Shown one piece after another: positions 1-64,000 of a stretch of 64,000 nt of DNA (position 1 is the stretch's first letter; every line of letters starts with the position of its first letter). The stretch comes from Alphaproteobacteria bacterium (lineage in GTDB: Bacteria; Pseudomonadota; Alphaproteobacteria; SMXQ01), in the NCBI GenBank assembly GCA_030831315.1, contig JAURLI010000065.1, positions 42,298-106,297 of the forward strand, read 5' to 3'. Position numbers and translations under genes: made by a program. Under the pieces are notes generated by a model. That model was not told where the DNA came from. It saw only the letters and a list, made by a program, of their open reading frames with translations, and made no database searches.

Positions 1-33
1 CGGACGCTTGATGCAAAGTTCGGGGAGATTCAT
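1..33 (-). CDS. RND efflux transporter permease, N-terminal fragment running off the left edge
   Basis: Minus-strand ATG at 33 overlaps the membrane fusion protein stop; reads MNLPELCIKRP, typical of AcrB/MdtB-type N-termini. Confidence 0.6.
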   Translation of the reverse strand, partial: MNLPELCIKRP

Positions 34-1334
34 GATCCGTTACCTTCAGCCGCCTGCTTCTTGCCACGTTTCTTCTTCGGTTCGCCCTCGGCGGGCGCTG
101 CAGCGGCATTACCACCGGCGCCTTCCTGCTCGGCCCCGCGCGCTCGAATGCGCCCGCCCGGCACCAGGTTGAGCTGGCCGTCCGTAACAACCTTCTCGCC
201 GACCTTGAGACCCGCAGAGATCACGCTGTAACTCTGGGTCGTTTCCTCGACCGTGATCGATCGCACTTCGACGGTATTGTCTTCGCGCGCGACCCAAACG
301 AAGGATCCCTTCTGGCCGATCTGCAGCGCGGCGGTCGGCACGACGATGGCGTTCGGGCGTTCGCGAATGACCATGGACAGGTTGACGAAGGCGCCCGGCG
401 TCAGGGTCTCATCGTCATTAGCGAAGGTCGCCTTGAGCTGGATCGTGCCCGTCGCAACATCGACGGCGTTGTTGACGAAGGTCAGCTTGCCCATCTGCTT
501 GACCGCACCGTCATTGGTTAGCGTTGCTTCGACCGGGACGGGCTTTTCGGCCATCAGGGACTTGAGTTGCAGCAAGTAGCGTTCGGGAACCGAGAAGGTC
601 ACGTAAATCGGCTTGATCTGGGTAATGGTGATCAGCGGGCTTGGATCGTTGGCCCTGACCAGATTGCCGACGCTGACCAGCAGCCCGCCGGTACGGCCCG
701 TGATCGGGGCGACGATGTTGGTGTAGTTGAGCTGCAGCCGCGCCTGGTCGACCGCCGCCTGTCCTGCCGCCAGAACCGCGCCAAGGGCTGCGTTGGAGGC
801 CTTTACGTCTTCATATTTCTGGCGCGAGGCATAGCCCATGTTGACCAGTTCCTGGTAGCGGGCGAGGTCCAGCTTGGTCTTTTCGAACTGGGCCCGGTCG
901 CGGGCGAGGTTGGCTTCGGCCTGGCGGAGCGTGACTTCGAACGGGCGCGGGTCGATGCGGAACAGTTTCTGTCCCTTGCGCACGACCTGGCCTTCTTCGA
1001 AGAAGGACTGATGCAGCTGGCCGTCCACCCGCGCCTTGACGCCGACGGTGGCGATCGGCTGCACGGAGCCGATGACCGTCAGCATCTGCGGCGTCGGGCG
1101 TGATTCGACCGTTGCGACCGACACAGAGACTGCGCCGCCGCCGCCGCCCCGGCGGCCCTTGCGGCCGCCACGGCTTTGGGCGTTCGCATTGCCCCCGTTG
1201 TTCGCGGCCGTCTGGGTTGCTTGCTTGCCCTTGAATAATCCACTGGCGGCATTGGTCAGCGGTTCGCGATAGGCGTAAGCGGCCAGCACGAGGCCAAGCA
1301 CGGCGAGCCCGGGAAGGACGATTTTCATTTTCAT
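30..1334 (-). CDS. RND efflux membrane fusion (periplasmic adaptor) protein
   Basis: 434 aa; N-terminal membrane anchor, HlyD/MdtA-like biotinyl-lipoyl and beta-barrel sequence (VGVKARVDGQL...EGQVVRKGQKLFRIDPRPFE). Confidence 0.92.
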   Translation of the reverse strand: MKMKIVLPGLAVLGLVLAAYAYREPLTNAASGLFKGKQATQTAANNGGNANAQSRGGRKGRRGGGGGAVSVSVATVESRPTPQMLTVIGSVQPIATVGVKARVDGQLHQSFFEEGQVVRKGQKLFRIDPRPFEVTLRQAEANLARDRAQFEKTKLDLARYQELVNMGYASRQKYEDVKASNAALGAVLAAGQAAVDQARLQLNYTNIVAPITGRTGGLLVSVGNLVRANDPSPLITITQIKPIYVTFSVPERYLLQLKSLMAEKPVPVEATLTNDGAVKQMGKLTFVNNAVDVATGTIQLKATFANDDETLTPGAFVNLSMVIRERPNAIVVPTAALQIGQKGSFVWVAREDNTVEVRSITVEETTQSYSVISAGLKVGEKVVTDGQLNLVPGGRIRARGAEQEGAGGNAAAAPAEGEPKKKRGKKQAAEGNGS

Positions 1335-1695
1335 TGGTTGGCCCTAAAGGTACCGGGCGTGGACGCGGCATGCCGCGACCGCAAGGCCGGTTCTGGATGG
1401 TGTTGAATCACGGACCGTTTTCATCGGCATCGCGTTGGCCGCCTGCGGCCAAAAAAATGTCGCCCGGCGGGGGCGATAGGTGAGCATTTACGCCGCCGAT
1501 CTGATCGGCACTGTCCCGCCAAGGGTGACGTGGTGGATGCCTGCGCTTCCCTTCAAGCCCGGTCTCTTCACCGGCCGGTGCCGGAAGGGCGCTCCTCCCC
1601 GGCAGCGGTCCCAAGCAGGTCATCGCAGGCTAACTGTGCCTTTTGATCGTGGCGGAAACAAGGCGATTTCCGGTTATTGGAAACCGGGTTCTGGC

Positions 1696-1731
1696 CAAAA
1701 GAAACGGGCGGGGGGAGGTCCCCCCGCCCGT
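1696..1731 (-). terminator. Rho-independent terminator downstream of the tctA-like gene
   Basis: 12-bp stem ACGGGCGGGGGG-aggt-CCCCCCGCCCGT; minus strand continues TTTCTTTT. Confidence 0.85.
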
Positions 1732-1767
1732 AAAGTTCACAACAGGTAAGCGGGTTACGGTACGCGT

Positions 1768-3843
1768 TTACAAAGACGGAATGATTTCCTTGAGCGCCGG
1801 GAACAGGTCGCCAAGGATCGTCGGCGGCCAGGGAATGGTCAGCAACTGGTCGAACAGCGCCCAGGTGATGACCACGACGCTGATCGCCATGGTAAGGGTG
1901 ATCTTCCAGGGTTCCTTGCCCTCGATACGCATGAAGCTGATGATGAAGACCAGCGTCGTAATGAGGACGCCGACCAGCGCCATCGAGCCCATGTAGGCAA
2001 GCAACCAGCCGAAGAAGATGATGCCGCGCAGGCCGATCTCCTTCGCCGACATGTGATCCTGGCCTTCGGCCTGGATGTCCATGTGGAGGCTCTTCTGGGC
2101 CTGCTGCACGATGGCGTCACCGCCGTGGACAACCGCGTCGTGACCGCGCATCGTCTGGTTCATCAGACTGATGACAGCGAAAACGACGGCACCCGTGCCG
2201 ACGATCACCGGGATGATCTTGGCATCGTAGTTCCAGTCCATCGAGATGTAGAGCAACGTGCCCACAACGCCGATGAAGAAGACCGTGAACCAGGCTTCAC
2301 GCGGGAAATGGACCCGGCCGAAGCCCGACAGCATGCCGACGAAACCACCCGAGCCACGCACTTCCCGCATGAACGGGCGGGCGAGACCGAGGATGGCAAG
2401 AGCGAACATCGCCATAACCACCGGACGGGTCAGCCATTCGGCACCGTAACGTTCTACCGAAATGAAGAGGTAGCGTTCGATCAGGTCGCCCAGCACGAAG
2501 CCCAGCACGAGAGGCGGACGCGGCCACTTGAGCTGCTTCATGGTCCAGCCGACAACCCCGAAGAACAGCAGGGCATAAAGGTCGCCCCACTGGCGCTGGC
2601 CTTCGAAGGCGCCGAGATAAACGATCGCCAGCACCGGCGGCAGGATCAGCGTGTAACGCAGCGTTGACAGCTTGGCGAACTGCGGGCTGAAGGCATAGCA
2701 GATGCCCGCGCCGAGCACGTTGGCGAGAGCCACCGACCACACCATCGAATAGGTGACGTCGAGGTTCTTCGTCAGCATGTCCGGACCCGGGACGAGGCCG
2801 TGGATCAGGAAGGCGCCGAGCAGGATCGCCATGGAGGCCGAACCCGGCACGCCGAAGGCAATGGTCGGAACCAGAGAGCCGCCTTCCTTGGCGTTGTTCG
2901 ACGATTCGGACGCGATGACGCCGCGAATGTCACCCTTGCCGAAGGTTGCTTCCGCACCCTTTTCGGTCTTGAGCGCATGGCCATAAGCCACCCAGTCGAT
3001 GATCGAGGCGCCGATGCCCGGGACTGCCCCGAGGGCGGCACCCAGCCATGAGCAGCGCAGGACCAGCCACCAGTTCTGGAAGACGTCCTTCATGCCCTGC
3101 AACTGGCCCTTGCGCACATCAGTTACAGTGTGGCTCGCAATGGCCGTGCGGGAGATGAACAGGTCCGCCAGTTCGGGCAGGGCGAACAGGCCGAGCGCCA
3201 CCGGAACGATCGGCATGCCGTCCCACAGGTACAGCGTGTCGAAGGTCCAGCGGAGCGTGCCCGTCTGCGGGTCGGAGCCGACCATCGCGATCATGATGCC
3301 GAAACACGAGGCAGCAAGACCGCGCAATGGCGCCGAACCCGAGAGCGCCGCCACCATGCTCATGCCGAACACGGCGAAGGACAGCAGTTCGGGCGATCCT
3401 ATGTACAGCATCACCGGCCGCAGGACGGGGATGGAGAGCGCCAGCAGAAGGGCGCCGAACAGGCCGCCCATCAGCGATGCGGTATAGGCTGCGGAAAGCG
3501 CCCGGCCGGCTTCGCCCTTTTTCGCAAGGGGGAAGCCGTCAAGGACGGTTGCCGCCGATCCCGCACCCCCGGGGACGCCGAAGACGATCGCCGGGATGGT
3601 GTCGCCGGTGGCGATGACCGAACCGAGGCCCAGCAGGAAGGCGAAGGCCGTGTACGGGTCCATGTCGAAGGTGAAGGGCAGCAGCAGGGCCGTGCCCGCA
3701 AGACCGCCGATACCCGGCAGAATTGCGAAAATCAGGCCGATGACGACGCCCGAGAACAGAATAAACAGCCGCCAGGGATCGAGCATGATGCCCAATGCTT
3801 TCCCTGCCGCGGTGACCATATGGAGGTCCCAGAAGAGTTCCAT
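1768..3843 (-). CDS. Tripartite tricarboxylate transporter TctA permease with TctB-like C-terminal extension
   Basis: 691 aa; N-terminal about 500 aa TctA-like (PGIGGLAGTALLLPFTF, GVPGGAGSAATVLDG); C-terminal about 190 aa multi-TM resembling TctB. Confidence 0.9.
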   Translation of the reverse strand: MELFWDLHMVTAAGKALGIMLDPWRLFILFSGVVIGLIFAILPGIGGLAGTALLLPFTFDMDPYTAFAFLLGLGSVIATGDTIPAIVFGVPGGAGSAATVLDGFPLAKKGEAGRALSAAYTASLMGGLFGALLLALSIPVLRPVMLYIGSPELLSFAVFGMSMVAALSGSAPLRGLAASCFGIMIAMVGSDPQTGTLRWTFDTLYLWDGMPIVPVALGLFALPELADLFISRTAIASHTVTDVRKGQLQGMKDVFQNWWLVLRCSWLGAALGAVPGIGASIIDWVAYGHALKTEKGAEATFGKGDIRGVIASESSNNAKEGGSLVPTIAFGVPGSASMAILLGAFLIHGLVPGPDMLTKNLDVTYSMVWSVALANVLGAGICYAFSPQFAKLSTLRYTLILPPVLAIVYLGAFEGQRQWGDLYALLFFGVVGWTMKQLKWPRPPLVLGFVLGDLIERYLFISVERYGAEWLTRPVVMAMFALAILGLARPFMREVRGSGGFVGMLSGFGRVHFPREAWFTVFFIGVVGTLLYISMDWNYDAKIIPVIVGTGAVVFAVISLMNQTMRGHDAVVHGGDAIVQQAQKSLHMDIQAEGQDHMSAKEIGLRGIIFFGWLLAYMGSMALVGVLITTLVFIISFMRIEGKEPWKITLTMAISVVVITWALFDQLLTIPWPPTILGDLFPALKEIIPSL

Positions 3844-4278
3844 GGATCCAGGTCCTTATAGACCGGGGCTTTAGGCGTCCGTCCCCTTGCGGGGCACACT
3901 CCCGACGATGTCTTGCACGGGGCCTGTCCCGATCAGACGGACTAACCGCTTGATCGGAAAAAATCTTTTGGGGATTTTGGCAGGAGACCCAAACTCGACG
4001 GCAAACCGGCCCTTGCGGGGGGTTTCTTTTGGTCGAGAACGCGTGGCGGCGCGCGGTTGAGCCTCTCGGTATTGGTTGGGTCGCTTATTGCGACGCGGCG
4101 GATCATATTTGCGGTCCTCTATAAAAGACAAGCACCCCGCATGGGTGATATGAAAATATTTCGATTGATTTTCCAAAAACCGGACTCGATCCGGCCGGGC
4201 GGCGGGGGGCTGGAAAGACCGCCCCGTCTGTGGTTGAAAAGAGAAAATCCGGCAAAAATTCGGCAGGGGAGAATACGC

Positions 4279-6612
4279 ATGGGTGAGTACGCAATCGGCC
4301 AGGGAGTTCCGCGTTCGGAAGATCCGCGCCTGCTGAAGGGCGGCGGCCGCTACGTCGATGATGTGAAGCTGCCGCGCATGGCCTTTGGCGTGGTGGTGCG
4401 TTCGCCCCATGCGCACGCGCGAATCAAATCCATCGACACCAGCGCCGCGCTGGAGGCACCGGGCGTGCTGGCCGTGCTCACCGGCGAAGACTGGAAGGCC
4501 TCGGGCTTTGGCGACATCCCGTCCGGCGGCGGCCAGAACCTGCGCGACGGCACCAAGATGTTCGTGCCGCCGACCCCGGCGCTCGCGCGCGACAAGGTGC
4601 GCCGTGTCGGTGATTACGTTGCCTTCGTGGTTGCCGAAACCCAGTACCAGGCGATGGACGCGGCAGACCTGGTCGCCGTCGATTACGAGGAATTGCCCTC
4701 GGTCACGGCGACGGGCGATGCGATGAAGCCGGGCGCCGCGCAAATCTGGGACGAATGCCCGAACAACATTTCCTTCGTCTTTCTTGGCGGTGACCGGGAA
4801 AAGACCGAAGCCGCCTTTGCGTCCGCCGCCCATGTTGCGCGCCAGGACATGGCGATCAACCGCGTCGTCGCCGCTGCGATGGAGCCGCGTTCGTGCATCG
4901 GCGATTACAACGCGGCGGAAAACCACTACACCCTCTACACGACGACCCAGGGCGCGCACACATACCGCGCCGCTGTCGCCGGCAAGATCCTGAAGGTTCC
5001 CGAAAGCAAGCTGCGCGTCATCGCCCAGGATGTGGGCGGGTCCTTCGGCATGAAGTCGGGCATCTACAATGAAAACGGTCTGGTGCTGCTGGCCTCGAAG
5101 CTGCTGCGCCGCCCCGTGAAATGGACCAGCACCCGGTCCGAGGCGATCCTGTCTGATAGTCAGGGCCGCGACAATCTGGTGACGGTCGAGCTCGCCCTCG
5201 ACAAGGACAAGCGGTTCACGGGCCTGCGCGTCACCTCCATCGCCAACCTCGGTTGCACGCTGATGCAGGGCACCCTCAACCCCGCCTACAACAACATCGG
5301 CGGTGTCGCCGGCGTCTACAAGATCCCGGCGATCAGCGTCGATATTACCGGCGTCTATACCAACACCGTACCGACGCGGCCTTATCGCGGGGCTGGGCGG
5401 CCTGAAGCCTCGTTCATGATCGAACGCATCATCGATGTCGCCGCCGACCAGCTCGGCGTGGATGCGATGGATTTGCGCCGGGCCAACTACATTGCGCCGA
5501 CGGAGCTGCCCTACAAAACGGCGCTCACTTTCAATTACGATTCGGGCGAGTTCGAAAAGAACATGGACATGGCCCTCAGGCAGGCCGACTACGCGGGCTT
5601 CGAGGCGCGCAGGCGCGAATCGCGCGCGCGCGGCAAGCTGCGTGGCTTCGGCCTGTCCAACTGCATCGAAAAGGCGGCCTCTCCCGGGGTCGAGGGCGCG
5701 GAGCTGCGCTTTGATCGCGGCGGCACGGCGACCCTGTTCGCGGGCTCCGTCACTACGGGCCAGGGCCATGAAACGGCATTCAAGCAGATCGTCTGCGAAC
5801 GCCTCGGCCTCAAGTTCTCGGACGTTCATTACGTCTGGGGCGATACCGACAAGGTCGCCTTCGGGCATGGTTCGGGCGGCTCGCGCTCGTCGGCGCTCGG
5901 CTCGTCCGCCGTGCTGCTGGCGACCGAGAAGGTGCTTGCCAAGGCGACGAAGATCGCCGCCCGCGCGCTCGAAGTGGATGCGGGCGACGTCGCGTTTGCA
6001 GACGGCGTGTTTTCGTCGTCGAAGTCTAACAAGACTCTGACCATCAAGGACGTCGCCAAGCTGTCGCTCAATCCCAAGGCCCTGCCCGAGGGCATGGAGC
6101 CGGGCCTGATCGAGCAGGCCGTCCATGTCGCCAAGGCGGCGAACTATCCCAACGGCGTGCATGCCTGCGAGGTCGAGATCGACGAGGAAACCGGCAAGGT
6201 CGACATCGTCGCCTACAACGTCGTCGACGACGTCGGCACGGTGATCAACATCAACCTCGTGCATGGGCAGGTGCATGGCGGCATCGCCCAAGGGGCGGGG
6301 CAGATCCTGAAAGAAGACATGGCCTGCGATCCTGTTTCGGGCCAGCCGCTGACCGGCACCTTCCTCGATTACGCGATGCCGAAGGCCGCCGACTTTCCCC
6401 ACATTCGTGTCACCTGCAACCCGGTGCCGACCAAGACCAACCCGCTCGGCGTCAAGGGCGTGGGCGAGGCGGGGGCCGTCGGTTCCATGCCTGCCGTCGC
6501 CAACGCGGTTGTCGATGCGCTGTCGGTGCTGGGCATCGACAACATCCCGATGCCGGCAACCCCGGAGCGGGTGTGGCGGCTGATCAGGGACGCCCGACAG
6601 GGGGCGCAGTAG
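4279..6612 (+). CDS. Xanthine dehydrogenase / aldehyde oxidase family molybdopterin-binding large subunit (CoxL form II-like)
   Basis: ATG at 4279 (MGEYAIGQGVPRSEDPRLLKGGGRYVDD); PYRGAGRPEA active-site loop; VKGVGEAGAVGSMPAVANAV C-terminal signature. Confidence 0.93.
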   Translation: MGEYAIGQGVPRSEDPRLLKGGGRYVDDVKLPRMAFGVVVRSPHAHARIKSIDTSAALEAPGVLAVLTGEDWKASGFGDIPSGGGQNLRDGTKMFVPPTPALARDKVRRVGDYVAFVVAETQYQAMDAADLVAVDYEELPSVTATGDAMKPGAAQIWDECPNNISFVFLGGDREKTEAAFASAAHVARQDMAINRVVAAAMEPRSCIGDYNAAENHYTLYTTTQGAHTYRAAVAGKILKVPESKLRVIAQDVGGSFGMKSGIYNENGLVLLASKLLRRPVKWTSTRSEAILSDSQGRDNLVTVELALDKDKRFTGLRVTSIANLGCTLMQGTLNPAYNNIGGVAGVYKIPAISVDITGVYTNTVPTRPYRGAGRPEASFMIERIIDVAADQLGVDAMDLRRANYIAPTELPYKTALTFNYDSGEFEKNMDMALRQADYAGFEARRRESRARGKLRGFGLSNCIEKAASPGVEGAELRFDRGGTATLFAGSVTTGQGHETAFKQIVCERLGLKFSDVHYVWGDTDKVAFGHGSGGSRSSALGSSAVLLATEKVLAKATKIAARALEVDAGDVAFADGVFSSSKSNKTLTIKDVAKLSLNPKALPEGMEPGLIEQAVHVAKAANYPNGVHACEVEIDEETGKVDIVAYNVVDDVGTVININLVHGQVHGGIAQGAGQILKEDMACDPVSGQPLTGTFLDYAMPKAADFPHIRVTCNPVPTKTNPLGVKGVGEAGAVGSMPAVANAVVDALSVLGIDNIPMPATPERVWRLIRDARQGAQ

Positions 6613-6620
6613 CCCAAATC

Positions 6621-6648
6621 AAAAGGCCCGGCGATTGCCGGGCCTTTT
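6621..6648. terminator. Bidirectional rho-independent terminator between convergent genes
   Basis: AAAAGGCCCGGC-gatt-GCCGGGCCTTTT perfect hairpin. Confidence 0.9.
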
Positions 6649-6654
6649 CGTTTG

Positions 6655-7569
6655 TCAGGCGGCGTTCTTGGGCCTGCCGCCGGGCTTCGGCGCGGAAAGG
6701 CCCGTCGCCTCGCACCAGTAGCTTGCGTCGTAGAAATGCTCCGCATCGTGATGGGGCGGCGGATAGACGCCAAGTTCGATGCGCAGTTCCATGTTCTTGC
6801 GGATGGCGTCGGGGTTGATGGCGCCCTTGGGCACGACGCGATCGTAGGCGTGCTCGGCGCGGTCGCGCTTGAGGCCTTCTTCCTTCATCAGCAGCGCGAT
6901 GGTCTCCTCCCGGTTTTCCGGCGCGAGCAGCCAGTCGCAGGACGCCGCCCAGGCGCGGATGAAGCGCACGACGATGTCGCGGTTGCCTTCCACCCAGCTG
7001 CGCAAGCCCCAGCCGCAGGCAAGCGGCCAGTCGGGCACGTAATCCTCGGCGCGGCCGAGCAGCACGGCGCCCTCGGCCAAAACGCGGTCGGAAGACGGCG
7101 GGGTCAGCATCGCCGCCTCGACCTTGCCGGCGCTGAAGGCCTTGGCGCGTTCGGGGGTGTTGCCGATGATCTCGACCCGGTAGTCGCTTTCCATCAGCCC
7201 GTGGCTGCGCATCATCTTCATGCGGATGAGATCGAGGTTCGAATCGCCCGGGTCCCCCGCCAGCAGGCGCCCGCGCAGGTCCTCGATACGGGTGATGCCG
7301 GGCTGGCCGATCAGGTAGGCGCCGAGCCCTTCTTCGGCCTGCATGAACAGCACGTAATCGACATGATCGCGGGTCGAGCGCGCGATCATGGTGTCGGCCG
7401 ACGAGAGCGTCATGTTCCACTTGCCCGCGGCCATTTCGTCGTTGTGCTGGGGTGCCAGCTTGGCGATGTGGAAATCGATGGCGAGGCCTTCGCGCGCGAA
7501 AAAGCCCATGGCGTCGGCCACCACATGGGGCGGGCGCCGCGAATATCCACTGACGGTGATGCGGTCCAT
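6655..7569 (-). CDS. ABC transporter substrate-binding-like protein (NMT1/THI5/SsuA-like)
   Basis: Internal ATG at 7569 gives MDRITVSGYSRRPPHVVADAMGFFAREGLAIDFHIAKL; SBP-like fold sequence; no evident signal peptide. Confidence 0.7.
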   Translation of the reverse strand: MDRITVSGYSRRPPHVVADAMGFFAREGLAIDFHIAKLAPQHNDEMAAGKWNMTLSSADTMIARSTRDHVDYVLFMQAEEGLGAYLIGQPGITRIEDLRGRLLAGDPGDSNLDLIRMKMMRSHGLMESDYRVEIIGNTPERAKAFSAGKVEAAMLTPPSSDRVLAEGAVLLGRAEDYVPDWPLACGWGLRSWVEGNRDIVVRFIRAWAASCDWLLAPENREETIALLMKEEGLKRDRAEHAYDRVVPKGAINPDAIRKNMELRIELGVYPPPHHDAEHFYDASYWCEATGLSAPKPGGRPKNAA

Positions 7570-7623
7570 GAAAGCCTCCCGGTTTCGGGGTCTTTGCCCC
7601 ATTGTTCTGTTTTGTATTCTGTT

Positions 7624-8349
7624 TTAACGCAGCTTGTCGGCGATGCCGGGGCCCAGTTCCCCGACCAGGCCGTCCCACACGCGCTCGAGGATCTTCTGGC
7701 TTTCGTGCAGGGTATTGGAAATTTCCATTTCCTTCGGGTGCAGAATGCTGGGTTCGCCCAGGCGCAGGATATCCATGTGGATGCGCGCGTTGTCACGCAG
7801 CACGATGGAACGGAAAACGGTTTCGCGCACGTTGTTGCCAACGACGACGGCGCCGTGGCGGCGCAGCAGCATGATGCGGTTGGGGCCGAGTGCGCGCGCC
7901 ATCGACTGCGCTTCTTCCATCTTGACGACGATGATCTGCGTGTCGCCGAAATCATCGCGGTTGTCCCACACGGGGATGACGCTGCCCAGCATGCCGCCGA
8001 CATGGGTGACGGGCTTGGGCGGCTGTCCCACGTTGCAGAAGGGGATCAGGTCGATGGGATGGCCGTGGCAGACGCAATTGACGTCGGGACGGGCGGCATA
8101 GACGGCGGCATGAATGACGCGCTCGCCGTAGCCCTGGATGTCGCTGCCGCCGACGAGGTTGCCGTCGAGGTCGAATTCGTGGAGGTCGGAAACCGATACA
8201 AGGTTGGGCGCCAGCGCACGCGACAGGATGAAGCGGCCGGGATCGTCGGGGTGGCGGGCGGAGATATGGCCGAGCCCGACCAGAAAGCCCTCGCGGGCGA
8301 GGATGTGGTTGGCCAGCGTCAGCTCGCGGCGCACCTCGGTCAGGGTCAT
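7624..8349 (-). CDS. Class II aldolase/adducin family protein
   Basis: MTLTEVRRELTLANHILAREGFLVGLGHISARHP...; CVCHGHPIDLIPF and LLRRHGAVVVGN motifs. Confidence 0.85.
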   Translation of the reverse strand: MTLTEVRRELTLANHILAREGFLVGLGHISARHPDDPGRFILSRALAPNLVSVSDLHEFDLDGNLVGGSDIQGYGERVIHAAVYAARPDVNCVCHGHPIDLIPFCNVGQPPKPVTHVGGMLGSVIPVWDNRDDFGDTQIIVVKMEEAQSMARALGPNRIMLLRRHGAVVVGNNVRETVFRSIVLRDNARIHMDILRLGEPSILHPKEMEISNTLHESQKILERVWDGLVGELGPGIADKLR

Positions 8350-8431
8350 GGAAATCTCCGGCGCGTTTTCTTGTTGGCTTCGGGCTACAGGGGTTTTGTG
8401 CCGGTTCCCGCCGCCCCCGTCAACGGGCGCT

Positions 8432-10297
8432 TTACGCCTGGCGGTCGCTCGCGATGGGGGCCGGGCCTTCGCCCGCGCACCAGCGCCGCCACATGATCCG
8501 GTAGGCGCGCTCGACGTCGGCGGTGAAACCCGCATAGGCCGCGCGTGCGCGCTCGCGCATGGACGTTTTTACGGCGGCCAGTTCCTCGGGCCGCGCCGCC
8601 CACTGGACGGCCAGGTGCAGGTAGCCGTCCTCGCTGTCGGCGACCCAGTCGCCGACGCCGATGGGCTCGCACAGCGTACGGCACAACCTGGTCACGATCT
8701 TGTGGGGTGAATAGATGCCGATCACCGGTACGCCCATCCACATCGCTTCCAGCGTCGACATGCCGCCGCTCTGGGGAAAGGGATCAAGGGCGATATCGAC
8801 CCGGTTGTAGACATCGAGGTGTTCGCGCCGCGACGATCCGCCGAGCAGGATCAGCCGGTCCTCGCCGACGTCGTGGGCTGCAAAACGGGCAAGCAGATGA
8901 TCGCGGGTACCCGCGCTGTCGAGGCCGTGAAATTTCATCAACAGGCGGGAGCCCGGCACCGCCAGCAGGATGCGTGCCCACAGGGCCAGAACCTGATCGG
9001 AAATCTTGTTGAGACGGTTGAGGCTGCCGAACACGATGCCGGCCCCCGCTTCGCGGGCGATGGGGGCGACGTCCGGCATTTCGGGCGATGGCCAGAAGCC
9101 CGATGGCGTGCGGAGATAGGCGGGGGCCTCCGGGTAGAGCGCCTCTTCGCTGCGCGGCGTGAAGAATTCCGATGTCACGCGGTAATCGATGGTCGACAGT
9201 CCGGCGGCGAGATGGCCAATGCCGGTGACCTGCACGGGTGCGGGCTTGCGGCCGAACACCAGCAGCCGGTGGCCGTCGGTGTGGCCCGACAGGTCGAACA
9301 GGATGTCGATGCCATCGCTTCGAATCATTTCCGCCATGTCGTCGTCGGACACGCCGACGGTGCGCCGCCAGCCCGTGGCGGCTTCGCGGAGGCGTGCGCT
9401 CATGTCGTCGGGGCGCAGGGTGCCGTCGTAGCAATGGATTTCGAAATTGTCGCGGTCGTGATCGAGGATCAACTGGGCGAAACCGGTGCAGGCCGAGTGG
9501 TTGTTGAAATCGGCCGATACATACCCGATGCGCAGACGGTGTTCGGGATCGCGGCTGTTGGCGTGGGGCTTTACCGCTGCGGCCAGCGGTGCGATGAAGC
9601 GGTCGTTCCAGCGCTTGCGCTCGGCCTGCTGCTCGGCCTGGGACACGGACATGTCCATGTCCTGGGTGAAGATGACATTGGTGTGCAGGCGGGCCGAGGT
9701 GGGGTCGAGGTCTTGGGCGCGCCGGTAGGCATCGGCGGACTCATTGACGCGGCCCACCTGTCCCAGAACCTGGCCGCGGTTGCTGTGGGCGGCGGCAAGG
9801 GTGGGGTTTATCGCGATGGCTTTATCGAGGCTGGCGATAGCCTCATCGATGTGTCCGACGAGGCCCAGCATCACGCCCGCCTCGCAATGGGCAGCGGCGT
9901 GGTTCGGATCGATGGCAAGCGCCTTGCGCAGGCTGGCAAGGCCGTCGTCGATGCGGTCCAGTCCCTTCAACGCGATCGCCCGGTTGTAGTGATAGGGCGC
10001 GTAGTTGGGGTTGCCGGCAATCGCCTTCGTGATCAGGTCGAGTGCTGTCTGGTGCTGGCCGAAATGAAGGGCGATCAGGCCGAGCAGGTGATTGACGTCG
10101 GGATAGGCCGGATAGTGCCTGAGGATGGCGCGGTAGATTGCCTCGGCCTCGGCCAGACGGCCCGCCTGGTGGAGCGCCATGCCCTTCTGCATGGCGGCGA
10201 CCAGTTCGGCCGGGCGGCCGGGGGCTGGCGCACCCTGCTTTTTCGCAACTTTCTGCTGAAGACGGCGCTGGGCTCGGTTCATCGGGGCGGCGTTCAT
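8432..10297 (-). CDS. TPR-repeat protein with SPINDLY/OGT-like (GT41) glycosyltransferase domain
   Basis: N-terminal TPRs; C-terminal RIGYVSADFNNHS, HCYDG, DILFDLSGHTDGHRLLVFGRKPAPVQVTGIG, SGGMSTLEAMWMGVPVI. Confidence 0.9.
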   Translation of the reverse strand: MNAAPMNRAQRRLQQKVAKKQGAPAPGRPAELVAAMQKGMALHQAGRLAEAEAIYRAILRHYPAYPDVNHLLGLIALHFGQHQTALDLITKAIAGNPNYAPYHYNRAIALKGLDRIDDGLASLRKALAIDPNHAAAHCEAGVMLGLVGHIDEAIASLDKAIAINPTLAAAHSNRGQVLGQVGRVNESADAYRRAQDLDPTSARLHTNVIFTQDMDMSVSQAEQQAERKRWNDRFIAPLAAAVKPHANSRDPEHRLRIGYVSADFNNHSACTGFAQLILDHDRDNFEIHCYDGTLRPDDMSARLREAATGWRRTVGVSDDDMAEMIRSDGIDILFDLSGHTDGHRLLVFGRKPAPVQVTGIGHLAAGLSTIDYRVTSEFFTPRSEEALYPEAPAYLRTPSGFWPSPEMPDVAPIAREAGAGIVFGSLNRLNKISDQVLALWARILLAVPGSRLLMKFHGLDSAGTRDHLLARFAAHDVGEDRLILLGGSSRREHLDVYNRVDIALDPFPQSGGMSTLEAMWMGVPVIGIYSPHKIVTRLCRTLCEPIGVGDWVADSEDGYLHLAVQWAARPEELAAVKTSMRERARAAYAGFTADVERAYRIMWRRWCAGEGPAPIASDRQA

Positions 10298-10380
10298 GAC
10301 GGTGAAGGCCTCAGTATTTGATAAATAAGGTTAATTTCTCGATAATCCCGCATCGGCGCCGCAGGGAGGAAAACGACGCG

Positions 10381-11112
10381 ATGCCAGTGACCGCCAAGAA
10401 ATCTGCCCGTGCCCGATCCGCCCGCGAACCGGGTGCGGCGCTCGACCGTCTCGCACTCGGCTGCCGTATCCTCGAGGCTCAGGGCCATGCCTGCCGCACG
10501 CTCGGCCATGCGGCGCTGCGTGATCCGGATGGCCGCGGTCTGTGGGTCAAGCGCTGGGGCATTTCGTTTGGCGAAACCCGCAACCGCCGCGACTTCGTGC
10601 TGATCGATTTCGACGGCAACCACATCGCGGGTTCGGGCCGGGCGCCGAGCGAGTGGCCGATCCACGCGGGCGTCCTCAAGCGGCGGCCCGATATCCACGT
10701 CGTCGTCCACTCCCACCCCTTCCATGGCCGCGTCTTTTCCGCGGTGAAGGAGCCGCTCCTGCCGGTGTCGAACACCGGCAACTGGTTCCCGGCGCCGCCG
10801 CCCCGTTTCACGAAGACATCCGAACTGGTGCGCACGGCAGCGATGGGCGATGCGGTGGGTAAATGCCTTGGCGACAATTTCGCGCTGTTCCTGCGCAATC
10901 ACGGCGTCGTCTTCTGCGGCACTTCGGTCGAACACGCGGTGCTGATGGGCATCCAGCTCGAAGATGCCTGCCGCGAACACCTGCTGCTTGCGGCAAGCGG
11001 TCTCGACTGGGACTATCCGGGCGAAAATGAGCGCCGTCGCAAATACCTCTCGGCGGGATCATCGGCGGGGCCATCCTTCGAACGCTTCGCCCGCGAACTG
11101 GATGCGAACTAG
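10381..11112 (+). CDS. Class II aldolase/adducin family protein
   Basis: ATG at 10381; VVHSHPFHGRVFSAV and LFLRNHGVVFCGTSVEHAVLMGI motifs. Confidence 0.85.
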   Translation: MPVTAKKSARARSAREPGAALDRLALGCRILEAQGHACRTLGHAALRDPDGRGLWVKRWGISFGETRNRRDFVLIDFDGNHIAGSGRAPSEWPIHAGVLKRRPDIHVVVHSHPFHGRVFSAVKEPLLPVSNTGNWFPAPPPRFTKTSELVRTAAMGDAVGKCLGDNFALFLRNHGVVFCGTSVEHAVLMGIQLEDACREHLLLAASGLDWDYPGENERRRKYLSAGSSAGPSFERFARELDAN

Positions 11113-11124
11113 GGGAGCAGCCCG

Positions 11125-12102
11125 ATGCAGTACCGTCCCTTCGGCAAGACCGGCATCCAGGCCTCGGCCATCGCCTTCGGCTGCGGCAAGACCGGGGGCC
11201 TGCTGATTTCCGGTTCCGACGCCGACCGCCGCCTTGCCGTGCGCAAGGCGCTCGACGGCGGCATCAACTGGTTCGATACCGCCGCCGATTACGGCGACGG
11301 AAAATCGGAAGAAGCGCTCGGCTGGCTTCTGGAAGAAGTGCCGGAAGATCCCTACGTCTCCACCAAGGTGACCGTCGATCCCGGGGCGGGCGACCTGCCC
11401 GGCCAGATCGAGGAAAGCCTTGCGGCGAGCCTCAAGCGGCTCCGGCGTGATCATGTCACCGTCCTGCAACTGCACAACCGCATCGATCCGGCGGCGGGCG
11501 GCAAGGCGCTGACCCTGGAACAGGTGCTGGGTGCCGATGGCGTCGCCGAGGGGCTTGAGCGCGTGCGCGACAAGGGAATGGCGCGGCAGATCGGCCTGAC
11601 GGCGCTCGGTGACGCCGCTGCCTGTGCCGAGGCCATCGCCAGTGGCCGCTTTGATTCGGCGCAAGTGTTCTACAACCTTGTCAATCCGTCCGCGGCGCGG
11701 CCCATGCCTGCGGGATGGAGCGGCCAGCAGCTGACCGGCATCATGGCGGCGGCGCGTGCGACCGCGACGGCGGTGCTGGCGATCCGCGTGCTCGCGGGCG
11801 GCATCATCGCCCTGCCCAAGCGGCCCGAGCGCGTCAGCATGATGACCAAGGACACCGATCCCGATATCGAGGAGACGAAAGCCGCCGCCGTGTTCCGCAC
11901 CCTGGGCGAACGCTATGGCGATCGTCCGACGACGGCCGTGCGCTTCGCGCTCGGCTGCGAAGGCATTTCGACGGTGCTGGTGGGGATCGGCGCCCCTGCC
12001 CATGTGGACGCGGCGCTCGCGGCCGAAAAGGCGGGCTCGCTGCCCGAAGAAGCGCTGCTCGACCTCGAGAAGCTCTACGCGGGCGACTTCGGCCTCGGCT
12101 GA
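11125..12102 (+). CDS. Aldo/keto reductase
   Basis: MQYRPFGKTGIQASAIAFGCGKTGG; NWFDTAADYGDGKSEEALG. Confidence 0.93.
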   Translation: MQYRPFGKTGIQASAIAFGCGKTGGLLISGSDADRRLAVRKALDGGINWFDTAADYGDGKSEEALGWLLEEVPEDPYVSTKVTVDPGAGDLPGQIEESLAASLKRLRRDHVTVLQLHNRIDPAAGGKALTLEQVLGADGVAEGLERVRDKGMARQIGLTALGDAAACAEAIASGRFDSAQVFYNLVNPSAARPMPAGWSGQQLTGIMAAARATATAVLAIRVLAGGIIALPKRPERVSMMTKDTDPDIEETKAAAVFRTLGERYGDRPTTAVRFALGCEGISTVLVGIGAPAHVDAALAAEKAGSLPEEALLDLEKLYAGDFGLG

Positions 12103-12105
12103 GGC

Positions 12106-13818
12106 TCAGCCGCCCTTGGCCTGGATCTTCGCCCAGGCATCGCGCAGGCCGACGGTGCGGTTGTAGACCGCAAGGCCCGGCTTCGAATCGGGATCGGCAC
12201 AGAAATAGCCGAGCCGCTCGAACTGCACGCGCTCGCCGGCCTTGGCCTCGGCCAGTGCCGGTTCGACCACCGCGCCCTTCAGCACCTTGAGGGACTCGGG
12301 ATTGATATCGGCGAGCCAGTCGCCGCCCGCACCCGCGTCGGTGCTCTTGAACAGGTGATCGTAAAGGCGCACTTCGGCGGGAACGCCATGGGCGGCGGAT
12401 ACCCAGTGCATCGTCGCCTTGACCTTGCGCCCATCGGGCGCATTACCGCCGCGCGTCGCCGGATCATACGTGCAGATGATCTCGCGCACGGAGCCGTCGG
12501 CGTTTTTCACAACGTCCTTGCAGGTAATGAAGTAGGCGTAGCGCAGCCGCACTTCGCGCCCCGGCGCCAGCCGGAAGAACTTCGACGGCGGGTTTTCCAT
12601 GAAGTCGTCGCGCTCGATGTAAAGCTCGCGCCCGAAGGCGACGCGCCGGGTGCCGGCGCTTTCGTCCTCTGGGTTGTTGACCGCCTCCATTTCCTCGACC
12701 TGGCCTTCGGGATAGTTCTCGATCACCACTTTCACGGGATCGAGCACGGCCATGCGGCGCAGCGCGGTCTTGTTCAGGTTCTCGCGCACGCAATGTTCGA
12801 GGAACTGGATCTCGACGGTCGAATTGGCCTTGGCGACGCCGATGCGCTGGGCGAAATCGCGGATCGCCTCGGGCGGGCAGCCGCGCCGCTTGAGGCCCGA
12901 AATCGTCGGCATGCGCGGATCGTCCCAGCCCGAAACGTGGCCGTCCTTCACCAACTGGATCAGGCGGCGCTTGGACAGCACCGTATGGGTGAGGTTGAGG
13001 CGTGCAAACTCGATCTGGCGCGGCTTTGCCGGCACCGGCAGGTGGGCGAGGAACCATTCGTAGAGCGGGCGGTGGTCCTCGAACTCCAGCGTGCAGATCG
13101 AATGGCTGATGCCTTCGATCGCGTCCGACTGGCCGTGGGCGAAATCGTAATTGGGGTAGATGCACCAGGCATTGCCGGTGCGCGGGTGCGGGCTGCGCAG
13201 GATGCGGTAGATCACCGGATCGCGCAGGTTGATGTTGCCCGACGCCATGTCGATCTTGGCGCGCAGCACGCGGCTGCCGTCTTCGAATTCGCCGGCCTTC
13301 ATGCGCCGGAAGAGATCGAGGTTTTCCGCCGCGCTGCGTTCGCGCCACGGGCTCGGCCGGCCGGGTTCGGTCAGGGTGCCGCGGTTCTCGCGAATCTGCT
13401 CCGCCGTCTGGTCGTCCACATAGGCATTGCCGGTTTCGATCAGGTGTTCGGCCCAGGTGTAGAGCTGGGCAAAGTAGTCGGAGGCGTAATACAGGTGCTC
13501 GCCCCAGTCGAAGCCGAGCCAGCGCACATCCGCCTGGATCGAATCGATGTATTCCTGTTCTTCCTTCGCCGGGTTGGTGTCGTCGAAGCGCAGGTGACAG
13601 CGCCCGCCGAATTCGCTCGCAAGGCCGAAATTCAGGCAGATCGACTTGGCATGGCCGATGTGCAGGTAACCGTTGGGCTCGGGCGGGAAGCGGGTAACCA
13701 CCCCGGTAACCTTGCCCGCGGCAAGGTCCTCGCGGATCGCCTCGCGCACGAAATCGCGCGCGGGCGCGGCGGCGGCATCTTCGGTGGCGGGTGCGGCCGG
13801 ATCGGCCATCGGCATCAA
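12106..13818 (-). CDS. glnS: Glutaminyl-tRNA synthetase
   Basis: 570 aa; [57 protein letters not shown]; GlnRS-type C-terminal beta-barrel. Confidence 0.93.
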
Positions 13819-13974
13819 CTCCTGTCAGCGGCGGGAACCGTCCCGCCCGCTAGGGTTTGCCACAAAGGGCGCGCCGGGCCAAGCCCCGCAAGCCGGCAAC
13901 GCTGCATCCTGCCCGCCGCCGTGCTATGAAGGGCGCATTTTCCAACCCCTGCGGCACGAAAAGCGGCTCGATCC

Positions 13975-15621
<1,647 letters not shown>

Positions 15622-15738
15622 TCCCGCCTCATTGACGCCAGAATTAGTCTCGAAAATACCCTGACTATGGGCATGGCCTTTGCTTTCCCGGCGTCGATGC
15701 GCTAGGGGTTAGGGGCGGCCAGCACGTGCCGGAAAAGG

Positions 15739-16806
15739 ATGATGTTCGCTACTGTACTCAAGCCCTTGGCGCCGATACGGGCGCGCGGTGCGGCCCTCGC
15801 CGCGGGGCTTTTCTGCGCCATCCTTGCATCGGCGCCGGTGGCGGCGCTGGCCCAGGGCAAGTCCCAGGATATCCGTTTCTTCCGCATCGGCACCGGTTCG
15901 ATCTCTGGCGTCTATTTCCCTGTCGGCAGCACGCTGGCGAGCGCGATTTCTTCTCCGCCCGGCGCGCGTGCCTGCGAGGCGGGCGGCTCCTGCGGCGTGC
16001 CGGGCCTGATCGCCGTTACCCAGGCGACCCTCGGGTCTGTCGCCAATGTGCGGGCGATCGCCTCGGGCGGGCTTGAATCGGCGCTGGCCCAGGCCGATGT
16101 CGCCTATGCGGCTCATGCCGGGACGGGCGAATTCGCGGGTGCCAACCGCATCGAAGGCCTGCGCGCCATCGCCAATCTTTACCCTGAAGCGCTTCATATC
16201 GTCGTGCGGCGCGAATCGCCCATTCATTCGGTGCGCGACCTCCCGGGCCGGCGCGTGTCTCTCGACCTCGCGGGATCGGGCACGCGCAGCGTGGCTCAGG
16301 CGGTGCTGGCCGGTTACGGCATCGATGTGAAACAGATCAAGCAGGTCAATTCACAGGTGGGCCCGGCGGCCGACCGTATTCGCCTGCGCAACATCGATGC
16401 CTTCTTCTTCGTCGGCGGCTACCCGTTCGAGGCCCTCGATCGCCTCGCCCGCAACACGCGCATCCGGCTGATCCCCGTCACCGGGGCCGAGGCAGACTCC
16501 ATCCGCGGCAAGGACCGTTTCCTCAGCGCTGCCACCATTCCCGCAGGCGTCTATCGCGGGGTGGATGCGACGGCGACCATCGCCGTCGGCGCGCTGTGGG
16601 TGGTCTCGGACAAGGTCAGTGCCGACACGGTCTATGGCATCACACGCGCGCTGTGGCATCCATCGACGCGCCGCCTGCTCGATGCGGGTGTCGCTGCCGC
16701 GCGCCAGATCCGTCCGGAGAAGGCGCTCGACGGCCTTGCCCTGCCGTTGCATCCGGGGGCGGAGCGCTACTACCGGGAAAAAGGCATGCTGAAGACGGGC
16801 CGTTAG
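15739..16806 (+). CDS. TAXI family TRAP transporter solute-binding subunit
   Basis: Signal peptide; FRIGTGSISGVYFPVGSTLASAIS, SALAQADVAY. Confidence 0.9.
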   Translation: MMFATVLKPLAPIRARGAALAAGLFCAILASAPVAALAQGKSQDIRFFRIGTGSISGVYFPVGSTLASAISSPPGARACEAGGSCGVPGLIAVTQATLGSVANVRAIASGGLESALAQADVAYAAHAGTGEFAGANRIEGLRAIANLYPEALHIVVRRESPIHSVRDLPGRRVSLDLAGSGTRSVAQAVLAGYGIDVKQIKQVNSQVGPAADRIRLRNIDAFFFVGGYPFEALDRLARNTRIRLIPVTGAEADSIRGKDRFLSAATIPAGVYRGVDATATIAVGALWVVSDKVSADTVYGITRALWHPSTRRLLDAGVAAARQIRPEKALDGLALPLHPGAERYYREKGMLKTGR

Positions 16807-17489
16807 CCCGCGTCTTTGCCTTCAGGTTCGAACTCGGGAATGATCCACGGTTCGCGGCCGGCGGCGGCGATCCATTCGGCGACGAAGGGCTGTTTCAGAA
16901 CCGCGGCGACATAAGCCGCCGCATGGTCTTCCAGCGGCACGCCGTAGGTATCGAAGCGCGTTACAACCGGCGCGAACATGGCGTCGGCGGCGGAGAAACC
17001 CCCGAACAGGAATGGCCCCGTCCCCATCGTCCCGTTGAAGCGGCGGTGACAGTCGCGCCAGATCGCCTGGATGCGGTTGATGTCACCCTTGGCCGCGTCG
17101 TTGAGGTCCGGCTGCGGCAGTTTGCGCCGGACGTTCATGGGCAGGCCGCGGCGCATCGGAATGAAGCCGCCGTGCATTTCCGAAGAAATCGAGCGCGCAT
17201 GGGCGCGGGCCGCAGGGTCCTTCGGCCACAGCGGCGCATGGGGGTGTTTTTCCGCGAGGTATTCGACGATGGCGAGGGATTCCCACACCGTCACCTTGCC
17301 GTCGATCAGCGCCGGCAGCTTGGCCGATGGCGAATACTTGAGGATCTCCGTGCGCGTGTTCGTCTCGCGCAGCGGGATGACGATTTCTTCAAACGGGATA
17401 TCGGCGAGCCGGACGGCAAGCCAGCCGCGCATCGACCACGACGAGTAGGCCTTGTTGGCAATGACGATGGTGACGGATCTGTCGGTCAT
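16803..17489 (-). CDS. Glutathione S-transferase family protein
   Basis: MTDRSVTIVIANKAYSSWSMRGWLAVRLADIPFEEIVIPL; SAKLPALIDGKVTVWESLAIVEYLAEKHP. Confidence 0.88.
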   Translation of the reverse strand: MTDRSVTIVIANKAYSSWSMRGWLAVRLADIPFEEIVIPLRETNTRTEILKYSPSAKLPALIDGKVTVWESLAIVEYLAEKHPHAPLWPKDPAARAHARSISSEMHGGFIPMRRGLPMNVRRKLPQPDLNDAAKGDINRIQAIWRDCHRRFNGTMGTGPFLFGGFSAADAMFAPVVTRFDTYGVPLEDHAAAYVAAVLKQPFVAEWIAAAGREPWIIPEFEPEGKDAG

Positions 17490-17640
17490 TTCCGTTCCTG
17501 TCCCAGGTTCCTCTTTCTGATACGCGAGCCGGCCCCAAGGCGCAAGCCATGCGCCGGGAATGCCCGTTTTGCAGGGGTTAGGGCTTTCCTTCATCGCCGC
17601 TTCGCGCCATCCTGTCGCTCCTGCACAGGGAGTACATACG

Positions 17641-19071
17641 ATGAAACTCAGCACCCTCGTTGCGCCCGGCAAGGGCGCAGCCGTTCCCATCCACACGGCG
17701 AGCCGCGCCGGTTTCGGCAAATGGCTCGCGGGCGAGGCGCCGCGCGCGCGCGCCTGGCTGCGCGGGACGGGGTTCGAGGGCCGGGCGGGACAGGTTTCCC
17801 TGCTGGCCGCACCCGACGGCGCACTCGAGCGCGTCTATCTCGGCATCCCCGATGGCGATGATGCGCAGGCGATGGTCAATGACGGCGCGCTCTGGGCTTT
17901 CGCCGCCTGCCCCTCAAGCCTGCCGGAAGCTACATATGCGCTTGCCGATCGCGCCGACGCGGCGCTGGCCGGGCAGGCGGCGCTCGGCTGGGCGCTCGGC
18001 TCCTACCGGTTCGAGCGTTACCGCAAGCAAAAGGGCAGGGCGCTCGCCCGCCTCGTCTGGCCCGCGCGTGCCGACCGCGCCGCGGTGGAAAGTGCGGCAC
18101 TGGCGACCTATCTGGTACGCGACCTGATCAACACCCCGGCCCAGGACATGGGTCCGCCCGAGCTGGCATCCGCCGCGCGCGCGCTCGCACGCGAGTTTGG
18201 CGCGCGCTTTTCGGTGACGACCGGGGCGCAGCTCCTCAAGAAGCATTTCCCGGCCATTCATGCGGTCGGCCGCGCCGCCGCCAAGGCGCCTGGCCTGATC
18301 GACATCACCTGGCAGCCCAAGGGCCGCGCGGCGAAGAAGCTCAAGCGCGTTACCATCTGCGGCAAGGGCGTGTGCTTCGATACCGGCGGGCTCGATCTCA
18401 AGTCGTCGGGCAACATGCAGTTGATGAAGAAGGACATGGGCGGCGCCGCGCAGGCGCTGGGCCTCGCCCGTATGATCATGGCGGCGAAGCTGCCGGTGCG
18501 GCTGCGGGTGCTGATTCCGGCCGTCGAAAATTCGGTTGCGGGCAACGCCTATCACCCGCGTGACGTATTGGCGACGCGCAAGGGCATCACGGTCGAGGTC
18601 GGCAATACCGATGCCGAAGGGCGCATCGTCCTGTCCGATGCGATGGCGCTTGCCTGCGAGGAGGGCTGCGACCTTCTGCTCGATTTCGCGACCCTGACGG
18701 GTGCTGCGCGGGTGGCGCTCGGCACCGGGTTGCCGGCGATGTTCTGCAACGATGACCAGCTTGCCGCGCGTGCCTTCGCGGCGGGCGAGGAAACCGCCGA
18801 CCCGCTGTGGCGCCTGCCGCTGTGGCGCCCTTACCGTGAAAAGCTCAACAGCAAGGTCGCCGACATCAACAATATCTCGTCGGGCTCCTTCGGCGGCGCC
18901 ATCACGGCGGCGCTGTTCCTGCAGGAATTCGTTGCCCCCGGAACGCCCTGGATCCACCTCGATTTCATGGCCTGGAACGAATCAAGCCGCGCCGGTCGCC
19001 CCGAAGGCGGCGAGGCCCAGGGCATGCGTGCCCTCTACCGCATGATCGAAAGGCACTACGCCCGCGGCTGA
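17641..19071 (+). CDS. Leucyl aminopeptidase (M17 family)
   Basis: ATG at 17641; GKGVCFDTGGLDLKSSGNMQLMKKDMGGAAQALG; NTDAEGRIVLSDAM. Confidence 0.95.
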   Translation: MKLSTLVAPGKGAAVPIHTASRAGFGKWLAGEAPRARAWLRGTGFEGRAGQVSLLAAPDGALERVYLGIPDGDDAQAMVNDGALWAFAACPSSLPEATYALADRADAALAGQAALGWALGSYRFERYRKQKGRALARLVWPARADRAAVESAALATYLVRDLINTPAQDMGPPELASAARALAREFGARFSVTTGAQLLKKHFPAIHAVGRAAAKAPGLIDITWQPKGRAAKKLKRVTICGKGVCFDTGGLDLKSSGNMQLMKKDMGGAAQALGLARMIMAAKLPVRLRVLIPAVENSVAGNAYHPRDVLATRKGITVEVGNTDAEGRIVLSDAMALACEEGCDLLLDFATLTGAARVALGTGLPAMFCNDDQLAARAFAAGEETADPLWRLPLWRPYREKLNSKVADINNISSGSFGGAITAALFLQEFVAPGTPWIHLDFMAWNESSRAGRPEGGEAQGMRALYRMIERHYARG

Positions 19072-19147
19072 AGCTTGATTGCCGCCCTGCCTGCGTCTAA
19101 CTTGGTTCGCAGCCGAAACGATCCCGGGGGACAGCGTGGCGGTTTCA

Positions 19148-19483
19148 ATGACAGTGGATCAGGCGCTTGATGTGTTGCGCGGTTCGGTTGTCGAGTCCGT
19201 GCGTAAGGATCCGCGCGATCTTACCCAGCGCCAGATGGCGGTGATCCTGTCGGTCTATCTTTCCCAGACGCCGATGACGGTGCGCGCGCTCGCCGCCGAT
19301 CTGGCCATCGGCAAGCCCGCCATCAGCCGGGCGCTCGACCGTCTCGAGGAACTGGGCCTGGTCAAGCGCATGAAGGACCTGCGAGACAAGCGCTCGATCG
19401 TCATTGGCCGCACGGTGCCCGGCGCCGTTTACCTGCGCGAAATGGCGGACCGGCTGATCGCAGCCGGCGCGGCGGCCCGCTAG
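19148..19483 (+). CDS. MarR-family transcriptional regulator
   Basis: wHTH signature MTVRALAADLAIGKPAISRALDRLEELGLVKRMKDLRDKRS. Confidence 0.8.
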   Translation: MTVDQALDVLRGSVVESVRKDPRDLTQRQMAVILSVYLSQTPMTVRALAADLAIGKPAISRALDRLEELGLVKRMKDLRDKRSIVIGRTVPGAVYLREMADRLIAAGAAAR

Positions 19484-19486
19484 GTT

Positions 19487-20563
19487 TCAGGGTTTCAGCT
19501 TGTAGATGCGGATCGCATTTTCATAAGCGATCTTGCGGGCAATATCGGGCGGCAGGCGCGACAGGAAAACATTCGTCCGCTTGCGGATGGCGGCGCCCGC
19601 CTTGGCGAACTTCGACACGAGGCCCCTGTTGCCCGGCGGGGCGAAGAACTGGTCGCCGCCGATGACGAAGCGGTCGGGAAATTCCCTGAACACCTCCATC
19701 CACTGCGGCTTCAGCCCTTCGGGTGCGAGGGGATTGTTCTGCACGTGCCCGCCGCGGCCGATGTTGAGGCGGAGCGACATGTAAAGGTTGGGGTGCTTGC
19801 GCAGCATGTCGCGGGTCATCGCCGCCGTCCAATGGCCGATGTTGTCCGACCCGGCATGCGCCCAGACGATGACGGCCTTGCGGTTATGGGTGAGCAGCCG
19901 TTCGAAACCGTTGAGGTTGCGCTTCATCTCGGGCGGGTTGGGCGGCTGTTCCAGCCACTCCGGCGTCTTGATGTCCTCCGCCACGAGGTCGAAATGCATG
20001 TCTATCGGAACGCCGCGCTCGGCGGCGATGTCGGCGAGCAGCAGCAGCAGCGGGTGATCACCGCCGACCGATTCGTACACATGCCCGGGCAACAGCGAAA
20101 TGTGCAGGATCGACATTTCCCCGAAGCCGATGGCGCCCTTGGCGAGAATGTCCTCGGCGCGCTTGCGGAAGCGCGCCTTGAGGTCGTCGCTGACCTTGCC
20201 GTCGGGGGACTCTGCGTGGATCATCTTGTTGAGGCTCCCGCCCCCGCCCATGAAGGCCAGACGGTCGGGATGCCTGCGGATGACATCGATGAAATCCTCG
20301 ATGTCCCATGAGCCGCGGTTGCCCGACTCGCCCTGGGGCGTCGGCATCACGATGGCGCGCGACATGTTGTTGCCCTTCATCGTGTCGAGAAGCTCGTCGA
20401 CGGGGCTGCGGTAGTCGGCATTGGGGCTAAAGCCGCCGAAGGGATGCACCTGGATGTCGATCCATTGTAAGGGCGCGGCCGGTTCCTAGGCTGGCACGGG
20501 CTGGGACAGGCACAGTAAAAGGGCCGCCAGGGCGGCGCAGGCATGCGTCACATGGTTTGCCAC
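19487..20563 (-). pseudogene. Amidohydrolase (amidohydrolase-2-like); in-frame TAG separates a signal peptide from the mature domain
   Basis: GTG at 20563 with GGAG RBS reads (M)ANHVTHACAALAALLLCLSQPVPA-TAG-EPAAPLQWIDIQVHPFGGFSPNADYRSP in one frame; TAG at 20486-20488. Supplied ORF 19487..20449 is the downstream part. Confidence 0.65.
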
Positions 20564-20634
20564 GAGGGAATACTCCGAAAAGACAGACCGCAAATTGAAT
20601 GCATGCCGTCTGGCGGTTGGCAAGATGCAAACAA

Positions 20635-20661
20635 AAAGGGCGGCCTTGCGGGCCGCCCTTT
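20635..20661 (-). terminator. Rho-independent terminator of the 20682-20990 gene
   Basis: AAAGGGCGGCC-ttgcg-GGCCGCCCTTT stem; minus strand continues with a T-rich tract (TTTTTGTTT). Confidence 0.8.
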
Positions 20662-20681
20662 GCCTGGGGACGCGAAAACTT

Positions 20682-20990
20682 TCAGATTTGCAGGCCTGCC
20701 TCAAGGGCGGGCGATTTCGCCGGATCCACGCCGTCGCCAGAGGCGACGACGCAACTCACGTCGTCGTCGTCGGTCAAGAGCGCCGTCCATGTGCCTTCGG
20801 TCGGCGAGACATGGAATTCAAGGAGGCCCTTGCCCTTGATCTCGTGCACCTCGGCAAGCTGCTCGCCGTAATCATCGACAAGCGCGTTGATCATCGCCGT
20901 GCGGTCGAAACAGGCGCGCGGTTCTGCCCGGGCCACATCGGCGGCAAGCAGGGCCGGAAACAACAGAAGGCTGAGCAGCAAAGACCTCAT
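20682..20990 (-). CDS. Small exported hypothetical protein
   Basis: 102 aa; signal peptide MRSLLLSLLLFPALLAADVARA; conserved domain not recognised; followed by a terminator. Confidence 0.7.
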   Translation of the reverse strand: MRSLLLSLLLFPALLAADVARAEPRACFDRTAMINALVDDYGEQLAEVHEIKGKGLLEFHVSPTEGTWTALLTDDDDVSCVVASGDGVDPAKSPALEAGLQI

Positions 20991-21266
20991 GTCATCCTCT
21001 CTTCGGTCCCGTGTCCGGAATGAGGACAGCGGGACTTACGCAGTTACGTCGATCATCGACGTCTCCGTGCCATGAGCTTCCCGCTGGTGATGTTCGGCTT
21101 CGTTCACTTCGAAGCGCCTAATGCCACTTGCTGAACGCGCAAGCCGCTGTTTCAGCTGCGATGGTTCGACAATAAACGACAACGATTAAAATAGTCTGAT
21201 CGCGCCAGAATTTAATGCCTTGGCCCGTGCCGGTTGCGAAACCGAGCCATGCACCGGCTGCGTGGC

Positions 21267-22202
21267 TCAGTATTCGCGATCCCGGCTGACGATGCCGACC
21301 ATCGCTTCGCCCCGGCGCAAGCGGCGGATATTGCTGGCGATTTCGCGCGCTGCCGTTTCCGCCAGTGTTATTGCCGCTGCGTGGGGCGTAATGGTGATAC
21401 GCGGATGGCGCCAGAGCGGATCATCGGCGGGAAGGGGTTCGCGTTCGAAAACGTCGAGGGTCGCTGCCGAAATCTGTCCGCGGTCGAGGGCCGCGATCAG
21501 GTCTGCCGCCACCACGTGCCCGCCGCGGGCGCCGTTGATGATCGCTGCACCCCGGGGCATTCGGGCGAAGGCGTCGGCCGAAAGGATGCCGCGGGTGGCG
21601 CTGGTCAGGGGCAGCAGGCATACGACGATGTCGGAGTGCGCGAAAAAGGTGCCGAGACTGTCGGGGCCGGCGAAGATTTCGCCAAGCTCCCATTTCCTGG
21701 ACTTCGTCACCCAGGCGGCGAGCGGGAAGCCGAACGGCGCAAGTGCCTTTGCCGCCGCCCGGCCTAATTCGCCAAGTCCCATGATGCCGACCCGGCGCGC
21801 GCTCGCGCGCGGGATGTCATGGCGCTTCCAGTAGGCGCGTGCCTGCTGTTCGGCATAGGCAGGCATCAGGCGGTGATGGCGCAGCACGTTCATGACGACC
21901 CATTCGGCCATCTGTTCGGTCAGCGCCGGGTCGATCAGGCGCACCAGCGGCACATGGCGCGGCAGGTCGGGATCGAGCAGGGCATGATCGACGCCGGCCC
22001 CGAGCGACAGGACGGCGCGCAGGGCGGGCAGCTTCGCGCAGAGCCCGGGTGGCGGATACCACACGACGGCGAAATCGATGTCGGCTGCGCGCGCAAGGCC
22101 CGCTTCCGGCCCGATCAATACTTCGTCGTCCGGCAGTTCGCGGGCGAGTGCCCCCGCCCATTCATCGGTCTTGTCGGCTTCTGACAGGAAAAGAATGGCC
22201 AT
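21267..22202 (-). CDS. D-2-hydroxyacid dehydrogenase (glyoxylate/hydroxypyruvate reductase A-like)
   Basis: MGLGELGRAAAKALAPFGFPLAAW; NGARGGHVVAADLIAALDRGQISAATLDVFEREPLPADDPLW. Confidence 0.9.
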   Translation of the reverse strand: MAILFLSEADKTDEWAGALARELPDDEVLIGPEAGLARAADIDFAVVWYPPPGLCAKLPALRAVLSLGAGVDHALLDPDLPRHVPLVRLIDPALTEQMAEWVVMNVLRHHRLMPAYAEQQARAYWKRHDIPRASARRVGIMGLGELGRAAAKALAPFGFPLAAWVTKSRKWELGEIFAGPDSLGTFFAHSDIVVCLLPLTSATRGILSADAFARMPRGAAIINGARGGHVVAADLIAALDRGQISAATLDVFEREPLPADDPLWRHPRITITPHAAAITLAETAAREIASNIRRLRRGEAMVGIVSRDREY

Positions 22203-22208
22203 GGGCGA

Positions 22209-23843
<1,635 letters not shown>

Positions 23844-23847
23844 CGCC

Positions 23848-24918
23848 CTACACCATCGTCTTGCGCGGATCGAAGGCATCGCGCACCGCTTCGCCGACGA
23901 AGATCAGCAGGCTCAAGAGCGCCGCCAGCACGCAGAAAGAGGTGATGCCGATCCACGGCGCCTGCAGGTTTGCCTTGCCCTGCGCCAGAATTTCGCCGAG
24001 GGAGGCGGAGCCCGGCGGCAGGCCGAGGCCGAGGAAGTCCAGCGACGTCAGCGCCGTGATCGAGGAATTGAGCACGAAAGGCAGCAGCGTCAACGCCGCC
24101 ACCATGGCGTTGGGCAGGACATGGCGGAACATGATGACGGCGTCCGACACGCCGAGCGCGCGCGCCGCGCGCACGTAATCCTGCTGGCGCCCGCGCAGGA
24201 ATTCCGCGCGCACGACGGAAACCAGCGACATCCAGTGAAACAGCAGAAGGATGCCGAGCAGCCACCAGAAACTCGGCTCGACGAAGGAGGCCAGGATGAT
24301 GAGAACGTAAAGTCGCGGGATCCCCGACCAGATTTCCATGAACCGCTGGAAACCCAGATCGACCCAGCCGCCGAAGTAACCCTGCACAGCGCCCGCGGCG
24401 ACGCCGATGACGGTGGAGGCCACGGTCAGGATCAGGCCGAACAGCACCGATATGCGGAAGCCGTAGATCAGCCGCGCCAGCAGGTCGCGGGCCTGGTCGT
24501 CGGTGCCGAGCCAGTTGCGCGGGCCGGGTTTCGCCGGGGCGGGGGTGCCCAACTGGTAATTGACGCTGGTGTGATGCCAGGGGATCGGCGGGCGGATCAT
24601 CCAGCCCTTGCTCTCGACCAGCTTGATCAGGACGGGATCGTTGTAATCGGCCTCGGTCGGGAACTCGCCGCCGAAGGTCGTCTCCGGGTACATGGTGAAG
24701 ATCGGCATGTAATAGCCGCCGTCATATTTCACCAGGATCGGCTTGTCGTTGGCGATGAACTCGGCGAACAGGGAGCCCACGAACAGGATCAGGAACAGCC
24801 ACAGCGATATGAAGCCGCGCCGGTTTGCGCGGAAATTGTCGAGCCGCCTTCGCGCCAGCGGCGTGACCTTCATGCCGAGGAAGCGATCCCGGTGCTCGGT
24901 ATCTGCGGCCGCGGTCAT
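23848..24918 (-). CDS. yejE: ABC transporter permease (YejE-like)
   Basis: MTAAADTEHRDRFLGMKVTPLARRRLDNFRANRRGFISLWLFLILF...; C-terminal GLPPGSASLGEILAQGKANLQAPWIG; overlaps yejB. Confidence 0.9.
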   Translation of the reverse strand: MTAAADTEHRDRFLGMKVTPLARRRLDNFRANRRGFISLWLFLILFVGSLFAEFIANDKPILVKYDGGYYMPIFTMYPETTFGGEFPTEADYNDPVLIKLVESKGWMIRPPIPWHHTSVNYQLGTPAPAKPGPRNWLGTDDQARDLLARLIYGFRISVLFGLILTVASTVIGVAAGAVQGYFGGWVDLGFQRFMEIWSGIPRLYVLIILASFVEPSFWWLLGILLLFHWMSLVSVVRAEFLRGRQQDYVRAARALGVSDAVIMFRHVLPNAMVAALTLLPFVLNSSITALTSLDFLGLGLPPGSASLGEILAQGKANLQAPWIGITSFCVLAALLSLLIFVGEAVRDAFDPRKTMV

Positions 24919-26021
24919 GGCGCGCGCTCGAAGGTGATGCGCGGGTCGATCAGCACATAGGCGACGTCGCGAATCAGGTTGAACAGCAGCCCCAGCAGGC
25001 TGAACACGAACAGCGTCGCGAAGACCACGGGGTAGTCGCGATTGATCACGGATTCGTAGGAAAGCAGGCCGATCCCGTCGAGGGAGAAGATGATCTCGAT
25101 CAAGAGCGCGCCGGTGAACAGGATTTCGATCAGCAGTTCCGGGGCGCCCGCAAGCGGGATCAGCATGGCGTTGCGGAACACGTGGCCGTAAAGCACGCGG
25201 TTTTCCGACAGGCCCTTGGCGCGCGCGGTGATGACGTACTGCTTGCGGATTTCCTCGATGAACATGTTCTTGGTGAGCATGGTCAGGGTGGCGAAGCCGC
25301 CAATGACGATGGCCGTCAGCGGCAGTGCAAGATGCCAGAAGTAATCGGCGATTCGCGCTGGCCAGGACAGCATTTCCCAGTTGTCCGATACCAGTCCGCG
25401 CAGCGGGAAGATCGAGAAATAGCTGCCTCCTGCGAACAGCACGATCAGCAGGACGGCAAACATGAAGCCCGGGATCGAATAGCCGAAGATGATCGCGCTC
25501 GATGTCCAGAAGTCGAAGCGGGTGCCGTCGCGCACCGCCTTGGCGACGCCGAGCGGGATCGAGATCAGGTAGATGATCAGCGTAGACCACAGGCCCAGCG
25601 ATATGGATACGGGCAGCTTTTCGATCACGAGATCGACCACGCTGGTGTCGCGGAAAAAGCTGGTGCCGAAATCGAAGCGAATGTAATTCGCCAGCATATG
25701 GAAGAAGCGCTCGTGGGCGGGCTTGTCGAAGCCGTAGTACTTCTTCAGGTCTTCCAGCAACTGCGGATCGAGCCCGCGCCGCCCGCGATAGGCGCCGTCG
25801 CCCTGGCTGCCGGGAATCTGTCCGGGCGTCTGGGCGCTGCCGACCTCGCGCTGGGCGCCGCTGACGCGTGCGGTGGCGTCCACTTCGGCGCCGGTCAGCT
25901 GCGCCACCACCTGTTCGACGGGGCCGCCCGGGGCGAACTGCACGATGATGAAGTTGACCACCATGATGCCCAGCAACGTCGGCACGATCAGCCCAAGCCT
26001 GCGCACGATATAGGCGATCAT
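24915..26021 (-). CDS. yejB: ABC transporter permease (YejB-like)
   Basis: MIAYIVRRLGLIVPTLLGIMVVNFIIVQFAPGGPVEQVVAQLTG. Confidence 0.9.
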   Translation of the reverse strand: MIAYIVRRLGLIVPTLLGIMVVNFIIVQFAPGGPVEQVVAQLTGAEVDATARVSGAQREVGSAQTPGQIPGSQGDGAYRGRRGLDPQLLEDLKKYYGFDKPAHERFFHMLANYIRFDFGTSFFRDTSVVDLVIEKLPVSISLGLWSTLIIYLISIPLGVAKAVRDGTRFDFWTSSAIIFGYSIPGFMFAVLLIVLFAGGSYFSIFPLRGLVSDNWEMLSWPARIADYFWHLALPLTAIVIGGFATLTMLTKNMFIEEIRKQYVITARAKGLSENRVLYGHVFRNAMLIPLAGAPELLIEILFTGALLIEIIFSLDGIGLLSYESVINRDYPVVFATLFVFSLLGLLFNLIRDVAYVLIDPRITFERAP

Positions 26022-27865
26022 CGGGCGGGTTCCTTCCTGCGCGATTCCAGTCGCGCCGCTCGTGCCTTGTCGATCCACCAGGCATCGATCTGGTAGCCCA
26101 TGATCGGCGTGACCGCGGGGCGGCCGAACTTGTCCCAGTAGGCCAGCCGGTCGCCCTTGATGTGCCAGTGGGGAATGACGTAATGGCCGGCCAGCAGCAC
26201 GCGGTCGAGCGCGCGGGTGGTGGCGACCAGGGTGGCGCGGTCCTTGGCGCCGACGAGGCTTTCGATCAGGCTGTCGACGGCGGGATCGCGAACGCCCGCC
26301 AGGTTGAACGATCCTTCGACATTGGCGCTGGCGCTGTGCCAGAAGTCGCGCTGCTCGTTGCCCGGCGACAGCGACTGCCCCCAGACATGGACCAGCATGT
26401 CGAAGTCGAAGGTCTTGCGCCGGTTGATGTATTGCGAGGCATCGACTGTGCGCACCTTTGCATCGATGCCGAGCCGCTTGAGGTTGCCGAGGAAGGGCAG
26501 GACGATGCGCTCGAAGCTCGGATTGGCCAGCAGGATCTCGAAGGTCATCGGGCGGCCGGTCTTTTCGTTGACCAGCTTGCCGTCCTTCACGACCCAGCCC
26601 GCGCTTTTGAGGATATCGAGCGCCTTGAGAAGATTGCGCCTGAGGCTGATATGGGTGCCGTCGGTATCGGGAGCCTTGTAGGCGGGGCCGAAAACTTCGG
26701 CCGGGACCTTGCCGCGGAAGGGTTCAAGAACCGCAAGTTCCGCCGCACCGGGCAGGCCGCGCGCGGCGAGGTCGGAATTGGAATAGAAATTTTCGGTGCG
26801 CGAATAAGCGCCGAAGAACAGGACCCGGTTGGTCCAGGTGAAATCGAAGGCGTAGGCCAGTGCCGCGCGCACGCGGCGGTCGGCGAAGATTTCGCGCCGG
26901 GTGTTGAACACGAAGCCCTGCATGCCGGTCGGCTGCTGGTGCGGCAGGAATACCTTTTTCAGGAATCCTTCGCGCACGGCGGGCACGTCGTAGCTCGCCG
27001 CCCAGAATTTCGATACGTGCTCCTCGCGGAAATCGAAGGTGCCGGCCTTCAGGGCCTCCAGGGCCACGGTATTGTCGCGGAAATAATCGATGCGGATGCG
27101 GCCGAAATTGAAACGCCCGCGCGCAAAACCGAGGTTGCGGGCCCAGTGGTCGGGGACGCGCTCCAGTGTGATCGCGCGGCCGGGATCGACTTCGGCGACG
27201 CGATAGGGGCCGCTGCCGAGCGGCGGCGTCATCGTCGTCTTTTCGAAATCCTTGTCGGCCCAGTAGTGCCTGGGCAGGACGGGAAGCTGGCCGACGATCA
27301 GCGGCAGTTCGCGGTTGACGCCGCCCTTGAAGGTGAAGCGCACGCGGCGCGGGCCTTCGACCACGGCCTTTGCCACCGCCGCGTAGTAAAGGCGAAAGCG
27401 CGGGTGTCCTTTCGTCGTCAGGGTGTTGAAGGTCCATACGACATCGTCGGCGGTGATAGGCTTGCCGTCGTGAAAGCGCGCCTCGGGCCGCAGGTTGAAA
27501 ACAACCCAGGACCGGTCGGGCGGCGTTTCCACCGATTCCGCGATCAGGCCGTATTCGGAAAACGGCTCGTCCGCCGACGACATCATCAGGGTTTCGAAGA
27601 TGTAATCCGATCCGGCGGCGGCAACGCCTTTCAGGGTGAACGGGTTGAGCGTGTCGAACGTGCGCACGCCCGCAAGCCGGATGGTGCCGCCCTTGGGCGC
27701 GTTCGGATTGACGTAGTCGAAATGCGAAAACCCGGCCGGGTACTTCAGATCGCCATGCATGGCGATGCCGTGTGCAGGGGCCGCGCCGGAAGATTGCGCG
27801 AGAGCCGGCGCCGCGGCGAGGCCCCAGGCAAGAACGCAAACACCGAGGACCCCAAAGCGCGACAT
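26018..27865 (-). CDS. yejA: Extracellular solute-binding protein family 5 (YejA-like)
   Basis: Signal peptide; AMHGDLKYPAGFSHFDYVNPNAPKGGTIRLAGVRTFDTLNPF; operon with yejB/E/F. Confidence 0.9.
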   Translation of the reverse strand: MSRFGVLGVCVLAWGLAAAPALAQSSGAAPAHGIAMHGDLKYPAGFSHFDYVNPNAPKGGTIRLAGVRTFDTLNPFTLKGVAAAGSDYIFETLMMSSADEPFSEYGLIAESVETPPDRSWVVFNLRPEARFHDGKPITADDVVWTFNTLTTKGHPRFRLYYAAVAKAVVEGPRRVRFTFKGGVNRELPLIVGQLPVLPRHYWADKDFEKTTMTPPLGSGPYRVAEVDPGRAITLERVPDHWARNLGFARGRFNFGRIRIDYFRDNTVALEALKAGTFDFREEHVSKFWAASYDVPAVREGFLKKVFLPHQQPTGMQGFVFNTRREIFADRRVRAALAYAFDFTWTNRVLFFGAYSRTENFYSNSDLAARGLPGAAELAVLEPFRGKVPAEVFGPAYKAPDTDGTHISLRRNLLKALDILKSAGWVVKDGKLVNEKTGRPMTFEILLANPSFERIVLPFLGNLKRLGIDAKVRTVDASQYINRRKTFDFDMLVHVWGQSLSPGNEQRDFWHSASANVEGSFNLAGVRDPAVDSLIESLVGAKDRATLVATTRALDRVLLAGHYVIPHWHIKGDRLAYWDKFGRPAVTPIMGYQIDAWWIDKARAARLESRRKEPAR

Positions 27866-27874
27866 GTGTTCCCG

Positions 27875-28672
27875 TCAGCCCGTTCGAAGAATGGCAAGCG
27901 CTTCGCGGTGCAGGGCGGCGTCACCCGCGGCGATCACGCGGCCGTCGGAGGAAAGCGTCAGCGGCTTCCCGTCCCAGTCGGTGACAATGCCGCCCGCGCC
28001 TTCGATGACCGGCACCAGCGCCGCATAATCGTAAGGCTTGAGGCCCGATTCCACAACGATGTCGGCATGGCCGGATGCCAACAGACCGTAGGAATAGCAA
28101 TCCCCGCCATAAAGCGCGTGGGCGACACGTTCGCGCAGGCGATGGAAGCCCGGCAAATCGCTGTCGGGGAACAGGTAGGGACTGGTGGTGTAGAGGATGG
28201 CGTCCGCCAGCTTCGGACAGGGCCGCACGTTCGCGGGTGTGCCGTTGAACGTCGTCGCCTTGCCTTCGGCGCCGATCCAGCGTTCGTGGATGATCGGCTG
28301 GTCGATGATGCCGATGACGGGTTTGCCCCGCCAGGCGAGGGAGACGAGAATCCCGAATGTCGGCTTGCCGGTGATGAAGGACTTGGTGCCGTCGATGGGA
28401 TCGAGCACCCAGGTGAATTCGGCGTCCGGGTTGGTGCGCCCCATTTCCTCGCCAAGGATGCCGTGGCCGGGCTCGGCGTCGGCAATCAGCGCCCGCATGG
28501 CGATTTCGGCGTCGCGATCGGCGATCGTCACCGGCGTCGCGTCGGCCTTGGTGTCGACGGTGAAGGACTTGCGGAAGTAATGCGCCAGCACTTCGCCCGC
28601 AGCGTCGGCGCAAGTGTTCGCGAGCGCGATGTAGCGGTTGACGGCAGCGAGATCGAGCGGGGCGCCCGGCAT
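27875..28672 (-). CDS. hisN: Histidinol-phosphatase, inositol monophosphatase family
   Basis: GHGILGEEMG, WVLDPIDGTKSFITGKPTFGILVSL. Confidence 0.85.
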   Translation of the reverse strand: MPGAPLDLAAVNRYIALANTCADAAGEVLAHYFRKSFTVDTKADATPVTIADRDAEIAMRALIADAEPGHGILGEEMGRTNPDAEFTWVLDPIDGTKSFITGKPTFGILVSLAWRGKPVIGIIDQPIIHERWIGAEGKATTFNGTPANVRPCPKLADAILYTTSPYLFPDSDLPGFHRLRERVAHALYGGDCYSYGLLASGHADIVVESGLKPYDYAALVPVIEGAGGIVTDWDGKPLTLSSDGRVIAAGDAALHREALAILRTG

Positions 28673-28714
28673 GGCTATCGGACTTTCATGCCGCGGGACC
28701 GCCGCCCGCGCCGG

Positions 28715-29257
28715 TTACGGCAGCGGGACAGGGTTGTCGGCGCGGCTGCGCATGTAGGCGATCAGCGCGGCACGTTCGGCGTCGTTCTTGACGCCGGCAA
28801 AGGCCATGCGGTTGCCCGGCGCGAAGGCCTTCGGATCGTAGAGCCACTTGTTCAGGGTCTCGTAATCCCACTTGCCCTTGACGGCCTTGAGCGCGGCCGA
28901 ATAGCTGAACGAGCCGCCGGCGATGTCGTGGCCGATGGTGCCCCACAGCGCGGGGCCGACCTTGTTCGGGCCACCCTTGTCGAAGGAATGGCAGACGGTG
29001 CACTTGCGAGCGACCTGCGCACCCTGATCGGCGCTGGCCTTGGCAAGCATCGGGCCGATCGCCGCGATCTGCACTTCGGCCTTCTTGGCGGCGGGCGCGC
29101 CCGAAGGCTGCGCCGGGGCGATGCCTGCAACGGGGTAGGCGTTCTTTTCGGGCACCTTGGCGTGCAGCAGCGCGTCGCCCGCGATGTCGACAACCTTGAT
29201 GACGAGAAGCGCCGCGAGAATAGCGCCGATGACCTTGTTCCACTCGAATGCGGACAT
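28715..29257 (-). CDS. Membrane-anchored class I cytochrome c
   Basis: N-terminal TM anchor; CTVCHSFDKGGPNKVGPALWG haem motif; NRMAFAGVKND. Confidence 0.92.
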   Translation of the reverse strand: MSAFEWNKVIGAILAALLVIKVVDIAGDALLHAKVPEKNAYPVAGIAPAQPSGAPAAKKAEVQIAAIGPMLAKASADQGAQVARKCTVCHSFDKGGPNKVGPALWGTIGHDIAGGSFSYSAALKAVKGKWDYETLNKWLYDPKAFAPGNRMAFAGVKNDAERAALIAYMRSRADNPVPLP

Positions 29258-29557
29258 GAGTGCGTTGCTCCGGTCTTATTACGCCCACAGGGCGCCGCGC
29301 CCCGCGGGGCACGATTCTTGGAAGAAATCGGGCAGCCCGGGTGCGGGCCGCGCCGGGAATGTAACCGCTCGAACCGGCGCTGTCCAACGCGGATTGCCCG
29401 ATTTTTTCGCCTTTTCCCGGCCTCTCGCGGGCTCTTTCGGCCTACTCGTCCGCGCTTTCGGCTGGCCCGCCGGAACGGAACCGACTAGTCTTGCAAACAC
29501 CCTGAAATCGTGGAGTTTTTCGGGTTCTTTCCGGGCCCGGAGGGCCGAAGGCGCATT

Positions 29558-30337
29558 GTGACCGTTCCGACCGCTTCCATCCGCAATCCCGTCGTGCTGG
29601 TGCCTGCCCGCATGGCCTCGACCCGCCTGCCGGGCAAGCCGCTCGCCGATATCCTCGGCCTGCCCATGATCGTGCAGGTGTGGCGGCGGGCGATGGAGGC
29701 GGGCATCGGCCCGGTCTGGGTGGCGGCAGCCGAGCCCGAAATCGCCGAGGCGGTGACGCGGGCAGGCGGCAAGGCGGTGCTGACGCGGCCCGATCATCCG
29801 TCGGGTTCCGACCGCATCGTCGAAGCCCTCGACCAGATTGATCCCGCCGGCGAGTTCGATGCCGTGGTCAACGTGCAGGGCGACTTGCCGACGCTCGACC
29901 CGGCTCTGCCGGTGCGGGCACTCGGGCTGCTCGATGACGGGGCCGTCGATCTGGGCACGCTCGCCGCCGAAATCCGGGTCGAGAACGAGCGTACCGATCC
30001 CAACGTGGTCAAGGCGGTGGTGGCCGCGGCCCCCGGCGCCGACCAGGGGCGCGCCCTTTACTTCAGCCGCGCCACGGTGCCCGCGGGCGATGGCCCGCAT
30101 TACCACCACATCGGCCTTTACGCATGGCGGCGCAAGGCGCTCGCGCGCTTCGTCGCGCTGCCGCCGAGCCCGCTCGAGATGCGCGAGAAGCTCGAGCAAC
30201 TGCGCGCGCTTGAGGCGGGCATGCGCATCGACGTTGCCTTCGTTGACACGGTTCCGCTCGGTGTCGATACTCCGCGCGACCTTGATCGCGCCCGCGAAAT
30301 TCTCGCAGCGGCGCAGGCAAACAGGCCCGGCCGATGA
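29558..30337 (+). CDS. kdsB: 3-deoxy-manno-octulosonate cytidylyltransferase
   Basis: [49 protein letters not shown] start. Confidence 0.93.
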
Positions 30338-31206
30338 CCGACAGCAACGACAACGCCACCGCCGATCCGGCCAATACCATCGTTTTCCAGGGCTACGCCG
30401 GGGCCTATTCCGACCTTGCCTGCCGTCAGGTCTATCCGGCCATGACCAGCCTGCCGTGCCCGACCTTCGAGGAAGCCTTCGCCGCGGTCGAGGAAGGCCG
30501 GGCGCGTCTTGCCATGATCCCCATCGAAAATTCGGTTGCCGGACGCGTTGCCGATATTCACCAGCTTATCCCGCACGCGCAGTTGCACATGATCGGCGAG
30601 CACTTCCAGCGCGTGAACCATCACCTGCTGGCGGTAAAGGGCGCGACGCTCGCGGGCATAAAGGTCGCACGCAGCCACGTTCATGCGCTGTCGCAATGCC
30701 GCATCTTCCTGCGCAAGCACGGCATCCGCTCGATCGTGCATGCCGATACCGCCGGTGCGGCGCGCGACATCGCGGAAAAGGGCGATGCGAGCGAGGCGGC
30801 GATTGCCTCGGAACTGGCGGCGGAAATCTACGGGCTTCAGTCCCTTGCCGCCAACATCGAGGATGCCGCTCACAACACCACGCGCTTCGTCATCTTCGCA
30901 CGCGAGCCGGTCGATCCCGGCGCCGACAACGGCCCGGCGATGACCGCCTTCCTGTTCCGCGTGCGCAACATCCCCGCCGCGCTCTACAAGGCGCTGGGCG
31001 GCTTCGCCACCAATGGCGTCAACATGACCAAGCTCGAGAGCTACATGGTCGAAGGCAACTTCGCCTCGAGCGAGTTCTATGCCGAGGTCGAAGGCCACCC
31101 GGAACACGGCGCGCTCAAGCTTGCGCTCGAGGAATTGCAGTTCTATTCGGAAAAAGTGCGCATTCTCGGCACCTTCTCCCAGCACCCCTTCCGCCGCGGC
31201 GGCTGA
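30334..31206 (+). CDS. pheA: Prephenate dehydratase
   Basis: [36 protein letters not shown]-like [33 protein letters not shown]. Confidence 0.94.
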
Positions 31207-31238
31207 TCGGCCGTCTCGCCTGTCCAGAGTATCTTTTC

Positions 31239-31811
31239 ATGGAAGCCTTCATCATCTCCCTTGGCGTGGTTGCGGTCGCCGAAATCGGCGACAAGACGCA
31301 ATTGCTCGCCATCGTTCTCGCCGCCCGCTACCGCGCGCCATATGCCATCTGCGCAGGCATATTCATCGCCACTATTGCCAACCACGCGCTGGCGGCGCTG
31401 TTCGGCGGGCTGGTCGCAGACTGGCTCGGCCCCATCTGGCTGCGCTGGATCCTGGCGGCGAGCTTCATCGCCATGGCCGGCTGGGTGCTGGTGCCCGACA
31501 AGGCCGACGACGGCCCTTCGACCGCCGCGCGCGCAAGCGCCTTCGTCGCGACATTGGTTTCGTTCTTCCTGGTCGAGATCGGCGACAAGACCCAGATCGC
31601 CACCATCGCGCTCGCCGCGCGCTATCACGACGTGATCGTCGTCACGGCGGGTACGACGCTCGGCATGATGGCGGCGAACGTTCCGGCGGTGTGGCTCGGT
31701 GAAGTGGCGGCGACGAAACTGCCGATGAAGCTCATGCGCTTCGTCGCGGCGGCGATCTTCGCGGCACTTGGGCTCGCCGCGCTGTTCAATATCGGCAAGG
31801 TTTTCGGCTGA
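31239..31811 (+). CDS. TMEM165/GDT1 (UPF0016) family cation transporter
   Basis: Two EIGDKTQ motifs (AEIGDKTQLLAI, VEIGDKTQIATI). Confidence 0.92.
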   Translation: MEAFIISLGVVAVAEIGDKTQLLAIVLAARYRAPYAICAGIFIATIANHALAALFGGLVADWLGPIWLRWILAASFIAMAGWVLVPDKADDGPSTAARASAFVATLVSFFLVEIGDKTQIATIALAARYHDVIVVTAGTTLGMMAANVPAVWLGEVAATKLPMKLMRFVAAAIFAALGLAALFNIGKVFG

Positions 31812-31814
31812 GGC

Positions 31815-32780
31815 TCAGGCCAGCCCGTTCATCCATTCGCCGATCAGGCGCCTTGCGATGGAGATGGGACGGGGCAGGTGCGCGGTCAGTCCCGCCGCCT
31901 CCGCCTCTGCCCGGTCGCGCGCCGCCATCAGCGCGCGCACCTCGTCGCGGGTGAACCAGCGCGCATCGGCCAGTTCTTCTTCGTTGATGCGGACCTCCGT
32001 CGTCGCCGCTTCGGCATAAAAGCCCAGCATCAGGTTGGCCGGGAACGGCCAGGGCTGGGAATGGGCGTAATGGGCGGCGGAAATGGCGATGCCGGTTTCT
32101 TCCATCACTTCGCGGGCGACGGCTTCTTCCAGCGACTCGCCCGGTTCGACAAAGCCCGCCAGCGTCGAATACATGCGGTTGTCGCGGCCTGGGCGGCGGC
32201 CCAGCAGGCAGCGATCGCCGTCAACCACCAGCATGATGACGGCGGGGTCGGTGCGCGGGAAGTGATGCAACCCGCAATCGGCATTGGTGCAGACGCGCAC
32301 GTGGCCCGCTTCCTGCGCCACGGTCGGTGCGCCGCAATTGCCGCAGAAACGGTGGCGCCGGTGCCAGTAGGCGAGCGCGCGGGAATGAGCCAGCATCTGC
32401 GCGTGGGCGTTGCTCATGGTCGCGGCAATGTCGCGCACGTCCATGAATTCGCCGCGTCCGGCCAGTGCCGGGTGGGTGGCGGGATCGTCGAGATGCGAGA
32501 TGTCGGCGGAAAACACCGCCTTCTCTCCATGAATGGCAAGCAGCGTCGGCGGCGCCTCGGGATGCGCCAGCGCCAGCGCTTCCGCCGTCGCCATGAAGGC
32601 GGGCGCGGCTTCGGGGCCCGGTGCCACGAAATGCTTGTCGCGCCATGTCAGGATGACGACGCTGCCCGCGTCGGCAAGCTGGCGCGCCACCCAGTCCGCG
32701 TCCTTGCGCAAGAGCCCGGCGCGGTCGAGACCGCCGCCGGCAAAGACGTTGGCGGGGCGATGGCGGAAGACGTCGCTCAT
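31815..32780 (-). CDS. nudC: NAD(+) diphosphatase (NUDIX)
   Basis: Zn-ribbon CGNCG...CTNADCG; Nudix box GFVEPGESLEEAVAREVMEETGI. Confidence 0.92.
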   Translation of the reverse strand: MSDVFRHRPANVFAGGGLDRAGLLRKDADWVARQLADAGSVVILTWRDKHFVAPGPEAAPAFMATAEALALAHPEAPPTLLAIHGEKAVFSADISHLDDPATHPALAGRGEFMDVRDIAATMSNAHAQMLAHSRALAYWHRRHRFCGNCGAPTVAQEAGHVRVCTNADCGLHHFPRTDPAVIMLVVDGDRCLLGRRPGRDNRMYSTLAGFVEPGESLEEAVAREVMEETGIAISAAHYAHSQPWPFPANLMLGFYAEAATTEVRINEEELADARWFTRDEVRALMAARDRAEAEAAGLTAHLPRPISIARRLIGEWMNGLA

Positions 32781-33802
32781 GGACGGCCGCCCCCGCGCGA
32801 AAACAATGTCAGCGAAAACCAGTCTTTCTCGTCCGACCACGTGGCGCGTGGAACGAAGCCGAGCGCGGAAAGCTCGTCACGCAAGGCGTCCACATCGAAC
32901 TTGCGCGATATTTCGGTGTGGATGCGCTCGCCGGCTTGGAAAGCGACATCGAGATCGAGGTCATCGAGCCGCGCCGACTGGTCGCGGTCGCTTTCCAGAT
33001 GCATTTCGATCCGGCTGGCGCCTGTGTTCCAGAAGGCGACATGACGGAACCGGCTGGGCCGGAAATCCCCGTGAAAGCGCGCATTCAGGTGCGCCAGCAT
33101 GTTGCGGTTGAAGGCCGCGGTGACGCCTTCGCCATCGTTGTAGGCGGCATGAAGCACGTCCTCGTCCTTGATGCGGTCGCAGCCGAGCAGGAAGAAATCG
33201 CCGGGCAGCATCGCGGCATGAATGTGGCGCAGGAAGCCGGCGCGCTCGTCTTCGTTGAAGTTGCCGATGGTCGAGCCGAGGAACAGGAACATCCGCCGCC
33301 CATCGGGCGCCGGGTGAAGTGCGGCGAGGGCATCTTCGTAGGTGCCTTCGATGCCGCGAATGGTCAGATCGTCGTAGCGGGCGATGAGCGCGCGGGCGCT
33401 GTCTGCCAGCATTTCGCCGGAAACGTCGATGGGCGCGAAATGAACCTGCGGGGCACGCGCCGAATAGGCTTCAAGTAGCAGCCGCGTCTTGACCGCGGAA
33501 CCGGAACCCAGCTCGACGATTTCGACCGGGCCGGTCGCTTCGGCGATTTCGCCGGCATAGGCTTTGAGGATCGAGCGCTCGGTCCGGGTCGGGTAGTACT
33601 CGGGCGTGGCACAGATGCGCTCGAACAGTTCCGATCCACGCGCATCGTAGAAATACTTGCAGGGCAGCCACTTCTGCGCCGCCGTCAGCCCCGCCACCAC
33701 GTCGGCGCCGTCGTCCGCAGTTTCAGCGTGATCGATCCGGGTCAGCTGGAAGCGCGGGCCTTCGACAATATTGGCGACGATACTGGGGACGATGCCTGGC
33801 AT
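32777..33802 (-). CDS. egtD: L-histidine N(alpha)-methyltransferase (EgtD-like)
   Basis: LPCKYFYDARGSELFERICATPEYYPTRTERSIL; FLGSTIGNF; 4-bp overlap with nudC. Confidence 0.9.
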   Translation of the reverse strand: MPGIVPSIVANIVEGPRFQLTRIDHAETADDGADVVAGLTAAQKWLPCKYFYDARGSELFERICATPEYYPTRTERSILKAYAGEIAEATGPVEIVELGSGSAVKTRLLLEAYSARAPQVHFAPIDVSGEMLADSARALIARYDDLTIRGIEGTYEDALAALHPAPDGRRMFLFLGSTIGNFNEDERAGFLRHIHAAMLPGDFFLLGCDRIKDEDVLHAAYNDGEGVTAAFNRNMLAHLNARFHGDFRPSRFRHVAFWNTGASRIEMHLESDRDQSARLDDLDLDVAFQAGERIHTEISRKFDVDALRDELSALGFVPRATWSDEKDWFSLTLFSRGGGRP

Positions 33803-33931
33803 TTTCCTACCAAACCTTTCTTTTGTGCCGGGGGGCATGATAAACCCGGGCCCTGCCGCTTGCAAAAGCCACACCGCCGCCGCCGATCACGATCCCGTCA
33901 TGGTCCGTCGCGTCACCGGAGTTTCCCCGTT

Positions 33932-35191
33932 TTGGGCCGTCCCCTCGCCATTTTCGCCGCCATCGCCTCGGCCCTGACCATGAGCCAGTTCATGCGCGCG
34001 GCCGTTTCCGTCGTGGCGCCCGATATCATGGCCGAGGCGGGCCTGAGCCCGGAAGCCTACGGCATCGTCGCCGGGTCGTTCTTTCTCGGCGTGGCGCTCG
34101 CACAGATACCGACAGGTTTACTGTTCGACCGTTTCGGGGCGCGGGTCACCATCGCCGGTTCGCTGGTGGTCGCGGGCTTCGGCACTTTTGCCTTCGCCGC
34201 CGCCGAAGGATTCGCTGCCCTGTTTGCAGCACGCATGGTGGTCGGCATCGGATTCGCTTCCGCATTGATGGGCGGGTTGGTCGTCGCCTCGCGCTGGTTT
34301 GCGCCCGATCGTTTCTCGCAAATTACCGGCCTGTTCGTCGCCGTGTCGGCGGGGGTCGGCCTGATGGGCGCGGCGACGCCGATGGCGTGGCTGTCGGCTG
34401 CGCTCGGCTGGCGCGCGTCCTTCGTGGTGGCGGGCGCCTTGACGCTGATCGCGGCGGGGCTGGTGTGGTCGCTGGTGCGCGACGCACCACCCGGCCATCC
34501 CTGGCACAAGCGGCGCATCGAAAGTGCCGGCGAACAGATCCGCGGCTATCTCACCATCCTGCGCCTGCCCGGCATCGGCTGGATCATGTTCATGGCGGCG
34601 GTCGGCTATTCGACGATGATCACCATCGTCGGTGTGTGGGGCGGGCCGTACCTGCATGACGTGCACGGGCTCGACGGCATCGCGCGCGGCAACGTGCTGA
34701 CGGCGCTGGTGGTGGGCACCATCGTCGGCCTGCTTGTCTACGGGCCGCTCGATCGCTGGGTCGACAGCCGCAAATACGTGGTGATCTGCGGGGCATTGCT
34801 GTCGGCGGCCCTGCTCGGCGCCTTTGCCGCCCTCTCGAAGCCGCCGGTCGCGGTGGTGGTGGCGCTGTTCTTCCTCTATGGGGTGATCGGCTCCTATTAC
34901 ATCACCAACATCACGCTGGGCCGCGCCCATTACCCCGATCACCTGATCGGGCGCGGCGTGACCACGGTCAACCTGTGCACGTTCCTGGGCGTGATGGCGG
35001 TGCAATTCGCTTCCGCCCGCATGATGGGCCTTTTCGGCACGGGTGCCGCCGGGGCGACGGTGCCCGAGGCCGCCTACCGGGTGCTGTTCGCAGCACTCGC
35101 CCTTTACGCGCTGATCGGCGGGCTTTGCTACTTCCGCACCCGCGACGTGCGGCCGTCGGCGGAACGGGCGCGTAAATCCGCGGATTCCTGA
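33932..35191 (+). CDS. MFS transporter
   Basis: 12-TM MFS sequence (GVALAQIPTGLLFDRFGARVTI); TTG start at 33932 with upstream GGAG; start uncertain. Confidence 0.88.
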   Translation: MGRPLAIFAAIASALTMSQFMRAAVSVVAPDIMAEAGLSPEAYGIVAGSFFLGVALAQIPTGLLFDRFGARVTIAGSLVVAGFGTFAFAAAEGFAALFAARMVVGIGFASALMGGLVVASRWFAPDRFSQITGLFVAVSAGVGLMGAATPMAWLSAALGWRASFVVAGALTLIAAGLVWSLVRDAPPGHPWHKRRIESAGEQIRGYLTILRLPGIGWIMFMAAVGYSTMITIVGVWGGPYLHDVHGLDGIARGNVLTALVVGTIVGLLVYGPLDRWVDSRKYVVICGALLSAALLGAFAALSKPPVAVVVALFFLYGVIGSYYITNITLGRAHYPDHLIGRGVTTVNLCTFLGVMAVQFASARMMGLFGTGAAGATVPEAAYRVLFAALALYALIGGLCYFRTRDVRPSAERARKSADS

Positions 35192-35213
35192 GAAATATTT
35201 TTCCCTGATTCAG

Positions 35214-35244
35214 TTGCCGAAGCCGTGGGTGGATTTGGTATAGT
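35214..35244 (+). promoter_or_regulatory. Candidate sigma70 promoter of SRP RNA
   Basis: TTGCCG (35214) - 19 nt - TATAGT (35239-35244); the predicted RNA start lies 7 nt downstream. Confidence 0.45.
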
Positions 35245-35250
35245 GCGCGC

Positions 35251-35344
35251 GGAAGGCTGGCGGTGGACGAGCGCCCCGCCAACCCGGTCAGGTCCGGAAG
35301 GAAGCAGCCGTAACGGGTCTTGCCCGGGTCATTGTCAGTCTTCC
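35251..35344 (+). ncRNA. ffs: Bacterial small signal recognition particle RNA (4.5S)
   Basis: GGTCAGGTCCGGAAGGAAGCAGCC apical core; terminal GGAAGGCTG...CAGTCTTCC pairing; immediately upstream of dnaX. Confidence 0.95.
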
Positions 35345-35415
35345 ACCCGCCCGCGTTGCTACCGACGCGTTTTCACCCGAGAGGAGCCCTCGGCCGTCCG
35401 GCCCGCGATCGCGCC

Positions 35416-37254
35416 ATGAGCGAAAAGACCGCCCCAAGCCCCGCGTCCGAAAAGCCCTATCAGGTGCTTGCCCGCAAGTACCGGCCCCAGAACTTTGCCG
35501 AACTGATCGGCCAGGATGCCGTCGTCACCACGCTGCGCAATGCCATCGCCGCCGACCGGCTGGCCCATGCATGGCTGCTGGCGGGCGTGCGCGGTGTCGG
35601 CAAGACGACGACGGCGCGCATCCTTGCGCGCGCGCTCAATTGCATCGGCCCCGACGGCAAGGGCGGCCCCACCGCCGAACCCTGCGGCGAATGTCCGAAC
35701 TGCAAGGCCATCGCCGACGACCGCCATCCCGACGTCATCGAAATGGACGCGGCATCGCGCACCGGCGTCGACGACATCCGCGAATTGATCGAGCAGGTGC
35801 GCTATCGCCCGACCAGCGCCCGCTACAAGGTCTACATCATCGACGAAGTGCACATGCTTACCACCAACGCCTTCAACGCCCTGCTGAAGACGCTGGAGGA
35901 ACCGCCCGAGCACGTGAAGTTCATCTTCGCCACCACCGAAACGCGCAAGGTGCCGGTAACGGTGCTGTCGCGCTGCCAGCGCTTCGACCTGCGCCTCGTC
36001 CCCGAAGATTTGCTGGCCCGTCATTTCACCTCGGTCGCCGAGGCCGAAGGCGTGACCCTCGATGCGGCCGCCGCGCGCCTGATCGCGCGCGCCGCCGACG
36101 GCTCCGTGCGCGACGGGCTGTCGATCCTCGACCAGGCGGTGGCGGGCGCTGCCAAGGGCGAAGCCATCGGCGAGGCCGCCGTCCGCGCCATGCTGGGCCT
36201 TGCCGACCGCACCCAGGTCTTTGATCTGTTCGAGGCGGTCATGCAGGGCGATATCGCCCGTGGCCTCGACCTCGTGACCGCCGCCGCCGCCGCGGGCGCT
36301 GATGCGGAAAGCATGATCGGCGATCTCTTGGAACTCACCCATTGGCTGACGCGGGTCAAGATCACCCCCGCCATTGCCGACGATCCCGTCGTGCCCGAAG
36401 CCGAACGCGTCACCGGGCGCAAGCTTGCCGCCGGCCTCGGCATGGCGGTTCTGGCCCGCGCCTGGCAGATGCTGCTCAAGGGATTGTCGGAAGTGCAGGC
36501 TGCGCCGCAGCCGATGAAGGCGGCGGAAATGGTGCTGGTGCGCCTTGCCCATGCGGCAAACCTGCCGCCGCCCGCCGATCTCATTGAAAAGATTCAAAAG
36601 GGCGAGGGTGCCGCGCCCGCAGCGCGCCCCGCATCCCCGTCAAAGCCGCCGGCAGGCGGTAACGGCGGCGGCACTGGCGCGCGGGCCACGCTCGATGCGT
36701 CGCGCGGCTCGGCCAAGGCCCAGCCCGCGCCTGAACCCGCACCGGAACCCGAGCCCAGCGCGGAACCCACGGCCCAGTTGCCGACCAGTTTCGTCGCCAT
36801 GGTCGAACTGCTCGACAGAAATCGTGAGGCGCGGCTTGCCGGTGAATTGCGTACGGCCGTGCATCTCGTTCGTTACGAACCCGGCCGCGTCGAATTTCGC
36901 CTGAACGATCGTGCCGACGGCACGCTCGCCAACCGGCTCGGCCCGGCGCTGGCGAAACTGACCGGCGCGCTCTGGGCGATTTCGCTGTCGTCGGAACCGG
37001 GCGATCCGACATTGGCCGAACAGGCATCGAGCGCCGCCGAGGCGCGCCGCCGCCAGGCCGCCGAACATCCGCTGGTCAAGGCGGCGCTCGCCGCCTTCCC
37101 GGGTGCGAAGATCGTCGATGTAACGGGCGGGGCGCCTGCGGCGGCCGTGGCCGAGCAGCCGATGCCTGATCCGGACGCTGACGGCGACATGGACCCCGAT
37201 ATCATGGTGCCCGACGAGGAACCGCCCCCGCCGGGTTCCGAGGAGGATTACTAG
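35416..37254 (+). CDS. dnaX: DNA polymerase III subunits gamma/tau
   Basis: YQVLARKYRPQNFAELIGQDAVVTTLRNAI; GVRGVGKTTTARILARALNC. Confidence 0.96.
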   Translation: MSEKTAPSPASEKPYQVLARKYRPQNFAELIGQDAVVTTLRNAIAADRLAHAWLLAGVRGVGKTTTARILARALNCIGPDGKGGPTAEPCGECPNCKAIADDRHPDVIEMDAASRTGVDDIRELIEQVRYRPTSARYKVYIIDEVHMLTTNAFNALLKTLEEPPEHVKFIFATTETRKVPVTVLSRCQRFDLRLVPEDLLARHFTSVAEAEGVTLDAAAARLIARAADGSVRDGLSILDQAVAGAAKGEAIGEAAVRAMLGLADRTQVFDLFEAVMQGDIARGLDLVTAAAAAGADAESMIGDLLELTHWLTRVKITPAIADDPVVPEAERVTGRKLAAGLGMAVLARAWQMLLKGLSEVQAAPQPMKAAEMVLVRLAHAANLPPPADLIEKIQKGEGAAPAARPASPSKPPAGGNGGGTGARATLDASRGSAKAQPAPEPAPEPEPSAEPTAQLPTSFVAMVELLDRNREARLAGELRTAVHLVRYEPGRVEFRLNDRADGTLANRLGPALAKLTGALWAISLSSEPGDPTLAEQASSAAEARRRQAAEHPLVKAALAAFPGAKIVDVTGGAPAAAVAEQPMPDPDADGDMDPDIMVPDEEPPPPGSEEDY

Positions 37255-37578
37255 ATGAAGAACCTGGGCCAGATGATGAAGCAGGCGCAGGAGATGCAGG
37301 CGCGCATGCAGGCCATGCAGGAACGCCTCGAACTGGAAGAGGTTTCGGGTGCGTCGGGCGGCGGCATGGTCAGCGTGACGCTCAACGGCAAGGGCGTATT
37401 GCGGCGCATCAAGATCGATCCGTCCCTTGTTGCACCCGATGACGTCGAAATGCTCGAGGACCTGATCGTTGCTGCCTTCAACGATGCGAAGGCGAAGGTC
37501 GAGGCGATGGTTTCGGAAAAGATGTCGGAACTGACCGGCGGCATCCAGCTGCCGCCCGGCTTCAAGATGCCGTTCTGA
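37255..37578 (+). CDS. YbaB/EbfC family nucleoid-associated protein
   Basis: [25 protein letters not shown]; between dnaX and recR. Confidence 0.95.
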
Positions 37579-37591
37579 CGGGCCCGCCCCC

Positions 37592-38185
37592 TTGGCCGCT
37601 CCTGAGATCGAAAGACTGATTGCCGTGCTCGCCAAGCTGCCGGGGCTTGGCCCCCGCTCGGCGCGCCGCGCCGCACTCCATTTGCTCAAGCGCCGTGATT
37701 CGGTGATGGCGCCGCTCGCTCGCCTGCTCGACGAAGCGGCGGCGGCGGTCACCACCTGTTCGGTCTGCGGCACCCTCGATTCGACCGATCCTTGCGCCGT
37801 CTGCGCCGACCCCGGGCGCGACACCACGCAGATCTGCGTGGTCGAGGAAGTGGGGGATTTATGGGCGCTGGAACGCGCCGGCGCCTTCAAGGGCCGCTAT
37901 CACGTGTTGGGCGGCGTGCTGTCGGCGCTGGACGGTATAGGGCCGGAAGAACTCAACATCGCGCGGCTCGTTGCGCGTGCGGGCGAAGACGGCTGCCGCG
38001 AGGTGATCCTCGCCCTTTCCGCCACCGTCGATGGCCAGACCACGGCCCATTACATCGCCGAGCGGCTCGCCTCCCTCGGGGTCAGCGTCACGCGCCTTGC
38101 CCACGGCGTGCCCGTCGGCGGAGAGCTCGATTATCTTGACGACGGCACCCTGTCGGCGGCGCTTCGCGCGCGTCGCCCGGTCTAG
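37592..38185 (+). CDS. recR: Recombination mediator RecR
   Basis: [25 protein letters not shown]-x2-C zinc motif; TTG start. Confidence 0.95.
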
Positions 38186-38886
38186 ACCCCGCGGGCGACG
38201 TTGGCATCGCGCCCAAGAAGTGCTGAGAAATCCAGTGCCGCTTCCCACGGCCGCGTTCCGGCGGCGAGGCGGGGCAGGGCGATCACCGGTACCGGCGAGA
38301 AGTCAGCAATGGCCGCGCAGGTTTCGTCGAGCGGCACGGGCGCGTTGACGGATTCGCTGACGACGATGCCGCGCACCGGGATGGCGCGCACAAGCAGCGA
38401 TTCGAGCGCGCACAACGCGTGGCTGATGGCCCCGAGATAAGAGCCCGCCACCAGCACCGCAGGGACTTCCAGTTCAGCGATCAGGTCGCGCACGGTCTCG
38501 CTGCCGCCGAGCGGCACCATGGTGCCGCCAACCCCTTCGATGACGGTAAGGTGATTTTCGCCAAGCGCTGCCCGGCAATGAGCCAGCACGGCACCGAAAT
38601 CGATTGTTCGGTTCTCGCGCGCCGCCGCCATGTCGGGGGCGAGCGGTTCCCTGAAGCGCCACGGCGTGCAGGCGACGACGGCGTTTTCCGTAAGCGGGAT
38701 CCCGGCCGCCGTCAGCAGGTTGATCGTGTCGCTTTCGCCCATGTTCATTTCATCGAAGCCGGTGGCGACGGGCTTGAGCACGCGCACGGCGCGGCCCGCG
38801 ATGCGTGCCTGATGGGCGAGCGCGCAGGCGACCAGCGTCTTGCCGATCTCCGTTCCGCTCGCGGTGACGAAAACTGCATCGCTCAT
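38182..38886 (-). CDS. bioD: Dethiobiotin synthase
   Basis: [40 protein letters not shown]. Confidence 0.92.
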
Positions 38887-40067
38887 GCCGGCTGCCTTTC
38901 CGGCGCAAGGCCGAGTTCAAGAATGGTGTCGATCAGGCGTTGCACGTCGCCTTCGTCATGGGCGGCGGAAAAGGTGAAACGCAGGCGCGAGGTGCCCGGC
39001 GGAACCGTGGGCGGGCGGATGGCTGTCACCAGGAAGCCACGCTCGGCGAGCCGGGCCGAGGCTTCAAGGGCGCGGGTCTCGTCGCCCAGTACCAGCGGCA
39101 CCACGGCACTCATCGCGCGCGGAAGGCCCAGCGCTGCGGTAAAGGTGCGCGCCCGGGCGAGCGGCGCGGCCGCAAGTTCATCGTCCTCTTCGATCAATTG
39201 CAGCGCCATTTCCGATGCTGCCAGCACGCCGGGCGGCAGGCCGGTGGTGAAGATCAGGCTGCGCGCCCGGTTGACCAGGTAATCGACGACGACGCGGCTT
39301 GCCGCGACATAGCCCCCGTAGGAGCCCGCCGCCTTCGACAGCGTTCCCATGGCGAGATCGACGCCAAGCGCGCGGCCGTCTTCGTCGAAGCCCGAGCCGC
39401 GCCCGCCGTTGATGACGCCGAGCGCATGGGCATCATCGACCAGCAGCCAGCCGTCATTGGCATGGGCGAGGGCGGCAAGTGCCCCGACCGGCGCGCGGTC
39501 GCCGTCCATGGAAAAGACGCCCTCGGTCAGCACCAGGCAGCGGTCGGCATTTCCCCGGTGTTTGTTCAAAAGACGCGCGCAGTCATCGACATCGTTGTGG
39601 CGAAACATGTGCGTCGCCGCACCCGACAGTTTCGCACCCGCGTGCATGCAGGCATGCATCAACTCGTCGCCCAGGATCAGGTCCCCCGGCCCGACGAAGG
39701 ACGGAATGATGCCGATATTGGCGAGGTACCCCGATCCGAACACGAGTGCCGCTTCGGTTCCCTTGATCCGCGCGATGCGCGCTTCGAGCGCGTCATAAAG
39801 CGGGTTCGATCCGGTCACCAGCCGCGATGCCCCGGCGCCCGCGCCGAATTCACGGGTGGCCGCGGCGGCGGCCTCGATCACGGCGGGATGCTGGGACAGG
39901 CCCAGGTAATCGTTGTCGCAAAAGGAAATGAGTTTCTTCGCCCCGCGCATCGTAAGGGCGCCCGGTCCGCGCGCGGTTGCCTGCACGCGGCGCGTCAGGT
40001 TGCGCGAAGCGATCTCCGCGAGCTTCCGTTCGGCAAAATCATCGAGGCTGTCGGCCATGGCCGCCAT
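38883..40067 (-). CDS. bioF: 8-amino-7-oxononanoate synthase
   Basis: FCDNDYLGLSQHPAVIEAAAAATREFGAGAGASRLVTGSNPLYDALE; LLVDDAHALGVINGGRG; start codon uncertain. Confidence 0.93.
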   Translation of the reverse strand: MAAMADSLDDFAERKLAEIASRNLTRRVQATARGPGALTMRGAKKLISFCDNDYLGLSQHPAVIEAAAAATREFGAGAGASRLVTGSNPLYDALEARIARIKGTEAALVFGSGYLANIGIIPSFVGPGDLILGDELMHACMHAGAKLSGAATHMFRHNDVDDCARLLNKHRGNADRCLVLTEGVFSMDGDRAPVGALAALAHANDGWLLVDDAHALGVINGGRGSGFDEDGRALGVDLAMGTLSKAAGSYGGYVAASRVVVDYLVNRARSLIFTTGLPPGVLAASEMALQLIEEDDELAAAPLARARTFTAALGLPRAMSAVVPLVLGDETRALEASARLAERGFLVTAIRPPTVPPGTSRLRFTFSAAHDEGDVQRLIDTILELGLAPERQPA

Positions 40068-40140
40068 GCTAGCCGAAACGCCCGCCGCCGTCTTGGCCGC
40101 CCGGGGGGTGCGCGGCCCTGTGGATAACTTTCCCAGCCGA

Positions 40141-40169
40141 TTGCCCATCGGGGCCGAATTGACTAGGGT
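40141..40169 (+). promoter_or_regulatory. Candidate sigma70 promoter for bioBA
   Basis: TTGCCC - 17 nt - TAGGGT in the divergent bioF/bioB intergenic region. Confidence 0.4.
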
Positions 40170-40201
40170 GCGGCCAACACCGTTTTTTCCAAAGGTTTGC
40201 G

Positions 40202-41185
40202 ATGGCGACCCGCCTTTCCGATCCCGTTTCCCCCGATATCCGCCACGACTGGACGCGGGACGAGGCCGAAGCCCTGCTGGCGCTTCCCTTCAACGATCTG
40301 GTCTTCCGCGCCCAGACCGTGCACCGGCGCCACTTCGACGCCAACGAGGTGCAGCTTTCGACGCTGCTCAACGTCAAGGACGGCGGCTGCCCGGAGGACT
40401 GCAAGTACTGCGCCCAGTCGTCGCGCTACGACACCGGCTTCAAGGCGCAGAAGCTGATGGCGGTCAACGCCGTCATGGAAAAGGCGCGCGAGGCCAAGGC
40501 CGCGGGCGCCCAGCGCTTCTGCATGGGCGCCGCCTGGCGCGGCCCGAAGGATCATGAGCTCGACGCCGTGTGCGAGATGGTCGAAGGGGTGAAGTCGCTC
40601 GGTCTCGAGACCTGCGCGACCCTTGGCATGCTCACCGATACGCAGGCGGCGCGCCTGAAGGATGCGGGGCTCGACTACTACAACCACAACCTCGACACCT
40701 CGGAAGACTATTACGGCGAGGTCATCTCGACGCGCACCTACAAGGACCGCCTCGACACGCTGGCGCGCGTGCGCGATGCGGGCATCAAGGTGTGCTGCGG
40801 CGGCATCCTCGGCATGGGCGAAGGGGCTTCCGACCGCGCCGCCATGCTGACGACGCTCGCCAACATGGACCCGCATCCCGAATCGGTGCCGGTCAACATG
40901 CTGGTCGCCATCGAGGGCACGCCCTATTCGGAAAACGACCGCATCGATCCCATCGACTTCGTGCGCGTGATCGCCGCCGCGCGCATCATGATGCCGGCGT
41001 CGCACGTGCGTTTCGCCGCCGGGCGCATGGAGCTGGACGCCGCCACTCAGGCGCTCGCTTTCCTTGCCGGTGCCAATTCGATTTTCTACGGCGAGAAGCT
41101 CCTGACGACGCCCAACCCCGGCGCCACCGAGGACAAGCAGCTGTTCGACCGCCTCGGCCTCAGGCCGATGGGTTCGCATCAATGA
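40202..41185 (+). CDS. bioB: Biotin synthase
   Basis: Radical [52 protein letters not shown]. Confidence 0.97.
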
Positions 41186-42450
41186 GCAAGCCGCCCGGCT
41201 GGTATCGGGCGGGCCTTCCCCACATCTGGCTGCCCTATACCCAGATGGCGGCCGAGCCGCCGCCCGTGGCCGTCGCGGCGACGGACGGCACGCGCATCCG
41301 GCTTGCTGACGGGCGCGAGCTGATCGACGGCATCGCGTCGTGGTGGACGGCGTGCCACGGCTACAACCACCCCCATATCGTCGCCGCCATCCGCGAGCAG
41401 GCTGAAAAGATGCCGCACGTGATGTTCGGCGGCCTCGTCCACGAAGGGGCGATGCGGCTGGCCGCGCGTCTCGCCGCACTTGCGCCGGGCGATCTCGGCC
41501 GCGTGTTCTTTTCCGATTCCGGCTCCACCGCCGTCGAAGTCGCCCTCAAGATGGCGCTGCAATACCACGTGAACCGGGGCGAGGCGGGGCGGGAGCGCTT
41601 CGTCTGCTTCGACGGCGGCTATCACGGCGACACCGTGGCCGCGATGAGCGTGTCCGACGATGCCGGTTTCGCCCGCGCCTTTCGTGGCCTGCTGCCGGGG
41701 CAAATTCGCCTGCCCCTGCCGCGCGGCGATGAGGGCCGTGCCGCTTATGCCCGCGCCCTTGATGAACACGGCAAATCAATCGCTGGCGTGATCTTCGAGC
41801 CCTCGGCGCAAGGCGCGGGCGGCATGATCTTCCACGACGATGCCACCCTCCGCGCCGTCGTCGAGGAAGCGCAGGCGCGCGGCATCCCCGTCATCGCCGA
41901 TGAAATCTTCACGGGCTTTCACCGCACCGGGCCGCTGTTCGCCTGCACCGGTGCCGGCGTCGTGCCGGATATCCTCTGTCTCGGCAAGGCGCTGACGGGT
42001 GGCGCCGTCGGCATGGGGGCGACACTCGCGCGTCCGCACATCTTCGATGCCTTTTCAGGGAACGATCTCGACGCCGCCTTCATGCACGGCCCCACCTTCA
42101 TGGCGAACCCGATCGCCTGCGCCGCGGCCAATGCCTCCCTCGACCTGTTCGAGACGGAACCGCGCGCAAGGCAGGTCGCCGCCATCAATGATGCCCTGAC
42201 AGACGGCCTCGCCCCGGCGGCGCGCATCGCGGGCACGGCCGACGTGCGGGTGAAGGGCGCCATCGGCGTCGTCGAATTGCAGGCCCTTTCGCTCGAGCGC
42301 CTCTATGCGCTGCGTGCGGCTTTCATCGAGGCAGGCCTCTGGGTCCGGCCCTTCGGGCGCATCGTCTACCTGACCCCCGCCTTCACCATGAGCCGTGCCG
42401 ATCTCGACGCGCTGAGCGCGGGCATCTGCCGGGTATTGGCGGAAGTTTAG
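41182..42450 (+). CDS. bioA: Adenosylmethionine-8-amino-7-oxononanoate transaminase
   Basis: [41 protein letters not shown]; overlaps bioB by 4 bp. Confidence 0.94.
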
Positions 42451-42522
42451 CCATCCCCCCATCGGTGCCGGGGGTGTAGAATGGCGCCAACCAAAGAAGA
42501 ACAGGCGTAGGGACCGAAGGGT

Positions 42523-44400
42523 ATGAGTTTCGGAATGGGTGGCCTCGGCGGCCACGGCTACGGCGGCGGTTCGACCCGCACCAAGACCATGCATCGCGAA
42601 GGCAAGCGCAACCTCAGGGTCCTGCGCGGGCTGATGCCCTATCTCCGTCCCTATCGCTTCCAGATCGTCTGGTTCCTGATATCGCTCGGCGTCGGCGCCG
42701 CGGCGGTGCTGGCGATGGGCTGGGGCCTCAAGTACCTGGTCGATGAAGGGTTTGACCGCACCAACCCGCACCTGCTCGACCAGGCGCTCGCGGTGCTGTT
42801 CGTCATCGTGCTGGTGATGGCGGCCGCCACCTATACGCGCTTCTACCTGATTTCATGGATCGGCGAGCGCATCGCCACGGACCTCAGGCGCGTCGTCTTC
42901 GATCATGTCGTCGGCCTGTCGGTGTCGTTCTTCGAGACCACCAAGATCGGCGAGATCCTGTCCCGCCTCACCACCGACACCACCGTGCTGCAAAGCATGG
43001 TGGGTTCGTCCATTTCGCTGGCGCTTCGCCATTTCTTCATGCTGTCGGGCGGCGTGGTGATGATGATGTGGACCAGCCTCGCGCTGACCGGGCCGGTCTT
43101 CGTCGTCGTGCCGATGATCGTCGTGCCCATCGTCGTGCTCGGCAAGCGGGTGCGCAGGCTCTCGCGCCTGGCGCAGGACCGCATCGCCGAAACCGGCGCC
43201 TTTGCCGAGGAATCCCTCAACAACGTGCGCACGGTGCAGGCCTTCAGCCACGAAACCCTCGACCGCAAGGGCTACGCGCACCACGCGGAAAACGCCTTCA
43301 CCACCTCGATGGAGCGGGTGCGGGCGCGCGCACAGCTCAATTTCTGGGTGATCGTGCTGATGTTCGGCGCCGTCGGCGTGATGATCTGGATCGGCGGCCA
43401 CAAGGTGCTGGCGTCACAGGTGACGGCGGGCGAGATGTCGGCCTTCATCTTCTACGCCCTCGTCATGGCGCGCTCGGCCCGCGGGTTGTCGGAGGTCTAC
43501 GGCGACGTCCAGCGCGCGGCGGGTGCCACCGAACGCCTGCTCGAAATCATGGCGATGACGCCGGAAATCACCGTGCCCGCCAACCCGGTGGCGCTGCCGG
43601 TGCCGCCCGTGGGCACGCTCGCGTTCGAGGATGTCACCTTCCACTATCCCTCGCGCCCGGACCGCTCGGCGCTCGAAGGCTTCACCCTCGACGTCAAGCC
43701 GGGCGAGACGGTCGCCCTCGTCGGGCCGTCGGGGGCGGGCAAGACCACGGTGTTCCAGCTGGCGCTTCGTTTCTACGATCCGCAGACGGGCACCGTGCGC
43801 ATGGACGGCGTCGATCTCGCCTCCGCCGATCCGGTCGCCTTGCGCGGGCGCATCGGCATCGTGCCGCAGGAGCCGGTCATCTTCGCGGCCAATGCCTGGG
43901 ACAACATCCGCTACGGCCGCCCCGACGCCTCCGACGACGACGTGCGCGCCGCCGCCGATGCGGCAGCGGCGAGCGAATTCCTCGACCGCCTGCCCGAAGG
44001 GTTTGGAAGCTTCATGGGCGAGCGCGGCGTGCGCCTTTCGGGCGGCCAGCGCCAGCGCATCGCCATCGCGCGCGCCATCCTGCGCAACCCGTCCATCCTT
44101 TTGCTGGACGAAGCCACCAGTGCGCTCGATGCCGAGAACGAACGCCTCGTGCAGACGGCGCTTGAGCGCCTGATGGCCGGGCGCACGACACTGGTGATCG
44201 CGCACCGGCTCGCCACCGTGGTCAATGCCGACCGCATCGTGGTGATGGAGCATGGCCGCATCATCGCCCAAGGCAAGCATGCCGAGCTGATGGATCGCTG
44301 CGAGCTTTACGCCCGCCTTGCCGCCATGCAGTTCGACCCGGACCTGAGCCTCGAAAAGCTGCAGGCCGCCCGCGGCTTCGCCGCCAGCCCGGCTTCCTGA
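42523..44400 (+). CDS. ABC exporter, fused permease/ATPase (MsbA/BmrA-like)
   Basis: TM domain plus [40 protein letters not shown]. Confidence 0.94.
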   Translation: MSFGMGGLGGHGYGGGSTRTKTMHREGKRNLRVLRGLMPYLRPYRFQIVWFLISLGVGAAAVLAMGWGLKYLVDEGFDRTNPHLLDQALAVLFVIVLVMAAATYTRFYLISWIGERIATDLRRVVFDHVVGLSVSFFETTKIGEILSRLTTDTTVLQSMVGSSISLALRHFFMLSGGVVMMMWTSLALTGPVFVVVPMIVVPIVVLGKRVRRLSRLAQDRIAETGAFAEESLNNVRTVQAFSHETLDRKGYAHHAENAFTTSMERVRARAQLNFWVIVLMFGAVGVMIWIGGHKVLASQVTAGEMSAFIFYALVMARSARGLSEVYGDVQRAAGATERLLEIMAMTPEITVPANPVALPVPPVGTLAFEDVTFHYPSRPDRSALEGFTLDVKPGETVALVGPSGAGKTTVFQLALRFYDPQTGTVRMDGVDLASADPVALRGRIGIVPQEPVIFAANAWDNIRYGRPDASDDDVRAAADAAAASEFLDRLPEGFGSFMGERGVRLSGGQRQRIAIARAILRNPSILLLDEATSALDAENERLVQTALERLMAGRTTLVIAHRLATVVNADRIVVMEHGRIIAQGKHAELMDRCELYARLAAMQFDPDLSLEKLQAARGFAASPAS

Positions 44401-44483
44401 GGCCCTTTCGCAGGCCCGCCCGCCGGGTCTAGAATTGCCCAAAGCCGGAGGCGGGGCCACCCGCCCCATATCGGGAGGATCGC

Positions 44484-45353
44484 ATGCGCAATACCGTTCT
44501 CAAGCTGACGCCGCTTTCGGCCAATACCGGGGTCGAAATCGCGGGCGTCGATCTGGCAAACCCCCTTTCGCCCGAGGCCGCGCAGGAAATCCGCGACGCG
44601 CTCAACACATGGGGCGCGGTGTTCTTCCGCGACCAGGACATCACGCCGGACCAGCAGGTCGCCTTCGCGCGCCACTTCGGCACCGTCGAAAAGCGCACCC
44701 ATCCGTCCAGCATGTCGCCGGTCGAAGGCACGCCCGAGGTTTCCATCATCCATCGCGAGCCGACCGACGGGCGCAACACCGGCGGCTTCTGGCACACCGA
44801 CCAGTGCTTCCTGCCCGACCCGCCCTTGGGTTCCGTCCTTTACGCGAAGTCTCTGCCCACGCGCGGCGGCGACACCATGTTCTGCCACATGGGGGCGGCC
44901 TGCGCCGAACTGTCGGAAGGGATGCGCGCCATGCTGCGCGGCCTCAAGGCGGTGCACGTGCGGCTCAACTACCACGGCATCGGCGGCAAGCCGCAATGGG
45001 GCGTGACGCCGGACGAGCTCGAATTCTTCACGATGAAATACGCGGGCCAGGTGGCGACCCACCCGGTCATCGGCCGCCATCCGGAATCGGGCCAGGAAAT
45101 CCTCTACGTCAATCCGATCTACACCGACCGCTTCGAAGGCTGGACGCGCGAAGAAAGCCAGCCCCTGATCCAGTACCTGTGCGAGCGCGCAACCCGGCCC
45201 GAGAACTACTGCCGCTTCGACTGGAAGCCGGGTTCGCTGGCCATGTGGGACAACCGCGCGGTGCTGCATTACGCGCTCGACGATTACGCGGGGGAATCCC
45301 GCACCATGCACCGCTGCGTCGTGCTGGGGCCGTGGCTCCAGCCCGCGGCGTGA
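44484..45353 (+). CDS. TauD/TfdA family Fe(II)/2-oxoglutarate dioxygenase
   Basis: WHTDQCF HxD motif; MWDNRAVLHYALDDY distal His region. Confidence 0.93.
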   Translation: MRNTVLKLTPLSANTGVEIAGVDLANPLSPEAAQEIRDALNTWGAVFFRDQDITPDQQVAFARHFGTVEKRTHPSSMSPVEGTPEVSIIHREPTDGRNTGGFWHTDQCFLPDPPLGSVLYAKSLPTRGGDTMFCHMGAACAELSEGMRAMLRGLKAVHVRLNYHGIGGKPQWGVTPDELEFFTMKYAGQVATHPVIGRHPESGQEILYVNPIYTDRFEGWTREESQPLIQYLCERATRPENYCRFDWKPGSLAMWDNRAVLHYALDDYAGESRTMHRCVVLGPWLQPAA

Positions 45354-45366
45354 GGGAGGCAAACCG

Positions 45367-46230
45367 ATGGCCACCGCGACCCTGACCAATGCAGCCGTGA
45401 AGATGCGCCCGATGTCGGCCAGCACCGGCATGGAAATCCTCGACGTTGATTTGCGCGAGCCGCTGTCCGACGCCGCCTACCGCGAGATTCGCCTGGCGCT
45501 GAACGAGACGGGCGTCATCTTCTTCCGCAACCAGAAGATCGGGCCGGAGCACCAGCTCGCCTTTGCGCGCCGCTTCGGCACGGTGCAGCCGGTCGAATTC
45601 CTCGAAACCGTTTCGGGCTTTCCCGAGGTCGGCATCATCCGCAAGGACCCCGAGCAGACCCGCAACGTCGGCGGCCAGTGGCACTCGGACCACAGCTTCG
45701 ATCCGGTCCCGCCCCTGGGGTCCGTCCTCTATGCCCATGAGCTTCCCGAAAAGGGCGGCGATACCATGTTCGCCAACATGGCCGCCGTCTATGACCAGCT
45801 GTCCGACGGCCTCAAGAAGACGGTGGAGGGTTTGCGCGTCGTTCATTCGAAGAAGAACGCGGCCTATTCCGACAAGCGCGCCGAACGCCAGGCCGATGCC
45901 GAGCTGATGAAGCGCTTCAACGAATTGGCGCACCGCGAACATTCGCACCCGATGGTCGCCCACCACCCCGACACCGGGCGCAAGGTGCTGTTCATCAACG
46001 CCAACTACACCGCGCGCATCGACGGCTGGAGCGAGGAAGAATCCCGCCCGCTGCTCGATTACCTGTTTCGCCTCGCCTACCGGCCGGAAAACACCTGCCG
46101 CTTCCGGTGGGAGCCGGGCGCGCTCGCCATGTGGGACAACCGCACGGCCAACCATTACGCGCTCAACGATTATCACGGCGCCCGCCGCCTCATGCACCGC
46201 TGCATGGTGCTGGGCAGTCCCTGGAAATAG
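45367..46230 (+). CDS. TauD/TfdA family Fe(II)/2-oxoglutarate dioxygenase (tandem paralog)
   Basis: WHSDHSF HxD motif; MWDNRTANHYALNDYHGARRLMHR. Confidence 0.93.
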   Translation: MATATLTNAAVKMRPMSASTGMEILDVDLREPLSDAAYREIRLALNETGVIFFRNQKIGPEHQLAFARRFGTVQPVEFLETVSGFPEVGIIRKDPEQTRNVGGQWHSDHSFDPVPPLGSVLYAHELPEKGGDTMFANMAAVYDQLSDGLKKTVEGLRVVHSKKNAAYSDKRAERQADAELMKRFNELAHREHSHPMVAHHPDTGRKVLFINANYTARIDGWSEEESRPLLDYLFRLAYRPENTCRFRWEPGALAMWDNRTANHYALNDYHGARRLMHRCMVLGSPWK

Positions 46231-46239
46231 GGGCGGGCG

Positions 46240-47088
46240 ATGGCGGCGCGGATCTTCTCCCTGCTGCCGGCGCTCCTTGTCGCGCTTGTCCTGAACGCGG
46301 CCCCCGCCGTTGCGGCCAACTGCTTCCCCGTCGTCCGCGCGCCGTCGCCCAATGCCCTGGCGCTGCACCGCGCCAGCCTGCAGACCGCGCAGGCGCCGCA
46401 ATCCCCGATGCCCGACCTGCTGGCGCCCGGCTCGGCGGAGATCACCTACCTCGGCCATTCGTCCTTCCTGATCCGCTCGCCCCAGAACGTCACCGCGATC
46501 ACCGACTACAACGGCATCAACCGCGCCATGGTGGTGCCGGAAATCGTCACCATGAACCACGCGCACTCGAGCCACTACACCGACTTCGTCGAACCCGGTG
46601 TGAAGCACATCCTGCGCGGCTGGGCGACGCCGCCCGACGGCTACCCGCGCCACGATTTGCGCCTGCGCGATCTGCGCGTGCGCAACGTCGCCACCAACAT
46701 TCGCGGCTTCGGGGGTGGCGATGAATTCGCGGGCAATTCCATCTTCATTTTCGAAACCCCCGATCTCTGCATCGCCCATTTCGGCCACCTGCACCATGAC
46801 CTCGACGCCGGGCGCCTCGGGCGCATGGGCCAGATCGACATCGCCATGGTGCCCGTGGACGGCGGCATGACCCTGCCCCACGAGGACATGGCGAAGGCGG
46901 TGCTCGCCCTGGGGCCGAAGATGGTGGTGCCGATGCATGCCTTCGGCCCGTGGTCGCTGGAGCGCTTCGCTACCCTCATGCGCGATCGCGGCTATGCCAT
47001 CCGGCGGGCGACCGGTGCCCGCGTCATGGTGACGCGCGCCGATCTCAAGACCCGCAGCGTGCTGATCTTCCCCGAACATCTTTACTGA
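46240..47088 (+). CDS. Exported MBL-fold (UlaG-like) metallo-hydrolase
   Basis: Signal peptide; ITYLGHSSFLIRSP; NHAHSSHYTD motif. Confidence 0.82.
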   Translation: MAARIFSLLPALLVALVLNAAPAVAANCFPVVRAPSPNALALHRASLQTAQAPQSPMPDLLAPGSAEITYLGHSSFLIRSPQNVTAITDYNGINRAMVVPEIVTMNHAHSSHYTDFVEPGVKHILRGWATPPDGYPRHDLRLRDLRVRNVATNIRGFGGGDEFAGNSIFIFETPDLCIAHFGHLHHDLDAGRLGRMGQIDIAMVPVDGGMTLPHEDMAKAVLALGPKMVVPMHAFGPWSLERFATLMRDRGYAIRRATGARVMVTRADLKTRSVLIFPEHLY

Positions 47089-47093
47089 AGGAC

Positions 47094-47588
47094 ATGACCG
47101 TGACCGATGCTATTCGTGACACCCGGCCGAAACAGCCGAAAGGCCCCGCCCGGGCGCTGCGCCCGGTGCGCCCGAAAGACAACGGCGCGGGCGGCAAGGT
47201 GGTGACGCGCCTCGCGCAGACCGACATCCTCTTCGCCAATATCCAGATGATCACCGACGGCGGGGACAACAACCTGCACGCCCACGCGGGCATGGACGGG
47301 CTGTGGTTCGTGCTCGCGGGCTGCGCGCGGTTCTACGGGCCGGGGCAGGATGACGTGATCGGCGAGGTCGGCCCCCGCCAGGCGGTCCTCATCCCGCGCA
47401 ACTTTCCCTACTGGTTCGAAAAGGTGGGGGAGGAGGAGCTCGAAATCCTCCAGGTCGAGGCCATCGACAAATCCGTGCGCAACACCCGCACCGATTTTGG
47501 TGCGATCACGCAGGCCTCATCGGAAGCGCGCATCTATTCGCTCGACGGGGAGCTGCTCAGGAAGGGCTACGAGAAGGAGCCGGGGTAG
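47094..47588 (+). CDS. Cupin-domain protein
   Basis: NNLHAHAGMDGLWFVLAGCARFYGPG ... QAVLIPRNFPYWFEKVGEEELEILQVEA. Confidence 0.8.
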   Translation: MTVTDAIRDTRPKQPKGPARALRPVRPKDNGAGGKVVTRLAQTDILFANIQMITDGGDNNLHAHAGMDGLWFVLAGCARFYGPGQDDVIGEVGPRQAVLIPRNFPYWFEKVGEEELEILQVEAIDKSVRNTRTDFGAITQASSEARIYSLDGELLRKGYEKEPG

Positions 47589-47599
47589 CCATGAAGTTA

Positions 47600-50285
47600 C
47601 CGTTTTGATTGTAGACCGCATTGAAGGCAAGTCGAACTATCCTTATTGAAACATTTGTGGATTTTATTACTTGCAGTAATTTACATAGTCTAAATCCCTA
47701 AATTGGCCGCAATCGAGATTTTATCTATGGTTGATTTTAGTAAATTATCAAAAAAGAACACCGCCGCCGGTTCATTCGATCCGAGGGAAATTTTTAGATC
47801 CCTGCCACACCCAGCCGGCGTAAACGACCTTTATGACTCCCAAGGCGAGGTACTAAGACTGTAGGGAGGCAAAAAAAATGAGAAGGATATTGTAATTAAG
47901 CTTCCTACAGGAGGAGGAAAAACTCTCGTTGCCCTTCTAATTGCAAGATCAACGATCAATGAGTTACATCGTCCAGCTTTAATATTGGCACCTACTAGAC
48001 AGTTAGTAGAACAGATCTTAGCCGAGGGTAAAAAGCATGGCCTTGCTGCTGTGGGATATTTTGGCGGGACAGGGGCAGATCTGCCGAAAAAATTCTTGTC
48101 GGGCGAAGCTGTTGGTGTGGCGACATATCAAGCATTGTTCAATGGAAGGAGCAAATTTGGAACGCTGACATCCACTACGCCGGTGCGGCTCGGGTGTCTC
48201 ATTTTAGACGATGCACATTCATCTTTTGATATCGTAAGAAATGCATTTTCACTGCGAATTGCTGCCGACAAAGATACGGAATTGTATCAGGCGCTATGCG
48301 TGATGTTTCGTGGCGCATTTGAGGCGATCGATCGTGTTGGCACGTTTGATGACATCGTAAATGGAAATGATAATGGAATTATTGAAGTTCCATATTGGGA
48401 CTGGTCTGACAGGTTGGGTGAAGTCAGCCAACTTTTGTCCAAGACAGAAACGGTCGTCCGAGGGATTGTTTGGCCTATCCTAAGAGACGAACTGAAGGTT
48501 TCGCATGCGTTGATTTCCAGAGACGCTTTCACAATTTCCCCCCTCTCTCCCCCCGTTCATGCAATCCCTTCTTTTGCCGATTGTCCGCGTCGAATATTCA
48601 TGTCTGCGACAATCTCGGATGATAGCGAGATAGTAAGAACCTTCGGCGCCAACGCAGAAAACGTCAAAGATCCAATCGCACCTTCATCAATTGCTGGTGT
48701 TGCGGAGCGCATGATTCTTGTCCCAGATTGGATGAATTCGAAGGGGCAAGACACGCCTGACGATTTGGTGCGTGCTGTAATTCGGTATGCATGCGCGAAA
48801 GATATTAACAGCCTGATTCTGACGCCATCTTTTGCAGCGGCTGAAAAATGGAATGGCCTTGCCGAAATCGTGGCACCAAAAGATGTGGAAACTATCATAG
48901 GTCGAATGCAAAAAGGCGATAGCGTCGGCGCTATCATTTTAGCCAATCGTTATGACGGTATCGATTTGCCGGGGGAGTCCTGCAGAATATTGGTATTAGA
49001 TGGTCTTCCAAGGGGTATGTCCGAATACGATGCGTTCCGCGGGACAATTCTTTTGGGATCAAAAATCAATTCAACTTTAGCCCAGAGGATTGAACAAGGG
49101 ATTGGACGAGCGGCGTGGGGTGCGAGTGACTATTGCGTTGTTATTTTAAGCGGTTCCAATTTGACATCTTGGATAGGTCAAATTGGTTCAATGGAATTTT
49201 TGACGGCTTCAACAAGAAAGCAAATTGAAATTGGCCGCACTGTTACAGAGAATATTTCATCCAAAAAATCATTAATCGAAGTCGTTAGCCAGTGTCTGGA
49301 ACGGGATGAGGATTGGAAACGATATCACGCTGAAGAGCTCTCGGTTGCCGCTCAGCCTGTCGCTCCAAATGCATTGGGCATCGAAATCGCTGACCTGGAA
49401 TTTAAGGCCATTGAAGAGATTAGAAATGGTGGGTACAGCAGGGCTGAAGCTACCCTCCAGCGCGCAGCAGACATGGCGCCAGATGATTTAATAGAAGGAT
49501 GGCTCCTACAGTTGCGCTCTCGCGCATTGGATTTGGACGGGCAGCGCGCTGAAGCGCAAAAAGTTCAAGCAGCCGCTTTTTCGCGGAATCGGAGGCTCAC
49601 TCGCCCGACTAATAAAATACCTTATCAAGCAAAACCCTTGCCCTCTAAACAGGCAAAAGGCGTTGCGCAAAAATTGATGACTTTTATATCCGGTAATGCG
49701 TGTTTAATTGATTTCAGCGATAGGGTATCGACGCTAACTCCTAGGGCGTCATCGAATCAGTTTGAGGAGGGAATTAGGGCTCTGGGAGAATATTTAGGGT
49801 TTGTCAGTGAACGACCGGAGAATGATTACGGTGACGGCCCGGACAATCTGTGGAGGACAGCTGAAGATTTTGATTTCGTAATTGAGTCTAAAAGCAGAAA
49901 GGTTGACAGCAGTAAACCTCTGACAAAGGGAGAACATGGGCAGCTGTTAGTTTCTTCCCAGTGGTTTCAAAAAAATTATCCGGAACGAGAGCATTTGAGA
50001 GTATCAATTCATCCAAACTCATTTGCGACTAATAACGCAAATGCTGGCGAGTCTAAGGCGCTCACGTTCACAATTTTGAACGCAATTGTTTCGGACATAA
50101 GGTCCATAATTCGGGGCGCAGAAGAAGTAATAGCTAACGCCTCCCGAGGCGGAGGGCTCCAAAAAGAGTTAGAAGCTTATTGTGGTTTGGAATTAGAGAA
50201 AAAGGGCCTGACCCCGCAGGGGATTAGTAAGAGGCTCAAAAATTTCTCGCTATCTAGCTAACCGAATAGGCTCGATTCAAGAAAG
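47600..50285. other. AT-rich accessory island containing one large gene
   Basis: Abrupt change from GC-rich sequence to AT-rich sequence and codon usage between the cupin gene and rmuC; no integrase, tRNA or obvious flanking repeats seen. Confidence 0.8.
47727..50261 (+). pseudogene. SF2 (DinG/XPD-like) helicase with C-terminal PD-(D/E)XK-like nuclease domain; interrupted by in-frame TAG at 47862-47864
   Basis: ATG 47727 MVDFSKLSKKNTAAGSFDPREIFRSLPHPAGVNDLYDSQGEVLRL-TAG-GGKKNEKDIVIKLPTGGGKTLVALL in one frame with supplied ORF 47985..50261; motifs LPTGGGKT, LILDDAH, MSATIS, NRYDGIDLPG, GPDNLW...FVIESKS. Confidence 0.8.
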
Positions 50286-50288
50286 AGA

Positions 50289-51380
50289 TCACTCCCCACC
50301 GCCTACCAGCCGCGGCTTGTCGCCGGGCTTGGGTGAGGGCAGCGCCGCTGCCGGGTCTTCCATCTCGATTTCGCTGATGCGTTCGGCGCGGCCGGTGATC
50401 TTGCCGGCCGAGGTGTCGATCAGGCGGATGTCATTCTCCGCCTGGCCGAAGTGGCGCTTGAGGCTTTCGACGCGCTCGGCCAGCCGCTTCACGTCCTCGG
50501 CCAGCGTCCCCACTTCCTTCTGGATCACGTGCGCCTGTTCGCGCATGCGCACGTCCTTGAGGACCGCGCGCACGGTATTGAGCGTCGCCCAGAGCGTGGT
50601 CGGCGAAACGATCCACACGCGCGCCTTGTAGCTGCGCTCGACGGCGTCGCGAAAATTGGCGTGCAGTTCCGCATAGACCGCTTCCGAGGGCAGGAACATC
50701 AGCGCCGATTCCGCCGTTTCGCCGGGGATGATGTATTTTTCCGAAATGTCGGTGACGTGCTTCGCCACATCGGCGGCAAAGGCGCGGCCCGCCGTGCGCT
50801 TTTCGGCATCATCCTTGGCGTTCGCCAGCGCCTGGTAGGATTCGAGCGGGAATTTCGAATCGATAATGATGCTGCCCGGCGGGTTCGGCAGCTTGAGCAT
50901 GCAATCGGCGCGCTTGCCGTTGGCCAGCACCGCCTGGAATTCGTAGGCCGACGGCGGCAGCACCGCCTGCACGATGGCTTCGAGCTGCACTTCGCCAAAC
51001 GCCCCGCGCGCCTGCTTGTTCGAAAGAATATCCTGCAGGCCCACCATCTGGGTCGACAGCTGGCTGATGTTCTTCTGCGCCTCATCAATGACGGCGAGGC
51101 GCTTCTGGATGTCGGTCATCGTCGCCACCGTGCGGTCGGTGGATTTGACGATGCCTTCGGACATCTGTTTCTGCATTTCCGCAAGGCGGCCTTCGAGCAG
51201 CTCGCGCAGCGTGCGTTCCTGGGCGGCGATGCGCTCGGCGGTCTGCTCCTGGGCGGCGCGGCTCTCGCTCGCGATGGCATCGAGGCGGCCCGACGCCCGT
51301 TCGCCCCTGAGCACGAGGACGAGCACGCCCGCCGCCGCCACGGCGGCGAGGATGATGACGATAAGGGTGCTGGTATCCAT
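50289..51380 (-). CDS. rmuC: DNA recombination protein RmuC
   Basis: N-terminal TM, coiled coil, LEAIVQAVLPPSAYEFQAVLANGKRADCMLKLPNPPGSIIIDSKFPLE. Confidence 0.94.
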   Translation of the reverse strand: MDTSTLIVIILAAVAAAGVLVLVLRGERASGRLDAIASESRAAQEQTAERIAAQERTLRELLEGRLAEMQKQMSEGIVKSTDRTVATMTDIQKRLAVIDEAQKNISQLSTQMVGLQDILSNKQARGAFGEVQLEAIVQAVLPPSAYEFQAVLANGKRADCMLKLPNPPGSIIIDSKFPLESYQALANAKDDAEKRTAGRAFAADVAKHVTDISEKYIIPGETAESALMFLPSEAVYAELHANFRDAVERSYKARVWIVSPTTLWATLNTVRAVLKDVRMREQAHVIQKEVGTLAEDVKRLAERVESLKRHFGQAENDIRLIDTSAGKITGRAERISEIEMEDPAAALPSPKPGDKPRLVGGGE

Positions 51381-51509
51381 GACCGGACTTTAGCACCTGA
51401 CGCGGCCGTCCGCATGGCTCCAGAAAGGTATAAGGGCCGATATGTCCATATGCGGGCACGGCTTGACGGGCTCGCCCGCCCGGCCTACCTAGGGGGCACA
51501 GGAGACCCC

Positions 51510-52040
51510 ATGCCCGTCCGTCCCATCATCACCGCCCCCGATCCCCGCCTGAAGGCGCGCGCCAGGCCCGTCGCCAAGGTGGACGACGCCGTGCGCCGGC
51601 TGATGGACGACATGCTGGAAACCATGTACGCGGCACCCGGCATCGGCCTCGCCGCGCCGCAGGTGGGGGAATCCTTGCGCGTCATCGTGCTCGATGTCGC
51701 GGGCAAGGACGAAAAGCCCCAGCCGATGAAGCTCGCCAACCCGGAAATCGTCTGGGCGTCCGACGAGCGGGTGCGCTGCGAGGAGGGCTGCCTGTCGGTG
51801 CCCGAGCATTACGCCGAGGTCGACCGCCCCGCCGCCGTGCGCGTGCGCTACCTCGATTACCAGAACGAGATCCGCGAGGTGGAGGCCGACGGCACGCTGG
51901 CCACCTGTCTCCAGCACGAGATCGACCACCTTGAAGGCACGCTTTTCGTCGATCACATCAGCGCGCTCAAGCGCAACATCATCCTGCGCAAGCTGAAGAA
52001 GCAGAAACGCGCCGAGGCGGAAGAGCCGGCGCGCTCCTGA
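51510..52040 (+). CDS. def: Peptide deformylase
   Basis: GIGLAAPQVG; EEGCLSVPEHYAEV; LQHEIDHLEGTLFVDHIS. Confidence 0.96.
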   Translation: MPVRPIITAPDPRLKARARPVAKVDDAVRRLMDDMLETMYAAPGIGLAAPQVGESLRVIVLDVAGKDEKPQPMKLANPEIVWASDERVRCEEGCLSVPEHYAEVDRPAAVRVRYLDYQNEIREVEADGTLATCLQHEIDHLEGTLFVDHISALKRNIILRKLKKQKRAEAEEPARS

Positions 52041-52071
52041 ATTTTCGGGCAGAGGAACAGGGAACAGGCAT

Positions 52072-53025
52072 ATGGCGCTTCGCGTCGTCTTCATGGGCAC
52101 GCCCGATTTCGCGGCCAAGGCGCTCGCCGCCATCATCGCGAGCCCGCACGAGGCCGTGGCCGTCTATACCCAGCCGCCGCGCCCCGCCGGCCGCGGCCAG
52201 CAGGAACGCCGCTCGGCCGTCCATGAACTGGCCGCCCGCCACGCCATCCCCGTCCATTGCCCGGCCAGCCTGAAAGGCGAGGACGCCCAGGCCGATTTCG
52301 CCGCCGTGGTGAAGGAGGCCCGCGCCGATATCGCCGTGGTCGCGGCCTACGGGCTGATCCTGCCCAAGGCGGTGCTGGAGACCCCGCGCCTTGGCTGCGT
52401 CAACATTCATGCCTCGCTGCTGCCGCGCTGGCGGGGTGCCGCGCCCATCCAGCGCGCCATCCTCGAAGGCGACCGCGAGACGGGCATCACCATCATGCAG
52501 ATGGACGAAGGGCTCGATACCGGCCCGGCGCTCTGCCGCGAATCCATTGCCCTCGGCCCCGCCGTCACCTGCGAGGAAGTCCACGACCGCCTGGCCGTCC
52601 TTGGCGGGCGGATGATCGTCTATGCGCTGAACGGGCTGGAGGCGGGCATCCTTTCCCCCGCGCCGCAGCCGGCCGACGGCGTGACCTATGCCGCGAAGCT
52701 GACCCGCGAGGAAGGCCGCCTCGACTGGTCCCAACCGGCGCGGGCGCTGGAGCGCCGGGTGCGCGCCTTCACGCCCTGGCCGGGTGCGTGGTTCGAACAT
52801 GCCGGCACGCGCATCAAGGTGCTGGAGGCACAGGTCATGGGCAATATCGTCGGCGCCGCACCGGGCGACGTGGTGGACGACCGCCTGACGGTGGCCTGCG
52901 CGGACTCCACCTTGCGCCTCCTGCGCGTGCAGCGCGAAGGCAAGCAGGCGCAACCGGCGGCGGAATTCCTGCGCGGCTTCGCGCTGCCTAAGGGCACGCG
53001 GCTCGGCTCCGGGGAGGCCCCGTGA
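52072..53025 (+). CDS. fmt: Methionyl-tRNA formyltransferase
   Basis: [60 protein letters not shown]. Confidence 0.96.
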
Positions 53026-53765
53026 CCCGCTATCGCCTTGTCGTCGAATACGACGGCGGTCCCTTCGTCGGCTGGCAGCGCCAGGACAACGGGCCCTCGG
53101 TGCAGGGCGCGCTGGAAGACGCGGTGTTTTCCTTCTGCGCCGAACGCGTCAACGTGTTCGGCGCCGGGCGCACCGATTCGGGCGTTCATGCGCTGGGCCA
53201 GGTGGCGCATTTCGATATTGCCGGCGACAAGCCCGCCGATACCGTGCGCGATGCGGTCAACTACTACCTGCGCCAGCAGGGCGCGCCGGTGTCGGTGGTG
53301 ACGGCGGAGGTTGCGGCGGAGGATTTCCACGCGCGGTTCTCCGCGACCGACCGGCGCTACCTCTATCGCATCCTCAACCGGCGCTCGCCGCCCGCACTCG
53401 ATCGCGGCCGGGTCTGGCACGTGATCGCGCCGCTCGATGCCACGGCCATGCATGCCGCCGCCCAGGCGTTGATCGGCCGCCACGACTTCAGCTCTTTCCG
53501 CGCCGCCGCCTGCCAGGCCGACAGCCCGGTCAAGACGCTGGACGAGGCGCGGGTGGAACGGGTGGGCGACGAAGTGCGCCTGCATTTCCGGGCGCGCTCC
53601 TTCCTGCACAGCCAGGTGCGCATCATGGCCGGCACGCTGCGCACCGTGGGCGAGGGCAAGTGGGGCGTGGCCGAGGTTGCCGCCGCCCTTGCCGCCCGTG
53701 ACCGCGCCGCCGCCGGGCCGACGGCGCCGCCCGACGGGCTTTACCTGGTGGCGGTCGGCTACTAG
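53022..53765 (+). CDS. truA: tRNA pseudouridine(38-40) synthase
   Basis: [47 protein letters not shown]. Confidence 0.96.
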
Positions 53766-53795
53766 CAATCCTCAAGAAATGCGTATTTATGTATG

Positions 53796-53820
53796 AACGC
53801 GCCAAAACGGCGCGTTTTTT
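53796..53820 (+). terminator. Rho-independent terminator after truA
   Basis: AACGCGCC-aaaac-GGCGCGTT followed by TTTT. Confidence 0.92.
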
Positions 53821-53845
53821 GTTGTAAAACGCCGGATAATTGGTT

Positions 53846-53877
53846 CCTATCTACAATGTATATACATTGTAGATAGG
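53846..53877. promoter_or_regulatory. Perfect 32-bp palindrome, candidate operator or RBS-sequestering hairpin
   Basis: CCTATCTACAATGTATATACATTGTAGATAGG equals its own reverse complement; ends 7 bp before ATG 53885. Confidence 0.75.
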
Positions 53878-53884
53878 CGATCCC

Positions 53885-54328
53885 ATGGACATCAGCCACG
53901 CCGACGGCCGCATCACCGTCAGTTTCACCCTGACCGTTGCCGAATTTGCCCGCGCCCTTGCCGATGGCGAGCTGCGGGTGGCGCTGGGGGCGGGCACCGG
54001 GGCGGGCGGCGCGCCCGGCATCGGTGCCGCGGCGGTCGCGGCCGTCTGCGGCGCCTACGGTCCCGAAAGCCTCGGCGCCAACCTGCTGTGGGAAATCGCC
54101 CAGGCGGGCGATGACGGTATCGGCGCGGGCACGCTGAAGGATATCCTCGGCCTTTCGACCTCGAAACAGCTGGCGGGCGCCTTCTCGGGCCTCGCCAAGG
54201 TGCTGGCGCGGGAATTGCCGGGGGCGGCGGCGGGGTTCATCGGGCGCGACTGGCAGAGCCGCGAGGGCGAATACCGCTACCGCATGGCGGCAGGGGTGCG
54301 CGAGATGGTGATCGCGGCGCTGTCGTGA
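53885..54328 (+). CDS. Uncharacterised 147-aa protein, possible winged-HTH-like C-terminal half
   Basis: Own terminator-palindrome-ATG context; TLKDILGLSTSKQLAGAFSGLAKVLARE is HTH-like; no family recognised. Confidence 0.65.
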   Translation: MDISHADGRITVSFTLTVAEFARALADGELRVALGAGTGAGGAPGIGAAAVAAVCGAYGPESLGANLLWEIAQAGDDGIGAGTLKDILGLSTSKQLAGAFSGLAKVLARELPGAAAGFIGRDWQSREGEYRYRMAAGVREMVIAALS

Positions 54329-54329
54329 A

Positions 54330-54893
54330 CTACAGCAGAAGCGAGCGCGCCCACAGCGACACGATCACGCCGAGCGTCAGGTTGACCATGGTGACCATCA
54401 TCGCCTCGCCCCAGTTGGCGCCGAGCGCCATGCGCGTGACGTTCCACACATAGGCCAGCACGCCGACGAAGATGGCGACGGGGATGAGCGCGAGCACGCT
54501 GCCCGGCGCCTGCGCCGCGATCACGGTTGCAGGCAGCATGATGATGGCGATCAGCACCTTCGCCCAGTTGAGCGCGACGATGAGGCGCGTATAGCGCTCG
54601 CTCTTGTTCAGCCATTGGCAGACATAGATGGCGGCAAGCGGGAAGGCGAACCAGTCGATGACATAGGCGATGGCCTCGACCACCACGATGCCCTGCCAGT
54701 TGATCTCGCCCTCGAGGTTGGCCATGCCCACGGCGACCAGCGCCGCGTAGGCGGGCAGGGCGAGCATCATGGCGAAGAACGAGCGCCAGAATCCCGCGAT
54801 GGACGTATCGAAGAAGGAAAATCCGCTGGCGTCGCCGTGGCCGAGCCGCCACGCGCCGTAGATGCCGCGCGCGGCTTCCTCGATGCGGCTCAT
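54330..54893 (-). CDS. Integral membrane protein, unknown function
   Basis: 187 aa, multiple hydrophobic segments; overlaps dapE start/stop fashion. Confidence 0.75.
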
Positions 54894-56050
54894 GTGCGGG
54901 GGAAATAGGCGTCAAGGACGCTGGTGTAGATATCGGCGAGCGCCTCGATGTCCTTCACCGCCTGGCGTTCGTCGGCCTTGTGCATGGTCTCGCCCACCAG
55001 GCCGAATTCCGCGCAGGTGCAGGCGGTGTGAATGTAGCGCGCGTCGGACGTGCCGCCGGTCGTGGACATGTCGGGCGTGACGCCGGTCACGGACTTGGCC
55101 GCGTCCGAGACGATATGCGCGAGCTTGCCCGGTTCGCACAGGAAGGATTCGCCGTTGTCTTGCTGGCGAAATTCGTATTCGCCGCCGATCTTGTCGAACT
55201 CGCTTCGCAGCCACTTGCCGAGGCTCGCCTGACTGTGCAGGTCGTTGAAGCGGATGTTGAAGCAGGCCTTGGCCATCGCCGGGATGACGTTGGTCGCCGG
55301 GTTGCCGACGTCGATGGTGGAAATCGCCACCGAAGACGCCTGGAAATGATCGGTGCCCTGGTCGAGCGCTTTTCCGCGCACGACCGCCAGCATGTCGAGC
55401 AGCCGGTCGATGGGATTGTCGGCAAGGTGCGGATAGGCGGTGTGGCCCTGGGTGCCGTGCACCGTCAGGTAGCCCACCAGGCTGCCGCGCCGGCCGATCT
55501 TCATCATCTCGCCGAGCTTCTTCGGGTTGGTCGGCTCGCCCACCAGGCAGTCGGACAGCTTTTCGTTGTTGTCCTTGAGCCAGCCCAGCATCTTGCGGGT
55601 GCCGTTGATGCCGACGCCCTCTTCATCGCCGGTGATCAGCAGCGAGATCGAGCCGCCGAAGTCCTTGCCGCGGGCATCGAGAAAACGCGCCGCCGCCGCG
55701 ACGAAGGCGGCGATGGCGGATTTCATGTCGCTGGCACCCCGCCCGTAGAGCACGCCGTCGATCACCTCGGCCCCGAACGGGTCCACCGTCCAGTTCTTGG
55801 GATCGCCGACGGGAACGACGTCGGTGTGGCCCGCGTAGCAGAAGTTGGGTTCCTTCGTGCCGAGGCGGGCGTAGAGATTGTCCACCGTCGCCGTGCCTTC
55901 CTGGGAAAACGGCAGGCGCGTGCACCTGAAGCCGAGGCTTTCGAGCGCCTCTTGCAGCACGTCGAGCGCGCCCTCGTCCTTCGGCGTCACCGACGGGCGA
56001 CGGATCAGGCGCTGGGCGAGGTCGAGCGGCTGGGCAAGGGGCGAGGCCAT
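54890..56050 (-). CDS. dapE: Succinyl-diaminopimelate desuccinylase
   Basis: [49 protein letters not shown]. Confidence 0.94.
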
Positions 56051-56054
56051 GGCG

Positions 56055-56912
56055 TCAGTCCCGGAGCAGGTCGTTGATCGAGGTCTTGGAGCGCGTGCGC
56101 TCGTCGACGCGCTTGACGATGACCGCGCAATAGAGCGACGGGCCCGGCTGGCCACCCGGCAGGGGCTTGCCCGGAAGCGTTCCCGGCACCACCACCGAAT
56201 AGGCGGGCACGCGGCCGACCAGCACTTCGCCGGTGTCGCGGTTGATGATCTTGGTGGACGCGCCGAGGAACACGCCCATCGACAGCACCGAGCCTTCTTC
56301 GACGACGACGCCTTCGGCCACTTCCGAACGGGCGCCGATGAAGCAGTTGTCCTCGATGATGACGGGGCCCGCCTGCAGCGGCTCCAGCACGCCGCCGATG
56401 CCGACGCCGCCCGAAATATGGCAGTTGGCGCCGATCTGGGCGCAGGAGCCGACGGTGGCCCAGGTATCGACCATCGTGCCCTTGCCGACATGGGCACCGA
56501 GGTTGACGAAGGACGGCATCAGCACGGCGCCGGGCGCGATATAGGCGGAGCGTCGCACGACGCAGTTGGGCACCGCGCGGAAGCCCGCGGCGCGAAACTG
56601 GGTATCGCCCCAGCCCGCGAACTTGGACGGGATCTTGTCGAACCACGGCGCATCGCCCTTGGCGGGATCCTTGGGGCCGCCCGGGATCGGCGTCATGTCG
56701 TAGAGGCGGAAGGACAGCAGCACCGCCTTCTTCGCCCACTGGTGGACGGTCCAGTTGCCGTCGATCTTCTCGGCCACACGGAGCTTGCCCGAATCGAGCA
56801 GATCAAGCGTCGCCTCGACGGCGTCGCGAACTTCGCCCTTGGTGGCGGGGCCTACGTTTTCCCGGTTGTCCCAGGCGGTATCGATGGTCTTTTCGAGGTC
56901 TTGGCTGGCCAT
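56055..56912 (-). CDS. dapD: 2,3,4,5-tetrahydropyridine-2,6-dicarboxylate N-succinyltransferase
   Basis: Left-handed beta-helix hexapeptides; [49 protein letters not shown]. Confidence 0.95.
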
Positions 56913-57027
56913 TTTTCCCTGAATGTCTTGCTGGTGGATACGGATGGGTCGGGCGCCAAGATGGGCGAGAGCGCGGAGTGTGTCAACCTCGGCCGGGCTC
57001 CGGGAAAGACACCTGAAACGGCGGGTT

Positions 57028-57726
57028 TCAGGCGGTTTTCCCGGCCTTCTTCAGAGCCGCGAGGAAGGCCGCCAGATCGTCCGCTACGTGATGGACATGG
57101 GGGGCCGCGGCGTCGTTGGTGACGCCGTCTTCGCCTGGTGTCACCAGCACCGTCGCCATGCCGCGCGCATGCGCCGGGGCGAGGTTGGCGGCGGTGTCCT
57201 CGAACAGGACGGCGCGGCCGGGGGCGATGGCGTGGGCGGCGATGAAACGGTCATAGGTTTCGGGCTCTGGCTTGGGCACGTAGGCGGCATCGTGGATGTC
57301 GAAGATGCCGTCGAAGTGCCGCGCGATGCCGAGCCGCTCGATGACCGCCTCGGCATGGTTGCGGCTGGCGTTGGTGAAGATGACCTTGCGCCCTTCAAGC
57401 GCGGCGATGGCGGCATCGAGGTCGGGTGCCGGGTCCATGACGGCCAGGTCGATATCGTGGACGAAGTCGAGGTAGTCGTGCGGGTCCACACCGTGGTTGA
57501 CCATCAGGCCGCGCAGCGTCGTGCCGTAGGTACGGAAGTAGTCCTTTTGCAGCTTGCGTGCCGCCCCGGCATCGAGGCCGAACATGCGGGCGATGTATTC
57601 GCCCATGCGCCGGTCGACCTGGTGGAACAATTGGCAGCCTGCCGGATAAAGCGTGTTGTCGAGGTCGAAGACCCAGGTATCGACATGGGCAAGGGCGAGG
57701 GCTGGCGGGAGGCTTCGCGTGGTCAT
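57028..57726 (-). CDS. Pyrimidine 5'-nucleotidase, HAD superfamily
   Basis: [56 protein letters not shown]; start uncertain. Confidence 0.88.
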
Positions 57727-57822
57727 GTGCATAAGGTGGCGTGCATGTGCCGCCATGACAAGGGGAAGGGGCGCAAAAATAAGCTGCAAAATGGCTCATT
57801 TCCAAGCTTTTGCGCGCCTTGC

Positions 57823-57837
57823 CTAACCGTTCCTTAA
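57823..57837. promoter_or_regulatory. CtrA-like site (CTAA-N7-TTAA) upstream of the c-di-GMP operon
   Basis: CTAACCGTTCCTTAA, one mismatch to TTAA-N7-TTAA. Confidence 0.3.
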
Positions 57838-57892
57838 GGAAACGCGGGTACCTTTTTCCATCGCTGCAGGTGGGCGGCGACTGGGGCACAGG

Positions 57893-59613
57893 ATGGCCAT
57901 GGCAGACGGAACGACGGTGGCGACGACGCGCGATCAGATGGCGGACCTTCGCCATGATCGCGACCGCTTTGTCGCGCTCGCTTTTTCCTCCGCCGACATG
58001 CTGGTCGAACTCGACCGCAATCGCCGTATCGTCTTTACCGGTGGTGCCACGGGCGCGCTGCTCGGTACCGATGCGAAAACCCTTATCGGCCGCGCCTTTG
58101 TCGAACTGGTGACGGCGGCAGATCGTGCCATGGTCGGCGAAGCGCTTGCCGTCGCCGCCTCAGGCACGCGCATCAATGGCCTCGTCTGCCATCTCGAAGG
58201 CGAATTCGCAAGACGCCGCCCCTGATGCTGCTCGGCTACCAGGTGCCCGATCTCGACGGCCATTATTTCCTCAGCCTGCGGCTCGGCGCCAAGGACCTCA
58301 GGGCCTTCGCGGCGCGGGAGGCGGGGCCACTTGGCGACAGCGGCCTGCCGCGGGCCGCCGCCTTCGCTCAAATGGCGGGCAACAAGCTCGCCGAACTTGC
58401 AGGCGATGACTGCAAGCTGACCATGATCCGCCTTGCCGATATGGACCAGTTGTGCGGTCGTCTCGATGTCGAGCATCAGAAAAGCCTTAACGCCGCTATC
58501 GGGGGCGCGATCAGGGCAACATCGGTCGGTGGCGAACTCGCCGGCGAATTGAGCGAAGACAGCTACGGCCTAGTCCACCACGATGACGCCGACATTCACG
58601 CCCTTGTGCGCCGCATCGAAGACATTTCCCGCCAGGTCGACCCCGAAAAACGCGGCGTCGGCGTGATGCAGGCGAGCATCGATCTCGATGCCGAGGGTGA
58701 TCCGCGAGAAACCGCGAAGGCGCTTACCTATCTCTTCACCAAATTCGCCGAAAGCGATCCTGACGAGTTTTCCATCTCCAGCCTGAAGGAAGGCTTCGGC
58801 AAGATGATGAACGCGACGGAATCGCGCATGAGCGAATTTCGCGGGCTGCTGCGCGACGGGTCCTTCGCCGTCGCCTTCCAGCCGGTCGTCGATCTGGCAA
58901 CCCAGCGTCCCCATCACTTCGAGGCGCTGGCCCGCTTCCCCCATCTCGGCAAGGGCATCAGCCCCTACGATACGATCACCTTTGCCGAACAGACGGGCCT
59001 CATCCGCGATTTCGACCTCGCCATGTGCGAACGCGTGCTCGACTGGCTGGACATGTCTGGCCGCCAGGGTCAGCGGTACAAGGTGGCAGTCAACCTGTCG
59101 GGCAGTTCGATTGCATCGAAGCCCTTCGTCGCCGAACTGCACCGGATGCTCAGGCAGTATCGCGGGCAGGCCGACAGCGTGATTTTCGAGATTACCGAAT
59201 CCTCCAAGATCAAGGACCTGTTGGCGGTCAACGCCACCGTGCAGACGCTGCGGCGCGCCGGACACAAGGTCTGGCTCGATGACTTGGGCGCCGGCGCCGC
59301 CGCCTTCCAGTACCTGCGCGATCTTGAGATCGATGTGGTGAAGATTGACGGCGCTTACGTCAAAGGCGCGCTTGAGACCGACAAGGGCAAGGCCTTCCTG
59401 CGCGCCATGGCCGGGCTTTGCGCCGATCTCGGCATCACCACCGTGGCCGAAATGGTCGAAGACCGGGCGGCGCTCGACTTCCTGCGCGATTGCGGCGTGG
59501 GCTATGGGCAGGGCTACCTGTTCGGCCGGCCTTCGCTCGACATCAGTTCCTTCGAGGCGCCACGGCCGAGCGATTTCGGTACCGGCATCAAGAAGGCTGT
59601 GCAGGGGCGTTGA
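57893..59613 (+). pseudogene. PAS - degenerate GGDEF - EAL c-di-GMP phosphodiesterase split by an apparent frameshift near 58207
   Basis: ORFs 57893..58225 and 58225..59613; restoring one nucleotide gives LEGEFGKTPPLMLLGYQVPDLDGHYFLSLRLG; EAL motifs FEALARF, FEITES, DDLGAG, VKIDGAYVKG present. Confidence 0.7.
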
Positions 59614-61295
59614 TGGTGGGGCTGTTTGCGCGCCTGTTCGCCTTCCGACGCGCCCCCTTGCCGAGGGTGGACGCGATGGCCACGCCTGCCCTCGTGATCG
59701 ACAAAACCGGAGACATTCTCTGTGGGAACGACAGCGTGAAGCGTGTCGCCGCGGCTCTCGGCGACGGCCGCCTGGCCGCGGCATGCCGACGGCTTGTCGC
59801 TGCCGCCCGTCGCCAGCGCGGGATCGCCGAGGAGGTCTCCTTCGCCGACGGCAGCGCCGCGGTGAATTGCGAACTGGTCGGGGTACCGCTTGGGCACGGG
59901 CGGCTTCTGGTTGCGGCGCGCTATGGTGCGTTCGACCGCAACCTGCGCGAGGCGCTCGTCGATTCGCGCAGGCGATTCAAGGATCTTGTCGAGGTTTCGA
60001 GCGACTTCGCCTGGGAAACCGGCCCCGAAGGCACGTTCGTTTATGTTTCGCCGCAAGGCGCGCTCGGCTGGTCGGCCGATCAGCTTGTCGGCCAGCCTCC
60101 GGAAATTTACCTGTCGAGCGATCAGCGCGGCAGCGGGCCGAACCTTTTCCAGGCGCGGCGCGCGTTGCAGCAGGCGGAAATCTGGTTCCGTCGGGCGGAC
60201 GGGGGCATGGCGCTTCTCAGCGCATCGGTCAGGCCTTTGTTCGACGACAGCGGGCGATGGATCGGCGCGCGCGGCGTCTGCCGCGATGTCAGCGAGGCGC
60301 GGGCCCGCGATGCGGAACTCGTTCGCGCTCATACCCGCGAACGCCTGTTCGGCTACATTGCCCGCGCCATGCGCGAAGAAATAGAACCATCGAAAATGCT
60401 TGCGGCGGCGGCCGAAGCGGTTGCGCGCGCCTTGTCCGCGCGCGGCGTGGAAATCCATCGTATCGGCCTGGATGGGCCGTCGCGCGCTGCGCTGGCGGGG
60501 GAAGCATCGTCCCTGCCTGGCTCCGGTGCGATTGCCGCCTGTCTTGGCCGGGAAAACGTGGTCGCGGTGAACGGCGAAGGCGTACAGCAGATCGCAGTGG
60601 CCACGCGGTACCGCGGCGCAGCCAATGGCGCGATGCTGGCATGGCGCGATGGGGCGCTCGGCCCCTTCGATGAAGACGAGCGCCGTCTTGCTGCCGATAC
60701 AGCGGCACACTTGGCGCTCGCGTTGCAGCAGGTTGCCGCCCACGAGCAATTGATGGAACTGTCTTCGACTGATTCGCTGACCGGGCTTCTCAACAGGCGC
60801 AGTTTCATGGCGGCACTTGAACGCCGCTTCGAGCGCGCCAGTGCCGGCCACGGCGGTGGTGCGCTGGTTTACTGCGATCTCGACAATTTCAAGCAGGTCA
60901 ACGATACCCATGGTCACGAGCGCGGCGACGAGGCCCTGCGCGCGCTTGCCCGCATTCTCAAGAGTTCTACCCGTGGCGAGGACCTTGTGGCGCGGCTCGG
61001 CGGTGACGAGTTCGCGCTCTGGCTCGAAGGCACCGACGAGGCGGCGTCCCGCGCCCGCGCGGCGCATCTGCTCGACCGGGCCCGGGAGCTCGTGTCCTAC
61101 TCAGGCGGTCCCGAGCATCCTCTCGGCATCTCGCTCGGTGTCGCTGTCGCCATCCCTGGTGCCGGCGAATCCCTCGACCAGATCATGGCGCGCGCCGATA
61201 TCGCCATGTATGCGTCCAAGAAGCAGGGCAAGGGACGCTGCACCGTTGCCGATGCTCCGGCCGCATCCCGCCAGCGCGCCGGAGGTGCGTCATGA
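59613..61295 (+). CDS. PAS/GGDEF diguanylate cyclase
   Basis: PAS (SSDFAWETGPEGTFVYVSPQGALGWSADQLVG); GGDEF active site RLGGDEFAL; RGED I-site five residues upstream. Confidence 0.92.
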   Translation: MVGLFARLFAFRRAPLPRVDAMATPALVIDKTGDILCGNDSVKRVAAALGDGRLAAACRRLVAAARRQRGIAEEVSFADGSAAVNCELVGVPLGHGRLLVAARYGAFDRNLREALVDSRRRFKDLVEVSSDFAWETGPEGTFVYVSPQGALGWSADQLVGQPPEIYLSSDQRGSGPNLFQARRALQQAEIWFRRADGGMALLSASVRPLFDDSGRWIGARGVCRDVSEARARDAELVRAHTRERLFGYIARAMREEIEPSKMLAAAAEAVARALSARGVEIHRIGLDGPSRAALAGEASSLPGSGAIAACLGRENVVAVNGEGVQQIAVATRYRGAANGAMLAWRDGALGPFDEDERRLAADTAAHLALALQQVAAHEQLMELSSTDSLTGLLNRRSFMAALERRFERASAGHGGGALVYCDLDNFKQVNDTHGHERGDEALRALARILKSSTRGEDLVARLGGDEFALWLEGTDEAASRARAAHLLDRARELVSYSGGPEHPLGISLGVAVAIPGAGESLDQIMARADIAMYASKKQGKGRCTVADAPAASRQRAGGAS

Positions 61296-62587
61296 GCGGG
61301 CTTCTGGGGCGCCTTTTCGGGCGCGCGAACGAGGCCGACGGCGATCTGGATTATGCCCGGGCCCGGGAACTCGCCAGCCATCCCGACACGGGCGTGCGCC
61401 GCCGCCTTGCCGGCCGTGCCGATGTGCAGCCGGAAATTCTCTATTATCTTTCCGCTGATGGCGCGGCCGAGGTGCGACGCGCCATCGCGTCCAACGACGC
61501 GACGCCGCCCCATGCCTACAAGGTGCTGGCCGAAGACGCCGATGACGATGTGCATTGCGATCTCGCCTACAAGATTGCTCGCCTGACGCCGCAACTTTCT
61601 TCCGACGCCCGAGACCGGATTCGCGAACTGACCCTGGAAGCTCTCGATATCCTTGCACGCGACGAAATCGTGCGGGTGCGCCGGGTTCTGGCCGAGACAT
61701 TGAAGGACGTCGCCCAGGCGCCACATGACGTCGTCTTGCGCCTTGCCCGCGACACGGAACTGGAAGTCGCGGCGCCGGTCCTCGAATTCTCGCCGCTTCT
61801 GAGCGACGACGATCTTCTGGAAATCATCGCGAGCCCATCGGTCGCAGGCGCGCTCGCGGCGATTTCGCGCCGCGTGCTGGTATCGGAAGCCGTTTCCGAT
61901 GCCATCGTCCATTCGGAGGACTGGGACGCGGTCGCTTCCCTGCTCGGCAATCCTTCCGCGCAGATCAGGGAAGAAACCCTCGATCAGCTCGTCGAGGGAT
62001 CGCGCACGGTGACGGACCTGCAGATGCCGATCGTGCGCCGGCCCCGTCTACCGCTGCGCGCAGCACGCAAGCTTGCCACTTTCGTCGCCGATACGGTGTT
62101 GACCGTATTGATGCGCCGCGCCGACCTCGACGAGGAAACGGCCGAGCTGGTGAGCCAGACGGTGCGCAAGCGCATGAGCGAGCGCACGGCGGCAGAACAG
62201 GAAACGGGCGGGGCAGCATCGTCCCCGTCTGTGCGTGAGCCTGCGCGCATCGCCGAGGAAGTGCGCCGGCTGGAGAAGGAAGGCAAGCTTGATGACGGGC
62301 GCATTGCCTCGGAGTTGACCGGCGGCAACCGCGTCTTCGTGACCGAGGCCATTGCCGTAAAATCGGGTCTGCCTGCGGCCGTTGTCGAGCGCATCGCCGC
62401 CGCCCGCAGCGCCAAGGCCATGACGGCGCTGGCGTGGAAGGCCGGTTTTTCGATGCGCTTTGCGGTCAAGCTTCAGTCGCGCTATGCCAACGTGCCGTCA
62501 GGCGAGTTGCTGCACCCACGCGACGGCTTCGACTATCCGATGTCGGAAGAAGACATGACCTGGCAGATCGGCTTTTACGCCAGCTGA
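61292..62587 (+). CDS. DUF2336 domain-containing protein
   Basis: Alpha-helical HEAT-like sequence (RELASHPDTGVRRRLAGRADVQPEILYYLSADGAAEVRRAIASNDATP); overlaps preceding DGC. Confidence 0.82.
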   Translation: MSGLLGRLFGRANEADGDLDYARARELASHPDTGVRRRLAGRADVQPEILYYLSADGAAEVRRAIASNDATPPHAYKVLAEDADDDVHCDLAYKIARLTPQLSSDARDRIRELTLEALDILARDEIVRVRRVLAETLKDVAQAPHDVVLRLARDTELEVAAPVLEFSPLLSDDDLLEIIASPSVAGALAAISRRVLVSEAVSDAIVHSEDWDAVASLLGNPSAQIREETLDQLVEGSRTVTDLQMPIVRRPRLPLRAARKLATFVADTVLTVLMRRADLDEETAELVSQTVRKRMSERTAAEQETGGAASSPSVREPARIAEEVRRLEKEGKLDDGRIASELTGGNRVFVTEAIAVKSGLPAAVVERIAAARSAKAMTALAWKAGFSMRFAVKLQSRYANVPSGELLHPRDGFDYPMSEEDMTWQIGFYAS

Positions 62588-63508
62588 TCAGCCGGCGCGG
62601 ATCAGCGTGCCGACGCCCGCGTCGGTGAAGATTTCCAGAAGCAGCGCGTGGGGCACCGTTCCGTCGATGATGACGGCGGCATCCACGTCGTTCTCCACCG
62701 CGTAGAGGCAGGTTTCGATCTTCGGAATCATGCCGCCGTGGATCGTGCCGTCGGAAATCAGGCGGCGCGCTTCGGAGGTGGTCAGTTCCTTGATGATGTT
62801 GCCCTGCTTGTCCATGACGCCCGGGACGTCGGTCAGCAGCAGCAACCGCGTGGCGCCGCTTGCGACCGCAATGGCGCCCGCGGCGGTGTCCGCATTGATG
62901 TTGTAGGTTTCGCCCTTCGACCCGACGCCGATCGGCGCGATCACGGGGATGATGTCCGATTCCTCGAAAGTCTCGAGCAGGTGCGGATTGACCCGCGTCG
63001 GCTCGCCGACGAACCCAAGATCCAGAATCTTTTCGATATTGCTGTCGGTCACGCGCTTGGTGCGGCGGATCTTTTCCGCGCGGATCAGTCCGCCGTCCTT
63101 GCCCGACAGGCCGATGGCATTGCCGCCCAGTTCGTTGATCATGGTGACGATCTGCTTGTTGATCGAGCCCGACAGCACCATTTCGACGATTTCCACCGTC
63201 TCGCGGTCGGTCACGCGCAGGCCGTCGACGAAGGAGCTTTTGATCTTGAGGCGTTCGAGCATCTGCCCGATCTGCGGTCCGCCGCCGTGGACGACGACAG
63301 GATTGATGCCGACCTGCTTGACCAGCACGACGTCGGAAGCGAAAGCCCGGGAGAGTTCATCCTCGCCCATGGCGTGGCCGCCGTACTTGATCACGAATGT
63401 CTCGTCCGAATAGCGCTTCATGTAGGGAAGGGCTTCGGACAGGGTGCGGGCCTTTTCCAGCCAGCTCGGGTGCGGGACGTGTTTCTTGTCGGTCATCTTG
63501 TCGCTCAT
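62588..63508 (-). CDS. argB: Acetylglutamate kinase
   Basis: [37 protein letters not shown]. Confidence 0.96.
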
Positions 63509-63520
63509 GTTGCGCGGACT

Positions 63521-64000
63521 TTAGCCCAGTTGCGCGGGCAGGGCCAGAGCCGCAAGGGTTGCCCGCAGGTTGTCGATGCCGGTCCCGGTGGCCGACGATG
63601 TCACCAGAACTTCGGGATGGGCGGCCGGCCGGCCGCGGATTTCGGTGGCGACGCGCTCAGCGACCTCCTCCGCCGTTCCTTCGTCCTTGCCGAGCTTGTC
63701 GGTTTTGGTGAGGACGACCTGATAGCTGACCGCGCTTTCGTCGAGGGTGTCCATCGCCGTCTTGTCATGGGGCCCGATGCCGCGGCGTGCGTCGATCAGT
63801 ACCAGCACTCGGCGCAGCGGCTGGCGGCCCTTGAGGTAAAGCTCGATCAGGCGCGACCAGCTGCGCACGGCGCGGCGCCCGGCATTGGCATAGCCGTAAC
63901 CGGGCAGGTCCACCAGCACAAGCCGGTGGCCGAGATCGAAGAAGTTGATCTGCTGTGTCCGCCCCGGGGTCTGGGATGTGCGCGCCAGCGCCTTGCGGCC
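63521..64000 (-). CDS. engB: Ribosome biogenesis GTP-binding protein YihA/YsxC/EngB, truncated by the window edge
   Basis: GRKALARTSQTPGRTQQINFFDLGHRLVLVDLPGYGYA; VLTKTDKL. Confidence 0.93.
   Translation of the reverse strand, partial: GRKALARTSQTPGRTQQINFFDLGHRLVLVDLPGYGYANAGRRAVRSWSRLIELYLKGRQPLRRVLVLIDARRGIGPHDKTAMDTLDESAVSYQVVLTKTDKLGKDEGTAEEVAERVATEIRGRPAAHPEVLVTSSATGTGIDNLRATLAALALPAQLG

Follow-up and report, generated by a model that had tools for sequence, protein, structure and literature searches.

A conserved palindrome before an orphan winged-helix gene is a probable autoregulatory operator in an alphaproteobacterial family

Repressors of the BlaI/MecI/CopY group combine a winged helix with TACA...TGTA dyads. 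Bacterial transcription factors commonly repress their own synthesis, and the comparison of upstream regions across orthologs is an established route to autoregulatory operators (PMC3737563). MarR autorepressors, such as SCO3205 of Streptomyces coelicolor (PMC3737563) and MepR, have palindromic sites before their own gene, with at least two in a control region. Even in E. coli, regulators with a single target are described as the smaller part of the transcription factors (PMC8249747).

Here we describe a locus in a 64-kb stretch (the window) of an alphaproteobacterial genome of 2.7 Mb (G000), where a perfect palindrome precedes a gene, called X below, for a predicted winged-helix protein. On the basis of sequence comparisons and structural models, we consider it probable that this palindrome is the DNA operator through which X represses its own promoter. 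X resembles the MarR autorepressors in size, in its predicted winged helix and in having several palindromic candidate sites before its own gene; it differs from them in its N-terminus, a beta hairpin plus a helix, and in the absence of a divergent target gene beside it. The winged helix and TACA...TGTA dyads of BlaI/MecI/CopY repressors also resemble X and its site, but the half-sites are separated by one base here and by two in CopY boxes, and no beta-lactamase, peptidase-sensor or copper gene is adjacent to X. The elements of the locus are the following:

53022 to 53765: truA, upstream of the hairpin, the palindrome and X
53795 to 53817, + strand: terminator-like hairpin 3' of truA, which parts truA from X
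53846 to 53877, no strand: perfect 32-bp palindrome, proposed operator region, CCTATCTACAATGTATATACATTGTAGATAGG, exactly self-complementary
53850 to 53862, no strand: putative operator unit A, TCTACAATGTATA, one mismatch against TATACANTGTATA
53852 to 53871, no strand: 20-bp palindromic core, TACAATGTATATACATTGTA, same letters in the congener G001
53861 to 53873, no strand: putative operator unit B, TATACATTGTAGA, one mismatch
53875 to 53877, + strand: likely Shine-Dalgarno AGG, read from the sequence, inside the right arm and 7 nt from the ATG
53885 to 54328 (stop included), + strand: gene X, 147-aa predicted winged-helix protein, defined by its open reading frame, orthologs, dN/dS and models

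The sequence-only reading had described a self-complementary palindrome lying past truA and its terminator, overlapping the likely Shine-Dalgarno and ending 7 bp before ATG 53885, and this description was confirmed; the last three bases of the palindrome are the AGG. Among the other perfect palindromes of the window, the longest has 20 bp. With three mismatches allowed, the inner 30 bp matched a single place (none in 100 shuffles), and the genome-wide search that had been proposed found the 20-bp core in single copy in G000 at the same tolerance. Units A and B overlap by 2 bp, with their centres 11 bp apart, approximately one helical turn, and this overlap creates the long palindrome. The outer arms are symmetric in the window genome only, G001 sharing the inner 20 bp alone, so conservation does not extend to the 32-bp length itself. 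Between these two genomes most of the truA-X gap has diverged and synonymous sites of X are near saturation (dS 1.09), yet the 20-bp core is identical. A sigma-70 promoter was looked for in the gap, 119 bp long in G000, and none was recognised. One viral contig (L067) contains the exact 20-mer in an AT-rich stretch with no X-like gene recognised nearby; this copy is probably unrelated. Elsewhere in the window, a gene for the bacterial small SRP RNA occupies positions 35252-35346 on the + strand (Rfam RF00169, 60 bits).

X is a real gene under purifying selection, as judged from sequence comparisons: its dN/dS of 0.10-0.30 in three pairs implies both. Orthologs with 48-72% identity are present in five of the ten other genomes of the family, each time directly after truA. 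Beyond the family X is rare in our samples of 385 genomes of the class and 399 of the phylum; one genome from another family of the class (G147) holds a relative at 39% identity, in the gene order found in the window family: fmt, truA, X, a convergent membrane gene and dapE. Searches against Pfam, NCBIfam and PDB sequences returned no convincing relative, and no Pfam or NCBIfam family claims X; a search of a defence-system library gave no match. The convergent neighbour (54330-54893, - strand) encodes a predicted membrane protein of 187 aa with no Pfam match, and is kept between truA/X and dapE in most family genomes examined and in G147. With truA set apart by the terminator-like hairpin and a convergent gene downstream, no gene other than X seems to be controlled from the palindrome region.

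The suggestion of autoregulation had been conditional on the 147-aa product being a winged helix-turn-helix protein, and the predicted structures bear this out. A winged helix at approximately residues 63-133, with the beta hairpin and helix before it, is common to two AlphaFold models (mean pLDDT 83.4 and 87.5). Their Foldseek neighbours are MepR/MarR/ArsR-type regulators, with probabilities up to 1.00, weak E-values (0.04 at best) and TM-scores of about 0.4. The winged-helix DNA-binding fold that characterizes the MarR family is thus present in X, in predicted models only. MarR proteins dimerise through their N- and C-terminal helices; the models of X are of the monomer. At the curated cut-off the MarR profile left X unmatched, the best E-value, 0.058 to MarR_2, coming from two of the six orthologs, and the BlaI/MecI/CopY profile was not among the matches of X even at an E-value of 10. 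Because X fails the sequence test for MarR, the likeness we propose is one of working: X most likely acts as a MarR-type autorepressor does, without being a member of that family.

Support for an operator comes from conservation upstream of orthologs, where the mark of an autoregulatory operator, a conserved palindrome, was found in all cases. In each of the six family genomes with X, the truA-X gap contains TATACA-N-TGTATA, a palindrome of 13 bp, either exactly or with one mismatch, and the unit nearest the gene starts 23 to 32 bp before the X start codon (six genomes, three genera). In G003 and G007, additional sites precede the first by 77 and 108 bp. Exact ATACANTGTAT occurs once per genome in G001, G003, G006 and G007, before X, and twice in G002, one copy being before X. 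When up to one mismatch is allowed across whole genomes, both G000 and G001 contain exactly two sites, in every case before X; the counts at the X locus and away from it are two and one in G003, one and two in G006, one and none in G007, and one and three in G002. No such site exists in the five family genomes without X. With two mismatches, the gap holds three of four matches in G003 and three of five in G007, and a reversed control pattern gives 7-17 matches per genome. The consensus was derived from these same loci, so that finding it there is in part built in; what is informative is its near-absence elsewhere.

Gene and site also occur or are missing as a pair. In G005 and G008, the convergent membrane gene comes next after truA, no more than about 35 bp away, and both X and the site are missing; in G004 a different gene follows truA, and a search for truA in G009 and G010 did not find it. 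Across the sampled family genomes, X and the site are present or absent together. Taken with the winged-helix models, a motif that is conserved before orthologs and tied to the gene supports the autoregulatory operator that the sequence-only reading had proposed; the sequence half of the refuting outcome named there, a palindrome lacking conservation before orthologs, did not occur.

Few candidates emerged for further targets, and the site counts suggest that X is a local regulator with no strong sites other than its own. Outside the locus, G000 has three matches with up to two mismatches compared with seven for the control pattern, which represents no enrichment. The off-locus one-mismatch sites of G002, G003 and G006 were considered as a regulon and revealed no convincing common target; L035 and L036 are one site, shared by two related genomes. 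The second exact ATACACTGTAT of G002 (L023, 1500-1510) lies between glutamine-synthetase-like and gyrase/topoisomerase B-like genes and may be a further target in that genus. G002 also contains a long AT-rich inverted repeat, GCATCTTATATGCATTGTATATAAGATGC, away from X (L042, about 1490-1530), and a one-mismatch site of G006 (L040, about 1480-1530) is surrounded by TGTGGATAA/TTTTCCACA-type sequences that look like DnaA boxes.

The distant ortholog also bears on the relationship between protein and site. In G147 the truA-X gap has 25% GC and TATACANTGTATA is absent; between the truA stop codon and X there are instead three exact copies of an AT-rich motif, TGCATAAWAATRC, which was picked by eye from the locus and has no exact copy and one single-mismatch copy in the rest of that genome. 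The recognition-helix region of this X differs too. Together, the changed motif and the changed helix region would fit, but given the choice by eye do not establish, the co-evolution of a regulator and its operator.

These observations also bear on whether another transcription factor controls X through the palindrome. Such a factor is conceivable, given that the dyad resembles the sites of several regulator families, for instance the TACA-TGTA dyads of BlaI/CopY-type regulators. However, X would have to be the one strong target of such a factor in both G000 and G001, and the sites of the factor would have to be missing from family genomes that lack X; moreover, the motif is altered where X itself has diverged, in G147. 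We regard this explanation as unlikely.

Quite improbable, in our assessment, is a purely translational role, in which the leader RNA of X folds into a hairpin that hides the ribosome-binding site. The hairpin of the window is strong (-22.6 kcal/mol, z -4.75) with the AGG within its stem, and that of G001 reaches -14.9 kcal/mol (z -2.33), but G002, G003, G006 and G007 keep the DNA motif with leader hairpins of just -2.5 to -6 kcal/mol. The palindrome arms show no co-variation, the letters themselves being conserved; the extra motif copies of G003 and G007 lie far upstream of the X start codon; and an Rfam search gave no match for the leader. Because a strong hairpin is limited to the window genus (G000 and G001), the conserved structure expected of such a switch is missing and the hairpin, which had been offered as the alternative to an operator, is unsupported as a conserved function. 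It may nevertheless add to control in the window genus.

That the palindrome is a mobile-element remnant or recombination site devoid of regulatory function is very improbable: relatives of X occur on plasmids near recombinase and transposase genes, and on a Dino_bin8 contig (L002, 4500-4592) the start of a transposase-like frame (MAKAYSQDLRDRVI, IS630-like) comes right after X and before the contig end, but the distance from site to start codon stays close in six genomes of three genera, the palindrome is single-copy in its genome, and X itself has no homolog among the viral contigs, plasmids and phages searched. The Dino_bin8 MAG was obtained from Centrosaurus fossil bone (PMC8067395).

The plasmid relatives concern the winged-helix part of X. 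It matches uncharacterised hypothetical proteins from plasmids of Sphingobium, Sphingomonas and Paracoccus (alignment A4) with an hhalign probability of 96% and an E-value of 4e-9, over 77 columns at 26% identity; this family was reached only through a weak match in G269. Unlike X, these proteins have an N-terminal part unrelated to it by sequence, and their upstream near-palindromes differ from the X palindrome. Four loci on plasmids of Sphingomonadales and Paracoccus (L068 to L071) encode the family with its conserved AGxMGAFGRR stretch; two lie near a recombinase gene, and one of those is also near a Tn3 transposase. In L068 the near-palindrome TAAATATGCTTAGAAGCATATTGA lies upstream of the winged-helix gene, so operators of this self-directed kind may be more widespread.

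Autorepression by X would proceed as follows. A dimer of X would bind each 13-bp unit, and the two overlapping units, one helical turn apart, would allow two dimers to sit side by side on one face of the DNA. The occupied operator, adjoining the ribosome-binding site, would block transcription of X until some signal relieves the repression. X of G007 would be expected to recognise TATACACTGTATA, and X of G147 its own TGCATAAWAATRC repeats rather than the G000 core.

The arrangement itself is ordinary; what is new is the protein family of X, together with its candidate operator, and that other targets appear to be lacking. More speculatively, and with considerable doubt, we suggest that X represents an undescribed family of orphan winged-helix proteins having their own promoter as sole strong target. 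Such proteins would be kept as self-contained sensors or for a purpose other than ordinary gene regulation, and their operator sequence and recognition helix would evolve in concert from lineage to lineage. The locus provides a specific candidate operator for a winged-helix family that none of the searched libraries names, and a clean case of a gene and an operator that are jointly present or absent. If X truly controls itself alone, the question becomes what purpose a solitary, self-controlled DNA-binding protein serves.
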